From assembly GCA_026625165.1 (NCBI GenBank), contig CP112999.1:1240001-1304000 (forward strand): a stretch of 64,000 bases of DNA, written 5' to 3'. A model generated the notes under the pieces. That model had not been told where the DNA came from. It did no database searches and worked only from the letters and a program-made list of their open reading frames with translations. The stretch's first letter is position 1. The number at the start of each line of letters is the position of its first letter. Below, in pieces: positions 1 through 64,000 of this stretch. The DNA comes from Methanoregula sp. (GTDB lineage Archaea > Halobacteriota > Methanomicrobia > Methanomicrobiales > Methanospirillaceae). The position numbers were made by a program, and so were the translations under genes.

Positions 1-762
1 GAGCTGCGCAGTGCGGTCAGCTACTTTCTGCTCCAGTCCCTCAGCGAACTGCCGCATCTGCTCCTCTGCCTGTTTGCGCTCGGTGATGTCCTTGTAATCC
101 TCAACAATGCCAATAACATCACCGCCAGATCCCCTGAAGGGAGTTGCAGTTACGATGCAGGGAATTTTTTTACCGTCTGCACGTACTTTTTCCACCTCAT
201 TCTCAACACACTCCTCACCGCAGAGGATTCTGGTCAGAGGACAACCGGGAGTATGACACCGGTGGCCTGGAAACACTTCATAACACTTCCTGCCTGCTGC
301 CTTGTCCCTGCTTATGCCTGCCATTTTCAGGAACGTCTCGTTCATCCGGAGCACGCTGAAATCCTTATCAACCACCCGCATGCCATCAGCGGCAGTCTGG
401 AATATCTGGTCCAGTTCTGCATGACTATCTTCAACTTTTCTCTCTTCTCTGGCAACCCGCTCACTTAAAAGGGCAACAACAGAGGACACGAATATAAATG
501 AAAATCCCCGTAAATAATCCTCATCAATACCCACGTCCCCGCCGAAGAGCATGTGTCCTGTGATGAGAAACCCGGCTAAAAAGACTGCCACCACTATACC
601 CTTTCTCTTCCACCAGAATGCCGCTAAAATAACCGGAATATAAAAGAAATGGGTAAATACATGAGAAATTTCAAGAACCAGATGGAAATAGACGGTCAGA
701 AAACAACTGAAAGCGATAAGGACTGCCAAGACAATGATTTTTTGGTTTTCTTTAATTGTCAT
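1..762 (-). CDS. Membrane-bound PAS sensor protein, C-terminus cut by window edge
   Basis: Read on the minus strand, an ATG at 762 opens 254 codons that run off the window. Residues about 8-110 contain several hydrophobic stretches (likely four membrane segments). They are followed by a PAS domain with a Cys/His-rich insert (HRCHTPGCPLTRIL) and a PAC motif ending DITERKQAEEQ. After that comes the charged helix that usually leads into a further PAS or histidine kinase core. The core itself lies outside the window, so kinase activity is inferred from family habit only. The gene reads away from the rest of the window. Confidence 0.8.
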   Translation of the reverse strand, partial: MTIKENQKIIVLAVLIAFSCFLTVYFHLVLEISHVFTHFFYIPVILAAFWWKRKGIVVAVFLAGFLITGHMLFGGDVGIDEDYLRGFSFIFVSSVVALLSERVAREERKVEDSHAELDQIFQTAADGMRVVDKDFSVLRMNETFLKMAGISRDKAAGRKCYEVFPGHRCHTPGCPLTRILCGEECVENEVEKVRADGKKIPCIVTATPFRGSGGDVIGIVEDYKDITERKQAEEQMRQFAEGLEQKVADRTAQL

Positions 763-864
763 GTTCCACCAATCCTTCTTAAGAGGTGTGACAATAAAAA
801 TGATTCTCTGGAATCTCTCTAGAATTGCAAACAGAAATAACATCTCCATTGCATTCTTATTTAA

Positions 865-1119
865 ATGCCTTCCATCAGAGGTAAACCAAAAAAGCAGATT
901 TCGTACAAATGTCCCCATGATCTATTACTAAAAATCAATGCCGCGATTGAGAATGGAGAATATGCTTCAAGAAATGACATAATTACAGCGGCTTTACGTA
1001 TATTTTTCGAGAATCACGATAAAACCTCGAAGGACGAGATAAAGGAATGGTTGATTTCCGATGAGGGAGAGGAATATTTAAAGAACCTGATCAGGGATGT
1101 CCGGGAAAAGGTGCAATAA
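865..1119 (+). CDS. Small ribbon-helix-helix-like DNA-binding protein
   Basis: 84 residues. The arrangement of a short beta segment (KKQISYKCP), a first helix and a second helix containing SRNDIITAALRIFFEN matches ribbon-helix-helix (CopG/Arc-type) regulators, which dimerise and bind DNA through the strand. The C-terminal half is highly charged and could be a partner-binding tail, as in antitoxins, but no toxin gene follows: the next feature is a dead transposase. The start lies right after an A/T-rich TATTTAA stretch with no Shine-Dalgarno sequence, which suggests a short leader or a leaderless message. The gene could be cargo of the adjacent mobile DNA. Confidence 0.6.
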   Translation: MPSIRGKPKKQISYKCPHDLLLKINAAIENGEYASRNDIITAALRIFFENHDKTSKDEIKEWLISDEGEEYLKNLIRDVREKVQ

Positions 1120-1205
1120 GGATTAATGTACCTGTCTGATCCTGTACAGTCCCGAATTAATTTCTCATGGATCTTTGTTCAGGATAACTTGAACGTTTCA
1201 TCATC

Positions 1206-2238
1206 TCACCAACCAAAACCCTGAAACCTGATCCCAGGATTGCCTCTTGGGGCAGCCTTCTCCAGAATGCCAGTTCCGGAAGACTCCATGCCTTCAAAGT
1301 CGAGACTGCCATGAGGACGGTTGTCATACCAGTGAACGAATTCATCGAGTGACAAGAACTCATGTCTGAACCGTTTGCAGGTATGGAACTATTTCTCAAC
1401 TTTTCCATTGGTTTGGGCTCTGTAGAAATCATCGTTTTTCATAACGTTTTTGGGGGCGTTTGCCATTCCTTACAGGGACGGGCAAACTGAAGAAGATGTC
1501 CTGATAGACATCTTCGAGTTACATTGCCCCCGCCACTGCGGCAGCCCCCCTTGCGATATCCATTGAAAACCGGTTCATCATGGATCTCTTGTAATGATGT
1601 GAGATCAGGGATTTCTACATAGTCTTGGTTTGTTTGACGATGTTTCACCCATGCAACGATCGGTCAGATATCTCGTGTTTCAAGGTATTGCCTGAATTCA
1701 CTATCCCAATACCCATTCTCGTCCCTTCGATGAGCACCAGATTCACTGCCATGATCCATAATAAGTTCACGAAGAAAGCAGATCTGCCCGTATCCCTGGA
1801 CTGCACGTTCTACAACGATAATTGTGTTTTCCGTATTGATAGTGGCAGATTCACCGGTAGCGAGGATTTTACGTGATGAGTCATCCAGAATCGTGCAGAG
1901 TTTTAATCCGCTGAAGCCGTCTTCATACCAATCGATATGTCCGGCCGATATGCTATGTGGTCCCGTTCAAAGCGCACCCATTTTCTCTGCTTCTTCTTAG
2001 CAACCTCCGTTCTGGCAAGTTCCCGGTCCACCAGATATCTGTGAATACGGTTATGAGAAATACATTTTTCGTAGAGTCTTCGGATAACGGTTTTTAGCAT
2101 TCTGGCCCCAAATTTGAATCGTTTGTACGCTTCCACAACTATCTCCGATTCTTCGAAAGCCGATACACCTGAGAACAACGTTCTTCTCATCCTTTCCATT
2201 GATTCGTACCAGCTAGACACTTGCTCATGCACACTCAC
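1206..2238 (-). pseudogene. Decayed DDE (integrase-core) transposase
   Basis: Fragments in different minus-strand frames line up as one transposase of the rve/integrase-core type. From 2238 there is a helical DNA-binding N-terminus. Then come an IDWYEDG segment (first catalytic Asp), LIMDHGSE (second Asp) and YWDSEFRQYLE (catalytic Glu), and finally a C-terminal part containing FVHWYDNRPHGSLDFEGM. The reading frame is broken near 1945, by a TGA near 1660, by a 209-bp insertion at 1416-1624, by a frameshift at the insertion point, and by a TAG where a Trp codon is expected just after it. It cannot make a full protein. Confidence 0.85.
1416..1624. mobile_element. MITE copy 1 inserted in the transposase remnant
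   Basis: A 209-bp non-coding element begins with GGCTCTGTAGAAATC and ends with its near inverted complement (13 of 15 positions). It is flanked by a perfect 8-bp direct repeat, TTGGTTTG, at 1408-1415 and 1625-1632, as expected for a target-site duplication. The inside carries a 9-bp-stem hairpin at 1492-1515 and the string TTACATTGCCCCCGCC, both shared with the longer copy at 59609-60070. It has no coding capacity, so it must depend on a transposase in trans. Confidence 0.85.
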
Positions 2239-2296
2239 TGGAAAAGCTCACGCAGCGACCATATTTATAGGATGAATGTAACCCGGAGCGTAAAAA

Positions 2297-3565
2297 TTAA
2301 GGTATGGGTTTTGGTGGTCTCATCAGGGTGAACGCAATGACAATACCGATCACTGCAAGCGCGAGCACATACGGGAATACCCCGATATAGGATCCCGTCG
2401 ATGTCTTGATGAACCCTGCCAGCTGCGGCCCGGCAATCGCACCGGCACCATACGCAAGGAAGACGACCCCGTAACAACTCGGGTAGTCAGAGGTGCCAAA
2501 ATAACTGCCTGTGGTTGTCGGTGCGATGGCCAGCCAGCCACCAAGACATCCCCAGAGTACGGCAAAGGCAAGGATATACGCCGGTGCGATCGGGATCTGC
2601 CACATCAGCAGCGATGCCAATGCGATCAGGATGAAAGATACCATGGCAGCATTCCGGGGTGTTAATTTGTCGGTGAGTGCACCAAAGACGGGCCGTCCGC
2701 CGCCGTTAAAGATCGCAAAGAACCCTACGAGGAATGTGGCAAGCCCTGCCTCAATTCCCATATCGGTGCCTACCGGTTTTGCTATCGAGACTGCCATGAG
2801 GCCGGCAAGACAGCCGATGAAGTAACAGGTAAAGAGCCCATAGAATGACGAGGATTTTAGCATCAGAGACCGGTTAAATTCGCAGGGTTTTTCCTCACCA
2901 GGTTTCAGTGCAGTTGGTGTCAACCCTCCCGGAACCCAGCCGGAGGGCGGAAATTTCAATGGGAGCGCAAGCAGTGTAGTGAGAACAATAATTGCGACAC
3001 CAAAGATCCGAAACGTGTTCATCACACCACAGGCTCCGATGAACCAGCCTGCGATATTGGCTGTAAAGAACGCGGAGAACCCGACACCAAGAACCGTGAG
3101 CCCGACCGCAAGGCCCCGCCGGTCAGGGAACCAGCGTGCTGAAACAGCAACCAGAACACTATATGCAATACCCACACCGATACCCCCGATCACTCCAAAC
3201 ATTGCGGAGAGCGTCAGGACAGATGACGAAAAGGATGCAAAAAGCCAGCCAAGGCCAGCCAGCACACCGCCGATGATCGTCATATTCCGGGGCCCGTACG
3301 CGTCGATTATCTTCCCGGTAAACGGCATCGTAATTGCAAAGACTGCAAGAAACACTGAGAATGGCATCAGGATATCATTTGCACTCACTGCCTGGCCAAG
3401 CTCACCGGTAAAAAAATCAGTGAGGGGCCCGACAAAGACACTCCACGCATAAATCGAACCAAGGCACAGGTTGATAATCAGACCTGATGCGACGAGCCCC
3501 CACCTCCCCTTTTCCATAGGCATCCTTAAAAGTGAAGTTACTTCGCTGACTGGACTATCTTTCAT
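2297..3565 (-). CDS. MFS transporter, oxalate/formate antiporter (OFA) family
   Basis: 422 residues with about twelve hydrophobic segments. The N-terminus (KGRWGLVASGLIINLCLGSI, followed by YAWSVF) is typical of the OFA branch of the major facilitator superfamily. These are membrane carriers of small carboxylates such as formate, oxalate or lactate; the substrate here cannot be read from sequence. The start at 3565 is supported by GGGAGG seven bases upstream. Immediately upstream lies the remnant of an acetyl-CoA synthetase C-terminus, so the pair may once have been an acetate or organic-acid uptake and activation unit. Its length is normal and no defects are visible. Confidence 0.85.
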   Translation of the reverse strand: MKDSPVSEVTSLLRMPMEKGRWGLVASGLIINLCLGSIYAWSVFVGPLTDFFTGELGQAVSANDILMPFSVFLAVFAITMPFTGKIIDAYGPRNMTIIGGVLAGLGWLFASFSSSVLTLSAMFGVIGGIGVGIAYSVLVAVSARWFPDRRGLAVGLTVLGVGFSAFFTANIAGWFIGACGVMNTFRIFGVAIIVLTTLLALPLKFPPSGWVPGGLTPTALKPGEEKPCEFNRSLMLKSSSFYGLFTCYFIGCLAGLMAVSIAKPVGTDMGIEAGLATFLVGFFAIFNGGGRPVFGALTDKLTPRNAAMVSFILIALASLLMWQIPIAPAYILAFAVLWGCLGGWLAIAPTTTGSYFGTSDYPSCYGVVFLAYGAGAIAGPQLAGFIKTSTGSYIGVFPYVLALAVIGIVIAFTLMRPPKPIP

Positions 3566-3597
3566 AAAGTTGCCTCCCTAAAAAAAAATTAAATGGT

Positions 3598-3690
3598 TTA
3601 TTCCTCCAGCGTTGAGATGTTGCCGGGATCGCGATACCCATCTCTTTTGCCTTAAGCACCCGTCGCATGATCCTGCCGCTCCGGGTTTTT
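3598..3690 (-). pseudogene. C-terminal remnant of AMP-forming acetyl-CoA synthetase
   Basis: The minus strand encodes KTRSGRIMRRVLKAKEMGI, and after a one-base frame change it encodes DPGNISTLEE followed by a stop at 3598-3600. This is the conserved end of acetyl-CoA synthetase, including the lysine-bearing PKTRSGKIMRR region (the acetylatable lysine position reads Arg here). Upstream of 3690 the similarity is lost. The fragment has the same orientation as the OFA transporter and lies directly upstream of it. It was identified by eye from a short stretch, so moderate confidence only. Confidence 0.6.
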
Positions 3691-3699
3691 TTGCAGTTT

Positions 3700-4239
3700 A
3701 TCGTCTCATCAGATTTCCCTTTAGCGCCACTTTATTTATGGGTATCTGGAATTGTGGTGTTCAAAAGTCACGTTATATCCGGGAAATAAAACGCAACAGT
3801 CCATCACAGGGCTATGAAATCACCAACAGGTGCATCGCCCGTGACGTGTGTGAGGAGGGGGGAGCATGCACCAGCAATGCAATCTGTGGGTGGTCGCAAG
3901 CGGCCCGCATGAATGCCGGTTACTGGACGCATCAGCGCGAGGCCGGGCGCGAATGAGTCACCGAGCGTTAGACATGTTCCCGATCAACAGCGACGAGCGC
4001 GATGCGCAGCATGGTGTGAGCAGCCGGCCGGGGAAGCCGCCGGCGCAGGAACGAAAGTGACAAACCGGGAGCGTCATTATGTCAGATCAACCGGGAGAAG
4101 AGCATGGAGAGTCTGTGAGCGAAGCGGACCGGAAGGGAGTACCAGCAAACCGGAGAGCAGTGGAGACTAACAGTATCGACAGTACTGTATCTCGTCAAGG
4201 AAAAATATGCAAAAAAACAGGATGTGAATTTAATCGATT
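3700..4239. other. Gene-free, GC-rich structured stretch, possibly a decayed group II intron 5' part
   Basis: No convincing gene lies here; the short open frames have unnatural composition. From about 3846 the plus strand starts GTGTGAGGAGG and then shows many short complementary blocks. It also has phrases such as GGAACGAAAGTGAC that resemble domain I of bacterial-type group II introns. No reverse transcriptase, domain V or exon junction was found. The identification is weak and could be coincidence; the stretch may instead be another structured repeat. Confidence 0.25.
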
Positions 4240-4917
4240 TTACTCTGCTTTCTTTTCCGGTCTCTTGTAATTCTCAAGCAGGGTGATTTCCGATATCTCC
4301 CTGATTAACTCAAAACCTTCATGGATGATCCTTCCGCGCCAGAGGAGCCAGCGCCGGTCATACGTGATGCCCGGGGGGAGGGTGACCGTGACTTTGCCAT
4401 CGTCAAGGGATGCGTCGATGTCCCGGCCTGCATAGAGCCGGATGAGCCCCTGGAACTGTGAAAGGGGATCCTCTACTTTCTCCTCAATTGTGTATTTATA
4501 CGACAGGGTCATTCCTGCAAGGGGTGCATTAAAGTCCACAATAACGCGTGCGCCGATTACATCGACAACGGTCCCTTCACCCAGCTCGTCCATCTTGACC
4601 GTCATTCCCCTGGTGGGTTTTTCCTTGAACTTGGACTTGGGGAACGACTGGAGGCGCTTGGGGTCACGTTCGCCAAAACCCTTCTCCGGCGTAACCGTGA
4701 CCGTGCCGGAATACCCGATCTCCTTGCCGGCAACCTCCTCGTCGAGCCCGAGGATCACATGCTTGCTGCCGACACAGATCGTGACCGGCCCGTAGAGTGC
4801 CGATGCATTGAAAATACCGGCGGTTTTTGCAGCAGCTTCATCGGTCGTATCAAAAATCCGGCCTTCAGTACTGCCCGTATAACTCAACTTGATAAAATCT
4901 CCATTCTGGATCGGCAT
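4240..4917 (-). CDS. FKBP-type peptidyl-prolyl cis-trans isomerase, long archaeal SlyD-like type
   Basis: 225 residues. The N-terminus (MPIQNGDFIKLSYTGST) starts an FKBP fold with DTT near residue 24, and GLDEEVAGKEIG is the canonical FKBP strand-loop. The insert-in-flap domain follows at about residues 75-135 (PEKGFGERDPKRLQSFPKS, then MTVKMDELGEGTVV), and then FNAPLAGMTLSYKYTIEE. About 70 further residues of unknown role follow. The family acts as a cytoplasmic folding helper, using the insert domain as chaperone and the FKBP domain as prolyl isomerase. It is divergent from the CYTH gene at 4973, so the two may share the short promoter region between them. Confidence 0.9.
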   Translation of the reverse strand: MPIQNGDFIKLSYTGSTEGRIFDTTDEAAAKTAGIFNASALYGPVTICVGSKHVILGLDEEVAGKEIGYSGTVTVTPEKGFGERDPKRLQSFPKSKFKEKPTRGMTVKMDELGEGTVVDVIGARVIVDFNAPLAGMTLSYKYTIEEKVEDPLSQFQGLIRLYAGRDIDASLDDGKVTVTLPPGITYDRRWLLWRGRIIHEGFELIREISEITLLENYKRPEKKAE

Positions 4918-4972
4918 AAATCACCTGACTATATTAAATCGCAGCAACACCAGATAAAACTGTGGCACTAAA

Positions 4973-5500
4973 ATGCTCGAGATAGAACTTAAAGTCCGCG
5001 TCGATGAGCTCGGGCCAGTACGGGAACGGTTGCACCAGCTCAATGCAGAACCTTGCGGGAGGGTACATGAGCACGACATCTATTACAATGCCCCTCACCG
5101 CAATTTTGCCATTACCGACGAGGCACTCAGGGTCCGGTACTCAGGCGGGAAGGCAGTCATGACCTACAAGGGTGCAAAGATAAAGGATCTCGGGCTCAAG
5201 GCACGCGAAGAGCTCAACACCGCTGTTGAATCCGGTGAAGTGATCGGGGAGATCCTTGCCCGTCTCGGGTTTACCGGAACTGCAGAAGTGGACAAGTGGC
5301 GTGAGAACTACCGTTACGGCAACGCATCCATCTCGCTCGATGAGGTTGAACACCTGGGTACGTTCGTCGAGATCGAGGTTATTGCCGATACCGGTACACG
5401 AGCAGCCACAGAAAGAATAGACAAAATAAAAAGGGAGCTTGGGATCACCGGCGAAGCGATCCTCGCCTCGTACCTGGAACTGTTACAGTCTAGACGGTGA
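4973..5500 (+). CDS. CYTH-domain protein, CyaB/class IV adenylate cyclase-like
   Basis: 175 residues. It opens with MLEIELKVRVD, the ExExK signature of the CYTH (CyaB-thiamine triphosphatase) superfamily. Alternating Arg/Lys and Glu strands follow (LRVRYSGGKAVMTYKG, GTFVEIEVI), as expected for the triphosphate tunnel. Archaeal members are often labelled class IV adenylate cyclase, but hydrolysis of triphosphates is equally possible; the true substrate is not shown by sequence. Its last 11 bases overlap the 3' end of the convergent phosphoesterase gene. Confidence 0.85.
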   Translation: MLEIELKVRVDELGPVRERLHQLNAEPCGRVHEHDIYYNAPHRNFAITDEALRVRYSGGKAVMTYKGAKIKDLGLKAREELNTAVESGEVIGEILARLGFTGTAEVDKWRENYRYGNASISLDEVEHLGTFVEIEVIADTGTRAATERIDKIKRELGITGEAILASYLELLQSRR

Positions 5501-6131
5501 GCAGTTCGACCTTGATGTCTTTTGGCTCGGTGCCGAAGTGGAGCATCGCACAGTACCCCATCATCGCGGCTCCGGGGTTTACCACCTTGGTCCCGTCAAT
5601 ATCCATGACTCCCCTCTGCTCGTGGATGTGAGCACAGCAGACGAGATCGAACGCCTTCATGTGGCGCTGGATGCTCTTGCTCCCGACATGGTTCCCGGCG
5701 GGCTTGTCAAGGCTGCCATAGGGAGGGGCATGGGAGAGCAGCACGGTGTGGACCGTCTTTTCCATCTTTCCCATCGCTTTTTTGAGCAGGTCGTCGATCT
5801 GCTTGTCGGTCATCTCAAAGGGCGTGCCAAACGGTGTCGGGTTTGAACCCCCGATACCGACAATTGTCATCGTCCCGAGGTTGATCTTTGCGCCATGCAT
5901 GCAGACAGTATCGGAATGTTCAAGCGCGTCGATAATTTCACGGGGATCGCAGTTTCCGGGGACTGCAAAACAGGGGACGTCGATGCGGGAAAGAACATCA
6001 TCGACAGCGTCCACAGGTCCCATATTGGTGATATCGCCAGCGATAAAAACGGCTTCAGGAGATAATTCAAGGAATGAATCTATTTTACCGAATTCACCAT
6101 GGAGATCTGCTATCAATAGCACATCTTTCAT
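5490..6131 (-). CDS. Calcineurin-like metallophosphoesterase, YfcE/MJ0936-like
   Basis: 213 residues with the ordered metal-binding motifs of this superfamily: DLHG near residue 9, GDIT near 32, GNCD near 58 (in place of the usual GNHD), SHAPP near 132 and CAHIHE near 165 (GHxH-like). These bind two metal ions for phosphoester hydrolysis. The closest type is the small archaeal YfcE-like phosphodiesterases; the physiological substrate is unknown. The gene is convergent with the CYTH gene, overlapping it by 11 bases, and about 20 bases separate it from the radical SAM gene upstream, so these two may be co-transcribed. Confidence 0.85.
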   Translation of the reverse strand: MKDVLLIADLHGEFGKIDSFLELSPEAVFIAGDITNMGPVDAVDDVLSRIDVPCFAVPGNCDPREIIDALEHSDTVCMHGAKINLGTMTIVGIGGSNPTPFGTPFEMTDKQIDDLLKKAMGKMEKTVHTVLLSHAPPYGSLDKPAGNHVGSKSIQRHMKAFDLVCCAHIHEQRGVMDIDGTKVVNPGAAMMGYCAMLHFGTEPKDIKVELLTV

Positions 6132-6153
6132 GGTATATCATTTCAAACGGGGT

Positions 6154-7251
6154 CTAAAAAACCTTATCTTTAGGCTCGCTCCAGGATCCCGTCAATCTGC
6201 CCGATAACGCAAGTTTTCCCAAAAGCAGCGCAGTTTCCGGCAAAAGCGGGCGCCCCGCATCCGAACCTTCAAGAGGTGTGCCCGGAAGCGGCATGAACCG
6301 GTGTGCGTGCACCATGCCGTGTCCTGCAACCCATTGGATCAGCCGGACGGACTGCAGCTGGTCCTCATCGGTCTCAAACGGAAAACCGAGGATAAAATCA
6401 ACGACCGGTATGATCCCGTAGTCACGGCAGAGCTCCACGGCCGCAATAACATCGGCAACCGTATGCCCACGGTTTAACCTTGTAAGCACGGTGTCGCTCC
6501 CGGACTGGGCGCCGAAGTGCAGTTTTGTATTTGCACAGTACCGGTTGACCAGTTCAAGCGATTCGTCGCACACAAATTCCGGGCGAACTTCCGACGGGAA
6601 TGTGCCGAACCAGATCTTATGCGTGAGCTTTTCAAGCAGCCGTCCGATCTTCTCCCACCGTGGATGGATACCATCAGAACCGTACGCAAACGCATTCGGG
6701 CTCACGAACCGGGAATGCCTGTACCGGTTCGCAAACGATGCGATCGCATCTATGGACCGGTGCCGCATGCAATGCCCGAAGATCCGGGGTGTCTGGCAGT
6801 AAGCACAGGAAAACGGACACCCGCGGGAGATCTCAACGTAACCCTTCATCTGCGAGAATGCAGGAAATGCATCAAGAAGGACAGAAGTGTCCGCCGGTTC
6901 ATACCATTCCTTTGTCGCTACTCCGGGGACAAAAGAATCGTTTCCATTTTCTATTGCCGCAAGGAGCCGGGGAAGAGTAAATTCGCCTTCCCCCACCACG
7001 ACATAATCGGCATACCGGGCTACGTCCCTGTACCGTGCAGTTGCATGGGACCCGCCTGCAACGGTAATGCACCCTGCTCCTTTGATCTCTTCCCTTAACA
7101 CCGGTTCATTGATGGAGTTGAGGGAGTAACAGGTGACATCCCCGGAGGGCGATTTGACGGGGTTGAGTATGAACCCTTCCTGTTCGCAGGCGGCGTACAG
7201 CGCCGCATAGGAGTTGCGTGCGGCATGGACCAGCCGCCAGTTGAATTTCAT
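6154..7251 (-). CDS. B12-binding-like/radical SAM protein, MJ_1487 family
   Basis: 365 residues. An N-terminal Rossmann-like part (GAGCITVAGGSHATARY, VVVGEGEFTLPRLL) resembles a cobalamin-binding domain. It is followed by EISRGCPFSCAYCQTPRIF, the CxxxCxxC cluster that binds the radical SAM 4Fe-4S centre, and a TIM-barrel part (FGAQSGSDTVLTRLNRGHT, DFILGFPFETDEDQ). This architecture matches the archaeal TIGR04013-type proteins. The substrate is unknown; related enzymes carry out methylations or methylthiolations. It sits just upstream of the phosphoesterase on the same strand. Confidence 0.85.
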   Translation of the reverse strand: MKFNWRLVHAARNSYAALYAACEQEGFILNPVKSPSGDVTCYSLNSINEPVLREEIKGAGCITVAGGSHATARYRDVARYADYVVVGEGEFTLPRLLAAIENGNDSFVPGVATKEWYEPADTSVLLDAFPAFSQMKGYVEISRGCPFSCAYCQTPRIFGHCMRHRSIDAIASFANRYRHSRFVSPNAFAYGSDGIHPRWEKIGRLLEKLTHKIWFGTFPSEVRPEFVCDESLELVNRYCANTKLHFGAQSGSDTVLTRLNRGHTVADVIAAVELCRDYGIIPVVDFILGFPFETDEDQLQSVRLIQWVAGHGMVHAHRFMPLPGTPLEGSDAGRPLLPETALLLGKLALSGRLTGSWSEPKDKVF

Positions 7252-7301
7252 GGGAGCCGGAGAGATAAAAAAATGAGTATTTTGTTATATCCCGGTTGTT
7301 G

Positions 7302-7784
7302 TCATCCACGCGAGCGGTACTCACGCAGGACATCCGCAACCTTATAGGTCTGGCCGGTGTTCATGGTGACCCACACTTCCACACGGTCAGCCTGACCCCG
7401 CTCGGATCCTGATCCACGGGTGCCTGCAAGTTCAACTTCATCTCCTTTTCTTGTGCCAAGCGTATAGGTCTGGACAGACCCGTCAGCACGGGTGAGTTTT
7501 ACATCGACCTTGGTTGCGGCATTCATTCCCTTCCCGCCATCAAAAGTAACCGGGATGGAACCAGTGTATTCTTTCACGCCGACAGTGACGCTGACCATAT
7601 TGTAATCCGGCATCACATCGGTCGGTGACGTGACGAGAGGTGCTGCCGATTGTCCTGCAGTTGTACCTGATCCCGGTGTTGACGTGGCCATCGGAGGGGC
7701 CTGCGTTCCGGTGCATCCTGCAAAGGCAATCAAAGCAGAGAGAATTACGAGGGTTACGAGAGTAACAAGGATTCTGGACTGCAT
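7302..7784 (-). CDS. Putative secreted lipoprotein
   Basis: 160 residues starting with a signal peptide, a hydrophobic run followed by a lipobox (LIAFAGC, Cys near residue 24). A Thr/Ser/Pro-rich linker of about 30 residues comes next, then a compact beta-rich domain with VSVTVGVKEYTGSIPVTFDG and a Gly/Arg-rich stretch. The exposed domain would sit outside the membrane, anchored by lipid at the Cys. I do not recognise the family beyond its being common in Methanomicrobiales surface proteins. It lies 50 bases from the radical SAM gene. Confidence 0.7.
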   Translation of the reverse strand: MQSRILVTLVTLVILSALIAFAGCTGTQAPPMATSTPGSGTTAGQSAAPLVTSPTDVMPDYNMVSVTVGVKEYTGSIPVTFDGGKGMNAATKVDVKLTRADGSVQTYTLGTRKGDEVELAGTRGSGSERGQADRVEVWVTMNTGQTYKVADVLREYRSRG

Positions 7785-7842
7785 GCCGGAAGATTTGAGC
7801 CTGAATAATATGATGTTTGTGCCACAGGATCAGGAATTACGA

Positions 7843-8262
7843 TCAGGAGCCGGGAAGTATTCCCTCGTATTCAAGTTCACCTCTGCCGCCATCGACCGTG
7901 ACCCGGATACCGTCCTTCAACTTGTTCAGGGGCATGCCGATCCGGTCAATCATCGGGATCTTTGCAATAATTGCACCGGTGACGATGATGGGTTCGGCTT
8001 CCTCGTTGATGATTGCGGCAGGTGCGTGGCCGTTACGGCTTAAGGCATAGAGCACGTACGAACCGACAGTCGACCCCTTGCCGAAAGGAAACGCAAGCAC
8101 TTTTCCCGCAATGCATTTCCCGTAGAGAGGGTGGCCTTTCTCGACAACAATCCCGGACTCCGGGTCGACACCCGAGAGAAACGAGATCGGAGCAGGGCTT
8201 ACCAAAAGCTCCCCTGTCCCGACCCCGCGGGATATGCTCCGGGCGACGATATGCAAAATCAC
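7843..8262 (-). CDS. Phosphomevalonate dehydratase small subunit (DUF126/AcnX small)
   Basis: 139 residues of the DUF126 type: a swivelling beta-barrel domain with SRGVGTGELLVSPAPISFLSG at the start, then AFPFGKGSTVGSYVLYAL, which holds the conserved Gly-Ser loop, and AEPIIVTGAIIAKIPMIDR. In archaea this subunit pairs with an aconitase-like large subunit to dehydrate 5-phosphomevalonate to trans-anhydromevalonate phosphate in the archaeal mevalonate pathway. The large-subunit gene is not in the window. It is transcribed divergently from the PAN-type ATPase at 8292, with 30 bases between the starts. Confidence 0.85.
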   Translation of the reverse strand: MILHIVARSISRGVGTGELLVSPAPISFLSGVDPESGIVVEKGHPLYGKCIAGKVLAFPFGKGSTVGSYVLYALSRNGHAPAAIINEEAEPIIVTGAIIAKIPMIDRIGMPLNKLKDGIRVTVDGGRGELEYEGILPGS

Positions 8263-8291
8263 ACCTAATTTATGTTTGAAGATAGAGATAT

Positions 8292-9461
8292 ATGATTTAT
8301 ATGGAAGAGAGCGCCGCGAGCAACGCTGCGAGTCCCGAAGACCTCAAGATTCGCATCCAGCTCAACGAACTTGAGGCAACCGTTCTAGAACAAAAGCTGC
8401 GGGTGGATGAACTGGCCAAAGAGAACGCCCAGCTCCGGCGGGAGAACAGCCAGCTCAAGAAGATCCCGCTCTTTGTCGCGGTAGTTGTCGACATCCTTGA
8501 CAACGGTGAGGTTTATTTACGCCAGCAGGGCAACAACCAGGAGTACCTCACCCATGCGGGGGAGGACCTGCTCCCGCTCTTAAAACCCGGTGCGAAGGTT
8601 GCCGTCAATAATGCGCTCTCGATTGTCAAACTGATCGGCAACATCTATGATGCACGGGTGCGGGTGATGGAACTCGAGGAGTCCCCTGCGATCTCGTACC
8701 AGGATGTCGGCGGTCTTTCAAACGAGATAAAAGAGATCCGGGAATCTGTTGAGTATCCCCTGACAAAACCTGAGATCTTCCGGCGTATCGGTGTCGATCC
8801 ACCAAAAGGCATCCTGCTCCACGGCTCTCCGGGGACGGGGAAGACTCTTATTGCAAAAGCGGTGGCCCATGAAGCTCATGCGACCTTTATCCGGATGTCC
8901 GGCAGCGAGCTCGTGCACAAGTTCATCGGAGAGGGCGCAGGGCTTGTCCGCGAGCTCTTCATGCTGGCACGAGAACGGGCGCCTGCGATCGTCTTTATCG
9001 ATGAGATCGATGCAGTGGGGAGCATGCGCACCAATGACGGGACAAGCGGGGGCGCCGAAGTCCAGAGGACGCTGATGCAGCTCCTCGCCGAGATGGACGG
9101 GTTTGACAACCGCGGGGACGTGCGGATCATGGCGGCCACAAACCGCGTCGACATGCTCGACCCGGCTCTCCTGCGGCCCGGCCGGTTTGACCGGATCATC
9201 GAGATCCCGCTCCCCGATGCAGCCGGACGTCTAGAGATTTTGAAGATCCATTCAGGAAAGATGAGGCTTGCAGGGGTTGACCTGCGTGAAATTGCCGAGA
9301 TGCTGGAACGTGCTACCGGTGCCGAGCTTCAGGCCGTATGCCGTGAGGCGGGGATGATGGCAGTACGGCGGGACGCACCTGCAATCGGGCGTGCCGACTT
9401 TATGGATGCCGTCCGCAAGGTAAAAAACGAGAAAGTGACCGACAACCGTATGTATACCTGA
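8292..9461 (+). CDS. Proteasome-activating nucleotidase (PAN), first paralog
   Basis: 389 residues in the standard order: a coiled coil (about 15-60), an OB-type ring (about 60-125) and one AAA+ module. The module has Walker A GSPGTGKT, Walker [12 protein letters not shown], the sensor [20 protein letters not shown] and arginine fingers. The protein ends MYT, a match to the HbYX motif that docks into the 20S proteasome and opens its gate. It would unfold substrates for degradation in the cytoplasm. Walker A has Ser where most PANs, including the second paralog here at 22679-23992, have Pro. The first ATG is at 8292; another in-frame ATG lies at 8301. Confidence 0.92.
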   Translation: MIYMEESAASNAASPEDLKIRIQLNELEATVLEQKLRVDELAKENAQLRRENSQLKKIPLFVAVVVDILDNGEVYLRQQGNNQEYLTHAGEDLLPLLKPGAKVAVNNALSIVKLIGNIYDARVRVMELEESPAISYQDVGGLSNEIKEIRESVEYPLTKPEIFRRIGVDPPKGILLHGSPGTGKTLIAKAVAHEAHATFIRMSGSELVHKFIGEGAGLVRELFMLARERAPAIVFIDEIDAVGSMRTNDGTSGGAEVQRTLMQLLAEMDGFDNRGDVRIMAATNRVDMLDPALLRPGRFDRIIEIPLPDAAGRLEILKIHSGKMRLAGVDLREIAEMLERATGAELQAVCREAGMMAVRRDAPAIGRADFMDAVRKVKNEKVTDNRMYT

Positions 9462-9504
9462 CCGTGGCGTTAAGGCCGGTTGTTGCCCCGACGTTCAGAC
9501 TCCT

Positions 9505-10017
9505 ATGAACATACTTTTACTCCAGCGGGATGGCACCGACCTCCACCACACGCTCTTTGCGTCCGAGACCAGCCGGATGGCGCTCCGGTTCTATCACCCG
9601 AAAAAACTCCCCTGCGGCGTGTATATTTCCTGTGCCACGCTGGGAAGCGCCCTCTCGCTTGTATCGGAACTCCGCTGGTATATCCGGAGATATGTCCGCG
9701 AGGTTCTCTTCGAGGTAAAAAAGGGAGCGTACTGCACCCATACCCTCGCACAGGACGTCTATTATGAGCGGATAACCGTGCTTGGCGAACCATGGGCGTT
9801 CCGCCGGCTCTACGGGTTTAAAGGCGGCCAGCTGATCAGCGCTGTCGTGATGACACCGGGATCCACGATTGAGGAGTACCGGCAGGACATCATCGGGGTT
9901 GATGCAACCATTGTAGTCTGGTGCCGGGAAGATGAGGTGGAAGATATCAGCCTCGATAACCAGGAACCGGTGGTGGATGCAGGTGACGCTCTTTTACCGG
10001 CAGAGAATGAAGAATGA
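9505..10017 (+). CDS. DUF5804-like protein of unknown function
   Basis: 170 residues. The segment SETSRMALRFYHPKKLPCG and the following SALSLVSELRWYIRRYVREV resemble the small archaeal DUF5804 family known mainly from haloarchaea, judged from memory. There is a long C-terminal extension with an acidic tail. It follows the PAN paralog by 43 bases on the same strand, which suggests one transcript and possibly a link to proteolysis, but no catalytic motif is visible. The function is unknown. Confidence 0.6.
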   Translation: MNILLLQRDGTDLHHTLFASETSRMALRFYHPKKLPCGVYISCATLGSALSLVSELRWYIRRYVREVLFEVKKGAYCTHTLAQDVYYERITVLGEPWAFRRLYGFKGGQLISAVVMTPGSTIEEYRQDIIGVDATIVVWCREDEVEDISLDNQEPVVDAGDALLPAENEE

Positions 10018-10068
10018 TACGATACGGCAGACCCTCATGCCAAATTTTAAAAAAATTCAAAAAGTATG

Positions 10069-10314
10069 TTATGGTTTCCTGCCCATTGTTGTCCGGACAG
10101 AATTTTTTACCTCTTCCGGCAAATCGACTACATCCAGTATGAGAGGAAGGATCATCTGCGCTGCCTGCTTCCCATCAGGGGTTGCAAGATAATTCCTGAT
10201 CGCTACCTGTCCGTCAGGGGAGGTCAGGTACTTATGGATCATCTCCTGTCCCTGAGGGGATGCAAAGTACGTTGCAACAAATCCTTTCATCATAATATCG
10301 TGAACCAATTTCAT
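10069..10314 (-). CDS. Small protein with three SPxG repeats
   Basis: A short frame whose central part repeats a roughly 13-residue unit three times (YFASPQGQEMIHK, YLTSPDGQVAIRN, YLATPDGKQAAQM), followed by a hydrophobic helix. The ATG at 10314 is chosen because the longer reading would need a TTG at 10368. GGAGG lies directly before the ATG, closer than usual. No function is known; the repeats suggest a small helical hairpin scaffold. It is co-directional with the channel gene upstream. Confidence 0.5.
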   Translation of the reverse strand: MKLVHDIMMKGFVATYFASPQGQEMIHKYLTSPDGQVAIRNYLATPDGKQAAQMILPLILDVVDLPEEVKNSVRTTMGRKP

Positions 10315-10456
10315 TCCTCCATGCTTTCCAGTCTCATTCCAGGCCAATCCGCGTTTGTCTGTCCGCAATTCATTATGAAACAGATAATATTGCCTTGTGC
10401 GTCAATTAATAATCCGATTAATTTTTGGAAATTACCTCAAAAAATGAATGATTGGG

Positions 10457-11128
10457 TCAGGGCTTTATCGCTTCTATCAGTTTGTCCACGATCTGCTCGC
10501 TCCGGTTCTTCATGCCGAACCAGACAACAATTGCAATCGATGCCCCAAGACCGATACCAAGGCCCCACGCAATCGGCGTGATGATCGTGTAGATGATGGT
10601 TAAGTCCAGCATCAGCTGCGAAAGTGCCAGCATGACGACAACAAAGTACATGAACAGGCGTAGCAGCACGAGCACCGGGCTGAGCAGTTCAATGCTGGCA
10701 TTCTTTGCGTAAGTCTGGAAGAAGTCGATAAAGTAATCCGAAAGGACTATGCCGACTACAAGAATGATCGCGAATGCAGCGACATGGGGGATGTACTCGA
10801 TAATCCTTACCATGAACTGGCTCAGGTATTCCATATTCAGGATGTCGACTGCGGCGAGGATAGCGACCAGATAGACGATAATCCGCACAAAGATATCTGC
10901 AAGATACCCTATCGAAAAGCCGGATTTTGTAACCGATTTTCCTAATTCCGAATCCCCGATCAATGGGGTGGCAAATGCTTTGTTAAGGATAATTCGCGCA
11001 GCCTTTCCCAGCAGGCGCCCTGCTATCCAGCCAACGAGAAGTACTACGAGTGCACCAATAATGGCAGGAAGGACCGCCGCTGTGTTCTCCAGTCCACGGG
11101 AAATAATGTCGATTGATTCAGATACCAT
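10457..11128 (-). CDS. Membrane protein of the MscS-related conserved TM-helix family
   Basis: 223 residues with about five membrane helices. The first (LPAIIGALVVLLVGWIAGRL) matches the TM-helix repeat of small-conductance mechanosensitive channel relatives (CmpX-like). The later segment VVGIVLSDYFIDFFQTYAKN is the amphipathic gate-like part. There is no large cytoplasmic vestibule domain, so it is shorter than a true MscS. The start is supported by AGGAG at the right distance. It lies next to the helical repeat protein at 11187, in the same direction. Confidence 0.75.
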   Translation of the reverse strand: MVSESIDIISRGLENTAAVLPAIIGALVVLLVGWIAGRLLGKAARIILNKAFATPLIGDSELGKSVTKSGFSIGYLADIFVRIIVYLVAILAAVDILNMEYLSQFMVRIIEYIPHVAAFAIILVVGIVLSDYFIDFFQTYAKNASIELLSPVLVLLRLFMYFVVVMLALSQLMLDLTIIYTIITPIAWGLGIGLGASIAIVVWFGMKNRSEQIVDKLIEAIKP

Positions 11129-11186
11129 AGTTTAACGCTCCTGTTGTTCATCAGTCATTTCAGATACGGGGATGCGACGTTTCATG

Positions 11187-11639
11187 TCACATGCCCCTCT
11201 TCTTGAAGAGATCTTTTTTTACCATATCAGCCTCCTGGATGAGGGTATCCCCGGCTTTTTTGAGTTCCCCGGAAACCTTGCCTCCTGTCCGATCTGCGAT
11301 CTTTTTGAGCGCTTCGGCTTCCCGGATAATAGCGTCAATAATTTTTTTGAGTTCCTGGGAAAATTGTCCCGATGTATGAGTGGAGATTGTTTTCAACAAC
11401 TCTGCTTCACGGATTATTGCATCCCCGGCTTTTCTGAGTTCTTCGGAAAATTGCCAGGATGTATGGACGGATATCTTTTTTAGCAATTCTGTCTGCCGTA
11501 TTATTGCCTCCCTTGCCTTCCTGAGGTCACCTGAGGCTTCTCCGGATGTCTGTGCCGCGATTTTTTTAAGGTTCTCAGCTTCGTGAGCAATTGTATTCCC
11601 AATTGCCTTCAGATCTCTTTTCAACTGGATGTCGTCCAT
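11187..11639 (-). CDS. 29-residue helical repeat protein
   Basis: About 150 residues made of four full 29-residue repeats and part of a fifth, each of the type AIIREAELLKKISxHTSgqF followed by SEELKKAGD. The period is exact (87 bases at the DNA level) and each unit reads as a long amphipathic helix, so a coiled-coil or helical bundle is expected. The ATG at 11639 is preferred, since the longer reading adds an atypical N-terminus. No enzyme motif is present. It may be a structural or phasin-like protein, or a partner of the neighbouring membrane protein. Confidence 0.65.
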   Translation of the reverse strand: MDDIQLKRDLKAIGNTIAHEAENLKKIAAQTSGEASGDLRKAREAIIRQTELLKKISVHTSWQFSEELRKAGDAIIREAELLKTISTHTSGQFSQELKKIIDAIIREAEALKKIADRTGGKVSGELKKAGDTLIQEADMVKKDLFKKRGM

Positions 11640-11770
11640 ATGATAAAAGAAAGATTTATTAATATTTAAAATTTTGCAATATTGACAATACACATTAATC
11701 ATTCAAAACAATTATAAATTCCTCCTTTCATACTTCTATTGATGGCCGGTTACGTCGGCCTGATGATGCC

Positions 11771-13156
11771 ATGATGCAGGATTACCAGCACGAACTTGCC
11801 ATAATAAAAAAACTCCTCAAGAAAAATCCTAACGGGATGAGCGTCACCGATATCTCAAGAGCATTGAAAAAGAACAAGAACACGATCGGACGCTACCTCG
11901 ACATCCTGCTCATCTCCGGCCAGGTCGACATGCGTACGTATGGCATGGCGAAGGTATTCACTCTCTCCCAGCGGGTGCCGCTCTCTGCCATGCTAAGTTA
12001 CTCAAAAGAGCTGATCATGGTGCTCGATGAAGAGGGCCGGATCGTCGATGTAAATGATAATTTTCTCAAGATTATGGATCTCGAACGCGGGGACGCGGCA
12101 GGAAAAAATATCGAATACTTAAGCCCTCCGAATGTCGATGTCCACGAGCTGCTCGATACGGTGGCAGCGGGTTCAAAGGAAGGCGAGGACACCGTCACGT
12201 TCCGGATAAAAGATAAAGGTGAATGCATCTTCAAGGTAAAACGTGTCCAGACGGTATTTGAGGATGGCGGCAAGGGGGTCACGGTCATCCTGGAGGATAT
12301 CACCGAACATATCCTTGCCGAGCGGGAAATCCGGGGGAGCGAGGAACGGTTCCGGATGATGGCCGATAACATTCAGGACGGGCTTATGATCATGGAAAAT
12401 GGTAAAATCATTTACGCCAATAACCGGATTGCCGAAATCACCGGGTATTCCAATGAAGAACTGGCGGTCATGAAACCCCTTTCAATCATCGCACCGGAGT
12501 CCTACGAGAATGTGGTGCAACAGACCCGGGATATCGAAGCCCACCGTGGCGAACCCGGGGATCTCCAGATGTGGATTATCAGGAAAGACGGGGAGCGACG
12601 GTTTGTCTATGCCCGCATCAGCGGAGTACAACACCACGATACGTACTATAATTTCATCATCTTCACGGATATCACGGAGCTCTATACCCAAGGGATAAAG
12701 GTGCGTGAGAGCGAACAACGGTTCCGGACGATGGCCGAAAATATCCGGGACGGGCTTCTCATCATCGAGAACAACAGGATCGTCTTCTCCAACCGGCGCA
12801 TGACTGAGATCTCCGGATTTACCAAAGAGGAGATGGCACAGCTGAATTTTCTGGATATACTGTCGGAAGATGTGTCGCTCGCTCCCGAACTGGTGAAGAT
12901 TGTTTCGACAGATGGCGAGCATACACTCGATGAGGTTATCAGGGATATCAAGCCCGGTTCGGATACTCCCGGTGAAGCTACCTTCTGGATTAACAGGAAA
13001 GACGGCACCCAGCGCTGTATTCACGGTAACTTCTCGGCTACTGAGCATGACGGCATTCTCAGTGTCTATATCACCGCAACCGATATCACGTCCTTTGCAG
13101 AAAAGGAGAGAGCGCTGCGCGACCGGATCGCTTCGCTCCAGGAACTTGTCTCCTGA
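11771..13156 (+). CDS. HTH-PAS-PAS-PAS sensor/regulator without kinase domain
   Basis: 461 residues. Residues 1-75 form a winged-helix DNA-binding domain (NGMSVTDISRALKKNKNTIG, then RYLDILLISGQVD). Three PAS domains follow at about 75-190, 190-320 and 320-455, with PAC-type ends (LEDITEHILAE, FTDITELYTQG). There is no histidine kinase core, so it probably couples a sensed ligand directly to DNA binding, or acts through partners. Such HTH-multiPAS proteins are typical of Methanomicrobiales. It is divergent from the helical repeat gene. Confidence 0.85.
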   Translation: MMQDYQHELAIIKKLLKKNPNGMSVTDISRALKKNKNTIGRYLDILLISGQVDMRTYGMAKVFTLSQRVPLSAMLSYSKELIMVLDEEGRIVDVNDNFLKIMDLERGDAAGKNIEYLSPPNVDVHELLDTVAAGSKEGEDTVTFRIKDKGECIFKVKRVQTVFEDGGKGVTVILEDITEHILAEREIRGSEERFRMMADNIQDGLMIMENGKIIYANNRIAEITGYSNEELAVMKPLSIIAPESYENVVQQTRDIEAHRGEPGDLQMWIIRKDGERRFVYARISGVQHHDTYYNFIIFTDITELYTQGIKVRESEQRFRTMAENIRDGLLIIENNRIVFSNRRMTEISGFTKEEMAQLNFLDILSEDVSLAPELVKIVSTDGEHTLDEVIRDIKPGSDTPGEATFWINRKDGTQRCIHGNFSATEHDGILSVYITATDITSFAEKERALRDRIASLQELVS

Positions 13157-13324
13157 AAAATTTTTTCATTTAACGTCCCGGTTTCTCTGAATGCATTGCA
13201 TCGGCATATAGTGCCATTTCGCCTGTTCGTTCTTATTTATAATTAACGTGTATAATCCATAAACCAAATGTATAAATAAAATAATCTCCAACTTCTTCCC
13301 TCATTCAATGAAATGTGAATACCT

Positions 13325-14686
13325 ATGACCGATAACCAAGCGAAGAGCAAAACCGGAGAGCCGGCTCATCATCCCCGGATCTCAAAAAGACTGGGTACTC
13401 CCCTGTTGGTACTCTTAATTGCCGGAATTGCTGTTGCATGCATCCTTCTTTCTGCACCAGCAAGCGCCGGTACCAAGTATATGTCAGGAAGCCCGGAACT
13501 TTCTGCATATATTTCAGGCACAAACGAGTTCTCCCCCGGTTCCGACGCTACCCTTACTCTCGTTATTGAGAACAGCGGGCTGAACGAATTTAAAATGATC
13601 CAGTCCGGTTTTATTGACCGTGACGACCTTCCCAACACTGCCAAACTCCTTATGGTGTCATTGTCGGCGGGGGACGCCCCGCTCATTGTCAAATCGGATC
13701 CCCAGATGGTCGGAGATCTTAAAGGAGGAAATACAGTCACGTGCAGTTTTAATGTTAAAATTTTATCAGATGCCCGGTCGGGAACATACACCCTTCCTGT
13801 CAATATCCATTACACCTACCTGCAGTTCGCTGAGCAATACGGAACCGATGCCATCCAGTATTACTACAAGACAACCAATGCAGACGTACCCCTCACCGTA
13901 AAAATCAGGCCCGATATCTCCATTGATGTATTGTCGGCGCAATCCGACCACCTCAACGTAGGAACCGAAGGCTACCTGAACCTGAAGATAAAAAATACCG
14001 GCTGCGAGGACGGGACCAAAGCGGTTGTAAAAGTCGTCCGCAACGGGAACAGCCCTGTCATTCCCACTGACAGCAGCGTATATGTCGGTGACTTTCCTTC
14101 CGGTTCGACCGTGGATTGCAGGTACAAAGTCTCCGTTGCAAAAGATGCGGAACGTTCAACCTATCCGGTCGACGTTGTGGTAGTCTACGAGAACAAAGAC
14201 GGTGATACTGTCACCTCACGGAGCGATACCATCGGGATTCCCGTAGGCGGAAAAATTGATTTTGCAATCATCTCTGCACCCGCTGAGATGGACCCGGGTA
14301 ATAAGAAAGTAATCTCTGTTGAGTATAAAAATACCGGCGATACAACCGTATTTTCTGCCCAGGGGCGGATCAGCGCGGTGAACCCGTTCACCAGCAATGA
14401 CGATATCGCATATCTGGGCGAGATCAGGCCCGGTGAATCCGCTACTGCATTGTATGAGGTGAGCGTTGACCGTGCCGCCACTATCAAGGAATATGGTCTT
14501 GATTCTGAAATCCGGTACCGCGATGCACTCGATAATTCGTACATATCCGATAACATGAAGGTCCGGGTTAACGTCACGGCGCAGACAGGGATTACCGGCA
14601 ACCCGCTCTTTGTCGGCATCACTATTGTGCTGGTTGTTGCCGGGATTGTGGGCATCGTCCGCTGGAATAAAAACCGGTCCCGGTGA
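13325..14686 (+). CDS. Surface protein with CARDB/S-layer-like beta domains, paralog A
   Basis: 453 residues. A hydrophobic signal-anchor lies at about 24-48, followed by an extracellular part of repeated Ig-like beta domains (YLNLKIKNTGCEDG, VEYKNTGDTTVFSAQGRI) of the COG1361/CARDB kind. One C-terminal membrane helix (about 425-445) and a basic tail follow. It would stand on the outer face of the membrane. The next gene is a clear paralog, and the RND exporter follows, so the three probably form an envelope-transport unit. The region upstream, about 13230-13320, is AT-rich with TATA-like stretches. Confidence 0.8.
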   Translation: MTDNQAKSKTGEPAHHPRISKRLGTPLLVLLIAGIAVACILLSAPASAGTKYMSGSPELSAYISGTNEFSPGSDATLTLVIENSGLNEFKMIQSGFIDRDDLPNTAKLLMVSLSAGDAPLIVKSDPQMVGDLKGGNTVTCSFNVKILSDARSGTYTLPVNIHYTYLQFAEQYGTDAIQYYYKTTNADVPLTVKIRPDISIDVLSAQSDHLNVGTEGYLNLKIKNTGCEDGTKAVVKVVRNGNSPVIPTDSSVYVGDFPSGSTVDCRYKVSVAKDAERSTYPVDVVVVYENKDGDTVTSRSDTIGIPVGGKIDFAIISAPAEMDPGNKKVISVEYKNTGDTTVFSAQGRISAVNPFTSNDDIAYLGEIRPGESATALYEVSVDRAATIKEYGLDSEIRYRDALDNSYISDNMKVRVNVTAQTGITGNPLFVGITIVLVVAGIVGIVRWNKNRSR

Positions 14687-14816
14687 ACCGTATGTACCAT
14701 CGTCAGGTTATCAAACGGGAATTTTCTTCCGGCACGGACACCCCGGCACTCCGGGCAGAAAGAGAGACGGAACATCCTCAACCCGGTTTTATGGATCCCG
14801 GAAAGGGACGGCAGGC

Positions 14817-16136
14817 ATGGCAACACTGATTGCCGGAAGAACGGGCTGCGCAGTCATCACCGTTCTTCTCATCGTAGCATGCTGCACCGCTCCTGTCATC
14901 GCAGCGACAAGATATATCGACTCAAGCCCGGACCTGTCAGCGGCAATCTCCGGCATCAACGAGTTTTCGCCGGGCCAGGATGCGACCATCAGTATTGTCG
15001 TACAGAACAACGGCCTCAATACATACAAATTTGTGGACTGGGGCACAATTGAGCCTGACGACCTGCCCAATACCGCAAAACTCGTGACCATCTGGGTTGA
15101 ATCAGGCAACGCCCCCATTATCATCAAAACGGACCCGCAGCGGGTGGGCGACATCAAGGGTACGGGCACGGTTACTGTGAAGGTGAACGCAAAAATCCTG
15201 AATAATGCGACGGAAGGCCGGTACGAGCTCCCGCTCATCATCCGGTATAAGTACCTCGCATCGTCGGACCAGGAAGCAAGAGAGAACATCCAGTTCCTGT
15301 ACAAACCGGTAACCCGGATCATCCCGCTGGTGGTAAAGATCAAACCACGGGTTGACATCGAAGTGCTGGAAGTGACGCCCGGGAACCTGAACGTAGGGAT
15401 GGAAGGGTACCTGGACCTCAGGATAAAAAACATCGGTTCAGAGGACGGGAAACAGGCAACGGTGAAGATTACCCGCAACGGGGCAAGCCCGGTCATCCCT
15501 ACGGACACCAGCGTATTTGTCGGAGATTTCCCGCAAGGAGAGGTCATGACCTGCCGGTACAAGGTCGCGGTCTCCGGCAATGCGGAGAAGCAGACGTACC
15601 CGCTTGATGTGGCAGTGACCTATAAAAACAATGAGGGGACCGTTGTCACGTCTTCACCCTATACCATCGGGATTCCCGTCGGCGCCAAGACAGAGTTCCT
15701 CGTGGCATCGGCACCGCCGCAGGTGACTGCCGGTTCAAAGGGAGTGATCCTCGTAGACTACCAAAACGCCGGGGATACTACGGTATATAATGCACAGGCG
15801 CGGATCACGGCCGTTGATCCCTTCTCAAGCAGCGACGACACCGCATACCTCGGGAACATGGAACCCGGTGAAACCGCGACAGCCCGGTATGACGTGCAGG
15901 TAGACCGGGCAGCTGAGCCCACGGTATATGCTTTCGACAGTAAACTCCGGTATCGCGATGCACTTGGCAACAGCCAGATCTCTGACATGGTTACGGTGAC
16001 CGTGCAGGTTGTTCCCGCTCCTTCGGGTACCGTGGCAGGGCTGCCGGTCCCCCTCTTCGCAACAGGCATCATCATTATTGTGATTGCTGCCGGAACCGTC
16101 GTGCTGGCCGGGCGGTACAGGAAGGGGAAGCAATGA
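14817..16136 (+). CDS. Surface protein with CARDB/S-layer-like beta domains, paralog B
   Basis: 439 residues from the ATG at 14817, which begins a proper signal peptide (GCAVITVLLIVACCTAPVIA); a longer in-frame start would overlap paralog A with unnatural sequence. Domain order and most motifs match paralog A (INEFSPGQDATISIVVQNNG, KIKPRVDIEVLEV, DDTAYLGNMEPGETATARYD), with a C-terminal membrane helix and basic tail. Presumably it arose by tandem duplication and works with the RND exporter 94 bases downstream. Confidence 0.85.
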   Translation: MATLIAGRTGCAVITVLLIVACCTAPVIAATRYIDSSPDLSAAISGINEFSPGQDATISIVVQNNGLNTYKFVDWGTIEPDDLPNTAKLVTIWVESGNAPIIIKTDPQRVGDIKGTGTVTVKVNAKILNNATEGRYELPLIIRYKYLASSDQEARENIQFLYKPVTRIIPLVVKIKPRVDIEVLEVTPGNLNVGMEGYLDLRIKNIGSEDGKQATVKITRNGASPVIPTDTSVFVGDFPQGEVMTCRYKVAVSGNAEKQTYPLDVAVTYKNNEGTVVTSSPYTIGIPVGAKTEFLVASAPPQVTAGSKGVILVDYQNAGDTTVYNAQARITAVDPFSSSDDTAYLGNMEPGETATARYDVQVDRAAEPTVYAFDSKLRYRDALGNSQISDMVTVTVQVVPAPSGTVAGLPVPLFATGIIIIVIAAGTVVLAGRYRKGKQ

Positions 16137-16230
16137 GCGTACCTGATGCCGGTGCATGTTGGGAGAATCCCGTGAAAAGATGCAGGTTTTATGCACCTGA
16201 TGCACGCCGGGCAGGGCGAGAGAGAGACAA

Positions 16231-18555
16231 ATGATCAAGGAACTTTTTGAAGGCATCGCCGGTACGATCAACCGCAGGCCCCGGTTGGTTGCCGTGATGG
16301 TTGTCGCCCTTTTCTGCATCGGTCTCTTCGGCACGACTATGCTCGTCATGCAGACGGGATGGGAGACCTACGTGGAAAAGGACTCCCCCGCAGGGGCCCT
16401 GCAGGCAGACTATGACAATGACTACAAGTCAGATTCGATCATCCTCATCATCGAAGCCGGTGACCCGCTGAGCCCGGATGTCCTTGCGTATATCGATAAT
16501 CTCGAAAAGGATTTCCGGCAGCAGCGGAATATCCAGAGCACAATCAGCATCGTCGATATCCTGAAAAGTGCCAATGGCGGCACGCTCCCTTCGTCCCGGG
16601 CGGACACGGACTTCATCGTCGCCTCACTTCCTGAAAGCACCCGCAGCCAGCTCGTTCCTTCAAATGTCCTCACCCTTGTCCAAATCCAACTTGACCAGGG
16701 ATTGCCGGATAACATTCAGAAATCAGCACTGGCGACAGTGACAGCGATCATAGATAATTCCAACGCGCCCCCGGGAGTAAGCGTGAAACTCTCCGGCACA
16801 CCGGCGTTCATGCAACAGTTGGAAGCAGGACTGACGAGCAACATGGGTATCCTGATCGGCGGGGCGATGGTCCTGATGATCCTCACGATGGGGATCCTCT
16901 TTTCTTATGTCCGCTACCGGTTCATGCCGGTCCTGCTTGTGGCGGTCGGGCTTGTGACCTCCCTTGGCCTGATGGGTCTTGCCGGAATCAAACTGAACCT
17001 AGCGGTGATCGGCGCCTTCCCTGTCCTGATCGGCCTTGGGATAGACTATGCGATCCAGTTCCATGCCCGGTTTGACGAGGAGGCGCGGAAAGGATCGCCT
17101 GAGGCTGCGGTCTTCATGACGGTAACCCGCACCGGGCCTGCCGTCCTGTATGCGATGCTTGCCACCTGTATGGGATTTTTGGCGATGTTTGTCTCAGACG
17201 TCCCGATGATCCGGTCGTTTGGCATTGTGTCCATCATCGGCATCTTCATCTGCTACTGGATCTCGTGCATCGGCATGCCAACGCTCGGACTCCTGCTGAA
17301 TTACAAGCCCAAACAGCTGAAAACAGAAGAGTGCTATGCGGTGGGGACTGATGCCTGCGACTCGATCATAGAGAGCCCAACAAAAGCCCGTATCAATAAA
17401 AAAGGGAAGAAAAGTTCATTCTCGTACGGCCAGTTCCTCACGAACGTTTCAGTAAAGATTGCAAAAAATCCCATACCCATCCTTGTGATTGCCGCCTGCA
17501 TAGCGTTCGTCGGGTTCCAGATCGATCCGACTATTCCGGTCCAGTCCGACGAGAACTCTTTTGTTCCGACGGATATGCCAGCGAAGATCAATGCTGACAA
17601 GGTCACCCGCATCCTGGGATCAACCGATACCGCGGACTTCTTTGTCCGGGGCTCGCGTGTGACAGATCTCGATACCGTGATCTGGCTCAAGAAGTTCCAG
17701 GATTACGAGCTCTCGCACCATCCGGAAATTACTGCGTCGACGAGCATCGCCACTTACATCCTCCAATATAATGGCGGCGTGATGCCGGAAACGCAGGCCT
17801 CTCTTGATGCTGTGCTGGGGAAAATACCGGTAGAGACCCGGAGACCGTACATCAGTGGCGAGATGAGTGCGGTCATCAAGTTCAACACCATCAAACTCGA
17901 CATGGGCCAGAAGAACACCCTGAAAAATCTGATGATCAAGGATATCATATTCCTCGAACCTCCAACCGGGATTACCATAAACCCAACAGGTAATTTTGAA
18001 TTGTTCACCAGTCTGCTCTCATGTCTGGCGGAATCGAAAGAGCTGATGACTATTCTCGGTTTTATCTTTATCTTTGTTTTTCTCATTCTCGTGTATCGTC
18101 ACATCAATGCAGTATCGCCAATCATCCCGATCGTCTTCATCGTCGGCTGGAACGCCGTCATGATGTATATCCTTAACATCCCCTATACCCCGCTGACGGC
18201 AACCCTCGGTTCGATGACCATCGGTGTTGCCGCGGAATACACGATCCTTGTGATGGAGCGGTACGCGGAAGAGGAGGAGCGGCTTCACGATCACATCGCC
18301 GCCATACAGGAGAGCGTCCGGAAGATCGGCACCGCTATCACGGTCTCGGGCCTTGCCACGTTCTTCGGGTTCTCGGCACTCTGCCTTGCGACATTCCCCA
18401 TCATAAGCAATTTCGGCATCACGACCCTGATTGCTGTCGGGTTCTCCCTGATCGGCGCGATCTTCATCATGCCAGCGGTGCTTTCCCTGATCGGCGGGGT
18501 CTCCGAATGGCTTGAGACGAGAAGGACTCATGATAATCCTGAAGGAAGCGGATGA
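16231..18555 (+). CDS. RND-superfamily exporter, HAE3/MMPL-like
   Basis: 774 residues with the duplicated RND plan: one membrane helix (about 15-37), a large external domain, then a block of five helices (about 205-355), and the same again in the second half. The first block carries GLGIDYAIQFHARFDEEARK, the conserved Asp region used for proton coupling; the second has GVAAEYTILVMERY. It fits the largely archaeal hydrophobe/amphiphile efflux-3 type. The substrate is unknown; lipids or other envelope molecules are likely given the surface-protein genes upstream. Its stop overlaps the next gene's start (ATGA). Confidence 0.88.
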   Translation: MIKELFEGIAGTINRRPRLVAVMVVALFCIGLFGTTMLVMQTGWETYVEKDSPAGALQADYDNDYKSDSIILIIEAGDPLSPDVLAYIDNLEKDFRQQRNIQSTISIVDILKSANGGTLPSSRADTDFIVASLPESTRSQLVPSNVLTLVQIQLDQGLPDNIQKSALATVTAIIDNSNAPPGVSVKLSGTPAFMQQLEAGLTSNMGILIGGAMVLMILTMGILFSYVRYRFMPVLLVAVGLVTSLGLMGLAGIKLNLAVIGAFPVLIGLGIDYAIQFHARFDEEARKGSPEAAVFMTVTRTGPAVLYAMLATCMGFLAMFVSDVPMIRSFGIVSIIGIFICYWISCIGMPTLGLLLNYKPKQLKTEECYAVGTDACDSIIESPTKARINKKGKKSSFSYGQFLTNVSVKIAKNPIPILVIAACIAFVGFQIDPTIPVQSDENSFVPTDMPAKINADKVTRILGSTDTADFFVRGSRVTDLDTVIWLKKFQDYELSHHPEITASTSIATYILQYNGGVMPETQASLDAVLGKIPVETRRPYISGEMSAVIKFNTIKLDMGQKNTLKNLMIKDIIFLEPPTGITINPTGNFELFTSLLSCLAESKELMTILGFIFIFVFLILVYRHINAVSPIIPIVFIVGWNAVMMYILNIPYTPLTATLGSMTIGVAAEYTILVMERYAEEEERLHDHIAAIQESVRKIGTAITVSGLATFFGFSALCLATFPIISNFGITTLIAVGFSLIGAIFIMPAVLSLIGGVSEWLETRRTHDNPEGSG

Positions 18556-18959
18556 CTGCAGTATTGTTTGTTGATGCAGACCGGACGATCTTCTCCTGCG
18601 TCTCCCACATATTTGAAAAATACGGATCGGTATCATTATTCCATGTATCGTGCGGGGAGGAGGCGCTGGCATGGCTCTCACGGTACCACGCGGACGTGAT
18701 TGTTTCGGATTACAACCTTCCTCAGATGAACGCGATCGAACTGCTTCATACCCTAAGATCCCAGGGGTTCTCCATTCCGTTCATATTTTTTACAGAAGAT
18801 GACACCAGCCGGCTGAAATACGACGCATACCGGGAAGATGTCTTCGGGGTTATCCCAAGAAACGGTTTAGAGAAAAAACCGATCCTGAAACTGTTGCGCC
18901 TTATCTGCTGGGCTTCAGGAGGCCATGAGGTGGATTATCCGTTCAGTACTGAAGAATAA
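18552..18959 (+). CDS. CheY-like receiver-domain protein
   Basis: 135 residues, one receiver domain only. The acidic pocket is at Asp8 and Asp10 (FVDAD), the phospho-acceptor at Asp53 (VIVSDYNLPQM) and the Thr switch at about 81 (FFTEDD). The usual Lys of the fifth strand is not in its normal Lys-Pro context (IPRNGLEKKP), so signalling may be altered. There is no output domain. It overlaps the exporter gene by four bases, so it is translated with it and may report to a multi-PAS kinase elsewhere. Confidence 0.85.
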   Translation: MTAVLFVDADRTIFSCVSHIFEKYGSVSLFHVSCGEEALAWLSRYHADVIVSDYNLPQMNAIELLHTLRSQGFSIPFIFFTEDDTSRLKYDAYREDVFGVIPRNGLEKKPILKLLRLICWASGGHEVDYPFSTEE

Positions 18960-18995
18960 GCGCGGGAAGGGTGCCAACCCGGCATCCCGCTCACG

Positions 18996-19172
18996 ATGCT
19001 TTCGGACGGGATCAGAATTACGCCCTGCCCGGACATCACCTTTGATGGAGATCCCCTCCTTTTTTCACACTGGGTCAACAGTAGTAATTTAAAAAAAATC
19101 CTGATCATTAATTCCAGGAACCAACTCAATCCGATCCCTGCAATAAAAGTGATCGCCAAGTTCCGGGAATAA
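18996..19172 (+). CDS. Possible small ORF, 58 codons
   Basis: An ATG at 18996 opens 58 codons ending at TAA 19170-19172, with natural-looking composition (DITFDGDPLLFSHWVNSSNL) and a hydrophobic-basic tail. It lies 36 bases after the receiver gene, in the same direction. No homology is recognised and there is no clear ribosome binding site. It may be a chance frame between convergent genes. Confidence 0.22.
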   Translation: MLSDGIRITPCPDITFDGDPLLFSHWVNSSNLKKILIINSRNQLNPIPAIKVIAKFRE

Positions 19173-19175
19173 AAA

Positions 19176-19703
19176 TTATTTGACAGTTATGGTTCCCTTA
19201 AAAGCACCATTAGTAGTTGACATCCAGTCATAGGTTCCAGCCTTGTCAAATGTATAACCAAACGAGCCTCCCGAGGAAAGAGTCCCTGAGGTAAACAAAC
19301 CTTCGATTTTGACTACATTTTCCCGGGCCATCATCTGGTTTTCCCATACGACTTTGGTCCCTTTCTCTATGACAACCGTGCCTGAGGGATCAACTGTATT
19401 ATAATTGGTCAGTTTAATGGTAACTACGGCCTGAGGTGCCGGCGTCGCTGTTGGTTCTGCAGTAGTATTTACGGGGGCGGGTTTTACCGTAGTCGCAACC
19501 ACCGTGGGTGCAACAGTGGTTTCCATTGCCGTCAGTGCAACCGTTGGCGCAGCGGTTGGCGCAGCCGTTATTGCTGGAGATGTTGCGGGCGGGGTTACTG
19601 ATGATGCAGGTGGAGCCTGTGATGAACATCCAGCAATACCTGCAGAGAGAATAATTAAAAATGTCATCAGGATTCTCATCAGAGCGACTGAATGTTTTCT
19701 CAT
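19176..19703 (-). CDS. Cupredoxin-fold lipoprotein lacking the copper ligands
   Basis: 175 residues from the ATG at 19703. A signal peptide with lipobox (LSAGIAGCSS, Cys26) is followed by a Thr/Pro/Ala-rich linker of about 60 residues and then a plastocyanin/cupredoxin-like domain: VVWENQMMARENVV, LFTSGTLSSGGSFGYTFDKA and GTYDWMSTTNGAFKGTITV. In copper proteins of this type the last motif reads GTYDYHCSIHPWMKG. Here the His, Cys, His and Met ligands are replaced by Glu/Asn, Ser, Asn and Phe, so copper binding is unlikely. The fold probably serves as an envelope-exposed scaffold. Confidence 0.8.
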   Translation of the reverse strand: MRKHSVALMRILMTFLIILSAGIAGCSSQAPPASSVTPPATSPAITAAPTAAPTVALTAMETTVAPTVVATTVKPAPVNTTAEPTATPAPQAVVTIKLTNYNTVDPSGTVVIEKGTKVVWENQMMARENVVKIEGLFTSGTLSSGGSFGYTFDKAGTYDWMSTTNGAFKGTITVK

Positions 19704-20018
19704 AATAGTATCACACTTTTTTTTTGTAAGGAGAAATTTGTTTGGTTGATTTTTTTTCATAAAATAAAAAGATAATAGTAAAATACAGACGTTCGTCGGT
19801 GCATAGACACGCCAACAGAATCGAAATGCCACCTGACAATTTTCACCATCGGTCTTCACTCGTTTTAATTTTTAATCCAATTCTTTGTAGGGAACATCCG
19901 TGCTCTTTTATACCTGTCCTCTCGCAAGATTCATTACGGAAAAACCCCTTCCAACACACGAGGAAGGATATGCAGGAGGGATGGGTATCGGCAGCCCGTT
20001 TCCGGACCAGTTCCTGTC
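19704..20018. other. 315-bp intergenic region before mgtA
   Basis: No gene is seen. The left third is AT-rich (runs of T and AAAATAAAAAGATAATAG), suitable for the promoter of the lipoprotein gene on the minus strand. The right part is less AT-rich and leads into the MgtA-type ATPase. Confidence 0.5.
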
Positions 20019-22610
20019 ATGTTCATACAAAGGGGAGGTGACATCATCGATCCACTCTATACCCTCACACAGGATCAACTTCTCGACAAGCTCAGGACGT
20101 CGGTTAACGGCCTGACTGCACAAGAGGCAGAACGCCGGCTTGAAGAGTACGGCACAAACGAAGTCTCGAGGGTCCGTCCCAACCCTGCCCTTGAGATCCT
20201 TGCACTTTTTAAAAACCCGCTTGTTATCATCCTTCTCATTGCAGCTGCAATATCCATTGTCGTCGGCGAGATCACCGAGGCCTGCATCATCATATTTATC
20301 GTTCTTGCAAGTGTCATCCTGGATTTTTACCAGGAATACCGGGCAGGCAACGCCGTTGAACTCCTAAGGGAGAAGATTACAACAACAGCAACGGTCACCC
20401 GTGACGGGAGACGGCAGGAGATCCCGTTAAGCCGGCTGGTCCCCGGTGACCTCATCAGCCTCTCCGCCGGGGACATTGTCCCGGCAGACGCCCGGATTAT
20501 CACATCGCATGATTTTTTTATCAACCAGTCGGCGCTGACCGGCGAACCCTACCCGGTCGAGAAAACGAATGCCCCGGGCAAAACCTCCGATCAACCGGCC
20601 GACCGTGAAGACGCTGTCTTTTTAGGCACCTCTGTTGTCAGCGGGTCGGCAACCGCGATCGTGACACGGACTGGATCTAAGACAGAGTATGGCAAAATTG
20701 CCCGGATGCTCACACAGCGTCCGCCGGAAACCGAGTTCGAAAGGGGCCTTTCAAGCTTCGGGTCGCTCATGATGCGGCTTGTATTCTTCCTTGTGATCTT
20801 TGTCTTTTTTGTCAATGCCCTGCTGCATCACGGGATCCTGGATTCGCTCCTCTTTGCCGTCGCCCTTGCGGTCGGGATGACCCCGGAACTCCTCCCCATG
20901 ATCCTCTCCATCAACCTGTCCAACGGTGCGATTGCGATGTCAAGGAAAGGTGCGATCGTCAAGCACCTTGCATCGATCCAGAATTTCGGGAGCATGGACG
21001 TCCTGTGTACGGACAAGACCGGCACCCTGACCGAGAACCGGATCTCGCTTATAAAACACGTTGATTGTGACGGGACCGACAGCGACCGGGTGCTGCTGTA
21101 TTCATTCCTGAACAGTTACTACCAGACCGGCCTGAAAAGTCCCCTTGACGATGCCATACTCCGGTTCCGTAAACAGGACACCAGTACGTATGAGAAGATC
21201 GATGAGATGCCGTTTGATTTTATCCGGAAACGCGCTTCAATCGTTGTTTCAACCGGTACTGATACTATTCTCATAACCAAAGGTGCGCCTGAGGAGATCC
21301 TCAGGGTATGCGATTCCTGCGCCAGGGGAAGCGGCATTGTCCCGTTGACGGATGAGTGGCAGGACAAGATCACCCGGCTGTACATGGAACTGAGCGGGGA
21401 CGGGTTCCGCACGCTCGGGGTGGCATACCGGCCTGTTCAGTCCGGCCGGAGCCGGTATGCAACGGATGAGGAGACCCACATGATCTTCCTGGGGTATGTC
21501 GCCTTTATTGACCCCCCAAAGATGACTGCCGCAGAATCCCTGCTTCTGATCAAAAATTCGGGGATCGATGTCAAGATCCTGACCGGTGACAACGAACTGG
21601 TTACCCGTAAAACCTGCGAATCCCTCGGTTACACAATCAAAGGTGTGTTGACCGGGCCCGACATTGAAGAGATGGACAATGAAGCGCTGGCCCGGGTCGT
21701 AGAGAACAACAACATCTTCACGCGGGTAACACCGATCCAGAAAGACCGGATCATCAATGCATTAAAAAGGAACGGCCATGTCGTCGGGTTTCTTGGGGAC
21801 GGGATCAACGATGCCCCGTCGATCCGGACAGCCGATATCGGAATATCGGTGGACAATGCCGTTGACATTGCCAAGGAATCCGCAGATATCATCCTATTGA
21901 AAAACGACCTCCGCGTCCTCCAGGACGGGGTTATCGAAGGGCGCAAAACGTTTGGCAATACGTTAAAATACATCATGATGGGGACAAGTTCCAACTTCGG
22001 CAACATGTTTTCCGTCGCGGGAGCTTCCCTCTTCCTCCCGTTCCTCCCGATGCTCCCCATCCAGATCCTGCTCAATAACCTGCTGTATGATTTTTCCCAG
22101 ACAACGATCCCGACCGATGCCGTTGACGACGAATACGCGGAACGTCCCAAGCACCTCAACATCGTTTTTATCCACAGGTTCATCAGTATCTTCGGCCCCA
22201 TCAGCTCGCTCTTTGACTTCCTGACGTTTTTCATCATGATTTATGTCTTCCAGGCAGCCGGTGCCCTTTTCCAGACTGCATGGTTCATCGAATCGATCTG
22301 CACGCAGGTCGCCGTCATCTTCGTGATAAGGACAAAGAGGGTACCCTTCTATACGAGCCGGCCGAGTATGTACCTTCTCGCCAGTACATTACTGGTGATT
22401 GTAATCGCATGCGCACTGCCGTTTACCGTGCTTGGGGCCATCTTCGGGTTCGTTCCCCCGCCGGCACCATTCTTTGCCGTGCTGATCGGCCTTGTGATCG
22501 GGTACCTGGTCCTTGTTGAACTGACAAAAAAATGGTTTTACCAGCATTACGGGAACCTTGTCGATGGTTCCCCCTTTGATCATAAAAGCGAAGGGACACA
22601 AGGTAAGTGA
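20019..22610 (+). CDS. mgtA: P-type ATPase, MgtA-like (P3B) cation importer
   Basis: 863 residues with the full P-type plan: an N-terminal cation-ATPase domain, an actuator with SALTGEPYPVEK (TGE loop), the phosphorylation site CTDKTGTLTENR, a nucleotide-binding domain (ITKGAPEEIL), the hinge GFLGDGINDAPS and ten likely membrane helices. MgtA/MgtB ATPases import Mg2+ at low external Mg2+. The call is based on overall resemblance (TADIGISVDNAVDIAKESAD), so another divalent cation is possible. The start is odd. The ATG at 20019 has no ribosome site upstream, while a perfect GGGGAGGTGA lies inside the frame at 20033-20042 and is followed by ATC codons, not ATG. Confidence 0.87.
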   Translation: MFIQRGGDIIDPLYTLTQDQLLDKLRTSVNGLTAQEAERRLEEYGTNEVSRVRPNPALEILALFKNPLVIILLIAAAISIVVGEITEACIIIFIVLASVILDFYQEYRAGNAVELLREKITTTATVTRDGRRQEIPLSRLVPGDLISLSAGDIVPADARIITSHDFFINQSALTGEPYPVEKTNAPGKTSDQPADREDAVFLGTSVVSGSATAIVTRTGSKTEYGKIARMLTQRPPETEFERGLSSFGSLMMRLVFFLVIFVFFVNALLHHGILDSLLFAVALAVGMTPELLPMILSINLSNGAIAMSRKGAIVKHLASIQNFGSMDVLCTDKTGTLTENRISLIKHVDCDGTDSDRVLLYSFLNSYYQTGLKSPLDDAILRFRKQDTSTYEKIDEMPFDFIRKRASIVVSTGTDTILITKGAPEEILRVCDSCARGSGIVPLTDEWQDKITRLYMELSGDGFRTLGVAYRPVQSGRSRYATDEETHMIFLGYVAFIDPPKMTAAESLLLIKNSGIDVKILTGDNELVTRKTCESLGYTIKGVLTGPDIEEMDNEALARVVENNNIFTRVTPIQKDRIINALKRNGHVVGFLGDGINDAPSIRTADIGISVDNAVDIAKESADIILLKNDLRVLQDGVIEGRKTFGNTLKYIMMGTSSNFGNMFSVAGASLFLPFLPMLPIQILLNNLLYDFSQTTIPTDAVDDEYAERPKHLNIVFIHRFISIFGPISSLFDFLTFFIMIYVFQAAGALFQTAWFIESICTQVAVIFVIRTKRVPFYTSRPSMYLLASTLLVIVIACALPFTVLGAIFGFVPPPAPFFAVLIGLVIGYLVLVELTKKWFYQHYGNLVDGSPFDHKSEGTQGK

Positions 22611-22678
22611 GAAAAGATGTGTACCCTGTTCAGGAGGGCATCAGGGTAATTTTACTTAAAAAAGGGTTGGGGAAATAG

Positions 22679-23992
22679 TTACGCAAACATTGCGCCTTCG
22701 ATATCAACTGGACGGTTGCGGTTGAAATCCGTCGCGACCTTCTCGATCGCCCAGAGGAAGTCCTGCCGGGTAATCGAAGTGTGCTCTTTGCGGATTGCAC
22801 ACATACCGGCTTCCATGCAGATCGCTTTTAAGTCCGCCCCGTTCTTCCCTTCAGTGGATGCGGCGATCTCATCGAGGTTCACGCTCTCGTCCATGGTGAG
22901 GGCGCGGGTATGAACCTTTAAGATCGAGAGCCGTCCCTTTACATCAGGTAGCGGGATCTCGATGATCCGGTCAAAACGGCCAGGCCGCAGGAGAGCACGG
23001 TCAAGGATATCGATCCGGTTCGTGGCCCCGATGATCTTCACGTCGCCCCGGTTCTCAAACCCGTCCATGCCGGAAAGGAGCTGCATGAGCGTCCGCTGCA
23101 CCTCCCGGTCCCCGCTGGTGTTTGCCTCGGTGCGGGATGCCCCGACTGCGTCGATCTCATCGATGAAGATGATCGTCGGGGCTTTTTTCTTTGCAAGGTC
23201 GAAGAGCTCGCGCACGAGCCGGGCGCCCTCCCCGATATATTTCTGGACAAGCTCTGACCCGACAACCCGCATGAAATTGGCATTGGTCTCGTGCGCCACT
23301 GCTTTTGCAAGGAGCGTCTTCCCGGTCCCCGGAGGCCCGTGGAGTAGGACGCCCTTGGGCGGGTCAATGCCGATCCGCAGGAAGAGGTCGGGGCGCTTGA
23401 GCGGGAGTTCCACCGCTTCCTTGATCTCGGTGATCTGGGCTTCAAGCCCCCCGATGTCCGCATAGGTCTCCTGCGGGGAGTCCACCACTTCCATCCCGTA
23501 GACCTGCGCATCGAAACTCGTGGGGAGGAGTTCGACGATAGCAAGCGACTGCTGGTTGAGGGTGCACCGGATCCCGGCCTTTAAGTCCTCTGCACTGATG
23601 CTTGGGGAGCTGCGCACTAGGAAACGCGGTCCTGCACTGCTCCGGACAATAACACGGTTTGCATCGATCACGTCGGTGATGGTCCCGATGATGAGCGGGG
23701 GGCTCCGGAGCTGCTCGCTCTCGCTTTTCAGCTTGCGCACCTCCCTCTCGAACCGAATCTTCTGGGTCTCGGTATAGCGCCTGTCCGCATCGGTCTGCCG
23801 GAGCTGTTCGCGCAGTTCCATGTTCCGTGCTTCGAGATCGAGGATGCGCTTATTCAGCTGCTCGTCGAGTTCATGCTTGTCGTTCTCGATCTGCACCAGC
23901 TGGTCACGGAGCTGTTCAGACAGTGAACGGTAGAAACGGTACAGGTCTTCAGGGGTCTGGGGGTCCTGTGCCGTATGCAGGATGTCTCCCAT
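22679..23992 (-). CDS. Proteasome-activating nucleotidase (PAN), second paralog
   Basis: 437 residues from the ATG at 23992 (a longer reading to 24025 runs into the divergent promoter). A coiled coil at about 15-85, an OB domain at about 90-150, then an AAA+ module with [19 protein letters not shown] and [19 protein letters not shown]. It ends MFA, an HbFX variant of the gate-opening HbYX motif. It would cap the 20S proteasome as a hexameric unfoldase, alone or mixed with the paralog at 8292. It is divergent from the aMBF1 gene, with a shared TATA region between. Confidence 0.92.
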
Positions 23993-24023
23993 TATGGTAT
24001 CAATTAGATATTTAGGGAAAAGC

Positions 24024-24031
24024 ATATAAAG
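24024..24031. promoter_or_regulatory. TATA box between PAN and aMBF1 genes
   Basis: CATATAAA lies 16-23 bases before the ATG of aMBF1, the right distance for a message that starts at or next to its start codon. On the other strand the same element lies about 32 bases before the PAN start. The two divergent genes may therefore share one promoter element. It is assigned by position and sequence only. Confidence 0.5.
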
Positions 24032-24046
24032 AGTTTCTGAGCTTTT

Positions 24047-24553
24047 ATGCAGTGCGAAATGTGCGGGGAAACGATCCGCGGGATGGCAAAACTTGTACGG
24101 GTCGAAGGGGCTGAACTGCAGGTCTGCGGCAGGTGCGAAAAATATGGCACCGAGGTGCAGCAGCCAAAGAGGACTGATGTCCGCCGTCCGGTTGCCGGCC
24201 CGGTGTCAGCGGCCAGGCCTGCGGCCGTCCCTTTAGCCCGCCGGAAACGGGACCTCTTTGACTTCATGGAAGGCGAGATCGTCGATGATTATGCGGCCCG
24301 GATCAGGAATGCCCGCATGGCAAAAGGCCTCTCCCAGAAAGACCTTGCGATGCAGATGAAAGAGAAAGAGCATCTCGTAAAAAAGATCGAGAACGCGGAA
24401 CTGATCCCTGAAGAGGGTGTGCGCAAAAAACTGGAAAAGGCGCTTGAGATCCGGCTGATCGAAGGCCCGGTTGAGAGTACGGAGAAGAAAGTGGCAGACA
24501 AGCTCGCCCCGACCCTGGGCGACGTGACAATTATCAGGAAAGTGAAGAAATAA
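24047..24553 (+). CDS. aMBF1, archaeal multiprotein bridging factor
   Basis: 168 residues. An N-terminal zinc ribbon ([12 protein letters not shown] and VCGRCEKYG, two CxxC pairs) is joined by a basic linker to a Cro-type helix-turn-helix at about 85-140 ([39 protein letters not shown]). The conserved tail is [12 protein letters not shown]. This is the archaeal TIGR00270/aMBF1 family, which associates with the small ribosomal subunit and possibly with transcription. A broken copy of its 3' end lies at 32074-32202. Confidence 0.92.
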
Positions 24554-24580
24554 TTTTTTTTGTCTTTTTTCATTTTTTTT
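24554..24580 (+). terminator. T-rich terminator after aMBF1
   Basis: Three runs of seven or eight T's follow the stop codon within 30 bases on the coding strand. Oligo-T tracts are the usual archaeal intrinsic termination signal. Confidence 0.6.
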
Positions 24581-24634
24581 ATCGCGGGACGGTTTTGGGC
24601 ACTGCGCGGGGTCCTTTAAAAAATTGTGAAACGA

Positions 24635-24896
24635 TCAATAAACTTCGTCGTGATGCGCAAAATCGATGAGGATAATCTGCTGCTTTTTCTTTTCGATTTT
24701 AAAAACAAGTACGTAATGGCCGATGTGAAAGCGCCGTGTGCCCTTCAGCCGGTTCCTGAGGGGCTTGCCAATCTCCGGGTTTTTTGCCAGTCCCCGTAAT
24801 TTCTTCGCCACCTGTTCAAACCGCGCCGGATCCTAATTTTACCATCTTCCTGAACACGGCCTCTCCTGCTTTTTAAAATCGGGATATAGGCGGAAG
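24635..24896 (-). pseudogene. RelE/ParE-family toxin remnant
   Basis: The minus strand reads DPARFEQVAKKLRGLAKNPE and then KPLRNRLKGTRRFHIGHYVL, ending FAHHDEVY and a stop at 24635-24637. This is the C-terminal two thirds of a RelE-type mRNA interferase, including the basic residues of the active face. A stop codon and a frame change precede DPARF. The upstream 70 bases, in another frame, recall the missing N-terminus, and no start or antitoxin remains. It is a dead toxin gene between aMBF1 and the large kinase. Confidence 0.7.
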
Positions 24897-24904
24897 TATC
24901 GAAC

Positions 24905-27900
24905 TCACTGCTCCTTCACCGGGATACTGATATGGTAAACTGCCCCTGCTCCGGTCCGGTCAAGCATGATCGTGCCGAAAAGCTGCTCAACAAGGATATT
25001 AACCAGCCGCAGGCCCAGCGTGGATGAGGTCGTAGCATCAAATTCTTCCGGCACTCCGACACCGTCATCGGCGAGGGTAATCTCGAGCCGGCCTTCTATC
25101 TCCCGTGCCTCGATCTTTATTGTGCCTTTCCGGTCACCGGGGAATGCATGTTTTAACGCGTTACTCACCAGCTCGTTCATGACGAGCCCCAGCGGGATGG
25201 CGGTGTTGATGTCCAGCATGATATTCCGGCCTTTGATTTCGAGTTTTATCCTGCCCGGGCTCAAGCCGTAGAACGAAACCTGCGAGTTGGCAAGCGAGGA
25301 TAGGTAACTGACAAACTCGATGTGGGCAAGGTCCATCCCTGTGTACAGCTTCTCGTGCACCATCGACATCGCCCGGATGCGCTGGGTGCTCCCCTTTAAC
25401 GCTGCAATGACCTTCGGGTCGGTGATCGTGCGGGACTGCAGGTTTAAAAGCGAGATGAGGATCTGGAGGTTGTTTTTCACCCGGTGGTGGACTTCCCGCA
25501 GGAGAACGACCTTCTCGTCAAGCGATGCGTTCAGCTCTTCAGTCCGGATCTTCACTTTCTGTTCGAGTTCCTCGTTGAACTGTTTCAGCAGAGCTTCGAC
25601 TTTCTTCCGTTCCGTGATATCCCGGACAACCCCGAGCATCACCTTCGTTCCCTGGATAGTAACGACATGGGTGTTGATTTCTACAGGGATGATAGTGCCG
25701 TCCTTGGCCCGGTACTCAGTCTCGAATCGTGCAGTGCCGGTTGTTCGTTGTGCTTCAAGGATTTTTTCAACAGGCGGGTTATGGTATTCCGTAGCGATAT
25801 CGAGCGGGGTTTTTGCAAGCATCTCTTCCTTGGTATATCCCAGCATCCGGTAAGTGACATCGTTGACCTCAGTGAATCTGCCGGGTGTCCCGTCATCCCT
25901 GATCGCGTGGATGTGGATCGCATCGGTGGTATTGTTGAATATATCGCGGAACTTCTGCTCGCTCTGCAGGATCGCGGCTTCTGCTTTTTTCCGTTCTGTG
26001 ATGTCCCGTACAATTGACAGGAACACTGTTTTTCCAAGAAGGGTAATTTTGTGAGCATTGATCTCAACCGGAACAAGTATCCCGTCTTTTCTCCGGTGTT
26101 CTGTCTCAAATGTTGCACGACCGGAGGTATGTAATTCCCGCATTATTTCATCGAAGGGCCGGCTAAAGTAATCCGTGTCGATTTTAAGTGGGCTGAGCTG
26201 GAGCATTTCTTCCTTGGTGTAAAGAACCATCCGGCAGGCAACATCATTAAGATCGAGAAACCTGCCGGGAAGCCCGTTGTCCAGAAGCTCCACGATCTCA
26301 ATCGCATCGTTTGCATTGTCAAATATTTCACGGAATTTCCGCTCGCTCTCCCGCAGGGCTTCTTCCGATCTCCGTCTCTGGAGATTTCCCCACACCCCCT
26401 GCATCAGGAGCGTCAGACGGGTCACATCGGCTTCGTCGTAATCTGACGGCTTGTTGGCAACCGCTGCAACTATCACGACCTTCCCGTCATCAAGTATCGG
26501 GAGCGAGAGGAACCGCGTGATCCTGACATGCCCTTCCGGCAGTCCTTTCTTGCCGGGATGGGGGGTAGCATAATCATTGACAATTTTCGGCGTGCGTGTC
26601 CGAACGGCATCCGCCCAGATGCCGGCTTTTTCAATGGGGAAATGGATGGGGGATGCAGCAACCCTGCAGTCCTGCATGGTTGACTTCGACCACGAGATGA
26701 TATCCATCACTGATTCGTCCGGTATCATTGTCCCGATGAATGCGAGCGTGCTCCCGGTCATCCGGCAGGCTGCCTCCATGACATATCCGGATAACTCCGT
26801 TTCGCTGACACCCCGCATCTCGGAGACCTTCACCAGTGTCTCGAACCGCTCGCGTGTCAGCCGTTCTTCCTCCTCCATTTTTTTCCGGGCCGTGATGTCA
26901 AGGTACGTCCCCAGTACCCCGATAATTTCATCATTGGCATCCCGCAGCGGGACTTTGCTTGTCAGGAGGTGGATCTTCTCTCCTGTAGGGGTCGTCTGAG
27001 GCTCCTCGAAGAGGAGTTTTACCTTTCCGGTCTCGATCACGTTGCGGTCGTCCCCCCGGTAGAGCTCGGCCTGGTCCCGCCAGCCCATCGCGTAATCGTC
27101 CTTCCCGATGATGTCCTCAGGCCTCTCAAAACCGGCATCGAGAGCAAACGGGGTATTGCAGCCGAGATAGACGAGGTTTTTATCTTTCCAGAAGACACGG
27201 ACGGTGATGCTGTTGATTACAGCTTCAAGGAGCTGGCGGGACTCGTGCAGCGCTTCCTCCGCCTGCTTGCGGGCGGTGATATCCAGCGAGTACCCGATCA
27301 TGCCGACAGGCGTTCCGGTCTGATCCTTTAAAAGCGAGAGGGAGAGGTGAATATAAAAGATCTCTCCGGTTTTTCTTCGCACGCGTACTTCAACCTCATG
27401 GGATCCTTTTTCCCTGAGAGGGGCTATGACATCGTAACTCAGCACATCCTGTTCATCGTCCGGGTAGATGAACGAGATATTCCTGCCAAGGGATTCTTGT
27501 TGGGTATACCCGTACAGCCGTTCAGCGCCCTTGTTCCAGCTTGTCACCATGCCTTCCAGATCCGTAGTGATGATGGAATCATGGGCCTGATCGATAACCT
27601 CGGCCTGATGGCGCAGTTCCTCTTCCGCCTTTTTACGCTCGGTAATATCCCTTCCAATCACCTGCATACCCGAGAAAATGCCATCTTTTATGATCGGGGA
27701 TCCGAATAATTCCATGATAGCATAACTGCCGTCTTTTTTCCGGATACGTATCACAAGCAACTCTGAATTGTCGTTTCCCTCCATATTTTTCCGGACAAGT
27801 TCATAGACAGAACCCAGATCATCGGGATGTACGAGATCCCCCGGCGTTTTCCCTATGACTTCATCGGGATTATATCCAAGAATTTTTTCAACGGATGGGG

Positions 27901-28915
27901 CGATATACGTCGTCCTGCCTTTATCGTCCGTAAGCATGATGATGTCCGAACTGCGTTCGGCAACGCCACGGAACTTCTCCTCGCTCTCCCGCAGGGCCTC
28001 TTCTATCCGTTTACGGTTCGTGATGTCGGTAAGGAACAGCGTGAGTCCGATGACATTGCCGTTCTCATCAGTGATCGGGTTGTAGATATCCTCATACCAC
28101 AGGCGTTCGAGTGCAGAATCCCCATATGCTTCGGTAACCGTGAATGATTCCCCGACCAGTGCGCGATCAAAATTGGTAACTGCCTTTTTCCGGTCTTCCG
28201 GACTCCGTATGTAATCGAGCATGCTGTTCCCGAGAGCGATATCAACTCCCCAGATCCGTTTCATCGTCCTGTGGTGGTTATTATTAAACGCAATATACCG
28301 GTACTGCCGGTCGAGGGCGAAGATCACAACCTCTTTCGGGCTCTCAACCACTCCATGTAAAACCGAATATGACCTCTCCAGTGCCTCTTCAGCCTGTTTG
28401 CGCTCGGTGATGTCTGTATGGGCTGAGATCCAGACGCTCCCGAATTCGGGATGTTCGAACGTGGATACAACTGCAAGACACCAGAATGTCGTGCCGTCTT
28501 TTTTGATGTTTTTGACTTCCCCTCTCCATTCGCCTGTTTCATCGAGGGCTTTCATAATCTCATCAGCAGTATCCCGGGGGCTCATTTTTTCTTCGGGAGC
28601 ATTGACGACAGAGACATGTTTACCGATTAACTCCCCTTCTTCGTAACCGAACATCATTTCAAATTTGGAATTTGCATACACGATCACGCCATCGCGGGCC
28701 CGGATCAGGTAAACACCTTCTGCAATGGTTTCGAAGATCTGGTTCTTGAGGCGGAGCGCCTGTCGCTCACCTGCCGGGAGATCAAACGCTTTCCCATTGC
28801 CCCGGCTGCGGACAGAAAGTACGGCCCGGCAAACAGTTCTGCTACAATTGCGGGACCCGCCTCCAGTAGCCCGGTCTTTTACATTAAGGAGAGATGATGA
28901 ACCCAGCCATCTCAA
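24905..28915 (-). CDS. Large sensor histidine kinase with seven PAS domains and a GAF domain
   Basis: 1336 residues. About five PAS/PAC modules span residues 50-690 (repeated DITERKxAEEAL junctions), a GAF domain lies at about 690-865, and two more PAS modules at 865-1115. The kinase core follows: REVHHRVKNNLQILISLLNL (HisKA_2-type His box) and a HATPase with MNELVSNALKHAFPGD and DDGVGVPEE. There is no membrane segment, so it is probably cytoplasmic. The reading frame can only begin at a TTG (28915), and the first 45 residues look unnatural (Arg/Gly/Ser-rich). The true start is therefore uncertain and the N-terminus may be eroded. Confidence 0.85.
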   Translation of the reverse strand: MRWLGSSSLLNVKDRATGGGSRNCSRTVCRAVLSVRSRGNGKAFDLPAGERQALRLKNQIFETIAEGVYLIRARDGVIVYANSKFEMMFGYEEGELIGKHVSVVNAPEEKMSPRDTADEIMKALDETGEWRGEVKNIKKDGTTFWCLAVVSTFEHPEFGSVWISAHTDITERKQAEEALERSYSVLHGVVESPKEVVIFALDRQYRYIAFNNNHHRTMKRIWGVDIALGNSMLDYIRSPEDRKKAVTNFDRALVGESFTVTEAYGDSALERLWYEDIYNPITDENGNVIGLTLFLTDITNRKRIEEALRESEEKFRGVAERSSDIIMLTDDKGRTTYIAPSVEKILGYNPDEVIGKTPGDLVHPDDLGSVYELVRKNMEGNDNSELLVIRIRKKDGSYAIMELFGSPIIKDGIFSGMQVIGRDITERKKAEEELRHQAEVIDQAHDSIITTDLEGMVTSWNKGAERLYGYTQQESLGRNISFIYPDDEQDVLSYDVIAPLREKGSHEVEVRVRRKTGEIFYIHLSLSLLKDQTGTPVGMIGYSLDITARKQAEEALHESRQLLEAVINSITVRVFWKDKNLVYLGCNTPFALDAGFERPEDIIGKDDYAMGWRDQAELYRGDDRNVIETGKVKLLFEEPQTTPTGEKIHLLTSKVPLRDANDEIIGVLGTYLDITARKKMEEEERLTRERFETLVKVSEMRGVSETELSGYVMEAACRMTGSTLAFIGTMIPDESVMDIISWSKSTMQDCRVAASPIHFPIEKAGIWADAVRTRTPKIVNDYATPHPGKKGLPEGHVRITRFLSLPILDDGKVVIVAAVANKPSDYDEADVTRLTLLMQGVWGNLQRRRSEEALRESERKFREIFDNANDAIEIVELLDNGLPGRFLDLNDVACRMVLYTKEEMLQLSPLKIDTDYFSRPFDEIMRELHTSGRATFETEHRRKDGILVPVEINAHKITLLGKTVFLSIVRDITERKKAEAAILQSEQKFRDIFNNTTDAIHIHAIRDDGTPGRFTEVNDVTYRMLGYTKEEMLAKTPLDIATEYHNPPVEKILEAQRTTGTARFETEYRAKDGTIIPVEINTHVVTIQGTKVMLGVVRDITERKKVEALLKQFNEELEQKVKIRTEELNASLDEKVVLLREVHHRVKNNLQILISLLNLQSRTITDPKVIAALKGSTQRIRAMSMVHEKLYTGMDLAHIEFVSYLSSLANSQVSFYGLSPGRIKLEIKGRNIMLDINTAIPLGLVMNELVSNALKHAFPGDRKGTIKIEAREIEGRLEITLADDGVGVPEEFDATTSSTLGLRLVNILVEQLFGTIMLDRTGAGAVYHISIPVKEQ

Positions 28916-29105
28916 TTTTTTTTTATCGCAAAAAAAATTTTAAAAAAAATTTCATTTCCAAAATTTTTTAGCTCAATAAAATCCCACGGCCAAAAATTTC
29001 CCGGAAATTTTTTATAAAAAAAAAGAGCACGGGAATTTTTATTGAGGTGAAAAACCAGTCACTAACCGCTGACGTATCAGGACTCCGGGGGGTAAGTAAA
29101 AATTC

Positions 29106-29849
29106 ATGGAGGTCCATACACCTGATGAAAGGGTATACAGTATGGCCGATCACTACGGATATGCCGGTCTCCTGCCGGTCGCGCTTCTCTTAATTGTCTG
29201 CCTGTATCCGGTCATGTTTGCCATGCCGGTGTCGGCGGCCGATGTGGAGATCGATGCAGAAATGGGAGACATTGTCACGATCAGCGGGGTATCCTATGTC
29301 AGCGACACAATGTACCTGTTCCTCACCGGCCCGGGCCTTCCCTCAAACGGCGTGATGCTGACCAGTCCCACCCGGCGGGCAGACCAGGGCGAGTTCAACA
29401 CCGTTGACGTTGCCAGCGACCAGACATGGTCCTTCCGGTGGGACACCAGCCGGGTATCCTCCTACCTCGACCCCGGGACTTACACTGTTTACGCCACGAG
29501 CGAGCCGGTTGACAAGGCACACCTTGGCGGTTCGGGCTCGTATAAAACCGTTGATGTCTGGCTCAAGGACCCGGATATCCCGAAGGGATCGTCAGGCGCA
29601 AAGGCATCATATACCCTCAACCCGGAGAAACTCTCGTCCAAATCGACCGTGGTGCCGACGCTTGTCTTCACGTCTGCCACACCTTCACCCACGCCAGAGA
29701 CCGTGATGACGACGGTTCCACCAGCCCCACAGACAACGGCAACGACCGCCCCCACAAAGGCCGCACTCCTGCCGGTAACCTCCCTGCTGGCGGTACTGGT
29801 GTGCATGGCATTCGTCCTGTTACGGAAGCGGACGGGCAATGGGAAATAA
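29106..29849 (+). CDS. Secreted DUF3821-type surface protein
   Basis: 247 residues. A signal peptide (cleavage likely after PVSAADV, about residue 45) leads into a beta domain with VSDTMYLFLTGPGLPSNGVM and SYLDPGTYTVYATSEPVDKA. A Thr/Pro-rich linker, one C-terminal membrane helix and the tail LLRKRTGNGK follow. This arrangement matches DUF3821 proteins, which I know mainly from Methanomicrobiales. It would be anchored on the cell surface by the last helix. Another in-frame ATG, at 29142, would give a shorter signal peptide. Confidence 0.75.
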   Translation: MEVHTPDERVYSMADHYGYAGLLPVALLLIVCLYPVMFAMPVSAADVEIDAEMGDIVTISGVSYVSDTMYLFLTGPGLPSNGVMLTSPTRRADQGEFNTVDVASDQTWSFRWDTSRVSSYLDPGTYTVYATSEPVDKAHLGGSGSYKTVDVWLKDPDIPKGSSGAKASYTLNPEKLSSKSTVVPTLVFTSATPSPTPETVMTTVPPAPQTTATTAPTKAALLPVTSLLAVLVCMAFVLLRKRTGNGK

Positions 29850-30130
29850 ACCGGTAATAAAAAAATTTGGTTCTGATAAGTTGTCGGTTGATAGGTAATT
29901 ATTTACAAGAGCAAAAAATTTTGATAACCCGTTTACTTATCAGCACCGACCTGACAACCAGTGCAGTAAGAACCCGTAATTCCCCCCATCAAAAAACCAG
30001 ATTACGATCCAAATGCTGGTTCCGGCAATCCTTGAATAAAATGAAGACGAGACACGTTTTCGTCATTGAAGTTTTCTAGAGAGCAAAATTTTTAAAAGAG
30101 AATTTATATTTTCAATTTCAATCATGGTAT

Positions 30131-30361
30131 GTGACAAGTATAAAAGATTTAACATTTATTTTTAGTTCGGTGGCGTTTGCATGTTCCCTGTTTTATACAG
30201 GTTGGGAAAATCTAACTGTTACTTATCCATTATGCATCGTTCAAAGCTCTCTTTGTGGGGCACAGGTTTCCAGGATAATAGGATTTACCTTAGTTGAAAT
30301 TTTTGCGTACCTAGGGTTTTGTATTTTATTACAATATGGAACAGGGACTCGTAATAATTAA
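30131..30361 (+). CDS. Possible small membrane protein
   Basis: A GTG at 30131 opens 76 codons with two hydrophobic segments (LTFIFSSVAFACSLFYTGW and IGFTLVEIFAYLGFCILL). An AT-rich stretch with TTTATATTTTC lies just upstream and could be a TATA box. Composition is AT-rich, unlike the core genes. No family is recognised and start and reality are uncertain. The 280 bases before it (29850-30130) hold nothing else I can identify. Confidence 0.4.
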   Translation: MTSIKDLTFIFSSVAFACSLFYTGWENLTVTYPLCIVQSSLCGAQVSRIIGFTLVEIFAYLGFCILLQYGTGTRNN

Positions 30362-30699
30362 AATAATAAACTCTTGAGTGGAGGGGGTGCGGTCTTTGGT
30401 TCTCCGACGGGAGCATGTTCCCGGAAGGCAATCCCGGGGCTGAAAATATGTCTTATTCCGGAAAAACCAAGTCTTATTCGTCAAAAAATGGTGATTTTTT
30501 ACACAGTGTACCGACGGTAGTTTAAAATGTCCTTTTAGGTTCTTTCCAGCGGCCGAACGGGTGCAGGATCAGGTTGCAGGACGTTGAAATGATAGGAACC
30601 ATTGTTTTTGCCCTTATTCCGGAGATTTCCACCGACGGACACCGACGAGGATTTTGGGTATAGGTCAGGCGGGCGTCTGACAACCCATACGTACTGGGA

Positions 30700-30925
30700 T
30701 CTGCAAAAAGCCCGGGAGAGAGCAGTACTTTCCCGGACTGCACTCTCCGACGGTGATACGATTCGAGGACTGCCCATTTTACTGGTCCGGCGGCCAGGTT
30801 TTTGCATAATGCGGCCATGTTTTTGTAGTTTCGAGGAATTTTATCTACGGGAAGGACCGGCCAGGTATGGCCACGTTCCAACCGATGATAATTCTTAACG
30901 TGGCCTGCAGGACGCTGGAAGAAAA
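30700..30925. repeat. Dispersed repeat S, copy 1
   Basis: About 225 bases, non-coding, align with 42985-43265. Shared blocks include GCAGTACTTT/GAAGTACTTT, CTCCGACGGTG, CGGCCATGTTTTTGTAGTTT, GAGGAATTTTATC, ATGGCCACGTTCCA and AATAATTCTTAACG. The rest of the gap 30362-31072 holds no recognised gene. GGTTCTCCGACGG at 30399-30411 recurs at 34538-34550. Confidence 0.7.
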
Positions 30926-31072
30926 AGAATCCCTCTTTTCGGGCTGCGGATATGAAAATCCTGTCGTCAGGTACCATCGGGGAGTCTTGAAAGAGTGTGC
31001 GGCTGGGCAGGACGAAGTGCTATGAGGGACTCCTCCTTTATTTCATATTAAGCGGGCGAATGACGGGACAGA

Positions 31073-31447
31073 TTATTTTACGAATTCGACGTCCGGCAAA
31101 TCTTCAAATTCCCGGTCACCGGTCAGGAAGGGGATGGCGAGCGATTCCGCAACGGAATATCCCACGCAGTCGATGAGCGAGAACTTGCGTCCCTGCCGTG
31201 CATAGAGCCTGCGCATCCGGGCTGCCCGCAGGTAATCGCGGTCACCGGGATGGTAGAGCCGCATCCCGTGCCGGACCTGCGAACAGATCTCCTGCGCAGT
31301 ATCCGGGTAGTCGCGGAAAGCAGCATAAGCGAATTCACAGAGGTTGAACTCTGTAGTCACGAGTACCGCATCTTTGTATGGGAGATAGTCCGGTGAGCCT
31401 TTGAGAAACTCGATGATTGCATAGGTGTCGGCAAAAAAAGTCGCCAT
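31073..31447 (-). CDS. vapC: VapC-family PIN-domain toxin
   Basis: 124 residues from the ATG at 31447. The four acidic residues of the PIN ribonuclease site are in place: FFADTYAIIEF, TTEFNLCEFAY, FSLIDCVGYSVAE and FLTGDREFEDL. VapC toxins cut tRNA or rRNA when released from VapB. The antitoxin gene lies directly upstream with a seven-base gap, the normal order. The pair sits in the repeat-rich accessory island. Confidence 0.88.
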   Translation of the reverse strand: MATFFADTYAIIEFLKGSPDYLPYKDAVLVTTEFNLCEFAYAAFRDYPDTAQEICSQVRHGMRLYHPGDRDYLRAARMRRLYARQGRKFSLIDCVGYSVAESLAIPFLTGDREFEDLPDVEFVK

Positions 31448-31454
31448 GATCGAT

Positions 31455-31652
31455 TCAGTCTTTGAGTTCGTCGCTGAGTGCCTGGCTGTCAACCGTCCAG
31501 CCTGAAAGAAGCCCGAAGAGTCCTTTTTTGGGGCGGCGTGCCTTTGCCTTTTTCCCGGCTTTGTGATCCGGCATTGCGCCTGATACCGGCCGGACCTGAT
31601 GATGGACTGACGATGGTAGCATAGTATACTGATCCATAGGTGTCTGATGCAT
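31455..31652 (-). CDS. vapB: VapB-like antitoxin
   Basis: About 65 residues, ending in LLSGWTVDSQALSDELKD, the C-terminal toxin-binding type seen in archaeal VapB proteins. The central part is very basic (KAGKKAKARRPKKGLFG), which may bind DNA or RNA. The N-terminal start is uncertain, since a second ATG lies five codons in. The call rests largely on its position before vapC. Confidence 0.65.
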   Translation of the reverse strand: MHQTPMDQYTMLPSSVHHQVRPVSGAMPDHKAGKKAKARRPKKGLFGLLSGWTVDSQALSDELKD

Positions 31653-31747
31653 TAATTGTATCTCCTGATGTCAGAAGTTGCGGCAAAAAAAAGGAATGCA
31701 GGATGCAGCGGGTCAACTACTATTTCTGTCGCAGGGTTCCCCCGGCC

Positions 31748-32068
31748 TTACCCCTTCATCACCGGCTTCCACAGGCCGATGCCGTTTTCTTCGGTATCCC
31801 GGATGATGGCGACAAGCCCGACACCATTTATCTCAGTCCTCGGCATCAGGATCTTGCCGCCCAGATTCTCCACCTTCGCGATTACCTTGTCGATGTCCTC
31901 GACCAGCACGAAGTTTTTGATATTCTCGGTCATCTGCCGCCTATACATTCCGCCCCGGTTCATCGTGCCTTCCTGTGCCGGCCCGGTGCTGATGTCCTGG
32001 TACTGCAACGCTGCTGCACTCGCAGGGTCGAGGGAATTGTTCGGTTCGATCTTCCACCCAACGAGAAT
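31748..32068 (-). pseudogene. Glyoxalase/VOC-family remnant, N-terminus lost
   Basis: The minus strand encodes LVGWKIEPNNSLDPASAAAL, continues through DIDKVIAKVENLGGKILMPRTE and ends IIRDTEENGIGLWKPV. This is the C-terminal part of a vicinal-oxygen-chelate (glyoxalase-like) domain, with the expected last Glu-containing strand. Upstream, a frame change occurs near 32066. The remaining N-terminal half is absent and replaced by a fragment of an aMBF1 gene in the opposite direction. It is probably not functional. Confidence 0.65.
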
Positions 32069-32073
32069 ATACG

Positions 32074-32202
32074 GGAAAACTCGAAAAGGCGCTCGGCATC
32101 CGGCTCCTCGAATCCGTTGCCATTGATGAGGAGAAGAAGGGAAAAGACGTGCTCACCGTGAAACTTTGCGATGTCATGATCATAAGGAATGTGAAGAATT
32201 AC
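32074..32202 (+). pseudogene. 3' fragment of an aMBF1 gene
   Basis: The plus strand encodes GKLEKALGIRLLESVAID and then TVKLCDVMIIRNVKN, which aligns with the end of the complete aMBF1 protein at 24047-24553 ([17 protein letters not shown] and [12 protein letters not shown]). No N-terminal part, start or stop at the expected place is present. It abuts the broken VOC gene head on, so two unrelated gene ends have been joined by a rearrangement. Confidence 0.75.
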
Positions 32203-32271
32203 CTTCTTTCCTCCCCTGTTTTCCTGCTGGAGTGCCGGGTAAAAAATTCGATGAAGGATTCTTTTTTCAGA

Positions 32272-34254
32272 TCAGGGGGCGGGGCTGCGCTTTGCGAAGT
32301 ACCGGGTAAGAGCGCCTTTCGCCCCGTCCACGTACTCGTCCATCCATGAATCGTCGGTTTCCAAAAAACCCGACCAGCCCTTCTTCTTCTGTTTCTTAAG
32401 CTCGGCTTCGCGTGCGCGGAACCGGTAGTGGTCGTAGACATCGAGGACATGGACGGCATACGCCTGCGCAAGCGCCATATCCCCCTGTACGATGACAAGG
32501 TTCTCGTCATTGCAGTACGATGCCCGGAACCCGAGGTTATGGCTGCCGAGGATGACCGTGCAGTCTGGCGAGAGCGGATCGATGACAACGATCTTGTCGT
32601 GGATGATCGCGCCAACGCTCCCATACGCGGTCTGCTGCTCCATTCCGAAATCCCCAAAGAGTTCATTATCCTCGATCCGGGACCCCCGGACAACCAAGAC
32701 ATTGCCTTCCGTAAATGTGCGGGGGGAATCAGAATCGTCCTTGCCTTCATCGCCGCTGTCACTGCCCTTCCCTTTGTAATTCGGCATCGCCATAGAGCTC
32801 GAGACCGCGCCGGTGACAATCAGCTTCCCGTCTTTCCGTCCGATGTCAATCGCTTCGGAGATGATAGAGTCGTTCCCGCGCTGGGAGGGGTAGTAGGCGA
32901 GGAAGAGGATAGCGTCCTTTGCCAGTCTCATGAGTCGGTACACGTCTTCAAGATCGGGGGGCGTCTTTTTCCCCACTGATACCGGTTGCATGTTGGGCGA
33001 GAACCAGACCCTGACACTTTTCCCATCTCCTTCTTCCACGTTTGCCGGGATTTCGTTGGACTTACGGAAAGGCTTGCCTTGGTAGTTCTTTTTCATCTCT
33101 GCGCTGAGGGGATCCGGCAGGGGGAGCTTATCGTTGTCCAGCCGTTCCCAGTAGGCAAGGTACGCCGCGGCCACTGCATCGTCCTCGATTACGATGGCGT
33201 TGTTGGACTGTCCCGCGATCCCCGAGAATGTCCAGTTCGTGCTGCCAGTAAGGACGGAACGCGGGCCGCCACCCGGCGGGACGTGGACAACGAATTTGTT
33301 GTGGCCGATGTGTCCGGAGTTGTTGAACATCCGGTGCTGGATATCGGCGTGTTCATCGATCAGTTTTTGCCGTGCGGGGGCGTTTCTCTCGTCCCACTTT
33401 TTCTTGCTCACCCCGGTGTTTGCGAGGATGAGGTGGATCCGGTCCGTGTTCGTAACAAGCAGGTCGATAAGCTCCTCGTCTTCGAGCTCATACAGCGCGA
33501 GGTAGAATTCGCCGGGTCTTTCAAAGAACTCGTGCAGCAGGGGCAGCACATCACCGGCAAGGTACTTCCGGTGCGGGTCCTTGGGATTCTGGATTTTGTG
33601 TAAAAGCTCGTTCGGCTCGATCTTCCCGTCTTCCAGAAGCACGTTCTTCAGCCATTGTGCGGCAAGAATCCCGTTCGTGAACGTTGACCGGAACTTCCCG
33701 CGCCGGCTCGACACGAGGACCGGGTTTGTCGATACTGCCGGGCCAAGGTAGCCGAGCGGGCGCGGCTCGCCCTCGTACTCCTGTGCCGTGATCAGGATGA
33801 CCTTGCCATCCGCACCTTTCTCGGGTTTCCCGTCCTTGTCCTTTTTGGACACTGTTACAGTCGCGGGCGTTGGATCGGGTGCAGGTTCAAGGCCGGGTTT
33901 CAGGTCCCCTATGGGCCGGATCTCGTACCGGACGTACGCTTCAGCCGGCCGGACTTTCAGGTTGTCGCGTTTCTTCCGTACCGTAAGGTCACGCCACGAA
34001 GTCTTCTGGATAGGCCACGTGCCGGTGTCTTGGGCGATCCAGTGAGGGTTACGCTGGCCTTCGAATGCTACCCACGCCGCACACCGAACCCGGTCCTCAG
34101 TGCCATCGGCCTTAGTCGCAACCGTCCCGTCCGGATTGAGATACACCCGTGTCACGTCAAAGCCGAGGCAGCCGTCGATCTTCCCGTCCACGTCCCACGC
34201 GATGAATACAACCTCGTTGTTCGCGTACGCGTTTGCCGATACTATCCCTGCCAT
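32272..34254 (-). CDS. Phospholipase D-superfamily protein, large two-HKD type
   Basis: About 660 residues. Two phospholipase D-type active-site motifs are seen: GHNKFVVHV with GSTNWTFSG in the middle, and IHDKIVVID with GSHNLGFRAS near the C-terminus. Both have HxK and the following Ser/Asn, as in PLD nucleases and phosphodiesterases. The N-terminal roughly 200 residues are beta-rich and unfamiliar. The ATG at 34254 is preferred because GGGAGGT lies six bases upstream. It has no signal peptide. It could be a nuclease acting in genome defence or DNA repair; the substrate is unknown. Confidence 0.8.
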   Translation of the reverse strand: MAGIVSANAYANNEVVFIAWDVDGKIDGCLGFDVTRVYLNPDGTVATKADGTEDRVRCAAWVAFEGQRNPHWIAQDTGTWPIQKTSWRDLTVRKKRDNLKVRPAEAYVRYEIRPIGDLKPGLEPAPDPTPATVTVSKKDKDGKPEKGADGKVILITAQEYEGEPRPLGYLGPAVSTNPVLVSSRRGKFRSTFTNGILAAQWLKNVLLEDGKIEPNELLHKIQNPKDPHRKYLAGDVLPLLHEFFERPGEFYLALYELEDEELIDLLVTNTDRIHLILANTGVSKKKWDERNAPARQKLIDEHADIQHRMFNNSGHIGHNKFVVHVPPGGGPRSVLTGSTNWTFSGIAGQSNNAIVIEDDAVAAAYLAYWERLDNDKLPLPDPLSAEMKKNYQGKPFRKSNEIPANVEEGDGKSVRVWFSPNMQPVSVGKKTPPDLEDVYRLMRLAKDAILFLAYYPSQRGNDSIISEAIDIGRKDGKLIVTGAVSSSMAMPNYKGKGSDSGDEGKDDSDSPRTFTEGNVLVVRGSRIEDNELFGDFGMEQQTAYGSVGAIIHDKIVVIDPLSPDCTVILGSHNLGFRASYCNDENLVIVQGDMALAQAYAVHVLDVYDHYRFRAREAELKKQKKKGWSGFLETDDSWMDEYVDGAKGALTRYFAKRSPAP

Positions 34255-34338
34255 GCGCAGACCTCCCGCAGGCACATCGCGTGGCCGGGCATTCCTGACC
34301 TGTTGATCCTGTCCGTTGCCATGATCGGTTCTCCCCAC

Positions 34339-34775
34339 CGGCCGTATGGCCGGTTCTAATAATATACATTATATTTAATACTGATTCTTTTTACTTTGTC
34401 GCAGGGATATAGTTTTTGCGTGGCCGGGCCGTAATGGCCGGACCGTAGAACGGTGAAGTGTGGGCAAACCACCGTTTCCTGTGGAGACCGTATGACAGCC
34501 TAAGAGCGATGCATTGTTCCGGGCGGATGCGATCTTTGGTTCTCCGACGGTAACCGCGATCCAGAACTTGGGAGTTTACAGGGTGCGGACACGGGTACCG
34601 ACACTATTTCAGCGAAAACCGACACGGTTATTTTTCGAAGTCCGCGATACGCCGTCCGTTTGGCTGGAATCGGCATCCGGCAGCTTCCAGAAAATACCTC
34701 GAGGTAATTGTTATCACCACGAATCACTACCTATTTATAAAAAAAGGAAGAGTTTAATAAAATGGCAGTGTGATC
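34339..34775. other. Gene-free region before the hydrolase gene
   Basis: No gene is recognised. CTATTTATAAAAA at 34731-34743 is a good TATA candidate for the hydrolase at 34776. GATCTTTGGTTCTCCGACGG at 34531-34550 repeats almost exactly at 30392-30411. CCGACGG motifs occur in several of the island's repeats. Confidence 0.5.
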
Positions 34776-35732
34776 ATGAAAGAAAAAACCAGAAAAATCA
34801 TCCTCAGGGTTTTTTTAGTTATTCTGTCTGTTTTTCTTGTACTTTTCGGGGTAAGTTATGTGAGTTTTGCTCACGATATGAATCTCGCAAAAGAACGTAT
34901 CTCCACAAGTGAAATTTACACAACGCCGGATGGCGATATCGAATATGCAGTACAGGGAGAAGGAATACCGGTTCTCCTCCTGCACGGTGCAGGTGGTGGT
35001 TTTGATTTTGGTCTCTGGTCCGGCAGGGTATTTTTCAAGAACAACCATAAGATAATCTCTGTCTCACGGTTCGGCTATCTCCGTTCACCAATTCCGGAGG
35101 ATGCATCAATTCAGAAGCAGGCTGCCCAGTATCACATTCTCCTCGATCACCTTAACATCACAAACGTGGTAGTTGTCGGGACTTCCGCGGGAGGTCCTTC
35201 AGCGATCCAGTTCGCAAACGATTATCCTGAGAACTGTTCGGGACTCATCCTGATATCTGCAGTCAGCATGCCCGAACCTCAGGGGAGCGAAGAGCCCATG
35301 CACATCAAAGTAATTCACCTGATACAGCAATCGGATTATTCCTACTGGCTTTTTTCCCGGCTGGGGCAATCCACCATCCTTGACATGATGGGTATTCCCA
35401 AAGGTGTCAATGAACAATTTACCCCGGAACAAAAACAACTGGCACAGGAGATGCTCGATGTGATGCATCCGATGACCTTACGATATGCAGGAACTATCAA
35501 CGATGCAGAGATGCTTCCTGGCGATGAAATATCTGCGGGGAATATCTCCTGCCCGGTATTGATAATGCATGCCAGGGATGATGCACTGGTGAATTATACC
35601 CACGCGATAAACTCTCATGAAAAAATACCGCACTCCCGATTGGTATTATTTGACACAGGAGGGCATGCGATGTTGTCGCAGATAGACCCGGTCAGGGAGA
35701 ATGTGACACAATTTCTCAATTCATCGATGTAG
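34776..35732 (+). CDS. Alpha/beta hydrolase, membrane-anchored
   Basis: 318 residues. One N-terminal hydrophobic segment (VFLVILSVFLVLFGVSYVSF) serves as anchor or signal. It is followed by an alpha/beta hydrolase fold: oxyanion loop HGAGGG, nucleophile elbow GTSAGG (Ser), acid in MHARDDALVN (Asp) and catalytic His in TGGHAML. The length and helical cap segment match small esterases and related lactonases or peptidases; the substrate is unknown. The catalytic domain would face outward. The ATG at 34776 is used; a GTG two codons upstream is possible. Confidence 0.82.
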   Translation: MKEKTRKIILRVFLVILSVFLVLFGVSYVSFAHDMNLAKERISTSEIYTTPDGDIEYAVQGEGIPVLLLHGAGGGFDFGLWSGRVFFKNNHKIISVSRFGYLRSPIPEDASIQKQAAQYHILLDHLNITNVVVVGTSAGGPSAIQFANDYPENCSGLILISAVSMPEPQGSEEPMHIKVIHLIQQSDYSYWLFSRLGQSTILDMMGIPKGVNEQFTPEQKQLAQEMLDVMHPMTLRYAGTINDAEMLPGDEISAGNISCPVLIMHARDDALVNYTHAINSHEKIPHSRLVLFDTGGHAMLSQIDPVRENVTQFLNSSM

Positions 35733-35811
35733 GAACAGCGTTGCCCGTGCGGCAGGGGCTGTTCGCTCCGGGCGGAAATTGCTAAAAAGATCACGGCGGG
35801 CGGGGAGCTGG

Positions 35812-36095
35812 TCCAAAAAACCCTCCTCCCGGGACCTCCCACGTCCCAAACCACGTGCCCTCCTGCCACCGGTTGCTGTAACATCGCTAAATACGACCGC
35901 ACCCGTTCCCGCCGGAGAGCCTGCAATTATTCCGGCCCGGATTCCGCATTTTTCGGATGTCGAATGTTGAAAACATGAGACATGAGAAGACAACAGTCTT
36001 CGAATATTATGACCGCTGGAATCCGGGGGCCGGGGGAAAAGAGGTACAACCGGGCCCGATATGTGCCCAGTTGTACCAGAATTCCTTCAGGGGTT
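35812..36095. repeat. Dispersed repeat R, copy 1 (with hairpin insertion)
   Basis: Non-coding repeat of about 220 bases shared with three other places in the island. Conserved blocks include AACATCGCTAAA, TTCCCGCC, ATTCCGGCCCGG, GAGGTACAACCGGGCC and TTGTACCAGAATTCC. The last two form a hairpin. Compared with the other copies this one carries about 46 extra bases at about 35955-36000 that include the perfect stem GAAGAC-AACA-GTCTTC at 35986-36001. Confidence 0.8.
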
Positions 36096-36346
36096 TTAAG
36101 GGAGTGAATGATCTCACTCTCCGACGGCGGATCCCTGCCCGGGCCCTATGTGGAGGTTCAGGTTCCCAGGCATCCACGGTTTGGTATAAACCTGACACGA
36201 TCAAAAAAAACCCGGAGCCCGGTGCGGGCGTGCGCCGCGGCTCATGCAGTCCCGTTTTTATTTTCACCCTGCACCGTCACACTTTATGTGCCGGAACTTC
36301 CGGTATATATTTGGAGAAAGAATATTTTTTTGCCGGGAACCAGGAC

Positions 36347-37207
36347 ATGAAACCAGCAATTATCCGACGTCTTCATAAAAATTTCGAGGACTACGTTCAC
36401 GCACAGGAAGGTGTTGAGTTCTGGTTCGCCCGGGATTTGCAGACACTTCTCGGATATGATGAATGGAGAAATTTTCTCAAGGTTATTGAAAAAGCCAAAG
36501 AATCGTGCGAGAAATCCGGTAATATTGTTCCGGACCATTTTGTTGACGCCAACAAAATGGTCTCACTTGGATCGGGTGCAAAACGGGAGATCGAAGATCT
36601 CCTCCTTACCCGTTATGCCTGTTACCTCATCGCCCAGAACGGTGATCCCCGGAAAGAAGAGATCGCGTTTGCCCAGAGTTATTTTGCGGTCCAGACCCGC
36701 AAGCAGGAGATCATTGAAGACCATATCCGGCTTGCTGAACGGCTGAAGGCAAGAAAACAGCTGAAAGATTCGGAGAAAGAATTATCCCGGAATATTTACG
36801 AACGAGGCGTGGATGAATCAGGTTTTGCCCGGATCCGGAGCAAAGGGGATATGGCTCTCTTTGGGGGCCAAACAACCGGCATGATGAAAAACCGGTTGGA
36901 AATTCCGGAAAACCGGCCTCTCGCAGATTTCCTCCCGACCGTCACAATTACCGCAAAGAATCTTGCAACCGAGATCACGAATTTCAATGTTACCAAGGAA
37001 GATATGCAGGGCGAAGACCCGATCACGGTCGAACATGTCCAGAATAACCAGGATGTCCGCGAGCTGCTCCTGAAGCGGGGAATCCAGCCGGAAACCCTCC
37101 CGCCGGAAGAAGATCTCATAAAACTTGAGCGCCGGATAAAAAAACAGGAAAAAACGATAGCGGGCCGGGCAGAGAAAATTTCTCCACAGCTGCGTGACAG
37201 CAAATAA
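36347..37207 (+). CDS. dinD: DinD-like DNA-damage-inducible protein
   Basis: 286 residues from the ATG at 36347; the frame is open further upstream but there it runs through repeat R. The N-terminal domain (FEDYVHAQEGVEFWFARDLQ) has the Bro-N/DinD pattern, followed by KVIEKAKESCEKSG and LTRYACYLIAQNGDP. The C-terminal half has helices and VTKEDMQGEDPITVEHVQNN. This fits DinD, which in E. coli is SOS-controlled and inhibits RecA. In archaea it is usually a horizontally spread accessory gene. It sits between repeats R1 and R2. Confidence 0.88.
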   Translation: MKPAIIRRLHKNFEDYVHAQEGVEFWFARDLQTLLGYDEWRNFLKVIEKAKESCEKSGNIVPDHFVDANKMVSLGSGAKREIEDLLLTRYACYLIAQNGDPRKEEIAFAQSYFAVQTRKQEIIEDHIRLAERLKARKQLKDSEKELSRNIYERGVDESGFARIRSKGDMALFGGQTTGMMKNRLEIPENRPLADFLPTVTITAKNLATEITNFNVTKEDMQGEDPITVEHVQNNQDVRELLLKRGIQPETLPPEEDLIKLERRIKKQEKTIAGRAEKISPQLRDSK

Positions 37208-37233
37208 GAGAGAAAAGAACTGCCCGGATCCGG

Positions 37234-37478
37234 GTCCGGAAAACCCTCCTGCCATACCCCCCCACATCCAAAACCACATCCCCTCCGTTCCTGGATTGCA
37301 GTAACATCGCTAAATGCGACCTCCCCCATTCCCGCCGGAGAACTGCCAATCATTCCGGCCCGGTTCCTGTGTTTTTCCGAATTACGACCTCTGGTTTTCA
37401 GGGAGTAAGGGAAAAGAGGTACAACCGGGCCTTTTAAAGGCTCCGTTGTACCAGAATTCCCACGGGGGTTTCCCTGAC
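37234..37478. repeat. Dispersed repeat R, copy 2
   Basis: About 245 bases, aligning over most of the length with copies at 35812, 38552 and 40425. It lacks the extra hairpin block present in copy 1. A hairpin at about 37419-37452 (GGTACAAC to GTTGTACC) is conserved. It lies directly 3' of the broken orphan gene at 37516-37938. Confidence 0.8.
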
Positions 37479-37515
37479 GGTTAAAACCCCTCTTTCCGAT
37501 GTTACCCATAGTGAT

Positions 37516-37938
37516 TCACGCCATCGTCTGTCCCGACACGATCCGTTTGCCCTCGCGGTCGATCTCTACCAGCGCGTCCGGCATGACGAGGAAGAACCGC
37601 CATGTCCCGTGCTTGGACCGGATCCAGAGCTCGGCCGTGATGGCCGCATCCCGGGCGATGAGCCGGAGCTGGGCGATCTCGTCCTTGAATTCATCCGTAA
37701 GCTCCTGGATCGTTGCAAGAATTGCCGGCGCGAACATGACCCGCACGAATGCGACCGGAATCTTCGAGACGATCGCAATGTCGAAGACCTGCGGTCTTCT
37801 CCTCCTACGGGTTTGTGTGAACCCATCGGATATCGAAGACCCGCTCCGGCCCGCTCAATGTCATCTGGATCATGCCACGTGCCTTCGCGATCGGGACCGC
37901 TTCTTCCAACGCCCGGTGCGGGCGGGGGCCGCGGCTCA
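37516..37938 (-). pseudogene. Broken copy 1 of the island's orphan gene
   Basis: The minus strand from the ATG at 37938 encodes the same protein as the intact gene at 40708-41118 (SRGPRPHRALEEAVPIAKAR at the start, ELWIRSKHGTWRFFLVMP near the end). It carries a 52-bp insertion at 37789-37840 that shifts the frame and adds a TAG stop. The two halves are otherwise well preserved, so the damage is recent. Function unknown. Confidence 0.8.
37789..37840. repeat. 52-bp palindromic insertion in orphan gene copy 1
   Basis: The direct repeat TCGAAGAC at 37781-37788 and 37833-37840 brackets the insertion; the intact paralog has only one such site. It contains the hairpin GAAGACC-TGC-GGTCTTC (37783-37799) and a second stem GGGTT-TGTGTG-AACCC. 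The same insertion sits at the same place in copy 2 (39107-39158). Confidence 0.8.
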
Positions 37939-38038
37939 TGGGAGGCGCCTCCTTTCATCCGGTGTTGGTCGTCGCTTCCGGCACGAGACACCATTGTAGT
38001 CAGAAACCGTAAATAATTACAATACCCATTATTCATTA

Positions 38039-38245
38039 ATGACCGGCCAGAAATGCGCCACCAAGAGAATCCCGGTCTGTCCAGGCACGTGGGAAACCGT
38101 CCACCAGCTCAGGAAACCCGGACAGACGTATGACGATGTTATCCGGGATCTTATCCAAAAGGGATCGGAGAACCTCCTTGTTGCTGAAACAGCGCGGATC
38201 AGAAAGAGGGGCATGTACGGTTCGCTTTCGGAGATTCGTAAGTGA
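38039..38245 (+). CDS. Antitoxin-like protein, partner of RelE-type toxin
   Basis: 68 residues. The N-terminal part (KRIPVCPGTWETVHQLRKPG, then TYDDVIRDLIQKG) resembles short archaeal antitoxins with a strand-helix-helix DNA-binding motif. The tail (RIRKRGMYGSLSEIRK) would bind the toxin. Its stop overlaps the toxin start (GTGA), as is usual for toxin-antitoxin operons. The pair is bounded by the broken orphan gene and repeat R3. Confidence 0.75.
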   Translation: MTGQKCATKRIPVCPGTWETVHQLRKPGQTYDDVIRDLIQKGSENLLVAETARIRKRGMYGSLSEIRK

Positions 38246-38526
38246 GTTTTACAGTCCGCATCGACATCGATGCGATCGATTTTATCAATTCCCGGACTGA
38301 CAAGAGCCGGCGGATCATTGAAAAACATTTAAAAGCGCTCGAAGAAGATCCTTTCCCCGGATCCCGCGGCGACAAGGAACTATTGATTCTCCGGCCGGGT
38401 GTGAAGATCTATCGTCTCCATATCGCACGTATGTTCACCGCATTCTACGAGATCGAAGAGAGCACGGTCTTTGTGAACGAAGTCATGACCATCGAGCAGG
38501 CCCATAAGAAGTACAAGGGACTTTAA
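38242..38526 (+). CDS. RelE/ParE-family toxin
   Basis: 94 residues starting at a GTG that overlaps the antitoxin stop. The order helix-helix-strands with GDKELLILRPGVKIYRLHIA, MFTAFYEIEESTVFVNEVMT and a final IEQAHKKYKGL fits the RelE/ParE fold. Such toxins cut mRNA on the ribosome or inhibit gyrase; which one applies cannot be told here. Confidence 0.75.
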   Translation: MSFTVRIDIDAIDFINSRTDKSRRIIEKHLKALEEDPFPGSRGDKELLILRPGVKIYRLHIARMFTAFYEIEESTVFVNEVMTIEQAHKKYKGL

Positions 38527-38551
38527 CCGGCCTTCCGGACCGAGTTTTGAG

Positions 38552-38795
38552 TCCGGAAACACCCCAGGCCGGTACCAGCCCACATCCAAAACCACATCCC
38601 CTCCTGCTTTCAGCCCCGGTAACATCGCTAAATGCGACCTCCCCCATTCCCGCCGGAGAACTGCCAATCATTCCGGCCCGGTTCCTGTGTTTTTCCGAAT
38701 TATGACCTCTCAAACCAGAGAAGTGAGGGGAAAGAGGTACAACCGGGCCTTTTGCGGGCTCCGGTGTACCAGAATTCCCGCAGGGGTTCTCAGAA
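38552..38795. repeat. Dispersed repeat R, copy 3
   Basis: Very close to R2, for example CCAAAACCACATCCCCTCC and AACATCGCTAAATGCGACCT are identical. The terminal hairpin (GGTACAACCGGGCC to GGCTCCGGTGTACC) is kept with changes. It lies 3' of broken orphan gene copy 2. Confidence 0.8.
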
Positions 38796-38833
38796 GGGGG
38801 GGAATCCTTTTCTTCGACTGTAGCCCTGGCCGT

Positions 38834-39290
38834 TCACGTAACCGTCTGTCCCGAAACAATCCGTTTCCCCTCGCGGTCGATCTCGACCAGCGTATTCGGC
38901 GTGACAAGGAAGAACCGCCACGTCCCGTGCTTGGACCGGAGCCAGAGCTCGGCTGTTATGGCCGGGTCCCGGGCGATGGCCCTGAGCGAAGCGATCTCTG
39001 CCTTGTAATATTCCGCAAGTTCCGTAATCTCCGCGAGAATTTTTGGCGCGAACATGACACGGATAAACGCAACCGGCACCTTCGAGATGATCGCAATGTC
39101 GAAGACCTGCGGTCTTCTCCTCCTCCGGGTTTGTGTGAACCCATCGGTTATCGAAGATCCGCTCCGGCCCGGCAAGCGTCACCTGGATCATGCCCCGGGC
39201 CTTGGCGATCGGGATCGCTTCCCTGAGCGCCCGGTGCGGGCGGGGGCCGCGGTGGATCATGGCCGGCGGGTAATGGAATATCGCTCTCAT
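38834..39290 (-). pseudogene. Broken copy 2 of the island's orphan gene
   Basis: The minus strand from an ATG at 39290 gives MRAIFHYPPAMIHRGPRPHR and then the family sequence (PHRALREAIPIAKARGMIQV). After a 52-bp insertion the frame is lost and continues elsewhere as DIAIISKVPVAFIRVMFAP and LWLRSKHGTWRFFLVTPNTL. The insertion is the same as in copy 1, so the two broken copies descend from one already broken gene. Confidence 0.8.
39107..39158. repeat. 52-bp palindromic insertion in orphan gene copy 2
   Basis: Same position and nearly the same sequence as in copy 1, bracketed by TCGAAGAC (39099-39106) and TCGAAGAT (39151-39158). The stem GAAGACC-TGC-GGTCTTC lies at 39101-39117. Confidence 0.8.
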
Positions 39291-39402
39291 CAACAGGGAA
39301 AAGGTTTTTAACGGAGGATATGTATGACTCTAGCTATACAAAACTGCGATCACTCCGACATCTGTCGTCATTTGAAATAACAACTGAAATGGGAAAATCA
39401 AC

Positions 39403-40116
39403 ATGAAGAATATCGCAATGAAAGTGTTGCCCGTGGTTCTGTTTTTGGTTCTGCTTCTGGTCCTTGGTGCCTGCATGATGAAACCAGCAGACAACGACAC
39501 CAGCTGCAATTGCAGACCTTACGGTCAGGTTGTGAGCGGCACTCCGGGCATGCTGAACGTTCCTGACATGAAAAAAATAGTCTCCGGCATCTCAGGGCCG
39601 GGATCCGGGGACGGGAACTCCTTTTCGGAGCGGGAAGGTTTTCCCCTTACTCATCAGCAGATCCTGAAACATCTGAGGACGGCCAACGAGGTTGCCAGGG
39701 AAGCGAAGGCATCCGGCCACCACCCCTTTGGCGCAGTGCTTGTGGCGCCGGATGGCGAGACGGTGCTGATGAAACAGGGAAACATGGGGGGTCTCTCGCA
39801 TGCCGAAACAGAGCTTTCACGGCGGGCGTCTGTGCAATACGATCCTGATTACTTGTGGAATTGTACCCTGGTTACGACGTTTGAACCGTGCGCCATGTGC
39901 AGCGGAAACATCTATTGGGCCAATATCGGAAATATGGCCTATGGCCTTCCGGAAACCACGTTGAAGAACCTGACCGGCGCAAGCAAGAGCAATCCCACGA
40001 TGAACCTGCCGTCCCGCACGGTCTTTGCGGCGGGGCAAAAGGCTATCCGGGTGGCGGGCCCCTTTCCGGAACTGGAAGACGAACTGGTTGCCCCCCACAG
40101 GGACTTCTGGAAATGA
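39403..40116 (+). CDS. Exported nucleoside-deaminase-like lipoprotein
   Basis: 237 residues. An N-terminal signal peptide with lipobox (VLLLVLGAC, Cys24) and a linker of about 50 residues lead into a complete cytidine/guanine-deaminase-type domain: ANEVAREAKASGHHPFGAVL, the zinc motif SHAETE (His-Ala-Glu) and FEPCAMCSGNIYW (PCxxC). The C-terminus resembles TadA/guanine deaminase-type enzymes (VAGPFPELEDELVAPHRDFW). All catalytic residues are present, so an active zinc hydrolase on the outside of the membrane is predicted, which is unusual for this family. It lies between R3/orphan copy 2 and R4. Confidence 0.85.
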   Translation: MKNIAMKVLPVVLFLVLLLVLGACMMKPADNDTSCNCRPYGQVVSGTPGMLNVPDMKKIVSGISGPGSGDGNSFSEREGFPLTHQQILKHLRTANEVAREAKASGHHPFGAVLVAPDGETVLMKQGNMGGLSHAETELSRRASVQYDPDYLWNCTLVTTFEPCAMCSGNIYWANIGNMAYGLPETTLKNLTGASKSNPTMNLPSRTVFAAGQKAIRVAGPFPELEDELVAPHRDFWK

Positions 40117-40424
40117 AATCTGCTGTGCTCTCTCTGACGTTATTTCCTTTTTTACCCGGGTAAAGTATCAACCCGCCCCTGGCCGTACTTTTCTTCATAG
40201 TTCGATTCACTTAGAAAGAGTAACGGCAGTGGTTCGGATTTGGTCTAACTGCACATGCGGGGATTTTACTCACACCGCTGGATCTTTATTTCTCATTGCC
40301 GTTAGAATTACAATAATAGCCGGGTGTATATGATCCAGATGGACCGGCTCACTGTGGATCGTGCGACACCCGATGTCTTCGCAGGTTCTGTGGGAGTGTC
40401 CGGCTGTCTGGCACCATCACCTGC
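40117..40424. other. Gene-free stretch after the deaminase gene
   Basis: No gene is recognised. The stretch begins with T-rich DNA after the deaminase stop (TTATTTCCTTTTTTAC) that may end its transcript. It leads into repeat R4. Confidence 0.5.
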
Positions 40425-40640
40425 CAATATCGGCAACGTCCCAAACCCCATCACCTCCTCTCCCGGGTCGTAGTAACATCGCTAAACGTGACCTCATCAA
40501 TTCCCGCCTGAGAACTGTCATTTATTCCGGCCCGGATTCCGCGTTTTAACGAATTATGACCTCTGAAATCCGGGGGGTGAGGGAAACGAGGTACAACCGG
40601 GCCATTTACGGGCCCCGATAGTAAACGGGAATCATAGAGA
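40425..40640. repeat. Dispersed repeat R, copy 4
   Basis: The most diverged copy: AACATCGCTAAACGTGACCT, TTATTCCGGCCCGGATTCCG and GAGGTACAACCGGGCC are kept, but the right half of the terminal hairpin is mutated. It lies 3' of the intact orphan gene. Confidence 0.7.
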
Positions 40641-40707
40641 TTACGAGGAGGAGGGAGCTGAGGGTTTTCAGACCCGAAGCTGGAGAAGAGTCCGCAGGAC
40701 TCTTCGA

Positions 40708-41118
40708 CTAGGCCGATCCCCCCTCAGTAGCAGCTACCCCGGTCAGGTACGCCATCGTCTGTCCCGACACGATCCGTTTCCCCTCGCGGTCGATCTCAAC
40801 GAGCGTCGATGGTGTGACCAGGAAGAACCGCCACGTCCCGTGCTTTGACCGGAGCCAGAGCTCGGCCGTGACGGCAGCGTCGCGGGCAACCAACCGGAGC
40901 TGGGCGACCTCCTCCTTGAATTCATCCGTAAGCTCCTGGATCGTTGCAAGAATTGCCGGCGCGAACATGACCCGGGCGAATGTGACCGGTACCTTCGATA
41001 TGATCGCGATGTCGAAGATCCGCTCCGGCCCGCTCATCGTCACCTGGATCAGGCCACGCGCCTTCGCGATCGGGATCGCTTCCTCGAGCGCCCGGTGCGG
41101 GCGGGGGCCTCGGCTCAT
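40708..41118 (-). CDS. Orphan protein, the intact member of a three-copy family
   Basis: 136 residues, family not recognised. It is Arg/Pro-rich at the start (SRGPRPHRALEEAIPIAKAR), followed by FDIAIISKVPVTFARVMFAP, a helix with LTDEFKEEVAQLRLVARDAA and a strand-rich end ELWLRSKHGTWRFFLVTPST, then VEIDREGKRIVSG. The middle and end are the most conserved between copies, so selection on the protein is likely. A GGGAGGTGA upstream belongs to a 12-codon ORF (ATG near 41153) whose stop overlaps this ATG, suggesting coupled translation. Each copy has repeat R just 3'. Confidence 0.7.
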   Translation of the reverse strand: MSRGPRPHRALEEAIPIAKARGLIQVTMSGPERIFDIAIISKVPVTFARVMFAPAILATIQELTDEFKEEVAQLRLVARDAAVTAELWLRSKHGTWRFFLVTPSTLVEIDREGKRIVSGQTMAYLTGVAATEGGSA

Positions 41119-41179
41119 GCTGGCCGCCCCTTGATGCTCATTATTTCTCTCATGGTTTGTTTCACCTCCCTGTGATTCT

Positions 41180-41400
41180 TTTTTGTCAGGTCGAAGGTCG
41201 GCTGATGCCTCCCCTCCGAAGTTCGGCTTGCAGCCTCACTTCTCTTCGCGGAGGTTTGACAAACCTCTGCGATTCTCCTCCTCCAGGTTTTTACAAACCT
41301 ATCGGATGTCTCTGGGGCCCCTTCGAAGGTCGGCTTCGCCTCCCTTCTCTTCCTCCAGGTTCGAAGAACATTGTTCTTCTCATGTTTCGAGTCTGATGAC
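41180..41400. repeat. Cluster of short palindromes (mini-hairpin family)
   Basis: A non-coding region with several perfect or near-perfect stems in a row: GAGGTTT-GAC-AAACCTC, AGGTTT-TTAC-AAACCT, GAAGAAC-ATT-GTTCTTC (41363-41379) and GAGTC-TGAT-GACTC. The stretch TCTTCTCATGTTTCGAG after the third stem matches, inverted, the insertion found in repeat R1. The remaining part of the gap up to 41864 shows no gene. Confidence 0.7.
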
Positions 41401-41864
41401 TCTCAACATTCTGATGAACCTGTCGGATTTGACATACAGCATTGGACTTGCCTATTAATGGCTTTTGATTATGAACGGATTTTTCCGGAGAACGGAGAGC
41501 TATCCGGGCGTTATGACCGAATCGGAACTCGGATTTTCCTTTGTTGGAAGGAACAGAAAACGTTCCTTCCAAGCGTTTTCTGCCCTCCGTTTTTTTGTCC
41601 GTCGGTCCTGCATCAGTCATTAGAGTCCCTCTGACACTATCTTTAGGTCTGCCAAAGGAAATGGGCTTGGCTGAATAAATTTACCGGAGGGAAATCCGGG
41701 AATAATTACCATAGATTGGGAGCAAACGGGGCGCGGATTTTTGAGATCGGTTTTAGCAAAAACGGGACCGGCCCAAGAGGCATGCTGACATTATTAAAAG
41801 TAAATTCGCGTTTATTAATTCGCGTTTATTATAACAACAAAGGTACAACATTTCAAAAGATATA

Positions 41865-42581
41865 GTGTCATTTCAGCATCGCCATTATCTTACAGATAAA
41901 CATCCCATCCCCTCACCGTTGGGTGTGAACATCTACATTGACGAATCCGGGGATTTGGGTTATCCCGACGGATCAAAATTTTTTGTGTTCGGGGCGATAA
42001 TTATCAAGAATCATGATGATGAAAAATGCTGCAAGAAACGTGTGACCCGGGCGAAAAGCAAGATACAGAATTATTACCATTATGATGAACTGAAGAGTGC
42101 GCACCTCCATGATCACTGCCGGGAAGTTGTGATCCGGGAAATCCTCAAGGGGGATTACGATTTTGCGTATTCGCTGTTACGAAAAGATGATGTAAAACCT
42201 GAACTCCGGGATACCTCCGGCTTATACAACTGGCTCGCAGCGAAAACCGTTGAGGAAATTATTATTGAATACGGATTTAGGAGCGATGTCAATGTGATCC
42301 TGGACAAATCCCTGTACGGCATCAAGCAGCACGAGTTTAACCAGACCATGATGGCGAGGTCATTCGACCGTTTCAACAAATACCGGAATCTGGAAGTCAG
42401 GATCTTTCACCGGAATTCAAAGACAGAATACGGGATCCAGATTGCAGATATTGTTGCGGGAACCGTGTACCAGCATTATACCCGGTATAACCGGAACCCG
42501 GCGCATGAACATAATTATTTCCCGAAAATATGCGATAAGACAACAGTTGCGCTGGACTTCTTCAAAGGGAGACGGAAATAA
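41865..42581 (+). CDS. DUF3800-family protein
   Basis: 238 residues. NIYIDESGDLGYPDG near the start and GIQIADIVAGTVYQHY near the end are the two hallmarks of DUF3800, a predicted RNase H-like fold found beside mobile elements and defence genes. The middle contains LLRKDDVKPELRD and VNVILDKSLYGIKQHEF (the likely further acidic residue). The start is a GTG at 41865; a later GTG (residue 21) just before the IDESG strand is also possible. It is probably accessory; no partner gene is evident. Confidence 0.82.
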   Translation: MSFQHRHYLTDKHPIPSPLGVNIYIDESGDLGYPDGSKFFVFGAIIIKNHDDEKCCKKRVTRAKSKIQNYYHYDELKSAHLHDHCREVVIREILKGDYDFAYSLLRKDDVKPELRDTSGLYNWLAAKTVEEIIIEYGFRSDVNVILDKSLYGIKQHEFNQTMMARSFDRFNKYRNLEVRIFHRNSKTEYGIQIADIVAGTVYQHYTRYNRNPAHEHNYFPKICDKTTVALDFFKGRRK

Positions 42582-42984
42582 GAAGATGTGAAGCCTTTCC
42601 CTACTTTGTCACACCACTGAAAAGTGGCCTCATCCTTTTCGGGAAGGACTTACTCACTGGTATTAGACTGTCCATTATAACCTTATAATTGTTTTTGTAT
42701 TTCCCATCATCATAATCTGAGATTAATCAATGAAACGAATCTCATCCAGCCGGATAGTCTGATTATGGATGATACACCTTCACATCCCGCCCGCGATCCC
42801 TTAACCTTCTGTCACCCGAAATCACGCCGGCAGGCATTCCAGCTACCAGATCACCTGCCATCGTTGCCATCACGCTTGGGTGTACATGGGCACAGGAAGT
42901 TTTCACGGAACGCGGGCTGGATTAGGTCCGTAATTGAGCAGGGGGAGCGAATTAGGCCGAGGCAGAGAAGGGGCCGGGACCTGT
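42582..42984. other. Gene-free stretch left of repeat S2
   Basis: No gene is recognised. The minus strand has a short open frame (about 42766-42873, MATMAGDLVAGMPAGVISGD at its start) that could be the end of a lost gene, but I cannot name it. Confidence 0.3.
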
Positions 42985-43265
42985 TGCGGGATCCCGGAAG
43001 ATGTGGAGGGAAGAAGTACTTTCATACCCGACATGCTCCGACGGTGGCACATCCGAAAGCTCCCCCATTTTCCCATTCCGGCGACCAGGTTTCAGCGAAG
43101 ACACCTGTCTTCTCGAGTTTCATGCTTTCAGCACTCAACTTCGCAAAACGCGGCCATGTTTGTGTAGTTTGAGGAATTTTATCGACGGGATGGACCGGCC
43201 AAGAATGGCCACGTTCCAGCTGAGAATAATTCTTAACGAGGCCTGCAGGACGTGGGAAGACAGGA
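42985..43265. repeat. Dispersed repeat S, copy 2 (with hairpin insertion)
   Basis: Aligns with 30700-30925. Relative to that copy it carries about 50 extra bases at about 43094-43144, with stem GAAGACA-CC-TGTCTTC (43097-43112) followed by TCGAGTTTCATGCTTTCAGC. The right side (CGGCCATGTTTGTGTAGTTT, AATGGCCACGTTCCAGC) is almost identical between copies. Confidence 0.75.
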
Positions 43266-43324
43266 AACCCCCATTGTCCTAATTATAGAAAATTTTATCT
43301 TTTCATATTATAGTATGAGTCATC

Positions 43325-43645
43325 ATGGGACTGTTTGATTTTGGATTAAAGCCACCAACAAAAAAACAACGGAAGAAGCAAACTATTCGACAAAACCAAC
43401 GAAAAGGAAGGGCTGCTGAAGAACAAGCAATGATGCGGGATAATTTGATGGGCTATGAAACGGAAAGAACTGGGAGAGGACATGATTATAGAAGGAGGAA
43501 ACGGGATCCTTTAACTGGTCGAGTAATAAAATCTGAAGTCGTTGAAGTTAAATCAGGAAATGCAACGTTATCCCCTCTTCAGAAAAAAACAAAGAAAAAG
43601 AAAAGTAATTATCGAGTGGTTAGGGAAGACCCATTCTTTTTTTAA
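43325..43645 (+). CDS. Small PD-(D/E)xK nuclease-like basic protein
   Basis: 106 residues, very basic. RKGRAAEEQAMMRDNLMGYE, then TGRGHDYRRRKRDP and EVVEVKSGNATLSPLQKKTK give a Glu-containing first helix, an Asp, and the E-V-K strand of the PD-(D/E)xK nuclease superfamily. The tail KKKKSNYRVVREDPFFF resembles the end of resolvase-like nucleases. It is too short for a full restriction enzyme. Two tiny ORFs follow, and composition is AT-rich, unlike the core genes, so transfer is likely. Confidence 0.6.
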   Translation: MGLFDFGLKPPTKKQRKKQTIRQNQRKGRAAEEQAMMRDNLMGYETERTGRGHDYRRRKRDPLTGRVIKSEVVEVKSGNATLSPLQKKTKKKKSNYRVVREDPFFF

Positions 43646-43700
43646 ATTCAATATTTTTTGATGAGACAAAGTTTATCGGTTTGTATAGCGATTTCCAACT

Positions 43701-43832
43701 ATGCCATCATTTCTTGCGAAGGGAAAAAAGACCAAAACTAAGCGGCCTGTAAGTTTTACAACCTCAAGTGGAGAAGATGTGAGTTTTAAAGCGCGGCGAA
43801 AGCCCCAAAGGAGACATCGAGTCGAATTTTAA
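43701..43832 (+). CDS. Possible small basic protein, 43 residues
   Basis: An ATG at 43701 to a TAA at 43830-43832, encoding a Lys/Arg-rich peptide (MPSFLAKGKKTKTKRPVSF at the start, ARRKPQRRHRVEF at the end). It follows the nuclease-like gene by 55 bases. The composition looks like a real small basic protein but I recognise no homolog. Confidence 0.35.
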   Translation: MPSFLAKGKKTKTKRPVSFTTSSGEDVSFKARRKPQRRHRVEF

Positions 43833-43882
43833 CGGTTCTTTTTTGTAAATTTTAATGATGATTTTTAAGGGCTTTAAATTAC

Positions 43883-43984
43883 ATGAAAAAGAATGCGGAG
43901 AGCGATAGGCCGTTTACTTTGAATAAGCATGTCAGACAGAGGTTGGATCAATGGGAAATAATGGTTAGGGCAGAGATTGATTGA
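43883..43984 (+). CDS. Possible small ORF, 33 residues
   Basis: An ATG at 43883 opens a 33-residue frame (FTLNKHVRQRLDQWEIMVRA) ending at TGA 43982-43984. It could be one amphipathic helix. There is no ribosome site and no known family; low support. Confidence 0.25.
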   Translation: MKKNAESDRPFTLNKHVRQRLDQWEIMVRAEID

Positions 43985-44031
43985 GGTTTTGAGTATTTTC
44001 CAAATCGAATTATAAATAGTTGATTTTTGAT

Positions 44032-44610
44032 TTAAGATTTTGTATACTTCCTCAATTCCTCTTTTAATTCCGGAATTTGCTCTGCAGCTCGATTAATATT
44101 GTCTATCATATCTAGATAAATATCATCAATTATTCCTAATGCTTGTGTTCTTTCAAGATTATTTGATGTTGAATTTGTCAATATTATGGAATAATATCGA
44201 TTTACATCTTTTCTATCTGTTTCCGCTCTAGTAAGACGGTAATAAAATCTATGGAGTTTTTGGGATAAATTTGGCTCTAATTTTCCAATATCACCAGATT
44301 TTGAATAAAAAAGGCCGGTTTCAGGATAAAAAGGATCTATCTTCAATTTTGGCGGGCCCTCAAATTGCGTTGAATCACTATATACGGATACTTCATACAG
44401 TATTCCTGGTTCCAAAATTTCTATCTCATTTAAAAAACTATTAGCGATATTTCTATTTTCATTTAAAGAGGTTTGAGACCATTGAATTTGAAATGTAAAC
44501 CATGTTACTACAATAGAAACAACCGCACTAATGAGTATTAAAAGGAGTGGATACCACCACCTATCAGTTACATTTGTTTTTAAGGGCTCTTTTGGTTTTT
44601 TAAGGGTCAT
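44032..44610 (-). CDS. Membrane-anchored protein of unknown function
   Basis: 192 residues. A short cytoplasmic start (MTLKKPKEPLKTNVTDRWW) leads into one membrane helix (PLLLILISAVVSIVVTWFTF, about 20-41). An outer or inner domain rich in helices follows, with QKLHRFYYRLTRAETDRKDV and a charged C-terminus. The gene is AT-rich compared with the aromatic locus next to it. The family is not recognised; it probably belongs to the accessory island. Confidence 0.7.
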   Translation of the reverse strand: MTLKKPKEPLKTNVTDRWWYPLLLILISAVVSIVVTWFTFQIQWSQTSLNENRNIANSFLNEIEILEPGILYEVSVYSDSTQFEGPPKLKIDPFYPETGLFYSKSGDIGKLEPNLSQKLHRFYYRLTRAETDRKDVNRYYSIILTNSTSNNLERTQALGIIDDIYLDMIDNINRAAEQIPELKEELRKYTKS

Positions 44611-44732
44611 AGTTGAGGGTCATCAGATAAATAGTTATTTTCTTTTTAATCTCACATTAAATGTTCACTAATTATAATACCATTCTTAAAAGTAAAGAGT
44701 TCCAAAATCGTAGATAACTATAACCCAAAACA

Positions 44733-44762
44733 AGAGTGCGAGGGATTGGATTCGAACCTGCT
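44733..44762 (-). other. tRNA 3'-end-like fragment at the island border
   Basis: On the minus strand GAGCAGGTTCGAATCC is followed by AATCCCTCGCAC, resembling the T-arm and acceptor end of a tRNA. The T stem does not pair properly and there is no 5' half, so it is not a tRNA. It may be an attachment-site remnant. Confidence 0.35.
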
Positions 44763-44790
44763 CTTTCCCTTACCCCTCAAACCCACCCCA

Positions 44791-44799
44791 TTTATATAC
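44791..44799 (+). promoter_or_regulatory. TATA box of the aromatic operon
   Basis: ATTTATATA lies 24-32 bases before 44823, so transcription would start close to that point, about 240 bases before the first enzyme gene. This leaves a long leader containing the aromatic-rich ORF. Confidence 0.6.
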
Positions 44800-44847
44800 C
44801 CCTCCCGCCAACACTAATAACCATGCAGGACGAGTGCCACAGCATTC

Positions 44848-45000
44848 ATGAGGGTCTTTTCGCCCGTGAATGTCTTTATCTCTGAAAGCACAAGCCCCGT
44901 CCGTTGCATGAATAGCCACATTTCTGAAACGCCAACTGATACTACGACGTCTACGTCCGCGTATCGCTATTCTGGCTTTGGCTTTTATTTCTGGTATTAA
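44848..45000 (+). CDS. Aromatic-rich leader peptide of the aro operon
   Basis: The frame from ATG 44848 encodes 50 residues, or 30 if ATG 44908 is used; neither start has a Shine-Dalgarno sequence. The C-terminus reads YRYSGFGFYFWY followed by TAA at 44998-45000: four Tyr, three Phe and one Trp in the last twelve codons. The Ser/Thr-rich part before it has no apparent function. It sits 62 bases before the first gene of the Phe/Tyr/chorismate pathway. This is what a ribosome-stalling leader for aromatic amino acid control should look like. Function is inferred from content and position. Confidence 0.6.
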   Translation: MRVFSPVNVFISESTSPVRCMNSHISETPTDTTTSTSAYRYSGFGFYFWY

Positions 45001-45005
45001 GTAGA

Positions 45006-45049
45006 TCCCTTTTTCGTCTGCCGAAAAAAATTCTGCGATGAAAGGGGGA
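45006..45049 (+). promoter_or_regulatory. Alternative hairpins, one covering the ribosome binding site
   Basis: Two exclusive stems can form. In the first, TTTTTCG (45010-45016) pairs with CGAAAAA (45022-45028). In the second, TCCCTTTTTC (45006-45015) pairs with GAAAGGGGGA (45040-45049), ten pairs including G-U, which hides the GGGGGAGG ribosome site of the gene at 45063. The 5' arm starts six bases after the leader stop codon, within the footprint of a ribosome at the last codons. Confidence 0.55.
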
Positions 45050-45062
45050 GGTTGTTGTTGTT

Positions 45063-45854
45063 ATGAGAGGAAAAGAAATTCGTCTGGAACGGATAATGAA
45101 CCGCAATACGAAGAAGACCATCATCGTACCGATGGATCATGGGGTGAGTAACGGCCCGATCCCGGGCTTAATCGACATGTCGCAGACCGTGAACCTTGTC
45201 GCCGACGGCGGGGCGAACGCGGTGATCGGGCACATGGGCCTTGCGCTGCACGGCCATCGGCAGGGCGGCAGGGACATCGGGCTGATCCTGCACCTGTCGG
45301 CGAGCACGGCGCTCGGGCCCGACCCGAACGAGAAAGTGCTCGTCAATACGGTGCAGAACGCCCTGAAGATGGGCGCCGACGCGGTCTCGATGCACGTGAA
45401 CATCGGCGCGGAGTCGGAGGCCCGGATGCTCGTAGACCTCGGCGCTGTCTCGGTCGAGTGCATGGAGTGGGGCATGCCGCTCCTCGCGATGATGTACCCG
45501 AGAGGAAAGAAGATCAAGAACGAGAACGATGTGGAGCATGTCAAGCTCGCGGCGAGAGTCGCAGCCGAGCTCGGCGCAGATATCGTGAAAACCGTCTACA
45601 CGGGTGACCCGGACAGCTTCCGCGATGTGACCCGGGGGTGCCCGGTGCCGGTCGTGGTCGCAGGAGGTTCAAAGACGGATGACCGCACAACACTGGAATT
45701 GATCGAAGGGGCGATGGCCGGGGGCGCGGCAGGCATCTCGATCGGGAGAAACGCATTCCAGCATGCGACCCCGGACAAGTTCGTCAGGGCTGCGGCATGT
45801 ATCGTGCACCATGGCAAGGGCGTGGATGAAGCACTGGAAATCCTAAAGGTGTGA
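45063..45854 (+). CDS. ADTH synthase-like class I aldolase (first of two)
   Basis: 263 residues, a TIM-barrel aldolase of the archaeal FbaB/AroA' type. [53 protein letters not shown] (Schiff-base Lys) and [10 protein letters not shown] closely match 2-amino-3,7-dideoxy-D-threo-hept-6-ulosonate synthase as remembered from Methanocaldococcus MJ0400. That enzyme condenses aspartate semialdehyde with 6-deoxy-5-ketofructose phosphate, the archaeal entry to dehydroquinate. The ribosome site GGGGGAGG is 11 bases upstream, inside the regulatory hairpin. First enzyme gene of the operon. Confidence 0.85.
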
Positions 45855-45857
45855 AAA

Positions 45858-46643
45858 ATGATTGGAAAAGAGATCAGGATCGAACGGATCATGAACCGGA
45901 ACACCGGCCGGTCAGTCATCGTGCCGATGGACCACGGGTTCTCGATGGGACAGATTGAAGGACTTCTCGACATGACAAAGGTCATCTCGGACGTGAGCGA
46001 GGGCGGCGCAAACGCGATCGTCCTGCATAAAGGCCTCGTCAAGCGGGGCCACCGGAGAAAAGGCCGGGACATCGGGCTCATCATCCACCTCTCGGGATCC
46101 ACCTCGCTCAACCCTGACCCCAACGACAAGGTGCAGGTCTGCACTGTCGAAGAAGCGATCGCGCTCGGGGCCGATGCAGTATCGATCCATATCAACCTCG
46201 GCTCGCCAAACGAGTCCAAGATGCTGGAGATCGGCGCCAATGTCGCCAAGGAATGCAGCCGATGGGGCATGCCGCTTTTAACCATGATCTACCCAAGGGG
46301 AAAAGGGATTGACTCGTTCTCGCCCCAGTCTGTCGGGCATGCCGTCCGGGTGGCAGAAGAGCTGGGTGCAGACCTCATCAAGACCAACTACCCGGGTGAT
46401 CCCGAAGCATTCAGGAAGATCGTGAAGGCCTGCTCGGTCCCTGTCTTCATCGCAGGGGGCGAGAAGACCGGCGACCTGGAATCACTCAGGATCATCCGGG
46501 ACTCGGTAAAAGTCGGGGGAGCGGGTGTCTGCGTCGGCCGGAACGCCTTCCAGCGCGAAGACACGAAGTCCTTTGTACAAGCCCTCTGCCAGGTTGTCCA
46601 CGACGAGGTTGACCCGGAGAAAGCGCTGGGGAAGAAGAGATGA
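45858..46643 (+). CDS. ADTH synthase-like class I aldolase (second of two)
   Basis: 261 residues, a paralog of the gene just before it (three bases between stop and start). The motifs are VIVPMDHGFSMGQIEGLLDM, LLTMIYPRGKGID, DLIKTNYPGDPEAF (Schiff-base Lys) and PVFIAGGEKTG. One of the pair may make 6-deoxy-5-ketofructose 1-phosphate and the other use it, as with MJ1585 and MJ0400, but the sequences alone do not settle which. Its end overlaps the DHQ synthase start (ATGA). Confidence 0.82.
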   Translation: MIGKEIRIERIMNRNTGRSVIVPMDHGFSMGQIEGLLDMTKVISDVSEGGANAIVLHKGLVKRGHRRKGRDIGLIIHLSGSTSLNPDPNDKVQVCTVEEAIALGADAVSIHINLGSPNESKMLEIGANVAKECSRWGMPLLTMIYPRGKGIDSFSPQSVGHAVRVAEELGADLIKTNYPGDPEAFRKIVKACSVPVFIAGGEKTGDLESLRIIRDSVKVGGAGVCVGRNAFQREDTKSFVQALCQVVHDEVDPEKALGKKR

Positions 46644-47626
46644 AGCAGTTCTGGGTCGATATCCGCCCGTGGAACAAGGAGATTGCCACAACCGCAATAG
46701 AGAGCGGGGCGGACGCGGTCGTCGTCGATAAAGCAGCTGAGATAAAAAAACTGGGACGGATCACCACCATTGCACCGGACGGCGACCTGAAAATCGGCAC
46801 CGATGTAGCGGAATGCACCATCACGGACAAGGCAAGCGAGAACAGGGCAGCCGCAATAAAGGATAAAAAATTCATAATCGTCACAACGAGTGACTGGACG
46901 GTCATCCCGCTCGAAAACCTTGTCGCGCAGTCCGACCGTATCATCGCGAAGGTGAAGGATCCAAAAGAAGCCGAGCTCGCCCTCACCGTCCTTGAGCGGG
47001 GAGTGGCCGGCATCCTGCTTACAACAAAAGATCCGGCAATCATAAGGACAGTTGCGCAGCGGATCAAGGCAGCAACCAGGCAGGTCAACCTTATCCCCTT
47101 CACCGTAACGAAGATCACGCCGGTCGGCATGGGCGACCGGGTATGCGTGGACACCTGCTCGATGCTCGAGGACGGGCAGGGCATGCTGATGGGCAACACC
47201 TCGTCTGCAATGCTCCTGGTCCATGCCGAGACGCTGGAGAACCCGTACGTCGCACCAAGGCCGTTCCGGGTGAACGCCGGGGCAGTCCATGCCTACATCC
47301 TGATGCCGGACGGGAAGACGGCCTACCTCTCCGACATTGCGATCGGCGGTAACGTGCTTGTCTCCGGTGCGGACGGGAAAGCCCATACGGCAATTGTGGG
47401 CCGGACCAAGATCGAGCGCCGGCCGCTCCTGCTCGTGGAAGCGGAAGCAGAAGGTGCAAAGGTCAGCCTGATCCTCCAGAATGCCGAGACGATCCGGCTT
47501 GTGAAAGAAGACGGGAGCGCAGTCTCCGTTGTCCACCTTGCGCCGGGAGACAGGGTCATGGGATGCGCCCTTGAGGGAGGGAGGCATTTTGGCATCGCGG
47601 TCAAAGAGACCATCACCGAGAAGTGA
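46640..47626 (+). CDS. aroB': 3-dehydroquinate synthase II (archaeal type)
   Basis: 328 residues. FWVDIRPWNKEIATTAIESG opens the archaeal DHQ synthase II family (MJ1249 type); VGMGDRVCVDTCSMLEDGQG, MLMGNTSSAMLLVHAET and RPFRVNAGAVHAYILMPDGK are its conserved central blocks. It converts ADTH to 3-dehydroquinate with NAD+, by oxidative deamination and ring closure. It is not related to bacterial AroB. Translation is coupled to the aldolase before it by a four-base overlap. Confidence 0.92.
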   Translation: MKQFWVDIRPWNKEIATTAIESGADAVVVDKAAEIKKLGRITTIAPDGDLKIGTDVAECTITDKASENRAAAIKDKKFIIVTTSDWTVIPLENLVAQSDRIIAKVKDPKEAELALTVLERGVAGILLTTKDPAIIRTVAQRIKAATRQVNLIPFTVTKITPVGMGDRVCVDTCSMLEDGQGMLMGNTSSAMLLVHAETLENPYVAPRPFRVNAGAVHAYILMPDGKTAYLSDIAIGGNVLVSGADGKAHTAIVGRTKIERRPLLLVEAEAEGAKVSLILQNAETIRLVKEDGSAVSVVHLAPGDRVMGCALEGGRHFGIAVKETITEK

Positions 47627-47630
47627 GCGC

Positions 47631-48455
47631 GTGAAGGCGGGAATTATCGGCGGCACAGGGAAGATGGGCAGGCTCTTTGCCGAAGTCTTCAGGAGGGCAG
47701 GGTACGAAGTCATGGTCTCGGGGAGATCAACAGGGACTACGAGCCATAACATCGCAAAAGAGTGCGATATCATCATCGTGTCCGTACCTATCCGCGAGAC
47801 CGTGCAGGTCATCGAAAAGATCGCCCCCCTGCTGAAAAAAAGCCAGCTCATCTGCGATCTCACGTCGTTAAAAGCCGGCCCGGTCGCTGCGATGCTAAAA
47901 TCAAAGGCGGAAGTGATCGGGCTCCACCCGATGTTCGGGCCCACCGTGAACTCGCTCCGGCAGCAGACCATCATCGCATGCCCGGTGCGTGCAAAACCCG
48001 CATCCACAAAAGCCCTGCTGGCGGTATTCCGTGCGGAGGGCGCCGTCTGCACGATCACGACACCGGATGAGCACGACCGGATGATGGCTGTCGTCCAGGG
48101 GCTCACCCACTATGTCACGCTCTGCATGGCCGATACGATCCGCAGGCTCGGGATCGATATCGGTGTCACCAGAGCGTTCATGAGCCCGGTCTATGCGATC
48201 GAGCTCTCGCTTGTCGGGCGCCTGCTCTCGCAGGACCCTTCCTTGTACGGCAGCATCCTGCAGGAGAACCCGTTCGTGCCCGGGATGCTTGCTGCATGCA
48301 AGGATGCAGGCAGCGAACTTACTGAAGTCATCGCGTCAGGAGATCCTGACAGGTTCAACGCGTTCTTCTCCCGGAACACGCGCCACTTCGGCGATTACTG
48401 CGCAGAAGGCATGGTAACGACCGACGAAATGATCGAAAGGCTGGTGAACCGGTGA
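47631..48455 (+). CDS. tyrA: Prephenate dehydrogenase
   Basis: 274 residues from a GTG at 47631 (VKAGIIGGTGKMGRLFAEVF), placed four bases after the previous stop; an upstream in-frame ATG would lie inside the DHQ synthase gene. A Rossmann domain is followed by LHPMFGPTVNSLRQQTIIAC and the helical domain with GLTHYVTLCMADTIRRLGID. It oxidises prephenate to 4-hydroxyphenylpyruvate for tyrosine. No chorismate mutase or ACT domain is attached, so chorismate mutase must be encoded elsewhere. Confidence 0.9.
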   Translation: MKAGIIGGTGKMGRLFAEVFRRAGYEVMVSGRSTGTTSHNIAKECDIIIVSVPIRETVQVIEKIAPLLKKSQLICDLTSLKAGPVAAMLKSKAEVIGLHPMFGPTVNSLRQQTIIACPVRAKPASTKALLAVFRAEGAVCTITTPDEHDRMMAVVQGLTHYVTLCMADTIRRLGIDIGVTRAFMSPVYAIELSLVGRLLSQDPSLYGSILQENPFVPGMLAACKDAGSELTEVIASGDPDRFNAFFSRNTRHFGDYCAEGMVTTDEMIERLVNR

Positions 48456-49243
48456 TGACATTTGTGCTTGGCCCTGAAGGGACATTCTCCCACGAACTCG
48501 CGCTCCGGCTCAAAGTTGAGGATATCCGGCTGTTACCCACCATCCACCGCATCTTCGAAGCGGTCGGAAGGGGCGATGGCGACGGGATCGTCCCGATCGA
48601 AAACTCCGAGGCCGGCGGCGTGGGTGCGACACTCGACGGCCTGATCCAGCAGCCGGTCTCCATCACGGCCGAGATGTATATGCAAATCGACCACCACCTT
48701 GCCGCTTACGTGCCGCTGGAACGCGTAACGAAGGTCTATGTACACCCCCAGACCCATGAGCAGTGCAGCGAAGAGATTGAGCGGTGGGGAATTCCGGTCG
48801 TGCACACGAACAGCAACGCGGAGAGCGCTCTCAAGGTGCAGGAGGACAGGACAGCGGCCGCTATCGTATCGTCTTTTTCCCTTGCCTGCTACAGGCTGCC
48901 CGCGATACAGGAACACGTGCAGAACAATCCCGACAACATCACCCGGTTCGTACGGATCTCAAAAGACCCCTGCACCGACGAGCATGCCGCCAAATGCAGC
49001 ATCATCATCGACCCGAGCGCGGACCGGACCGGGCTCCTCCACGACCTGCTCGCGGTCTTTGCCGTAAAGAAGATTAACCTGACAAGGATCGAGTCCCGTC
49101 CCTCGAAGAGGGGGATCGGGAATTACGTATTCTTCCTCGACTACGCGATGTCGCCGGGATACAGGGATGCGATTACGTACCTGAAAACAATGACAACGAT
49201 AAAGGAGCTGGGCTGCTATACCAGAATTGAGGTGCCGGATTGA
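48455..49243 (+). CDS. pheA: Prephenate dehydratase
   Basis: 262 residues (a GTG one codon upstream is the other possible start). The catalytic domain has FVLGPEGTFSHELALRL, IVPIENSEAGGVGATLDGL and ITRFVRIS with the conserved Thr-Arg-Phe. The C-terminal ACT domain has LLHDLLAVFAVKKINLTRIE followed by SRPSKRGIGNYVFFLDY, the ESRP phenylalanine-sensing site. It makes phenylpyruvate and is probably inhibited by Phe. It overlaps the tyrA stop. Confidence 0.93.
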   Translation: MTFVLGPEGTFSHELALRLKVEDIRLLPTIHRIFEAVGRGDGDGIVPIENSEAGGVGATLDGLIQQPVSITAEMYMQIDHHLAAYVPLERVTKVYVHPQTHEQCSEEIERWGIPVVHTNSNAESALKVQEDRTAAAIVSSFSLACYRLPAIQEHVQNNPDNITRFVRISKDPCTDEHAAKCSIIIDPSADRTGLLHDLLAVFAVKKINLTRIESRPSKRGIGNYVFFLDYAMSPGYRDAITYLKTMTTIKELGCYTRIEVPD

Positions 49244-49245
49244 TC

Positions 49246-50505
49246 ATGACACCCTCCCGCGTGCAGGGAGTTGACGTAAAATTTTACGCCCCGCCTTCGA
49301 AGAGCTTCACGCACCGGGCGATGGTCATTGCAGCTTGTGCAAACGGCATGAGCATCCTTCGCAATCCTCTCGTTGCAGAGGATACGGATCTCACGGCGGG
49401 CGCACTGGAAGCACTCGGGGCACGGGTCCACCGGGGGCCCGGGCTGATCAGGATCGCCGGGTCAGACGGCCATTTTACCACAGGCGACCAAAAAAATCTC
49501 GACCTGCAGAACTCCGGCACAAGCCTGCGCCTGCTTGCCTCCCTTGCCCTGCTCTGCGATCAACCCGTTGTCCTGACCGGCAGCCCGCGGATGCAGGAGC
49601 GCCCGATCGGGCCGCTGGCTGATGCGATAAGCTCGCTCGGGGGGACGGTTGAATTTCCGGGCAGGCCCGGGTACCCGCCCATCCGGGTCAAAGGCCCGCT
49701 CAGGGGAGGAACGGCGACAATCGACGGGAGCATAAGCAGCCAGTTCATCTCATCCCTGCTCATTGTCGCACCCTACGCAGAGGAACCGGTGGAACTTGTT
49801 CTTCCGGTCCCCCCGGTGTCCGGTTCATACCTTGACCTGACCGTACATATCATGAAGGCATTCGGGGCGCGGGTGATTGCACAGGACCATACGGGGTTTT
49901 CTGTCAGCAACCGCAAGAGGTACCAGGCACGCACGTACGAGATCGAAGGCGACTATTCGTCCGCATCCTACTTTTTTGCCATCGCTGCAATCTGCGGCGG
50001 CAGGGTGACTGTTGAAAACCTCAACCCCTGCTCGGTGCAGGGCGACCGCCGGTTCCCTGAGCTGCTCCGCCGGATGGGCTGCTCTGTCAAGGAAGGGGCT
50101 GAATCCATTACTGTCGAAAGGACCGGACCGCTCTCCGGCATCGAGTGCGATATGTCATCGTCACCCGACACGGTCCAGACGCTCTGCATGGTCGCCGCAA
50201 TGGCCGATACCCCGACGACCGTCACCGGGATCAGTCATTTAAAGTATAAAGAGAGCGACCGTATCACCGGCACAGCCGGCCTGCTCAACAGTCTTGGGGG
50301 AGATGTGCGGGCAAATACCGATAAAATTACCATCAACCCGTCCCCGCTCCACGGGGGCGTCATCGACCCGGCAGGCGACCACCGGACTGCGATGAGCTTT
50401 GCGGTGCTCGGGCTTGGCATCGGAGGGATCACCATAGAACATGCAGAATGCACAAACAAATCGTTCCCCGGTTTCTGGGACGCGCTTAAAGGAGCGGGAC
50501 TATGA
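49246..50505 (+). CDS. aroA: EPSP synthase (3-phosphoshikimate 1-carboxyvinyltransferase)
   Basis: 419 residues from the ATG at 49246. YAPPSKSFTHRAMVIAACAN holds the phosphate-binding Lys-Ser, LQNSGTSLRLLASLALLC is the NAGT-like loop, and SHLKYKESDRITGTAGLLNS is the second signature. The enzyme transfers enolpyruvyl from PEP to shikimate 3-phosphate. It starts just after the pheA stop and its own last four bases overlap the next gene. Confidence 0.94.
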   Translation: MTPSRVQGVDVKFYAPPSKSFTHRAMVIAACANGMSILRNPLVAEDTDLTAGALEALGARVHRGPGLIRIAGSDGHFTTGDQKNLDLQNSGTSLRLLASLALLCDQPVVLTGSPRMQERPIGPLADAISSLGGTVEFPGRPGYPPIRVKGPLRGGTATIDGSISSQFISSLLIVAPYAEEPVELVLPVPPVSGSYLDLTVHIMKAFGARVIAQDHTGFSVSNRKRYQARTYEIEGDYSSASYFFAIAAICGGRVTVENLNPCSVQGDRRFPELLRRMGCSVKEGAESITVERTGPLSGIECDMSSSPDTVQTLCMVAAMADTPTTVTGISHLKYKESDRITGTAGLLNSLGGDVRANTDKITINPSPLHGGVIDPAGDHRTAMSFAVLGLGIGGITIEHAECTNKSFPGFWDALKGAGL

Positions 50506-51893
50506 AGCGGATCGTGTTTACCGGCTTTCGGGGGACCGGCAAGACCGAAGTCGGAAAGATCGTGGCAGAAAAACTCGGTCTGCCGTTTATCGACACCGAT
50601 ACGCAGATCGAACTGGTGACAGGGCGGTCGATCCCCGATATCTTCCATGAAGAGGGAGAAGAGCGGTTCCGGACTGTCGAGCGGCAGGTGATTGCCGGCC
50701 TTCCGGCAGAGGACGTCGTTATCAGCACCGGTGGCGGGGCGGTCGTAAACCCGGTAAACATGGTACACCTCCGGAACAGGAGCGTGATGGTGCTCCTGTA
50801 TGCCGACATCGATACGATTGAAAAAAGGATGAGCAGCAAACCCCGCCCACCGCTCACCGGCCTCCCGCTGCGCGAAGAGATCGCCGAGATGATGGACCGG
50901 CGGCGGCACCATTACCACGCGGCAGGCGATATCTGTATCGATACGAGCGAAACAACGCCCGCCGCAGCGGCAGACAACGTTATCCGGACCATGAGTACCG
51001 GCACCGTCACAGACGACAACCGTAAAGCCGCGATCGCATTTTTCAAAACCGGGCGGATCAACCCGGTAGCATTAAAGAAACTGTGTGATATCCTTACCGG
51101 AAAAGACCGGGACCCGCTCACCAGGATCATGGGGGTTGCGGGGTACCCTGCCGCCCACAGCAAGAGCCCGCCACTCTTCAATGCCCTCTTTGAAAAATAC
51201 GGGATCAACTGCCATTACACGTTATTTGAAGATCCCGAACTCGATGAGATCATGAGGGTGGCGCGGCAGCTTGATGTACGGGGGCTTTCAGTCACCATAC
51301 CGTTCAAGCAGGAAGTAGTAAAGCACCTCGATGAGGTCGATGAGCATGCAGCCCGGCAGATCGGCGCTGTCAACACGGTAGTATATGCCTGCGGTTCGGC
51401 GATCGGATACAACACGGACTGGCTTGGGGTACGAAAGCCGCTCATCTCATTAAAAGGCGCCGATGCCGTGCTGCTGGGCGCCGGTGGTGTCGCAACAGCA
51501 GCAGCTTATGCGATGAGGGATCTGGACATGAAGGTGACCATTTTAAACAGGAATCCCGATAATGCAAAAAAACTCTCAGAGCGATTCGGCTGCTCGTACG
51601 GCGGATTTGAGGATCTGGGCAGGCTCAAACCTGACCTCATCGTAAATGCAACCCCGCTGGGCATGAGTCCCGATGACCACAGCCCGCTCACCGATGATCA
51701 GCTGAAAAGCGGCATGACGGTCTACGATCTCGTCTATACGCCCCCTGAGACCCCGCTGATCCTGCAGGCGCGCCGGCTCGGGTGTACGACGATCACCGGC
51801 ACCGAGATGTTTGTCGAGCAGGCAAAAGAGCAGTTCTACCTCTTCTTCGGGATCGATGTCCCTGAACAGGCAATCCGGGAGCTGGTCGAATGA
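50502..51893 (+). CDS. Fused shikimate kinase-shikimate dehydrogenase
   Basis: 463 residues, two enzymes in one chain. Residues 1-170 are a bacterial-type P-loop shikimate kinase ([48 protein letters not shown]). Residues about 205-463 are shikimate dehydrogenase ([30 protein letters not shown] with the catalytic Lys, [24 protein letters not shown]). Most archaea have a GHMP-type shikimate kinase as a separate gene, so this gene looks acquired or fused. It overlaps aroA and aroC by four bases each. Confidence 0.92.
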
Positions 51894-52876
51894 ACACGTT
51901 AGGCAGGAACTTCCGTATCACGACCTTTGGCGAGAGCCACGGGAAAGCCCTCGGCGTTGTCATCGATGGCTGCCCGGCCGGGCTGGAACTTTCAGAACAG
52001 GATATCCAGCCCCTGCTCGACCGCCGCCGGCCTGGCAAGAGTTCACTCGAGTCCGGCCGTGCCGAACATGACAAGGTGCAATTTCTCTCCGGCATTTTTG
52101 AGGGGAGGACAACCGGCGCGCCGGTTGCCATAGTCATTGGAAACGAGAATGTCCGGCCGGAGGACTATGATGCCCTCCGCGACGTTTTCCGGCCCGGGCA
52201 TGCCGATTTTACGTACCATGAAAAATACGGGATCCGCGACCACCTTGGCGGAGGAAGGAGCTCCGGTCGGGAAACAGTGGCACGGGTGGCCGCAGGTGCC
52301 GTGGCCATGAAGATCCTGTCGGAAAGTGGGATCACCGTCAGCGGCCGGGTCCTTGAGGTGCACGGGAAAACATCTCAAAACGAGATCGGGAAAGAGATCC
52401 TTTCTGCAAAAGAGGCAGGTGATTCGGTCGGCGGGATTGCAGAAATTACAGCGAACGGCTGCCCGGCCGGCCTTGGCGACCCGGTCTTTGGCAAGCTGGA
52501 CGCTGCAATCGCCGGCGCCATGATGGGGATCGGTGCGGTCAAAGGGGTCGAGATCGGTGACGGGTTTGCAGCAGCAAAACGGTTCGGGAGCGAGAACAAC
52601 GACCAGATGACCGGGGACGGGTTTATGAGCAACCATGCCGGAGGCATTCTCGGCGGCATCTCATCCGGGCAGGACATTGTAGTGCGCATCGCGGTGAAAC
52701 CGACGCCATCGATTGCAAAGGCCCAGCAGACCCGGGACATCCATGGCAATGAGGTCGAAATCTCGGTAAAGGGACGGCATGACCCGTGCATTGTCCCCCG
52801 GATTATTCCGGTTGCAGAGGCGATGCTGGCTCTGGTGCTTGCCGACTGCCTGCTGGAGCAGAAGAAGTACCGGTAA
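51890..52876 (+). CDS. aroC: Chorismate synthase
   Basis: 328 residues, a little shorter than most. [20 protein letters not shown], the FMN/substrate loop [20 protein letters not shown] and [20 protein letters not shown] are the three signatures. It turns EPSP into chorismate using reduced FMN. It is the last gene of the operon and a T-rich terminator follows immediately. Confidence 0.94.
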
Positions 52877-52890
52877 TTTTTATTTTTTTT
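52876..52890 (+). terminator. T-rich terminator of the aromatic operon
   Basis: ATTTTTATTTTTTTTC follows the aroC stop codon directly, the usual archaeal oligo-T termination signal. Confidence 0.6.
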
Positions 52891-52949
52891 CAGGCTTTAT
52901 GAGCGGGTTGCTGGTCCTGCACTTTTTAGATCCGGCAGCAACATCCGGC

Positions 52950-53300
52950 GGTCTTCGAGGAATGCTGACGCATTCCTCTCGTATTCGTGATTCTGATGAC
53001 TCACTCATCCTTCGAAGAATACTGATGTATTCTTCTCGTCCTCGAATCTCGCTTTGCTCAATTTTTCGGAGTTCGAAAATACTGATGTATTCTTCTCGTC
53101 CTCGAATCTCGCTTTGCTCAATTTTTCGGAGTTCGAAAATACTGATGTATTCAGGAGAAGGACACAGTCCTTCTCCTGCCGCAGATCTCTGACCTGGCGG
53201 CATTCTCATCTTTTTGGTTTGGAGAGGTTGGCATTAACCTCGACAACGAGAAGGCTGGCTGAAGCCAGCCTTCGAATCCTGATGACCTTCAGGATTTCCG
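52950..53300. repeat. Array of short palindromes after the aromatic operon
   Basis: Non-coding. Stems in order: GAGGAATG-CTGA-CGCATTCCTC (imperfect), GAAGAATAC-TGAT-GTATTCTTC at 53014-53035, two further partial ATAC-TGAT-GTAT units, GGAGAAGGA-CACAG-TCCTTCTCC, GAGGTT-GGCATT-AACCTC, AAGGCTGGC-TGAA-GCCAGCCTT and CCTGA-TGACCT-TCAGG. A 60-bp unit beginning TTCGAAAATACTGATGTATT is duplicated in tandem. The stems differ in sequence but stay self-complementary. Confidence 0.8.
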
Positions 53301-53380
53301 TGAGTAAGACTGAACACGGTTTTTATCTTTTCCACAACACTGATAATCTAAGAATCTTATATTCTAAGTTGTGAGAGCCT

Positions 53381-53596
53381 ATGCCTGACACGACACTCGT
53401 CAAGGTTTCATCCAAGGGACTCGTCACCCTCCCGAAAAAGATCCGGTCCCAGCTCGGTATCCATGACGGGGATTACCTGACAATCTCTTCAGACAAGAAC
53501 AAGATCATCTTTCGGAAAGCCAAAATCGAGATCGATTATGATAACCCGGACGATGCATGGAAGGAGTATACGAAGAAAAGGCTGATGCATGAATGA
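53381..53596 (+). CDS. AbrB/MazE-type antitoxin
   Basis: 71 residues. LVKVSSKGLVTLPKKIRSQL is the swapped-hairpin AbrB/SpoVT DNA-binding domain; the rest (IEIDYDNPDDAWKEYTKKRL) is the toxin-binding tail. It represses its own operon and neutralises the PemK/MazF toxin encoded next, whose start overlaps by eight bases. Confidence 0.88.
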   Translation: MPDTTLVKVSSKGLVTLPKKIRSQLGIHDGDYLTISSDKNKIIFRKAKIEIDYDNPDDAWKEYTKKRLMHE

Positions 53597-53939
53597 ACCG
53601 GCACAGGGATCGGTTGTCCTTGTGGATTTTACTTATTCCAATCAGGCAGAGTCCAAGGTACGCCCGGCACTTGTCGTAAGCAATTCCCGGTATAACACGA
53701 TCTCCCGGGATGTGATCGTCATGAAAATCACATCCCGGAAACCTAATATGATGGCGGTCAGTCTGACAAACAAGGATCTTCAGGAAGGATCGCTGAATCA
53801 TCCAAGTTACGTCCAGGCTGACGGGATCTATGCCCTTGAAAAAGCACTCATCTGCGACACAATAGGTATCGTTCAGCCAGAAAAAATGCAGGAGATCAGG
53901 GATCTGGTTGCAGATCTGTTCTCTTCAGATTCCGAATAA
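53589..53939 (+). CDS. PemK/MazF-type toxin
   Basis: 116 residues. QGSVVLVDFTYSNQAESKVR, then RPALVVSNSRYN and the later YVQADGIYALEKALICDTIG match the PemK/MazF endoribonuclease fold (SH3-like barrel). Such toxins cut mRNA at short sites when the antitoxin is degraded. It is a normal length and intact. Confidence 0.88.
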   Translation: MNEPAQGSVVLVDFTYSNQAESKVRPALVVSNSRYNTISRDVIVMKITSRKPNMMAVSLTNKDLQEGSLNHPSYVQADGIYALEKALICDTIGIVQPEKMQEIRDLVADLFSSDSE

Positions 53940-54058
53940 ATTATTCCGGGTGCTTGGTGCTCGTCCGGCGCTGGTGGATCAGAAGGCAGAACCCGGCCCT
54001 CTTCCGGAAGTCCGATTAGACCTTCTCCCGGGCAGGTGCAAAAAAAACAGCGGGCGAA

Positions 54059-54685
54059 TTACCGGTCCAGCAGTTTCATTGCCTCTTTTGCCTCAGCAAC
54101 AGAATACTGGCCGTCAGCGGTAGGCGCCCCTGCATGACAGTAGATGAATTCCGAGCCAAAAAGCGGCAGGATGAGACGGGCGTACCGGAACCCTTCACCC
54201 ATGACACCGGTAATTACCGGTTTTCTCGCGGCATGGGTAAACGAGATCATCTCGATGATGTCCTCTTCGTTCCTTGGGGTCGCGACAACCTTGGGGATGT
54301 CGCCATATGCACGGAGCTCGCGCTCCCTCCCGAAGAGTTCAAAGAGCGAGGGCATGTCCTTTGTGTGATAGGACGCGATGACCGCGACATCCTTTGCCCG
54401 GACGACATCTGCATGAGTGGAGAACCGCTGCTCGATATCGACGTAATCCACGTGCGGCAGGACCGGCCGGATCACCCGGATCCAGTCCCCGGAATCGCCC
54501 TTGAACCTGCCCCCTTCTTCAGCTGACCGCAGCGTCGCGATGACCGGCAGCCGGGCCTGCTCCCGGCACTCCCTGACTCTTTTGAGAACATCCCCCTCAC
54601 AGAGATCAAGCCGTATTTCGATCAGGTCGGCTCCTGCCGCTGCGGGAATCTGACAGGGATCGGTGAGCGAGGCAACGATTTTCAT
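54059..54685 (-). CDS. aroD: Type I 3-dehydroquinate dehydratase
   Basis: 208 residues from the ATG at 54685. MKIVASLTD, LIEIRLDLCEGD, VIATLRSAEEGGRF, VIASYHTKD (catalytic His) and KVVATPRNEED with a Schiff-base Lys match class I AroD, and ITGVMGEGFRYARLILPLFG is the C-terminal loop. It makes 3-dehydroshikimate, the one step missing from the operon. It faces the operon from the other side of the toxin-antitoxin pair, so it is separately regulated. Confidence 0.92.
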   Translation of the reverse strand: MKIVASLTDPCQIPAAAGADLIEIRLDLCEGDVLKRVRECREQARLPVIATLRSAEEGGRFKGDSGDWIRVIRPVLPHVDYVDIEQRFSTHADVVRAKDVAVIASYHTKDMPSLFELFGRERELRAYGDIPKVVATPRNEEDIIEMISFTHAARKPVITGVMGEGFRYARLILPLFGSEFIYCHAGAPTADGQYSVAEAKEAMKLLDR

Positions 54686-54840
54686 GGTGATATGATCTTG
54701 TGGCACGTACTATGTTAAAAAAAGGTGCCCGCAGTTGGGGTGAGATATGCATCCGGGTGTCCCCTGTCATCAATGCAAACCCTGCAGCAGGGCATGGATA
54801 CTGTTTATTTCATCCCCGCCATAACCTTAAGAACAGCCCT

Positions 54841-55377
54841 ATGGAGGACGTACCGGTAACCCACTATTTTGAGCACCTCGGCGTTGCGGTGATAAAATTC
54901 GTACTGATCGCCATCGTCCTGCCCCTCCTCCCCGTCCTTGCGTTCAGGGACTCCCTTGCCCCAACCATTGCCCTGATGACCAGCACCTTTCTGATCGAGT
55001 ATGGCGCGGCACCCATCGGGATCGGGATGGGTCTGCACCCGTTTGTTGTCCTCTTTGTGCTCACCTGCATCGCTGTGGGCGTGACCCTTTTCCTTTTTGA
55101 TATCTTTGACATGATGGGCGAACATTCAGAACGCGTCGCACGGTTTTTAAAAGATTCGGGAGAACGTGCCCGGAAATCGAAGATCCTCTCAAAATACGGC
55201 ATCTACGGTCTCGTGCCCTGCGTCATGACACTTGGGTTCTATGCATGTCCGCCTGTCGCATGGGTCTTTGGCTGGCGCCGTGATATGTCCATCATGATGA
55301 TCATGACCGGGTACATCGCTGTCTCGGTTCTCACGGTGCTCATCTCGCTGGGCATTTTTGACCTTCTGGTGAAATAA
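54841..55377 (+). CDS. Small multidrug-export family membrane protein (COG2426)
   Basis: 178 residues from the ATG at 54841, with about five membrane helices. FLIEYGAAPIGIGMGLHPFV, KYGIYGLVPCVMTLGFYACP and the last helix pair fit the small multi-drug export family. The real substrate is unknown. It precedes the U32 peptidase gene by 14 bases, so they may be co-transcribed. Confidence 0.8.
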   Translation: MEDVPVTHYFEHLGVAVIKFVLIAIVLPLLPVLAFRDSLAPTIALMTSTFLIEYGAAPIGIGMGLHPFVVLFVLTCIAVGVTLFLFDIFDMMGEHSERVARFLKDSGERARKSKILSKYGIYGLVPCVMTLGFYACPPVAWVFGWRRDMSIMMIMTGYIAVSVLTVLISLGIFDLLVK

Positions 55378-55391
55378 AAGATTGACCTGAC

Positions 55392-58046
55392 ATGTTGCAT
55401 ACCGCCTTTAAGCAGAAGGATAAAAAAATTCCCGAACTCCTTGCTCCTGCAGGGTCGCCGGAAGCATTCCGTGCGGCAATATCTGCCGGGGCAGATGCAG
55501 TCTACCTGAGCGGAAAACAGTTCGGCGCGCGGATGTATGCGAGGAATTTTACAGGGGACGAGATAGAAAAATCAGTTGCGTATGCCCATGTCAGGGGAGC
55601 CCGGGTTTACGTCACGGTCAATACCCTGGTCCATGACCGCGAGCTCGCGGGCGTGGGTGAATATCTCGTATGGCTCTACTCCACCGGTGTTGATGCTGTG
55701 CTGGTGCAGGACATCGGCGTTGCAGCGCTCGCCGCATCCATTGTCCCCGGCCTCCCCCTTCACGCATCGACCCAGATGACGATCCATAATGCGGAGGGAG
55801 TGCGATGGGCAAAAGACCATGGGTTTTCCCGTGTCGTCCTCGCCCGTGAACTTTCCCTTGAGGAGACAGAGGAGATCGCACGCGACACGGAAGGTACCGG
55901 GGTCGGCCTTGAAATATTTGCTCACGGTGCGCTCTGCTACAGTTATTCCGGGCAGTGCCTCCTCTCGTCGCTCATCGGGGGGCGGAGCGGCAACCGGGGG
56001 ATGTGTGCCCAGCCCTGCCGGAAACCTTACGCGCTGGTCAGCGGGACACCGGACAGGTACGGTCGCCCGGTATCCTTAAGGGAACTCCCGGTTGCCGGCC
56101 GCTACCTCCTTTCTCCAAAGGACCTCTGCACTTATCCCGGACTAAAACGCATTGTCCGGTCAAATGTCATCTCGCTCAAGATTGAGGGAAGGATGAGATC
56201 GCCGGAATACGTTGCCATTGTCGTGTCAGCGTACCGCAGGGCGCTCGATGCCCTCGCACAGGGTGACTTTAAGCCGGATGAATCGGATGAACGGGACCTG
56301 ACGCTCGCGTTCAACCGCGGGTTTACGACTGGATACCTTTTCGGGCAGCGGCACTCTTCGCTGATGGGCAGGGAACAGCCGGATAACCGGGGGCTCCTGG
56401 TCGGGACGGTAACCGGATACAACACCCGGACCAGGGAAGTAACGGTCCAAAAGACAATTGACATCGGACTGTCTGCGGGTGACGGGGTGGTATTCCGTTT
56501 CTTGGAGAGTCCTGGCGACGACCTCGGGTTCTCCCTCAATACCATGCCCGTTGAGGAAAAAGGCACTGTCAGGTTCATTGTCCCTGGTCCGGTAAAGAAT
56601 GGCGCGCTCGTGTTTCTCACCTCCAGCGTTGCACTCGCGGCCCGGGCGCGACGGATCATCAACACGTCCCCCTCTGTTTTCCCGCGCCCGGTACCGGTCG
56701 ATCTTGACGTGCAGGTGGACAAAGACGGCATGGTGATGCTTGACGGCAGGATCGACATGGGAAATGAAAAGAAGGTTCCGGTTTCACTCATCCCGACGGT
56801 CAGGTTAACACCCGCCCGCACCCGCCCGCTGACAGGGGAACAGTTCGAATCGCAGATGAGAAAGACCGGGGGGACCCCTTTTGCTGTGCGCAGGTTCAGC
56901 CTCGGTTATGATGGCGGGATGTTTGCACCCGTTGCAGAACTCAACAGGATGCGCCGGGAATTCCTTGTAAAAGCTTTGGACGCGCTCGTCAGGGCATCAC
57001 AGCCTCCTGATACCAAAATCAGGCAGGCACAGAGCCGGTTGAAAGCACTGGAAGGCCGGTTCAGCACTGATGGCTCCCACCTCATACATCATGTTCCTGG
57101 ACTCCCGGAAATCAGCGTGTATGCTGACAGCATCGCGGTGGCAGGGGCTGCCGCAGCAGCAGGATGCGATACCATCATCTTTGAACCCGGTTTTTATGAC
57201 CCGACACGGGAATTGTGCAGGCGTGATCCCCCCCAATCACTTAAAGAACAGGTCCATGCAGTGCTTTCGGTCTGCAGGGATGCGAAAATCCCGCTGGTCT
57301 TAAAACTCCAGAAGATCACCGGGAGATCTGAACTGGACAGGGTGCGGGCGCTGCTCCCGTCACTCAGGGGAAGCGGGCTCATGGCAGTGATGGTGGATAG
57401 CACAGGGGCGGCAGCCGCAATCCGGGATATGGTGCCGGAGATGCAGCTTGCAGGGTCAGCCGGGCTCAACGTCTTCAATCACCTGACCGTAAAAAGCCTT
57501 TCACCATGGTTCTTCCGGCTTACGTTATCCCCTGAACTCTCAGGAGATGAGATACGGGATCTGGTCAGTCTTGCGCGACGGGAGGGGTGTACGGCCCGGT
57601 TTGAACTGATCGTGCAGGGAAATGCCGAAGCAATAGTCTCTGCAGACTGTCTGCTACAGCCACATATCCGGTGCACGGCAGGCAAAGGAGACTGCCAGGG
57701 ACCGGGGACATTCTTTGGGATCAGGGACAACACCGGAAGGATATTTCCCGTGCGGACTGACGGCGCATGCCGGACCCATGTTTTCAATGCCGTTGAGACC
57801 TGCCTTCTTGATTATATCCCTTCGCTCGTGCAGGCCGGTGTCGGTGCAATTGCAATCGATGCGCGGGGCAGGACTCCTGACTATGCAGGACAGATGGTGC
57901 GGATCTACCGTGAGGCAATAGGAATAAAATCTCTGGACATTACGGTTGCAAGGAAGCGTCTCATCTATCTCAAGGAGGAGGCAAAGAGGATTGCCATGGG
58001 CGGGATTACGGCAGGACATATCGTCAGGGGCTTGGCAGAATCGTAA
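55392..58046 (+). CDS. Peptidase family U32 protein with C-terminal extension
   Basis: 884 residues. The N-terminal TIM barrel (PELLAPAGSPEAFRAAISAG, then ADAVYLSGKQFGARMY) contains the U32 signature EIFAHGALCYSYSGQCLLSS and GNRGMCAQPCRKPYALVSG. A beta-rich middle (about 320-530, DUF3656-like) and a second barrel-like C-terminal part with Cys-containing IRCTAGKGDCQGPGT follow. Family members such as RlhA and TrhP act in RNA hydroxylation rather than proteolysis, so a role in RNA modification is the best guess. No defects are visible. Confidence 0.85.
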   Translation: MLHTAFKQKDKKIPELLAPAGSPEAFRAAISAGADAVYLSGKQFGARMYARNFTGDEIEKSVAYAHVRGARVYVTVNTLVHDRELAGVGEYLVWLYSTGVDAVLVQDIGVAALAASIVPGLPLHASTQMTIHNAEGVRWAKDHGFSRVVLARELSLEETEEIARDTEGTGVGLEIFAHGALCYSYSGQCLLSSLIGGRSGNRGMCAQPCRKPYALVSGTPDRYGRPVSLRELPVAGRYLLSPKDLCTYPGLKRIVRSNVISLKIEGRMRSPEYVAIVVSAYRRALDALAQGDFKPDESDERDLTLAFNRGFTTGYLFGQRHSSLMGREQPDNRGLLVGTVTGYNTRTREVTVQKTIDIGLSAGDGVVFRFLESPGDDLGFSLNTMPVEEKGTVRFIVPGPVKNGALVFLTSSVALAARARRIINTSPSVFPRPVPVDLDVQVDKDGMVMLDGRIDMGNEKKVPVSLIPTVRLTPARTRPLTGEQFESQMRKTGGTPFAVRRFSLGYDGGMFAPVAELNRMRREFLVKALDALVRASQPPDTKIRQAQSRLKALEGRFSTDGSHLIHHVPGLPEISVYADSIAVAGAAAAAGCDTIIFEPGFYDPTRELCRRDPPQSLKEQVHAVLSVCRDAKIPLVLKLQKITGRSELDRVRALLPSLRGSGLMAVMVDSTGAAAAIRDMVPEMQLAGSAGLNVFNHLTVKSLSPWFFRLTLSPELSGDEIRDLVSLARREGCTARFELIVQGNAEAIVSADCLLQPHIRCTAGKGDCQGPGTFFGIRDNTGRIFPVRTDGACRTHVFNAVETCLLDYIPSLVQAGVGAIAIDARGRTPDYAGQMVRIYREAIGIKSLDITVARKRLIYLKEEAKRIAMGGITAGHIVRGLAES

Positions 58047-58126
58047 CAAAAACCATGCAAAGCCGCTCCCAAATATTCATCAATTTTCAACCGGAATGCT
58101 ACATTACAGTCTGGGAGTAAGTAACC

Positions 58127-58795
58127 ATGTCCTCACCGCTGATCCTCATCAACCTCAAAACGTACAAAGAAGGGATGGGTACCCGTGCCCATGCGATAGC
58201 CACGGCAGCGCAGATGGTCGCGCAGGAAAGTGGCGTCTCCATTGGTGTCGCACCGTCGTATATCGACCTCCACCCCCTCGCCCATCATTTTATGATCCCG
58301 GTCTATGCCCAGCATGTGGATGGCACGGAACCCGGCGCCCATACCTCGCAGATCACTGCACACGCGATCAAGGCTGCCGGTGCGAACGGTTCGCTGGTCA
58401 ACCACTCGGAGCGCCGCCTGAGCCTTGCCGATATCGAGGCATCAGTCCGTGCGCTCAAAGCCCAGAAACTGGTCGCCGTCGTCTGCTCAAATAACGAGAG
58501 CACAAGTGCCGGTGCAGCAGCGCTAGGTCCGGACTATGTTGCAATCGAGCCCCCGGAGCTGATCGGCAGCGGGGTTTCGGTCTCAAAAGCCAACCCGGAG
58601 ATCATCAGGCGGTCCGTTGCCGCCGTGCATGCGGTGAACGGGAACGTGAAAGTGCTGACCGGGGCAGGCATCCAGTCCGGCGAATGCGTAAAGATCGCCG
58701 TTGATCTGGGAACCGACGGGGTATTGCTCGCGTCCAGTGTCGTGAAAGCACCCGAACCGGCAGTAATTCTCAGAGACCTTGTTTCAAAGCTCTGA
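58127..58795 (+). CDS. tpiA: Triosephosphate isomerase, archaeal short type
   Basis: 222 residues, the shorter archaeal form. The catalytic Lys is in [10 protein letters not shown], the His in [10 protein letters not shown], the Glu in [12 protein letters not shown] (loop 6 region) and the phosphate loop in [20 protein letters not shown]. It interconverts dihydroxyacetone phosphate and glyceraldehyde 3-phosphate. The gene stands alone between the U32 gene and the convergent HTH-CBS regulator. Confidence 0.95.
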
Positions 58796-58998
58796 TGGCC
58801 TGGTGACACCGATAACTATCACAAGCGGGTGTTTATTAAGAATAAAAACCGCATTCCCTTTCCAAAAATCAAAAATAATTTTGGGTAAGGTAACATTCCT
58901 GCCCCTGACTTTTCTTTTTTTAGTGGTTTAATTGGGACTATACCCTGATTTTTTGTTCTTTTTGGACCGGCATCGTGCTGTTGTTCCCTGTTCCGGTA

Positions 58999-59553
58999 TC
59001 AGGTGAGCAGGGAGATCAGGTCATGCTTTGTGATCACACCCCGTACTGCTCCACCGTCAATGACGAGCACCGCATGGTTCTGCTGCAGGATATCGATAAC
59101 CGTCTCAATATCCATATCCGGGGGAACCGTTGGAAAACCCGGCTCGATGAAGTCCCGCACATAAAAAGGCTGGACCTTATGGAGGCGCTGCTGCCCGATT
59201 GCCTTGACGATGACAGACTCCGATATGCAGCCAACCGGTACGCCATTATCGATCACCGGCAACTGGGAGATGTTGTTCTTTTCAAAAATATCCAGCGTCC
59301 GGGTGATCGAATCCCCGGGGTTAACCGCGATCACGGGTGTGTGCATAATCTGCAAAGCGGTCACCCGTTTCTGTTCCGCGCTGTTGAGCACGGTGATGAT
59401 CTTGTTGAGCGTGCTCACCCGCGGGTCCACATTCCCTGCTTCTATCCGCGCAACCATCGACTGGCTGATGCCGGCGCGTTGGGCTATCTCGGTCTGTTTC
59501 ATCCCGAGCATCTCGCGCCGGCTCCGTAACTCATCGGGAGTCGGGATGTGCAT
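58999..59553 (-). CDS. Transcriptional regulator with HTH and two CBS domains
   Basis: 184 residues. An XRE-type helix-turn-helix at about 8-60 (REMLGMKQTEIAQRAGISQS) is followed by a CBS pair at about 70-184 (LQIMHTPVIAVNPGDSITRT, NNISQLPVIDNGVPVGCISE, QNHAVLVIDGGAVRGVITKH). CBS pairs bind adenine nucleotides or SAM, so it probably links DNA binding to energy state. It is divergent from the MITE region and may control nearby genes. Confidence 0.88.
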   Translation of the reverse strand: MHIPTPDELRSRREMLGMKQTEIAQRAGISQSMVARIEAGNVDPRVSTLNKIITVLNSAEQKRVTALQIMHTPVIAVNPGDSITRTLDIFEKNNISQLPVIDNGVPVGCISESVIVKAIGQQRLHKVQPFYVRDFIEPGFPTVPPDMDIETVIDILQQNHAVLVIDGGAVRGVITKHDLISLLT

Positions 59554-59608
59554 GATATATTACTGATGGTGATATAAGATAATGAAGTTTATTAACACGG
59601 CTTTAAAA

Positions 59609-60070
59609 GGCTCTGTAGAAATGCTTAGAAATTTCGGCTCCTAACGCTCTTGGGGGAATTAATCGTCGCTGGAAAGCGAGGATTGATTGGAGAAACCATA
59701 TCAATGGTTTCGACCTTTCTGCCGTTCACGCAGGGAAGGGCAAACTGGAGAAGATATCCATCAGGATGTCTTCGATATGCGACTCTAAAGGAGCACGAGA
59801 AGACATCTGTTGGGATGTCTTCGATATGCGACTGTAAAGGAGCACGAGAAGACATCTGTTGGGATGTCTTCGATATGCGACTGTAAAGGAGCACGAGAAG
59901 ACATCTGTTGGGATGTCTTCGATATGCGACTGTAAAGGAGCACGAGAAGACATCTGTTGGGATGTCTTCGGGTTACATTGCCCCCGCCGCTGCCGCATCC
60001 CCCGCAATGCGATATCACTGGAACAAGTCAGGGCAATGTGGATAATAGAAACGAGGTTTTCTACAGAGCC
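59609..60070. mobile_element. MITE copy 2, longer version
   Basis: A 462-bp non-coding element with ends GGCTCTGTAGAAATG and TTTTCTACAGAGCC, the same inverted repeat as the 209-bp element at 1416. The flanks CTTTAAAA and TGTTAAAA agree in six of eight positions, as an aged 8-bp duplication. The interior shares TTACATTGCCCCCGCC and the hairpin core with copy 1 but carries a 49-bp tandem array. No transposase frame is present. Confidence 0.85.
59774..59969. repeat. Four 49-bp tandem repeats with hairpins inside the MITE
   Basis: Four almost identical 49-bp units at 59774, 59823, 59872 and 59921. Each is GATATGCGACTGTAAAGGAG, then CACGA, then GAAGACAT-CTGTTGGG-ATGTCTTC. Unit 1 differs by one base (GACTC). 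A less perfect related stem precedes them (59750-59773). They have no spacers, so this is not a CRISPR array. Confidence 0.9.
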
Positions 60071-60482
60071 TGTTAAAACTCTTTTTTTTTAAACAGGAAT
60101 GAGAGGCAGAGCCTTTCAGGCAGGTCTGATGAGAAAGTCCCGGCTTTTTCATGCCAGATTAAAAATTTCTGATTTTTTTTACCCTGTCACGTTTGTTCCA
60201 GTACCCAAAAATTCTAATAACCTGTTTCATGCATAGTACATACAACAAATAATCCACAATTCTTGTGGATTAGTGTTCATACATGGGCGAAAGTCTCCTC
60301 AGCGATGATGATGACGATGAGAACCATCGGTTCTTCTCCTTTTCTATACGGTTTCAGCGTCAACTGTATTTGAGAGAACGGGCCAGGCATTTATGCCTCT
60401 TTGTCACTGGTGTCCTCAACTGCGTTTCTCATAAACTCACGGTCATCCCCTTACAAAAAATATCCCCTTCAGCCTCCATCCC
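60071..60482. other. Gene-free region before the amidoligase cluster
   Basis: No gene is supported. An open frame at 60283-60519 overlaps the next gene out of frame and has poor composition. A perfect palindrome, AATCCACAA-TTC-TTGTGGATT at 60251-60271, with AT-rich DNA before it, could be an operator for the downstream genes. Confidence 0.5.
60251..60271. promoter_or_regulatory. Inverted repeat, possible operator
   Basis: A nine-base perfect inverted repeat with a three-base centre, 212 bases before the RLAN-like gene. No T run follows, so it is unlikely to be a terminator. Confidence 0.4.
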
Positions 60483-61325
60483 ATGTACATACCCAGAGTC
60501 CGGGCTGATCCTTTCATGAATGAACGGATGGAGCGACCGGGTGTCCTGAAACCCGGCAGGGTTTCCAGCCCGGTTGCCCCCGGACAGGTGCAGGGGATTT
60601 TTCCTGTTGAAAGGGAGAAGGGCCTTCTGCCCCAGCCCGTCAGTGTCCCCGCCACTTCCAGGAAGAACGGGATAAAAACACCGGTAAAACGGGACCAGGG
60701 GCTGCTGAAGGATTCACTCTTTGTTATCAGGCGCAACGATATCCACCACGTCATCTCTGAAAACTACTATTACAAGACAGAGCCCTACTACACGATCCTT
60801 AAGCATGAACTTGAAGGAAAACAGGTGGAGCCACGCAGCAGTGCAGTCCTCGATGCCTACGTGATCCCCCTCTGCCTTGAACGGGCAGCATCGGCCGGAG
60901 TCCCCGTATGCGAGTGGGGGATCTCGCAGGCATATGTCCCCCTCCCCGCTATCCTGTACGGGCTGAACTATTTTTCCACCACCCTTGACTATTTCGTCAT
61001 CAATGATAACGAAAAGGCAAAGGAGGTGATCCGGCACATCACCAACAACGGGAAATATCCGTTCTGTTACCAGAAATATCCTGAAGGATCAGAGATCTCC
61101 ACGTGCATCGCGATCTTCGGCCGGACCCTTGGCACATGCCCCGCTGTATCAGAGCATGCTAAAAAGATCTATGAGCTGTTCCATATCCCTCTGGTAAAAC
61201 TGGTCTTTATCAGGAACGGCACGGACTACGCCCTCTCCTCCCTTTCACCAACCCGTTATGCGCAGCTCTCTGAAGGTGAGCGGGTTCTGCTCTCCGCATA
61301 CCTTGCAAACCAGGAGTTCCTATGA
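60483..61325 (+). CDS. RLAN-like protein (RimK-associated N-terminal domain) encoded separately
   Basis: 280 residues. After a basic, Pro/Val-rich start of about 80 residues comes a domain with NYYYKTEPYYTILKHELEGK, then VLDAYVIPLCLERAASAG, resembling the RLAN domain that is usually fused in front of RimK-type ATP-grasp enzymes. Further on, DYFVINDNEKAKEVIRHITN and IAIFGRTLGTCPAVSEHAKK continue the fold. It overlaps the ATP-grasp gene by four bases. Together with the GCS2 gene it makes a predicted amino-acid or peptide ligation cluster. Identification by motif only. Confidence 0.65.
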   Translation: MYIPRVRADPFMNERMERPGVLKPGRVSSPVAPGQVQGIFPVEREKGLLPQPVSVPATSRKNGIKTPVKRDQGLLKDSLFVIRRNDIHHVISENYYYKTEPYYTILKHELEGKQVEPRSSAVLDAYVIPLCLERAASAGVPVCEWGISQAYVPLPAILYGLNYFSTTLDYFVINDNEKAKEVIRHITNNGKYPFCYQKYPEGSEISTCIAIFGRTLGTCPAVSEHAKKIYELFHIPLVKLVFIRNGTDYALSSLSPTRYAQLSEGERVLLSAYLANQEFL

Positions 61326-62194
61326 GCAGGCTCGGCATCTTTGTCGACCGGAAAACCCTTTCCAATTCCGAGCAGCTCACCGCGCTCATCCGGTGCCGGG
61401 ACGTAGCCGAAGGGCTTGGCCATAACGTCGATTTTATCTTCCCGGTCGATATCAACAAGATCAAAAAGATGGACGCCCTGTTCATCCGCGCCCGCACCGA
61501 CCCGATGAACATCACGTATGTCGCGGCACGGATCGCCAGCTTCCACGGGATCCCGGTAATCGATGACCCGGAGTCAATCCAGATCTGTTCCGATAAGATC
61601 AACATGTATTCCCACCTGAAAAAGAAACGGGTGTCGATCCCGGAGACGGTTTTTCTCTCAAAAAATGACCTCAACGTCGAGACTGTGGCGCGCCTTTTTG
61701 ACGAGCTGGGTTCCCCGCTGGTTGTCAAGGAACCATCCACCTCGTTCTCGCTGCGGGTTGAGAAAGTCCACGAGGTTGCAGATTTTTTCAAAGTGGCAAG
61801 GAGGTTCATCAAAATGTCGGACTGGATCGTAGTGCAGCAGTTCATTGAAAGCAAATATGACTGGCGTGTCGGTGTGCTTGACGGAAAACTCCTGTACGCC
61901 TGCAAATATACCATCCCCTCCGTAACCTTCAAGATCCAGGCTTCCGTGAACGGGCACCTTGTCTATTGCGGTGTTGAATCCATCCCACCGGATCATGTCC
62001 CGCCCCATGTGATCCAGCTGGGGATAGACGCGGGAAATGCCATAGGGAAGGGACTTTACGGGGTCGATATCAAAAATAATAACGGGGATGCCTACGTAAT
62101 CGAAGTGAATGATAACCCATCGCTTGAAAGCGGTGAGGATACGTGTTATCCTTCGGTCTACCAGACCCTTGTCTCGCACCTCCTCAAAACGTGA
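61322..62194 (+). CDS. RimK-type ATP-grasp ligase
   Basis: 290 residues. A pre-ATP-grasp part (MSRLGIFVDRKTLSNSEQLT) leads into the ATP-grasp core: SDKINMYSHLKKKRVSIPET, SPLVVKEPSTSFSLRVEKV, WIVVQQFIESKYDWRVGVLD and VIEVNDNPSLESGE with the metal ligands. RimK-type enzymes join amino acids through an acyl phosphate. The partner substrates are unknown. It is translationally coupled to the RLAN-like gene, and eight bases separate it from GCS2. Confidence 0.88.
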   Translation: MSRLGIFVDRKTLSNSEQLTALIRCRDVAEGLGHNVDFIFPVDINKIKKMDALFIRARTDPMNITYVAARIASFHGIPVIDDPESIQICSDKINMYSHLKKKRVSIPETVFLSKNDLNVETVARLFDELGSPLVVKEPSTSFSLRVEKVHEVADFFKVARRFIKMSDWIVVQQFIESKYDWRVGVLDGKLLYACKYTIPSVTFKIQASVNGHLVYCGVESIPPDHVPPHVIQLGIDAGNAIGKGLYGVDIKNNNGDAYVIEVNDNPSLESGEDTCYPSVYQTLVSHLLKT

Positions 62195-62202
62195 ATTTTC
62201 CC

Positions 62203-63312
62203 ATGACCATTGGAACTGAACATGAATACTCCATCAATGATATGGAGTTTAACCCGCGGCCGGTATCAGACCAGATCATAAAAAAGATATGCGGGCGGGT
62301 CGAGAGCGAGATCCTCTTCGGGGACGTAAAGCTTTCAAAGGAACTCCAGAAAACAGTACTTGAGTTCATCCCAAAAAAGCCCGAACACAACCTTGCCCCT
62401 CTTGAAGAGCACCTGTATAATGGCATCCGGAAATTTTCCAATATGTTCCACGGTAAATACCAGCTCCTGGGGCTCGGTATGCACCCGACGCTGACCCTTG
62501 ACAGGACCGCCGTCTGGGATCATGACGAGGGGGACTATTATGAGGTTTATGACAGGCTGTTTGACATACGCCAGCACGGGTGGCTGAATATCCAGGCACT
62601 CCAGATCAACCTGTCGTACGCCCATGAGCATGATCTTGTCTGCATGCATAACCGGATCCGGGCGCTCCTGCCCTGTCTTGTCGCTGTCACTGCGTCCTCA
62701 CCCATGGTCGAAGGACGGCTGACCGGCAACGCGGACAACCGGCTCATTTATTACCGGGAGAACCAGAAGGAGATCCCCCGGATATGCAACAGGATAATCC
62801 CCGGGCAGATCAGGGAGGTCGCAGATTACCATGCAATGCAGCAGGAAATTTTTTCCAGCCTCCGGGAATGCGGGGCAGGAATTCTCTGCGAGGAATGGGT
62901 AAATTCCAGCGGTATCATCATCCGGTTCTCCCGCAGGTGTCTTGAGATAAAAGCGCTTGACGAGCAGGAATGTATCCGTTCGGATATGGCGGTCTGTGCT
63001 TTTGTACGGGCGTTGCTGCGGTGCAGCGCACCACTGCCTCCCATCGACCATGAGGGGCTCATCAGCCTTCTTGAAGAGGCTGTCAGGGAAGGTACCCGTA
63101 ATTTGCGACCCGAGCTTGAGCAGTTGTATGCCTGCGCATGGCAGCACGCAACCGATGAAGAACGGACCTACCTGCCGGTTATCCGGAACCGGATCGAGAA
63201 CGGGAGCCTTGCTGAACGGATGCGCGACCGGTACGAGAACGAGGGAGATATCGTGCCCATAATGAACGATATGGCCCGGTGCCTTCTTGATAACCACCCA
63301 TATGGCATGTGA
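62203..63312 (+). CDS. Glutamate-cysteine ligase family 2 (GCS2/YbdK-like)
   Basis: 369 residues from the ATG at 62203. TIGTEHEYSINDMEFNPRPV is the start of the GCS2 fold, and LLGLGMHPTLTLDRTAVWDH, ALQINLSYAHEHDLVCMHNR, VAVTASSPMVEGRLTGNADN and FSRRCLEIKALDEQECIRSD hold the glutamate- and ATP-binding residues. GCS2 enzymes make gamma-glutamyl or similar bonds. With the two genes before it this is a three-gene amidoligase unit. Confidence 0.9.
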   Translation: MTIGTEHEYSINDMEFNPRPVSDQIIKKICGRVESEILFGDVKLSKELQKTVLEFIPKKPEHNLAPLEEHLYNGIRKFSNMFHGKYQLLGLGMHPTLTLDRTAVWDHDEGDYYEVYDRLFDIRQHGWLNIQALQINLSYAHEHDLVCMHNRIRALLPCLVAVTASSPMVEGRLTGNADNRLIYYRENQKEIPRICNRIIPGQIREVADYHAMQQEIFSSLRECGAGILCEEWVNSSGIIIRFSRRCLEIKALDEQECIRSDMAVCAFVRALLRCSAPLPPIDHEGLISLLEEAVREGTRNLRPELEQLYACAWQHATDEERTYLPVIRNRIENGSLAERMRDRYENEGDIVPIMNDMARCLLDNHPYGM

Positions 63313-63384
63313 CCAGTCACCATTTTTTACAACAACACTCTTAACCAACCCTGCCAAGAATTGTAGTAGGAGGACTGAAAAGAA

Positions 63385-64000
63385 TTGTCCAGTACGCTTA
63401 TCCGGGAAGCAGAAGGCTACGAGTTATTAAAAAAATGCGGAATCCCTGTACCCCGCTATGAGATTGCCCGATCAGCTTTAGAAGCCGCAGGTGCGGCTGA
63501 CCGTATCGGCTATCCGGTAGTGCTCAAGATTATTTCCCGGCAGATCGTCCACAAAAGCGATGCCATAGGCGTGATAACCGGTGTCGGAAACGCAGCCCAG
63601 GCCCGCGAGGCATATGATTCGATCCTGAAAAGTGCTGCCCGGTCAACACCTGCCGCGGTGATTGAGGGGGTGATGGTGGAACAGCAGCTCCCGCCCGGGC
63701 TTGAAATGATTATTGGAGGGAAGACTGACCCGGCTTTTGGAAAGGTGCTCACGGTTGGGATCGGCGGCACGCTGGTGGAGCTGCTCAGGGACGTTGAAAC
63801 CCGTGTGCTCCCCATCGACAAAAATGAGATTGTTTCCATGATCCATGGACTGCAGGGGTATCCCCTCATTTCAGGATACCGCAACGAGCCCGCACGGGAC
63901 GAACAGGCATTGGTCGCCATGATTGAAGCCATTGCCAGTCTCTTTTTGTCGCGCCCTGATATTTCGGAGTTTGATATCAATCCCCTGATCCTGTACGGGA
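63385..64000 (+). CDS. ADP-forming acetyl-CoA synthetase beta subunit (cut by window end)
   Basis: The frame starts at a TTG (63385) preceded by AGGAGG at 63368-63373, a clear ribosome site, and reads LIREAEGYELLKKCGIPVPR, VVLKIISRQIVHKSDAIGV, MVEQQLPPGLEMIIGGKTDP and SEFDINPLILYG. This is the ATP-grasp beta subunit of nucleoside-diphosphate-forming acyl-CoA synthetases, which conserve energy by making ATP from acyl-CoA, ADP and phosphate. It runs off the window. Confidence 0.9.
   Translation, partial: MSSTLIREAEGYELLKKCGIPVPRYEIARSALEAAGAADRIGYPVVLKIISRQIVHKSDAIGVITGVGNAAQAREAYDSILKSAARSTPAAVIEGVMVEQQLPPGLEMIIGGKTDPAFGKVLTVGIGGTLVELLRDVETRVLPIDKNEIVSMIHGLQGYPLISGYRNEPARDEQALVAMIEAIASLFLSRPDISEFDINPLILYG

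Follow-up and report, generated by a model that had tools for sequence, protein, structure and literature searches.

The Deaminase Locus and Its Surroundings

The open reading frame at 39403-40116 (+) of the window, by which we mean the whole 64,000-nucleotide stretch of Methanoregula DNA that was analyzed, starts with ATG, encodes 237 amino acids, and is real and complete. Its N-terminus, MKNIAMKVLPVVLFLVLLLVLGAC, runs from a basic start through a hydrophobic core to a lipobox, and the gene as a whole is cargo, flanked on each side by a copy of a repeated module about 700 bp long. The features of the locus are listed below.

35810-41130, cassette-like array in which a module of about 700 bp occurs three times in full and once in part, with different cargo after each copy
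39264-39402 (+), upstream stretch common to loci L009, L010, and L028 by DNA similarity, with a TATACAAA-like element; presumed promoter region, a putative function
39403-40116 (+), whole gene of the lipoprotein-type zinc deaminase, 237 aa, from the reading of the ORF and family matches
39403-39474 (+), signal sequence with lipobox, residues 1-24 (LGAC, Cys24); core and Cys kept in 6/6 signal-bearing homologues, codon position 2 least changed
39475-39642 (+), disordered linker, residues about 25-80; changes even across codon positions, pLDDT <50 at residues 31-73, almost absent in L012
39643-40113 (+), deaminase domain, residues 81-237, with H133-A-E135 and P162-C163-x-x-C166; from Pfam, alignment, and predicted and solved structures

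Module copies lie near 37233, 38551, and 40405, with the partial copy near 35810, and their cargo comprises a Bro-N/PDC-S13 gene, a small ORF pair, the deaminase, and a DUF3800 gene. Within the genome, the module DNA is nearly confined to this array (nine matched pieces, one of them elsewhere). The DNA that resembles other carriers extends from about 39264 to 40191, little beyond the gene itself, and the deaminase thus appears to move on its own together with its upstream region. For the same reason no conserved neighbor could be an immunity gene; the initial annotation had advised looking for one nearby, and no neighbor proved to be conserved across carriers. Comparison of the carrier loci by DNA similarity likewise turned up no conserved metabolic partner in the methanogens. 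The initial annotation had placed the gene in a mobile-looking island among toxin-antitoxin genes. The toxin-antitoxin part of this description finds weak support: no family model reaches its curated cut-off for the ORF pair at 38039-38526, though the second ORF of the pair is 42% identical to an L009 ORF that matches ParE below threshold. L009 also has a similar Bro-N gene, including an 85% identical DNA stretch near the deaminase, and a small ORF pair nearby in another arrangement; we interpret these as additional cargo belonging to the same type of island.

Several further elements of the array and its edge can be recorded. The Bro-N protein encoded at 35957-37207 (+) matches PADLOC PDC-S13 at 1.8e-116 and is a phage-defence candidate. 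At 40708-41118 (-) lies a gene for a 136-aa protein from a family without a Pfam match over cut-off, which has paralogues in 28 of 121 relatives and 11 matched stretches in this genome; both of its other copies within the array are broken. An Rfam DUF3800-X RNA (RF02984, 58.4 bits) is found at 42586-42659 (-), directly downstream of the DUF3800 gene that occupies 41865-42581. A Sigma-70 scan, which is not suited to archaea, returned nothing upstream of the deaminase gene.

Enzyme Identity and Active Site

Residues 87-181 match PF00383 (E 1.1e-12, 48.1 bits against a cut-off of 25), and both this score and the HxE...PCxxC motif place the protein among the zinc deaminases of that family. H133, A134, E135, C163, and C166 are invariant in all 20 aligned sequences and P162 is present in at least 90% of them. 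The claim of a complete zinc motif is thereby confirmed, with HAE and PCxxC whole and the ligands invariant, and the alignment indicates an intact zinc site. An AlphaFold2 model built with 20 sequences (mean pLDDT 78.6, pTM 0.66) has a helix at residues 2-24, an unstructured region with pLDDT <50 at residues 31-73, and a domain predicted mostly with confidence from residue 84. The linker thus modeled, roughly 55 residues long, separates the signal ending at Cys24 from the deaminase domain.

The closest solved structure is Msmeg3575 (Msd) from Mycobacterium smegmatis, with a Z score of 23.3 and an rmsd of 1.9 over 151 residues at 30% identity. It shares the fold across the whole domain as well as the zinc motif, but it has neither signal nor linker and reads HPE and EHCPMC where the window protein reads HAE and EPCAMC. 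According to the entry titles, Msmeg3575 was crystallized with ammeline, 5-azacytosine, and 5-azauracil (PDB 5xko, 5xkp, 5xkq, 8wlv). Since identity is only 30%, the substrate of the window protein may differ; we would expect a free base that is guanine-, isoguanine-, cytosine-, or triazine-like. TadA is the second structural match (Z 18.2). Assignment as a TadA tRNA adenosine deaminase was considered and rejected, the NCBIfam equivalog model giving 37.9 bits against a cut-off of 150. GuaD-type guanine deaminases (PDB 1wkq, 1tiy) share the fold of the zinc site (E 3.4e-8) and are more distant than Msmeg3575.

Evidence for an Export Signal

To our knowledge, base deaminases of this fold are regarded as cytoplasmic enzymes. 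The lipoprotein signal that had been claimed for this one is present, with its basic start, core, and lipobox. Changes counted by codon position over the 10 pairs of five methanogen sequences amount to 70/28/57 in the signal, 109/134/121 in the linker, and 85/81/190 in the domain, and the variable columns, listed likewise by codon position, number 12, 5, and 9 of 16 in the signal core, 22, 26, and 24 of 56 in the linker, and 19, 17, and 42 of 157 in the domain. Changes in the domain are therefore mostly silent and those in the linker are spread evenly. In the signal, few changes fall at codon position 2, the position that does most to set hydrophobicity, as in a segment that has to remain hydrophobic while its residues interchange, and the pattern indicates that signal and lipobox are under constraint. 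The sixth signal-bearing copy, L012, keeps the start, the core, and the Cys and has lost nearly the whole linker. It contains no ATG, GTG, or TTG from the lipobox to the first domain helix, and its next in-frame start is a TTG at codon 41, inside that helix. A translation start after the signal, which would have undone the claim of export, is contradicted most directly by this copy. With a constrained signal, a drifting linker, and a stretch from lipobox to domain that in L012 holds no start codon, such a start is very unlikely.

Among cytoplasmic relatives, no signal was found in 14 of 15 signal-less loci or in any of six plasmid genes. The exception is the sister bacterial sequence L013, where a marginal hydrophobic stretch (mean 2.44) without a lipobox follows a TTG start; this counts against our reading. 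By inspection, the haloarchaeal relatives L100-L103 have no signal. Chance seldom produces this architecture: four ORFs of the window pass a signal-plus-lipobox rule and none does in any of 20 first-order Markov resamples, a result that belongs to a rule of our own, written after the sequence was seen, as opposed to a trained predictor. By this rule and by the conservation in 6/6 copies, the protein has the signal, lipobox, and Cys of an archaeal Sec lipoprotein, and a lipid anchor would be expected to follow. Published work puts Sec-type lipoproteins of non-halophilic euryarchaea at 7-20% of predicted secreted proteins and describes M. hungatei as being without Tat (PMC2945643), and another paper presents AliA/AliB of Haloferax as dedicated archaeal lipoprotein machinery (PMC12186497).

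Distribution and Ancestry

The signal-bearing architecture occurs in six genomes, five from Methanoregulaceae and the sixth, L012, a MAG labelled bacterium. A search of the order's 232 genomes finds the gene in 5, all of one family, and this rarity implies that any benefit is conditional. In a tree of 28 rows the six signal-bearing copies form one clade (100/99) inside bacterial sequences. This clade adjoins two proteobacterial sequences (94/85) and is held in a set of 13 rows (97/96) together with plasmid genes that lie beside NCS2 symporters. The tree indicates a single origin for the signal and descent of the deaminase from cytoplasmic enzymes, whose genes often accompany base transporters; the L012 copy likely reflects a cross-domain transfer. 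The domain is under purifying selection, with dN/dS of 0.09-0.30 over 10 pairs.

Uptake and catabolism of nucleobases are the themes suggested by the genes around the bacterial relatives, even if not all of these loci fit. An NCS2 symporter adjoins the relative in 4 of the 6 plasmid regions that are annotated (a seventh has no annotation). The cytoplasmic "nucleoside deaminase" genes beside NCS2 on Pantoea, Erwinia, and Pandoraea plasmids have 50-54% domain identity to the window protein and fall in the same larger clade, but they are without an export signal and are linked to a base importer. The Acinetobacter relative neighbors urate hydroxylase, allantoicase, and a BMP-type ABC transporter; the Rhizobium relative neighbors creatininase and an amidohydrolase; and L015 and L016 have LysR, an NMT1 ABC transporter, and a PRK12393/8-oxoguanine-deaminase-like amidohydrolase nearby. 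The neighbors of L013, L014, L017, L019, and L022 have no clear link to bases.

Carriage by viruses was also considered. None of 75 pattern matches in viral_contigs was confirmed as a relative, and the six matches among phage records each fall below 60% identity with none covering 80% of the query. The L012 contig carries bacterial-type genes, with a RidA-family gene near the signal-bearing deaminase.

Proposed Role and Alternative Explanations

On balance we favor the reading that the protein is a small-base zinc deaminase of the cytidine-deaminase fold, drawn from bacterial salvage or catabolism and displayed outside the cell after a single gain of a Sec lipoprotein signal and flexible linker. 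Methanogens would have acquired a bacterial enzyme of nucleobase salvage or catabolism, and the signal and linker, gained once, would have led to its display outside the cytoplasmic membrane. The deaminase would be exported by Sec, probably anchored by a lipid, and hung on its flexible tether outside the membrane, where it would remove the amino group from a small base by hydrolysis. In several bacterial relatives an importer accompanies the enzyme; the methanogens seem instead to have moved the enzyme out. Ammonia released outside the cell is our favored guess for the benefit; it would be taken up by Amt, and the base itself would not be imported. Alternatively, the cell may benefit because a toxic base, or an analogue, is removed. 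In a search that covered NCS2 and NCS1 as base importers, none of the five archaeal carriers has either over cut-off, and all five have Amt. This combination suits a harvest of ammonia alone. Neither feature marks the carriers, since Amt is likewise present in all 14 control genomes and NCS2 is often missing in relatives (over cut-off in 20 of 61). The suggestion that the enzyme acts on external nucleobases has gained ground from descent from enzymes often beside base transporters and from a nearest fold that is a free-base deaminase.

An enzyme that stays internal like its relatives, either because the hydrophobic segment is an anchor facing the cytoplasm or because translation starts after it, seems to us unlikely. 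Cytoplasmic relatives do begin at the domain, and a GTG at codon 44 is common to the window, L009, L010, and L011. However, the Cys is kept in 6/6 copies, L012 lacks any start codon in the stretch from lipobox to domain, all five full-length copies keep the linker in frame, and the basic start, followed by a short core free of charges and then the lipobox, agrees with Sec export. We think it quite improbable that the protein is exported yet inactive, or that the gene is decaying on a mobile island: the patchy distribution and the broken ORFs in neighboring repeat copies would suit decay, but the dN/dS values and intact zinc ligands speak for a maintained enzyme.

Slightly less probable still is a secreted weapon or nucleic-acid deaminase of the polymorphic-toxin type, directed against neighboring cells or extracellular DNA or RNA; the initial annotation had raised a weapon-type deaminase as well as action on DNA or RNA outside the cell. 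The domain matches MafB19-deam in Pfam (6.8e-8, 32.9 bits against a cut-off of 27), and the island also holds a phage-defence-candidate gene. Yet all five signal-less metabolic relatives outscore the window protein on the MafB19 model, so that the match is unspecific, and PADLOC gives nothing for the deaminase. MafB19-type polymorphic toxins combine a delivery domain with an adjacent immunity gene, whereas this is a stand-alone protein of 237 aa whose neighbors vary by genome, leaving no conserved candidate for immunity. The weapon is thus unsupported, and action on extracellular nucleic acids finds no backing in an ancestry often beside base transporters and a fold nearest to a free-base deaminase.

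A Second, Probably Exported Deaminase and Implications

Export of a base deaminase is probably not confined to the window protein. Other PF00383 loci of the order were surveyed for signals in a non-random set (6 matches of one search and the 30 best-scoring of another, with L007 and L083 at the same place), and 1 of the 36, representing 35 distinct places, is signal-like. It belongs to G036, another Methanoregulaceae genome.

L008:859-1758 / G036:C2:72926-73822, exported GuaD-like protein, 299 aa, with an N-terminal hydrophobic segment and a match to 1wkq (1.8e-26)

L008, which is only distantly similar to the window protein, has an NCS2 permease at a distance of about 2.2 kb; a search of the remaining 231 genomes of the order at E 1e-12 gave one partial relative. 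Roughly 80-90 uncharacterized residues lie between its hydrophobic segment and its deaminase domain, and the segment is possibly a membrane anchor instead of a cleaved signal. Because L008 carries a signal-like segment and yet resembles the window protein only distantly, export of base deaminases probably arose twice here. We offer, tentatively and as the less probable case, a broader proposal: that at least two independent times in methanogens a surface-located nucleobase deaminase came to harvest ammonia from dissolved nucleobases with no need for base import, an archaeal ectoenzyme route for nucleobase nitrogen.

A search of open-licence papers found no archaeal or lipoprotein-type exported base deaminase. 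Two papers (PMC10358891, PMC11004436) concern secreted animal deaminases, ADGF/ADA2 and SNAD, which resemble the proposed enzyme in working outside the cell but are of the nucleoside/nucleotide or AID/APOBEC type, unlike an archaeal lipoprotein. If the favored reading is true, a surface deaminase would show that base nitrogen is harvested, or base analogues neutralized, outside the cell. It would also provide a clean case of an enzyme relocated through the gain of a lipoprotein signal during transfer between bacteria and archaea, and it would supply a small protein with which to test the Sec lipoprotein pathway of non-halophilic archaea, about which little is known.
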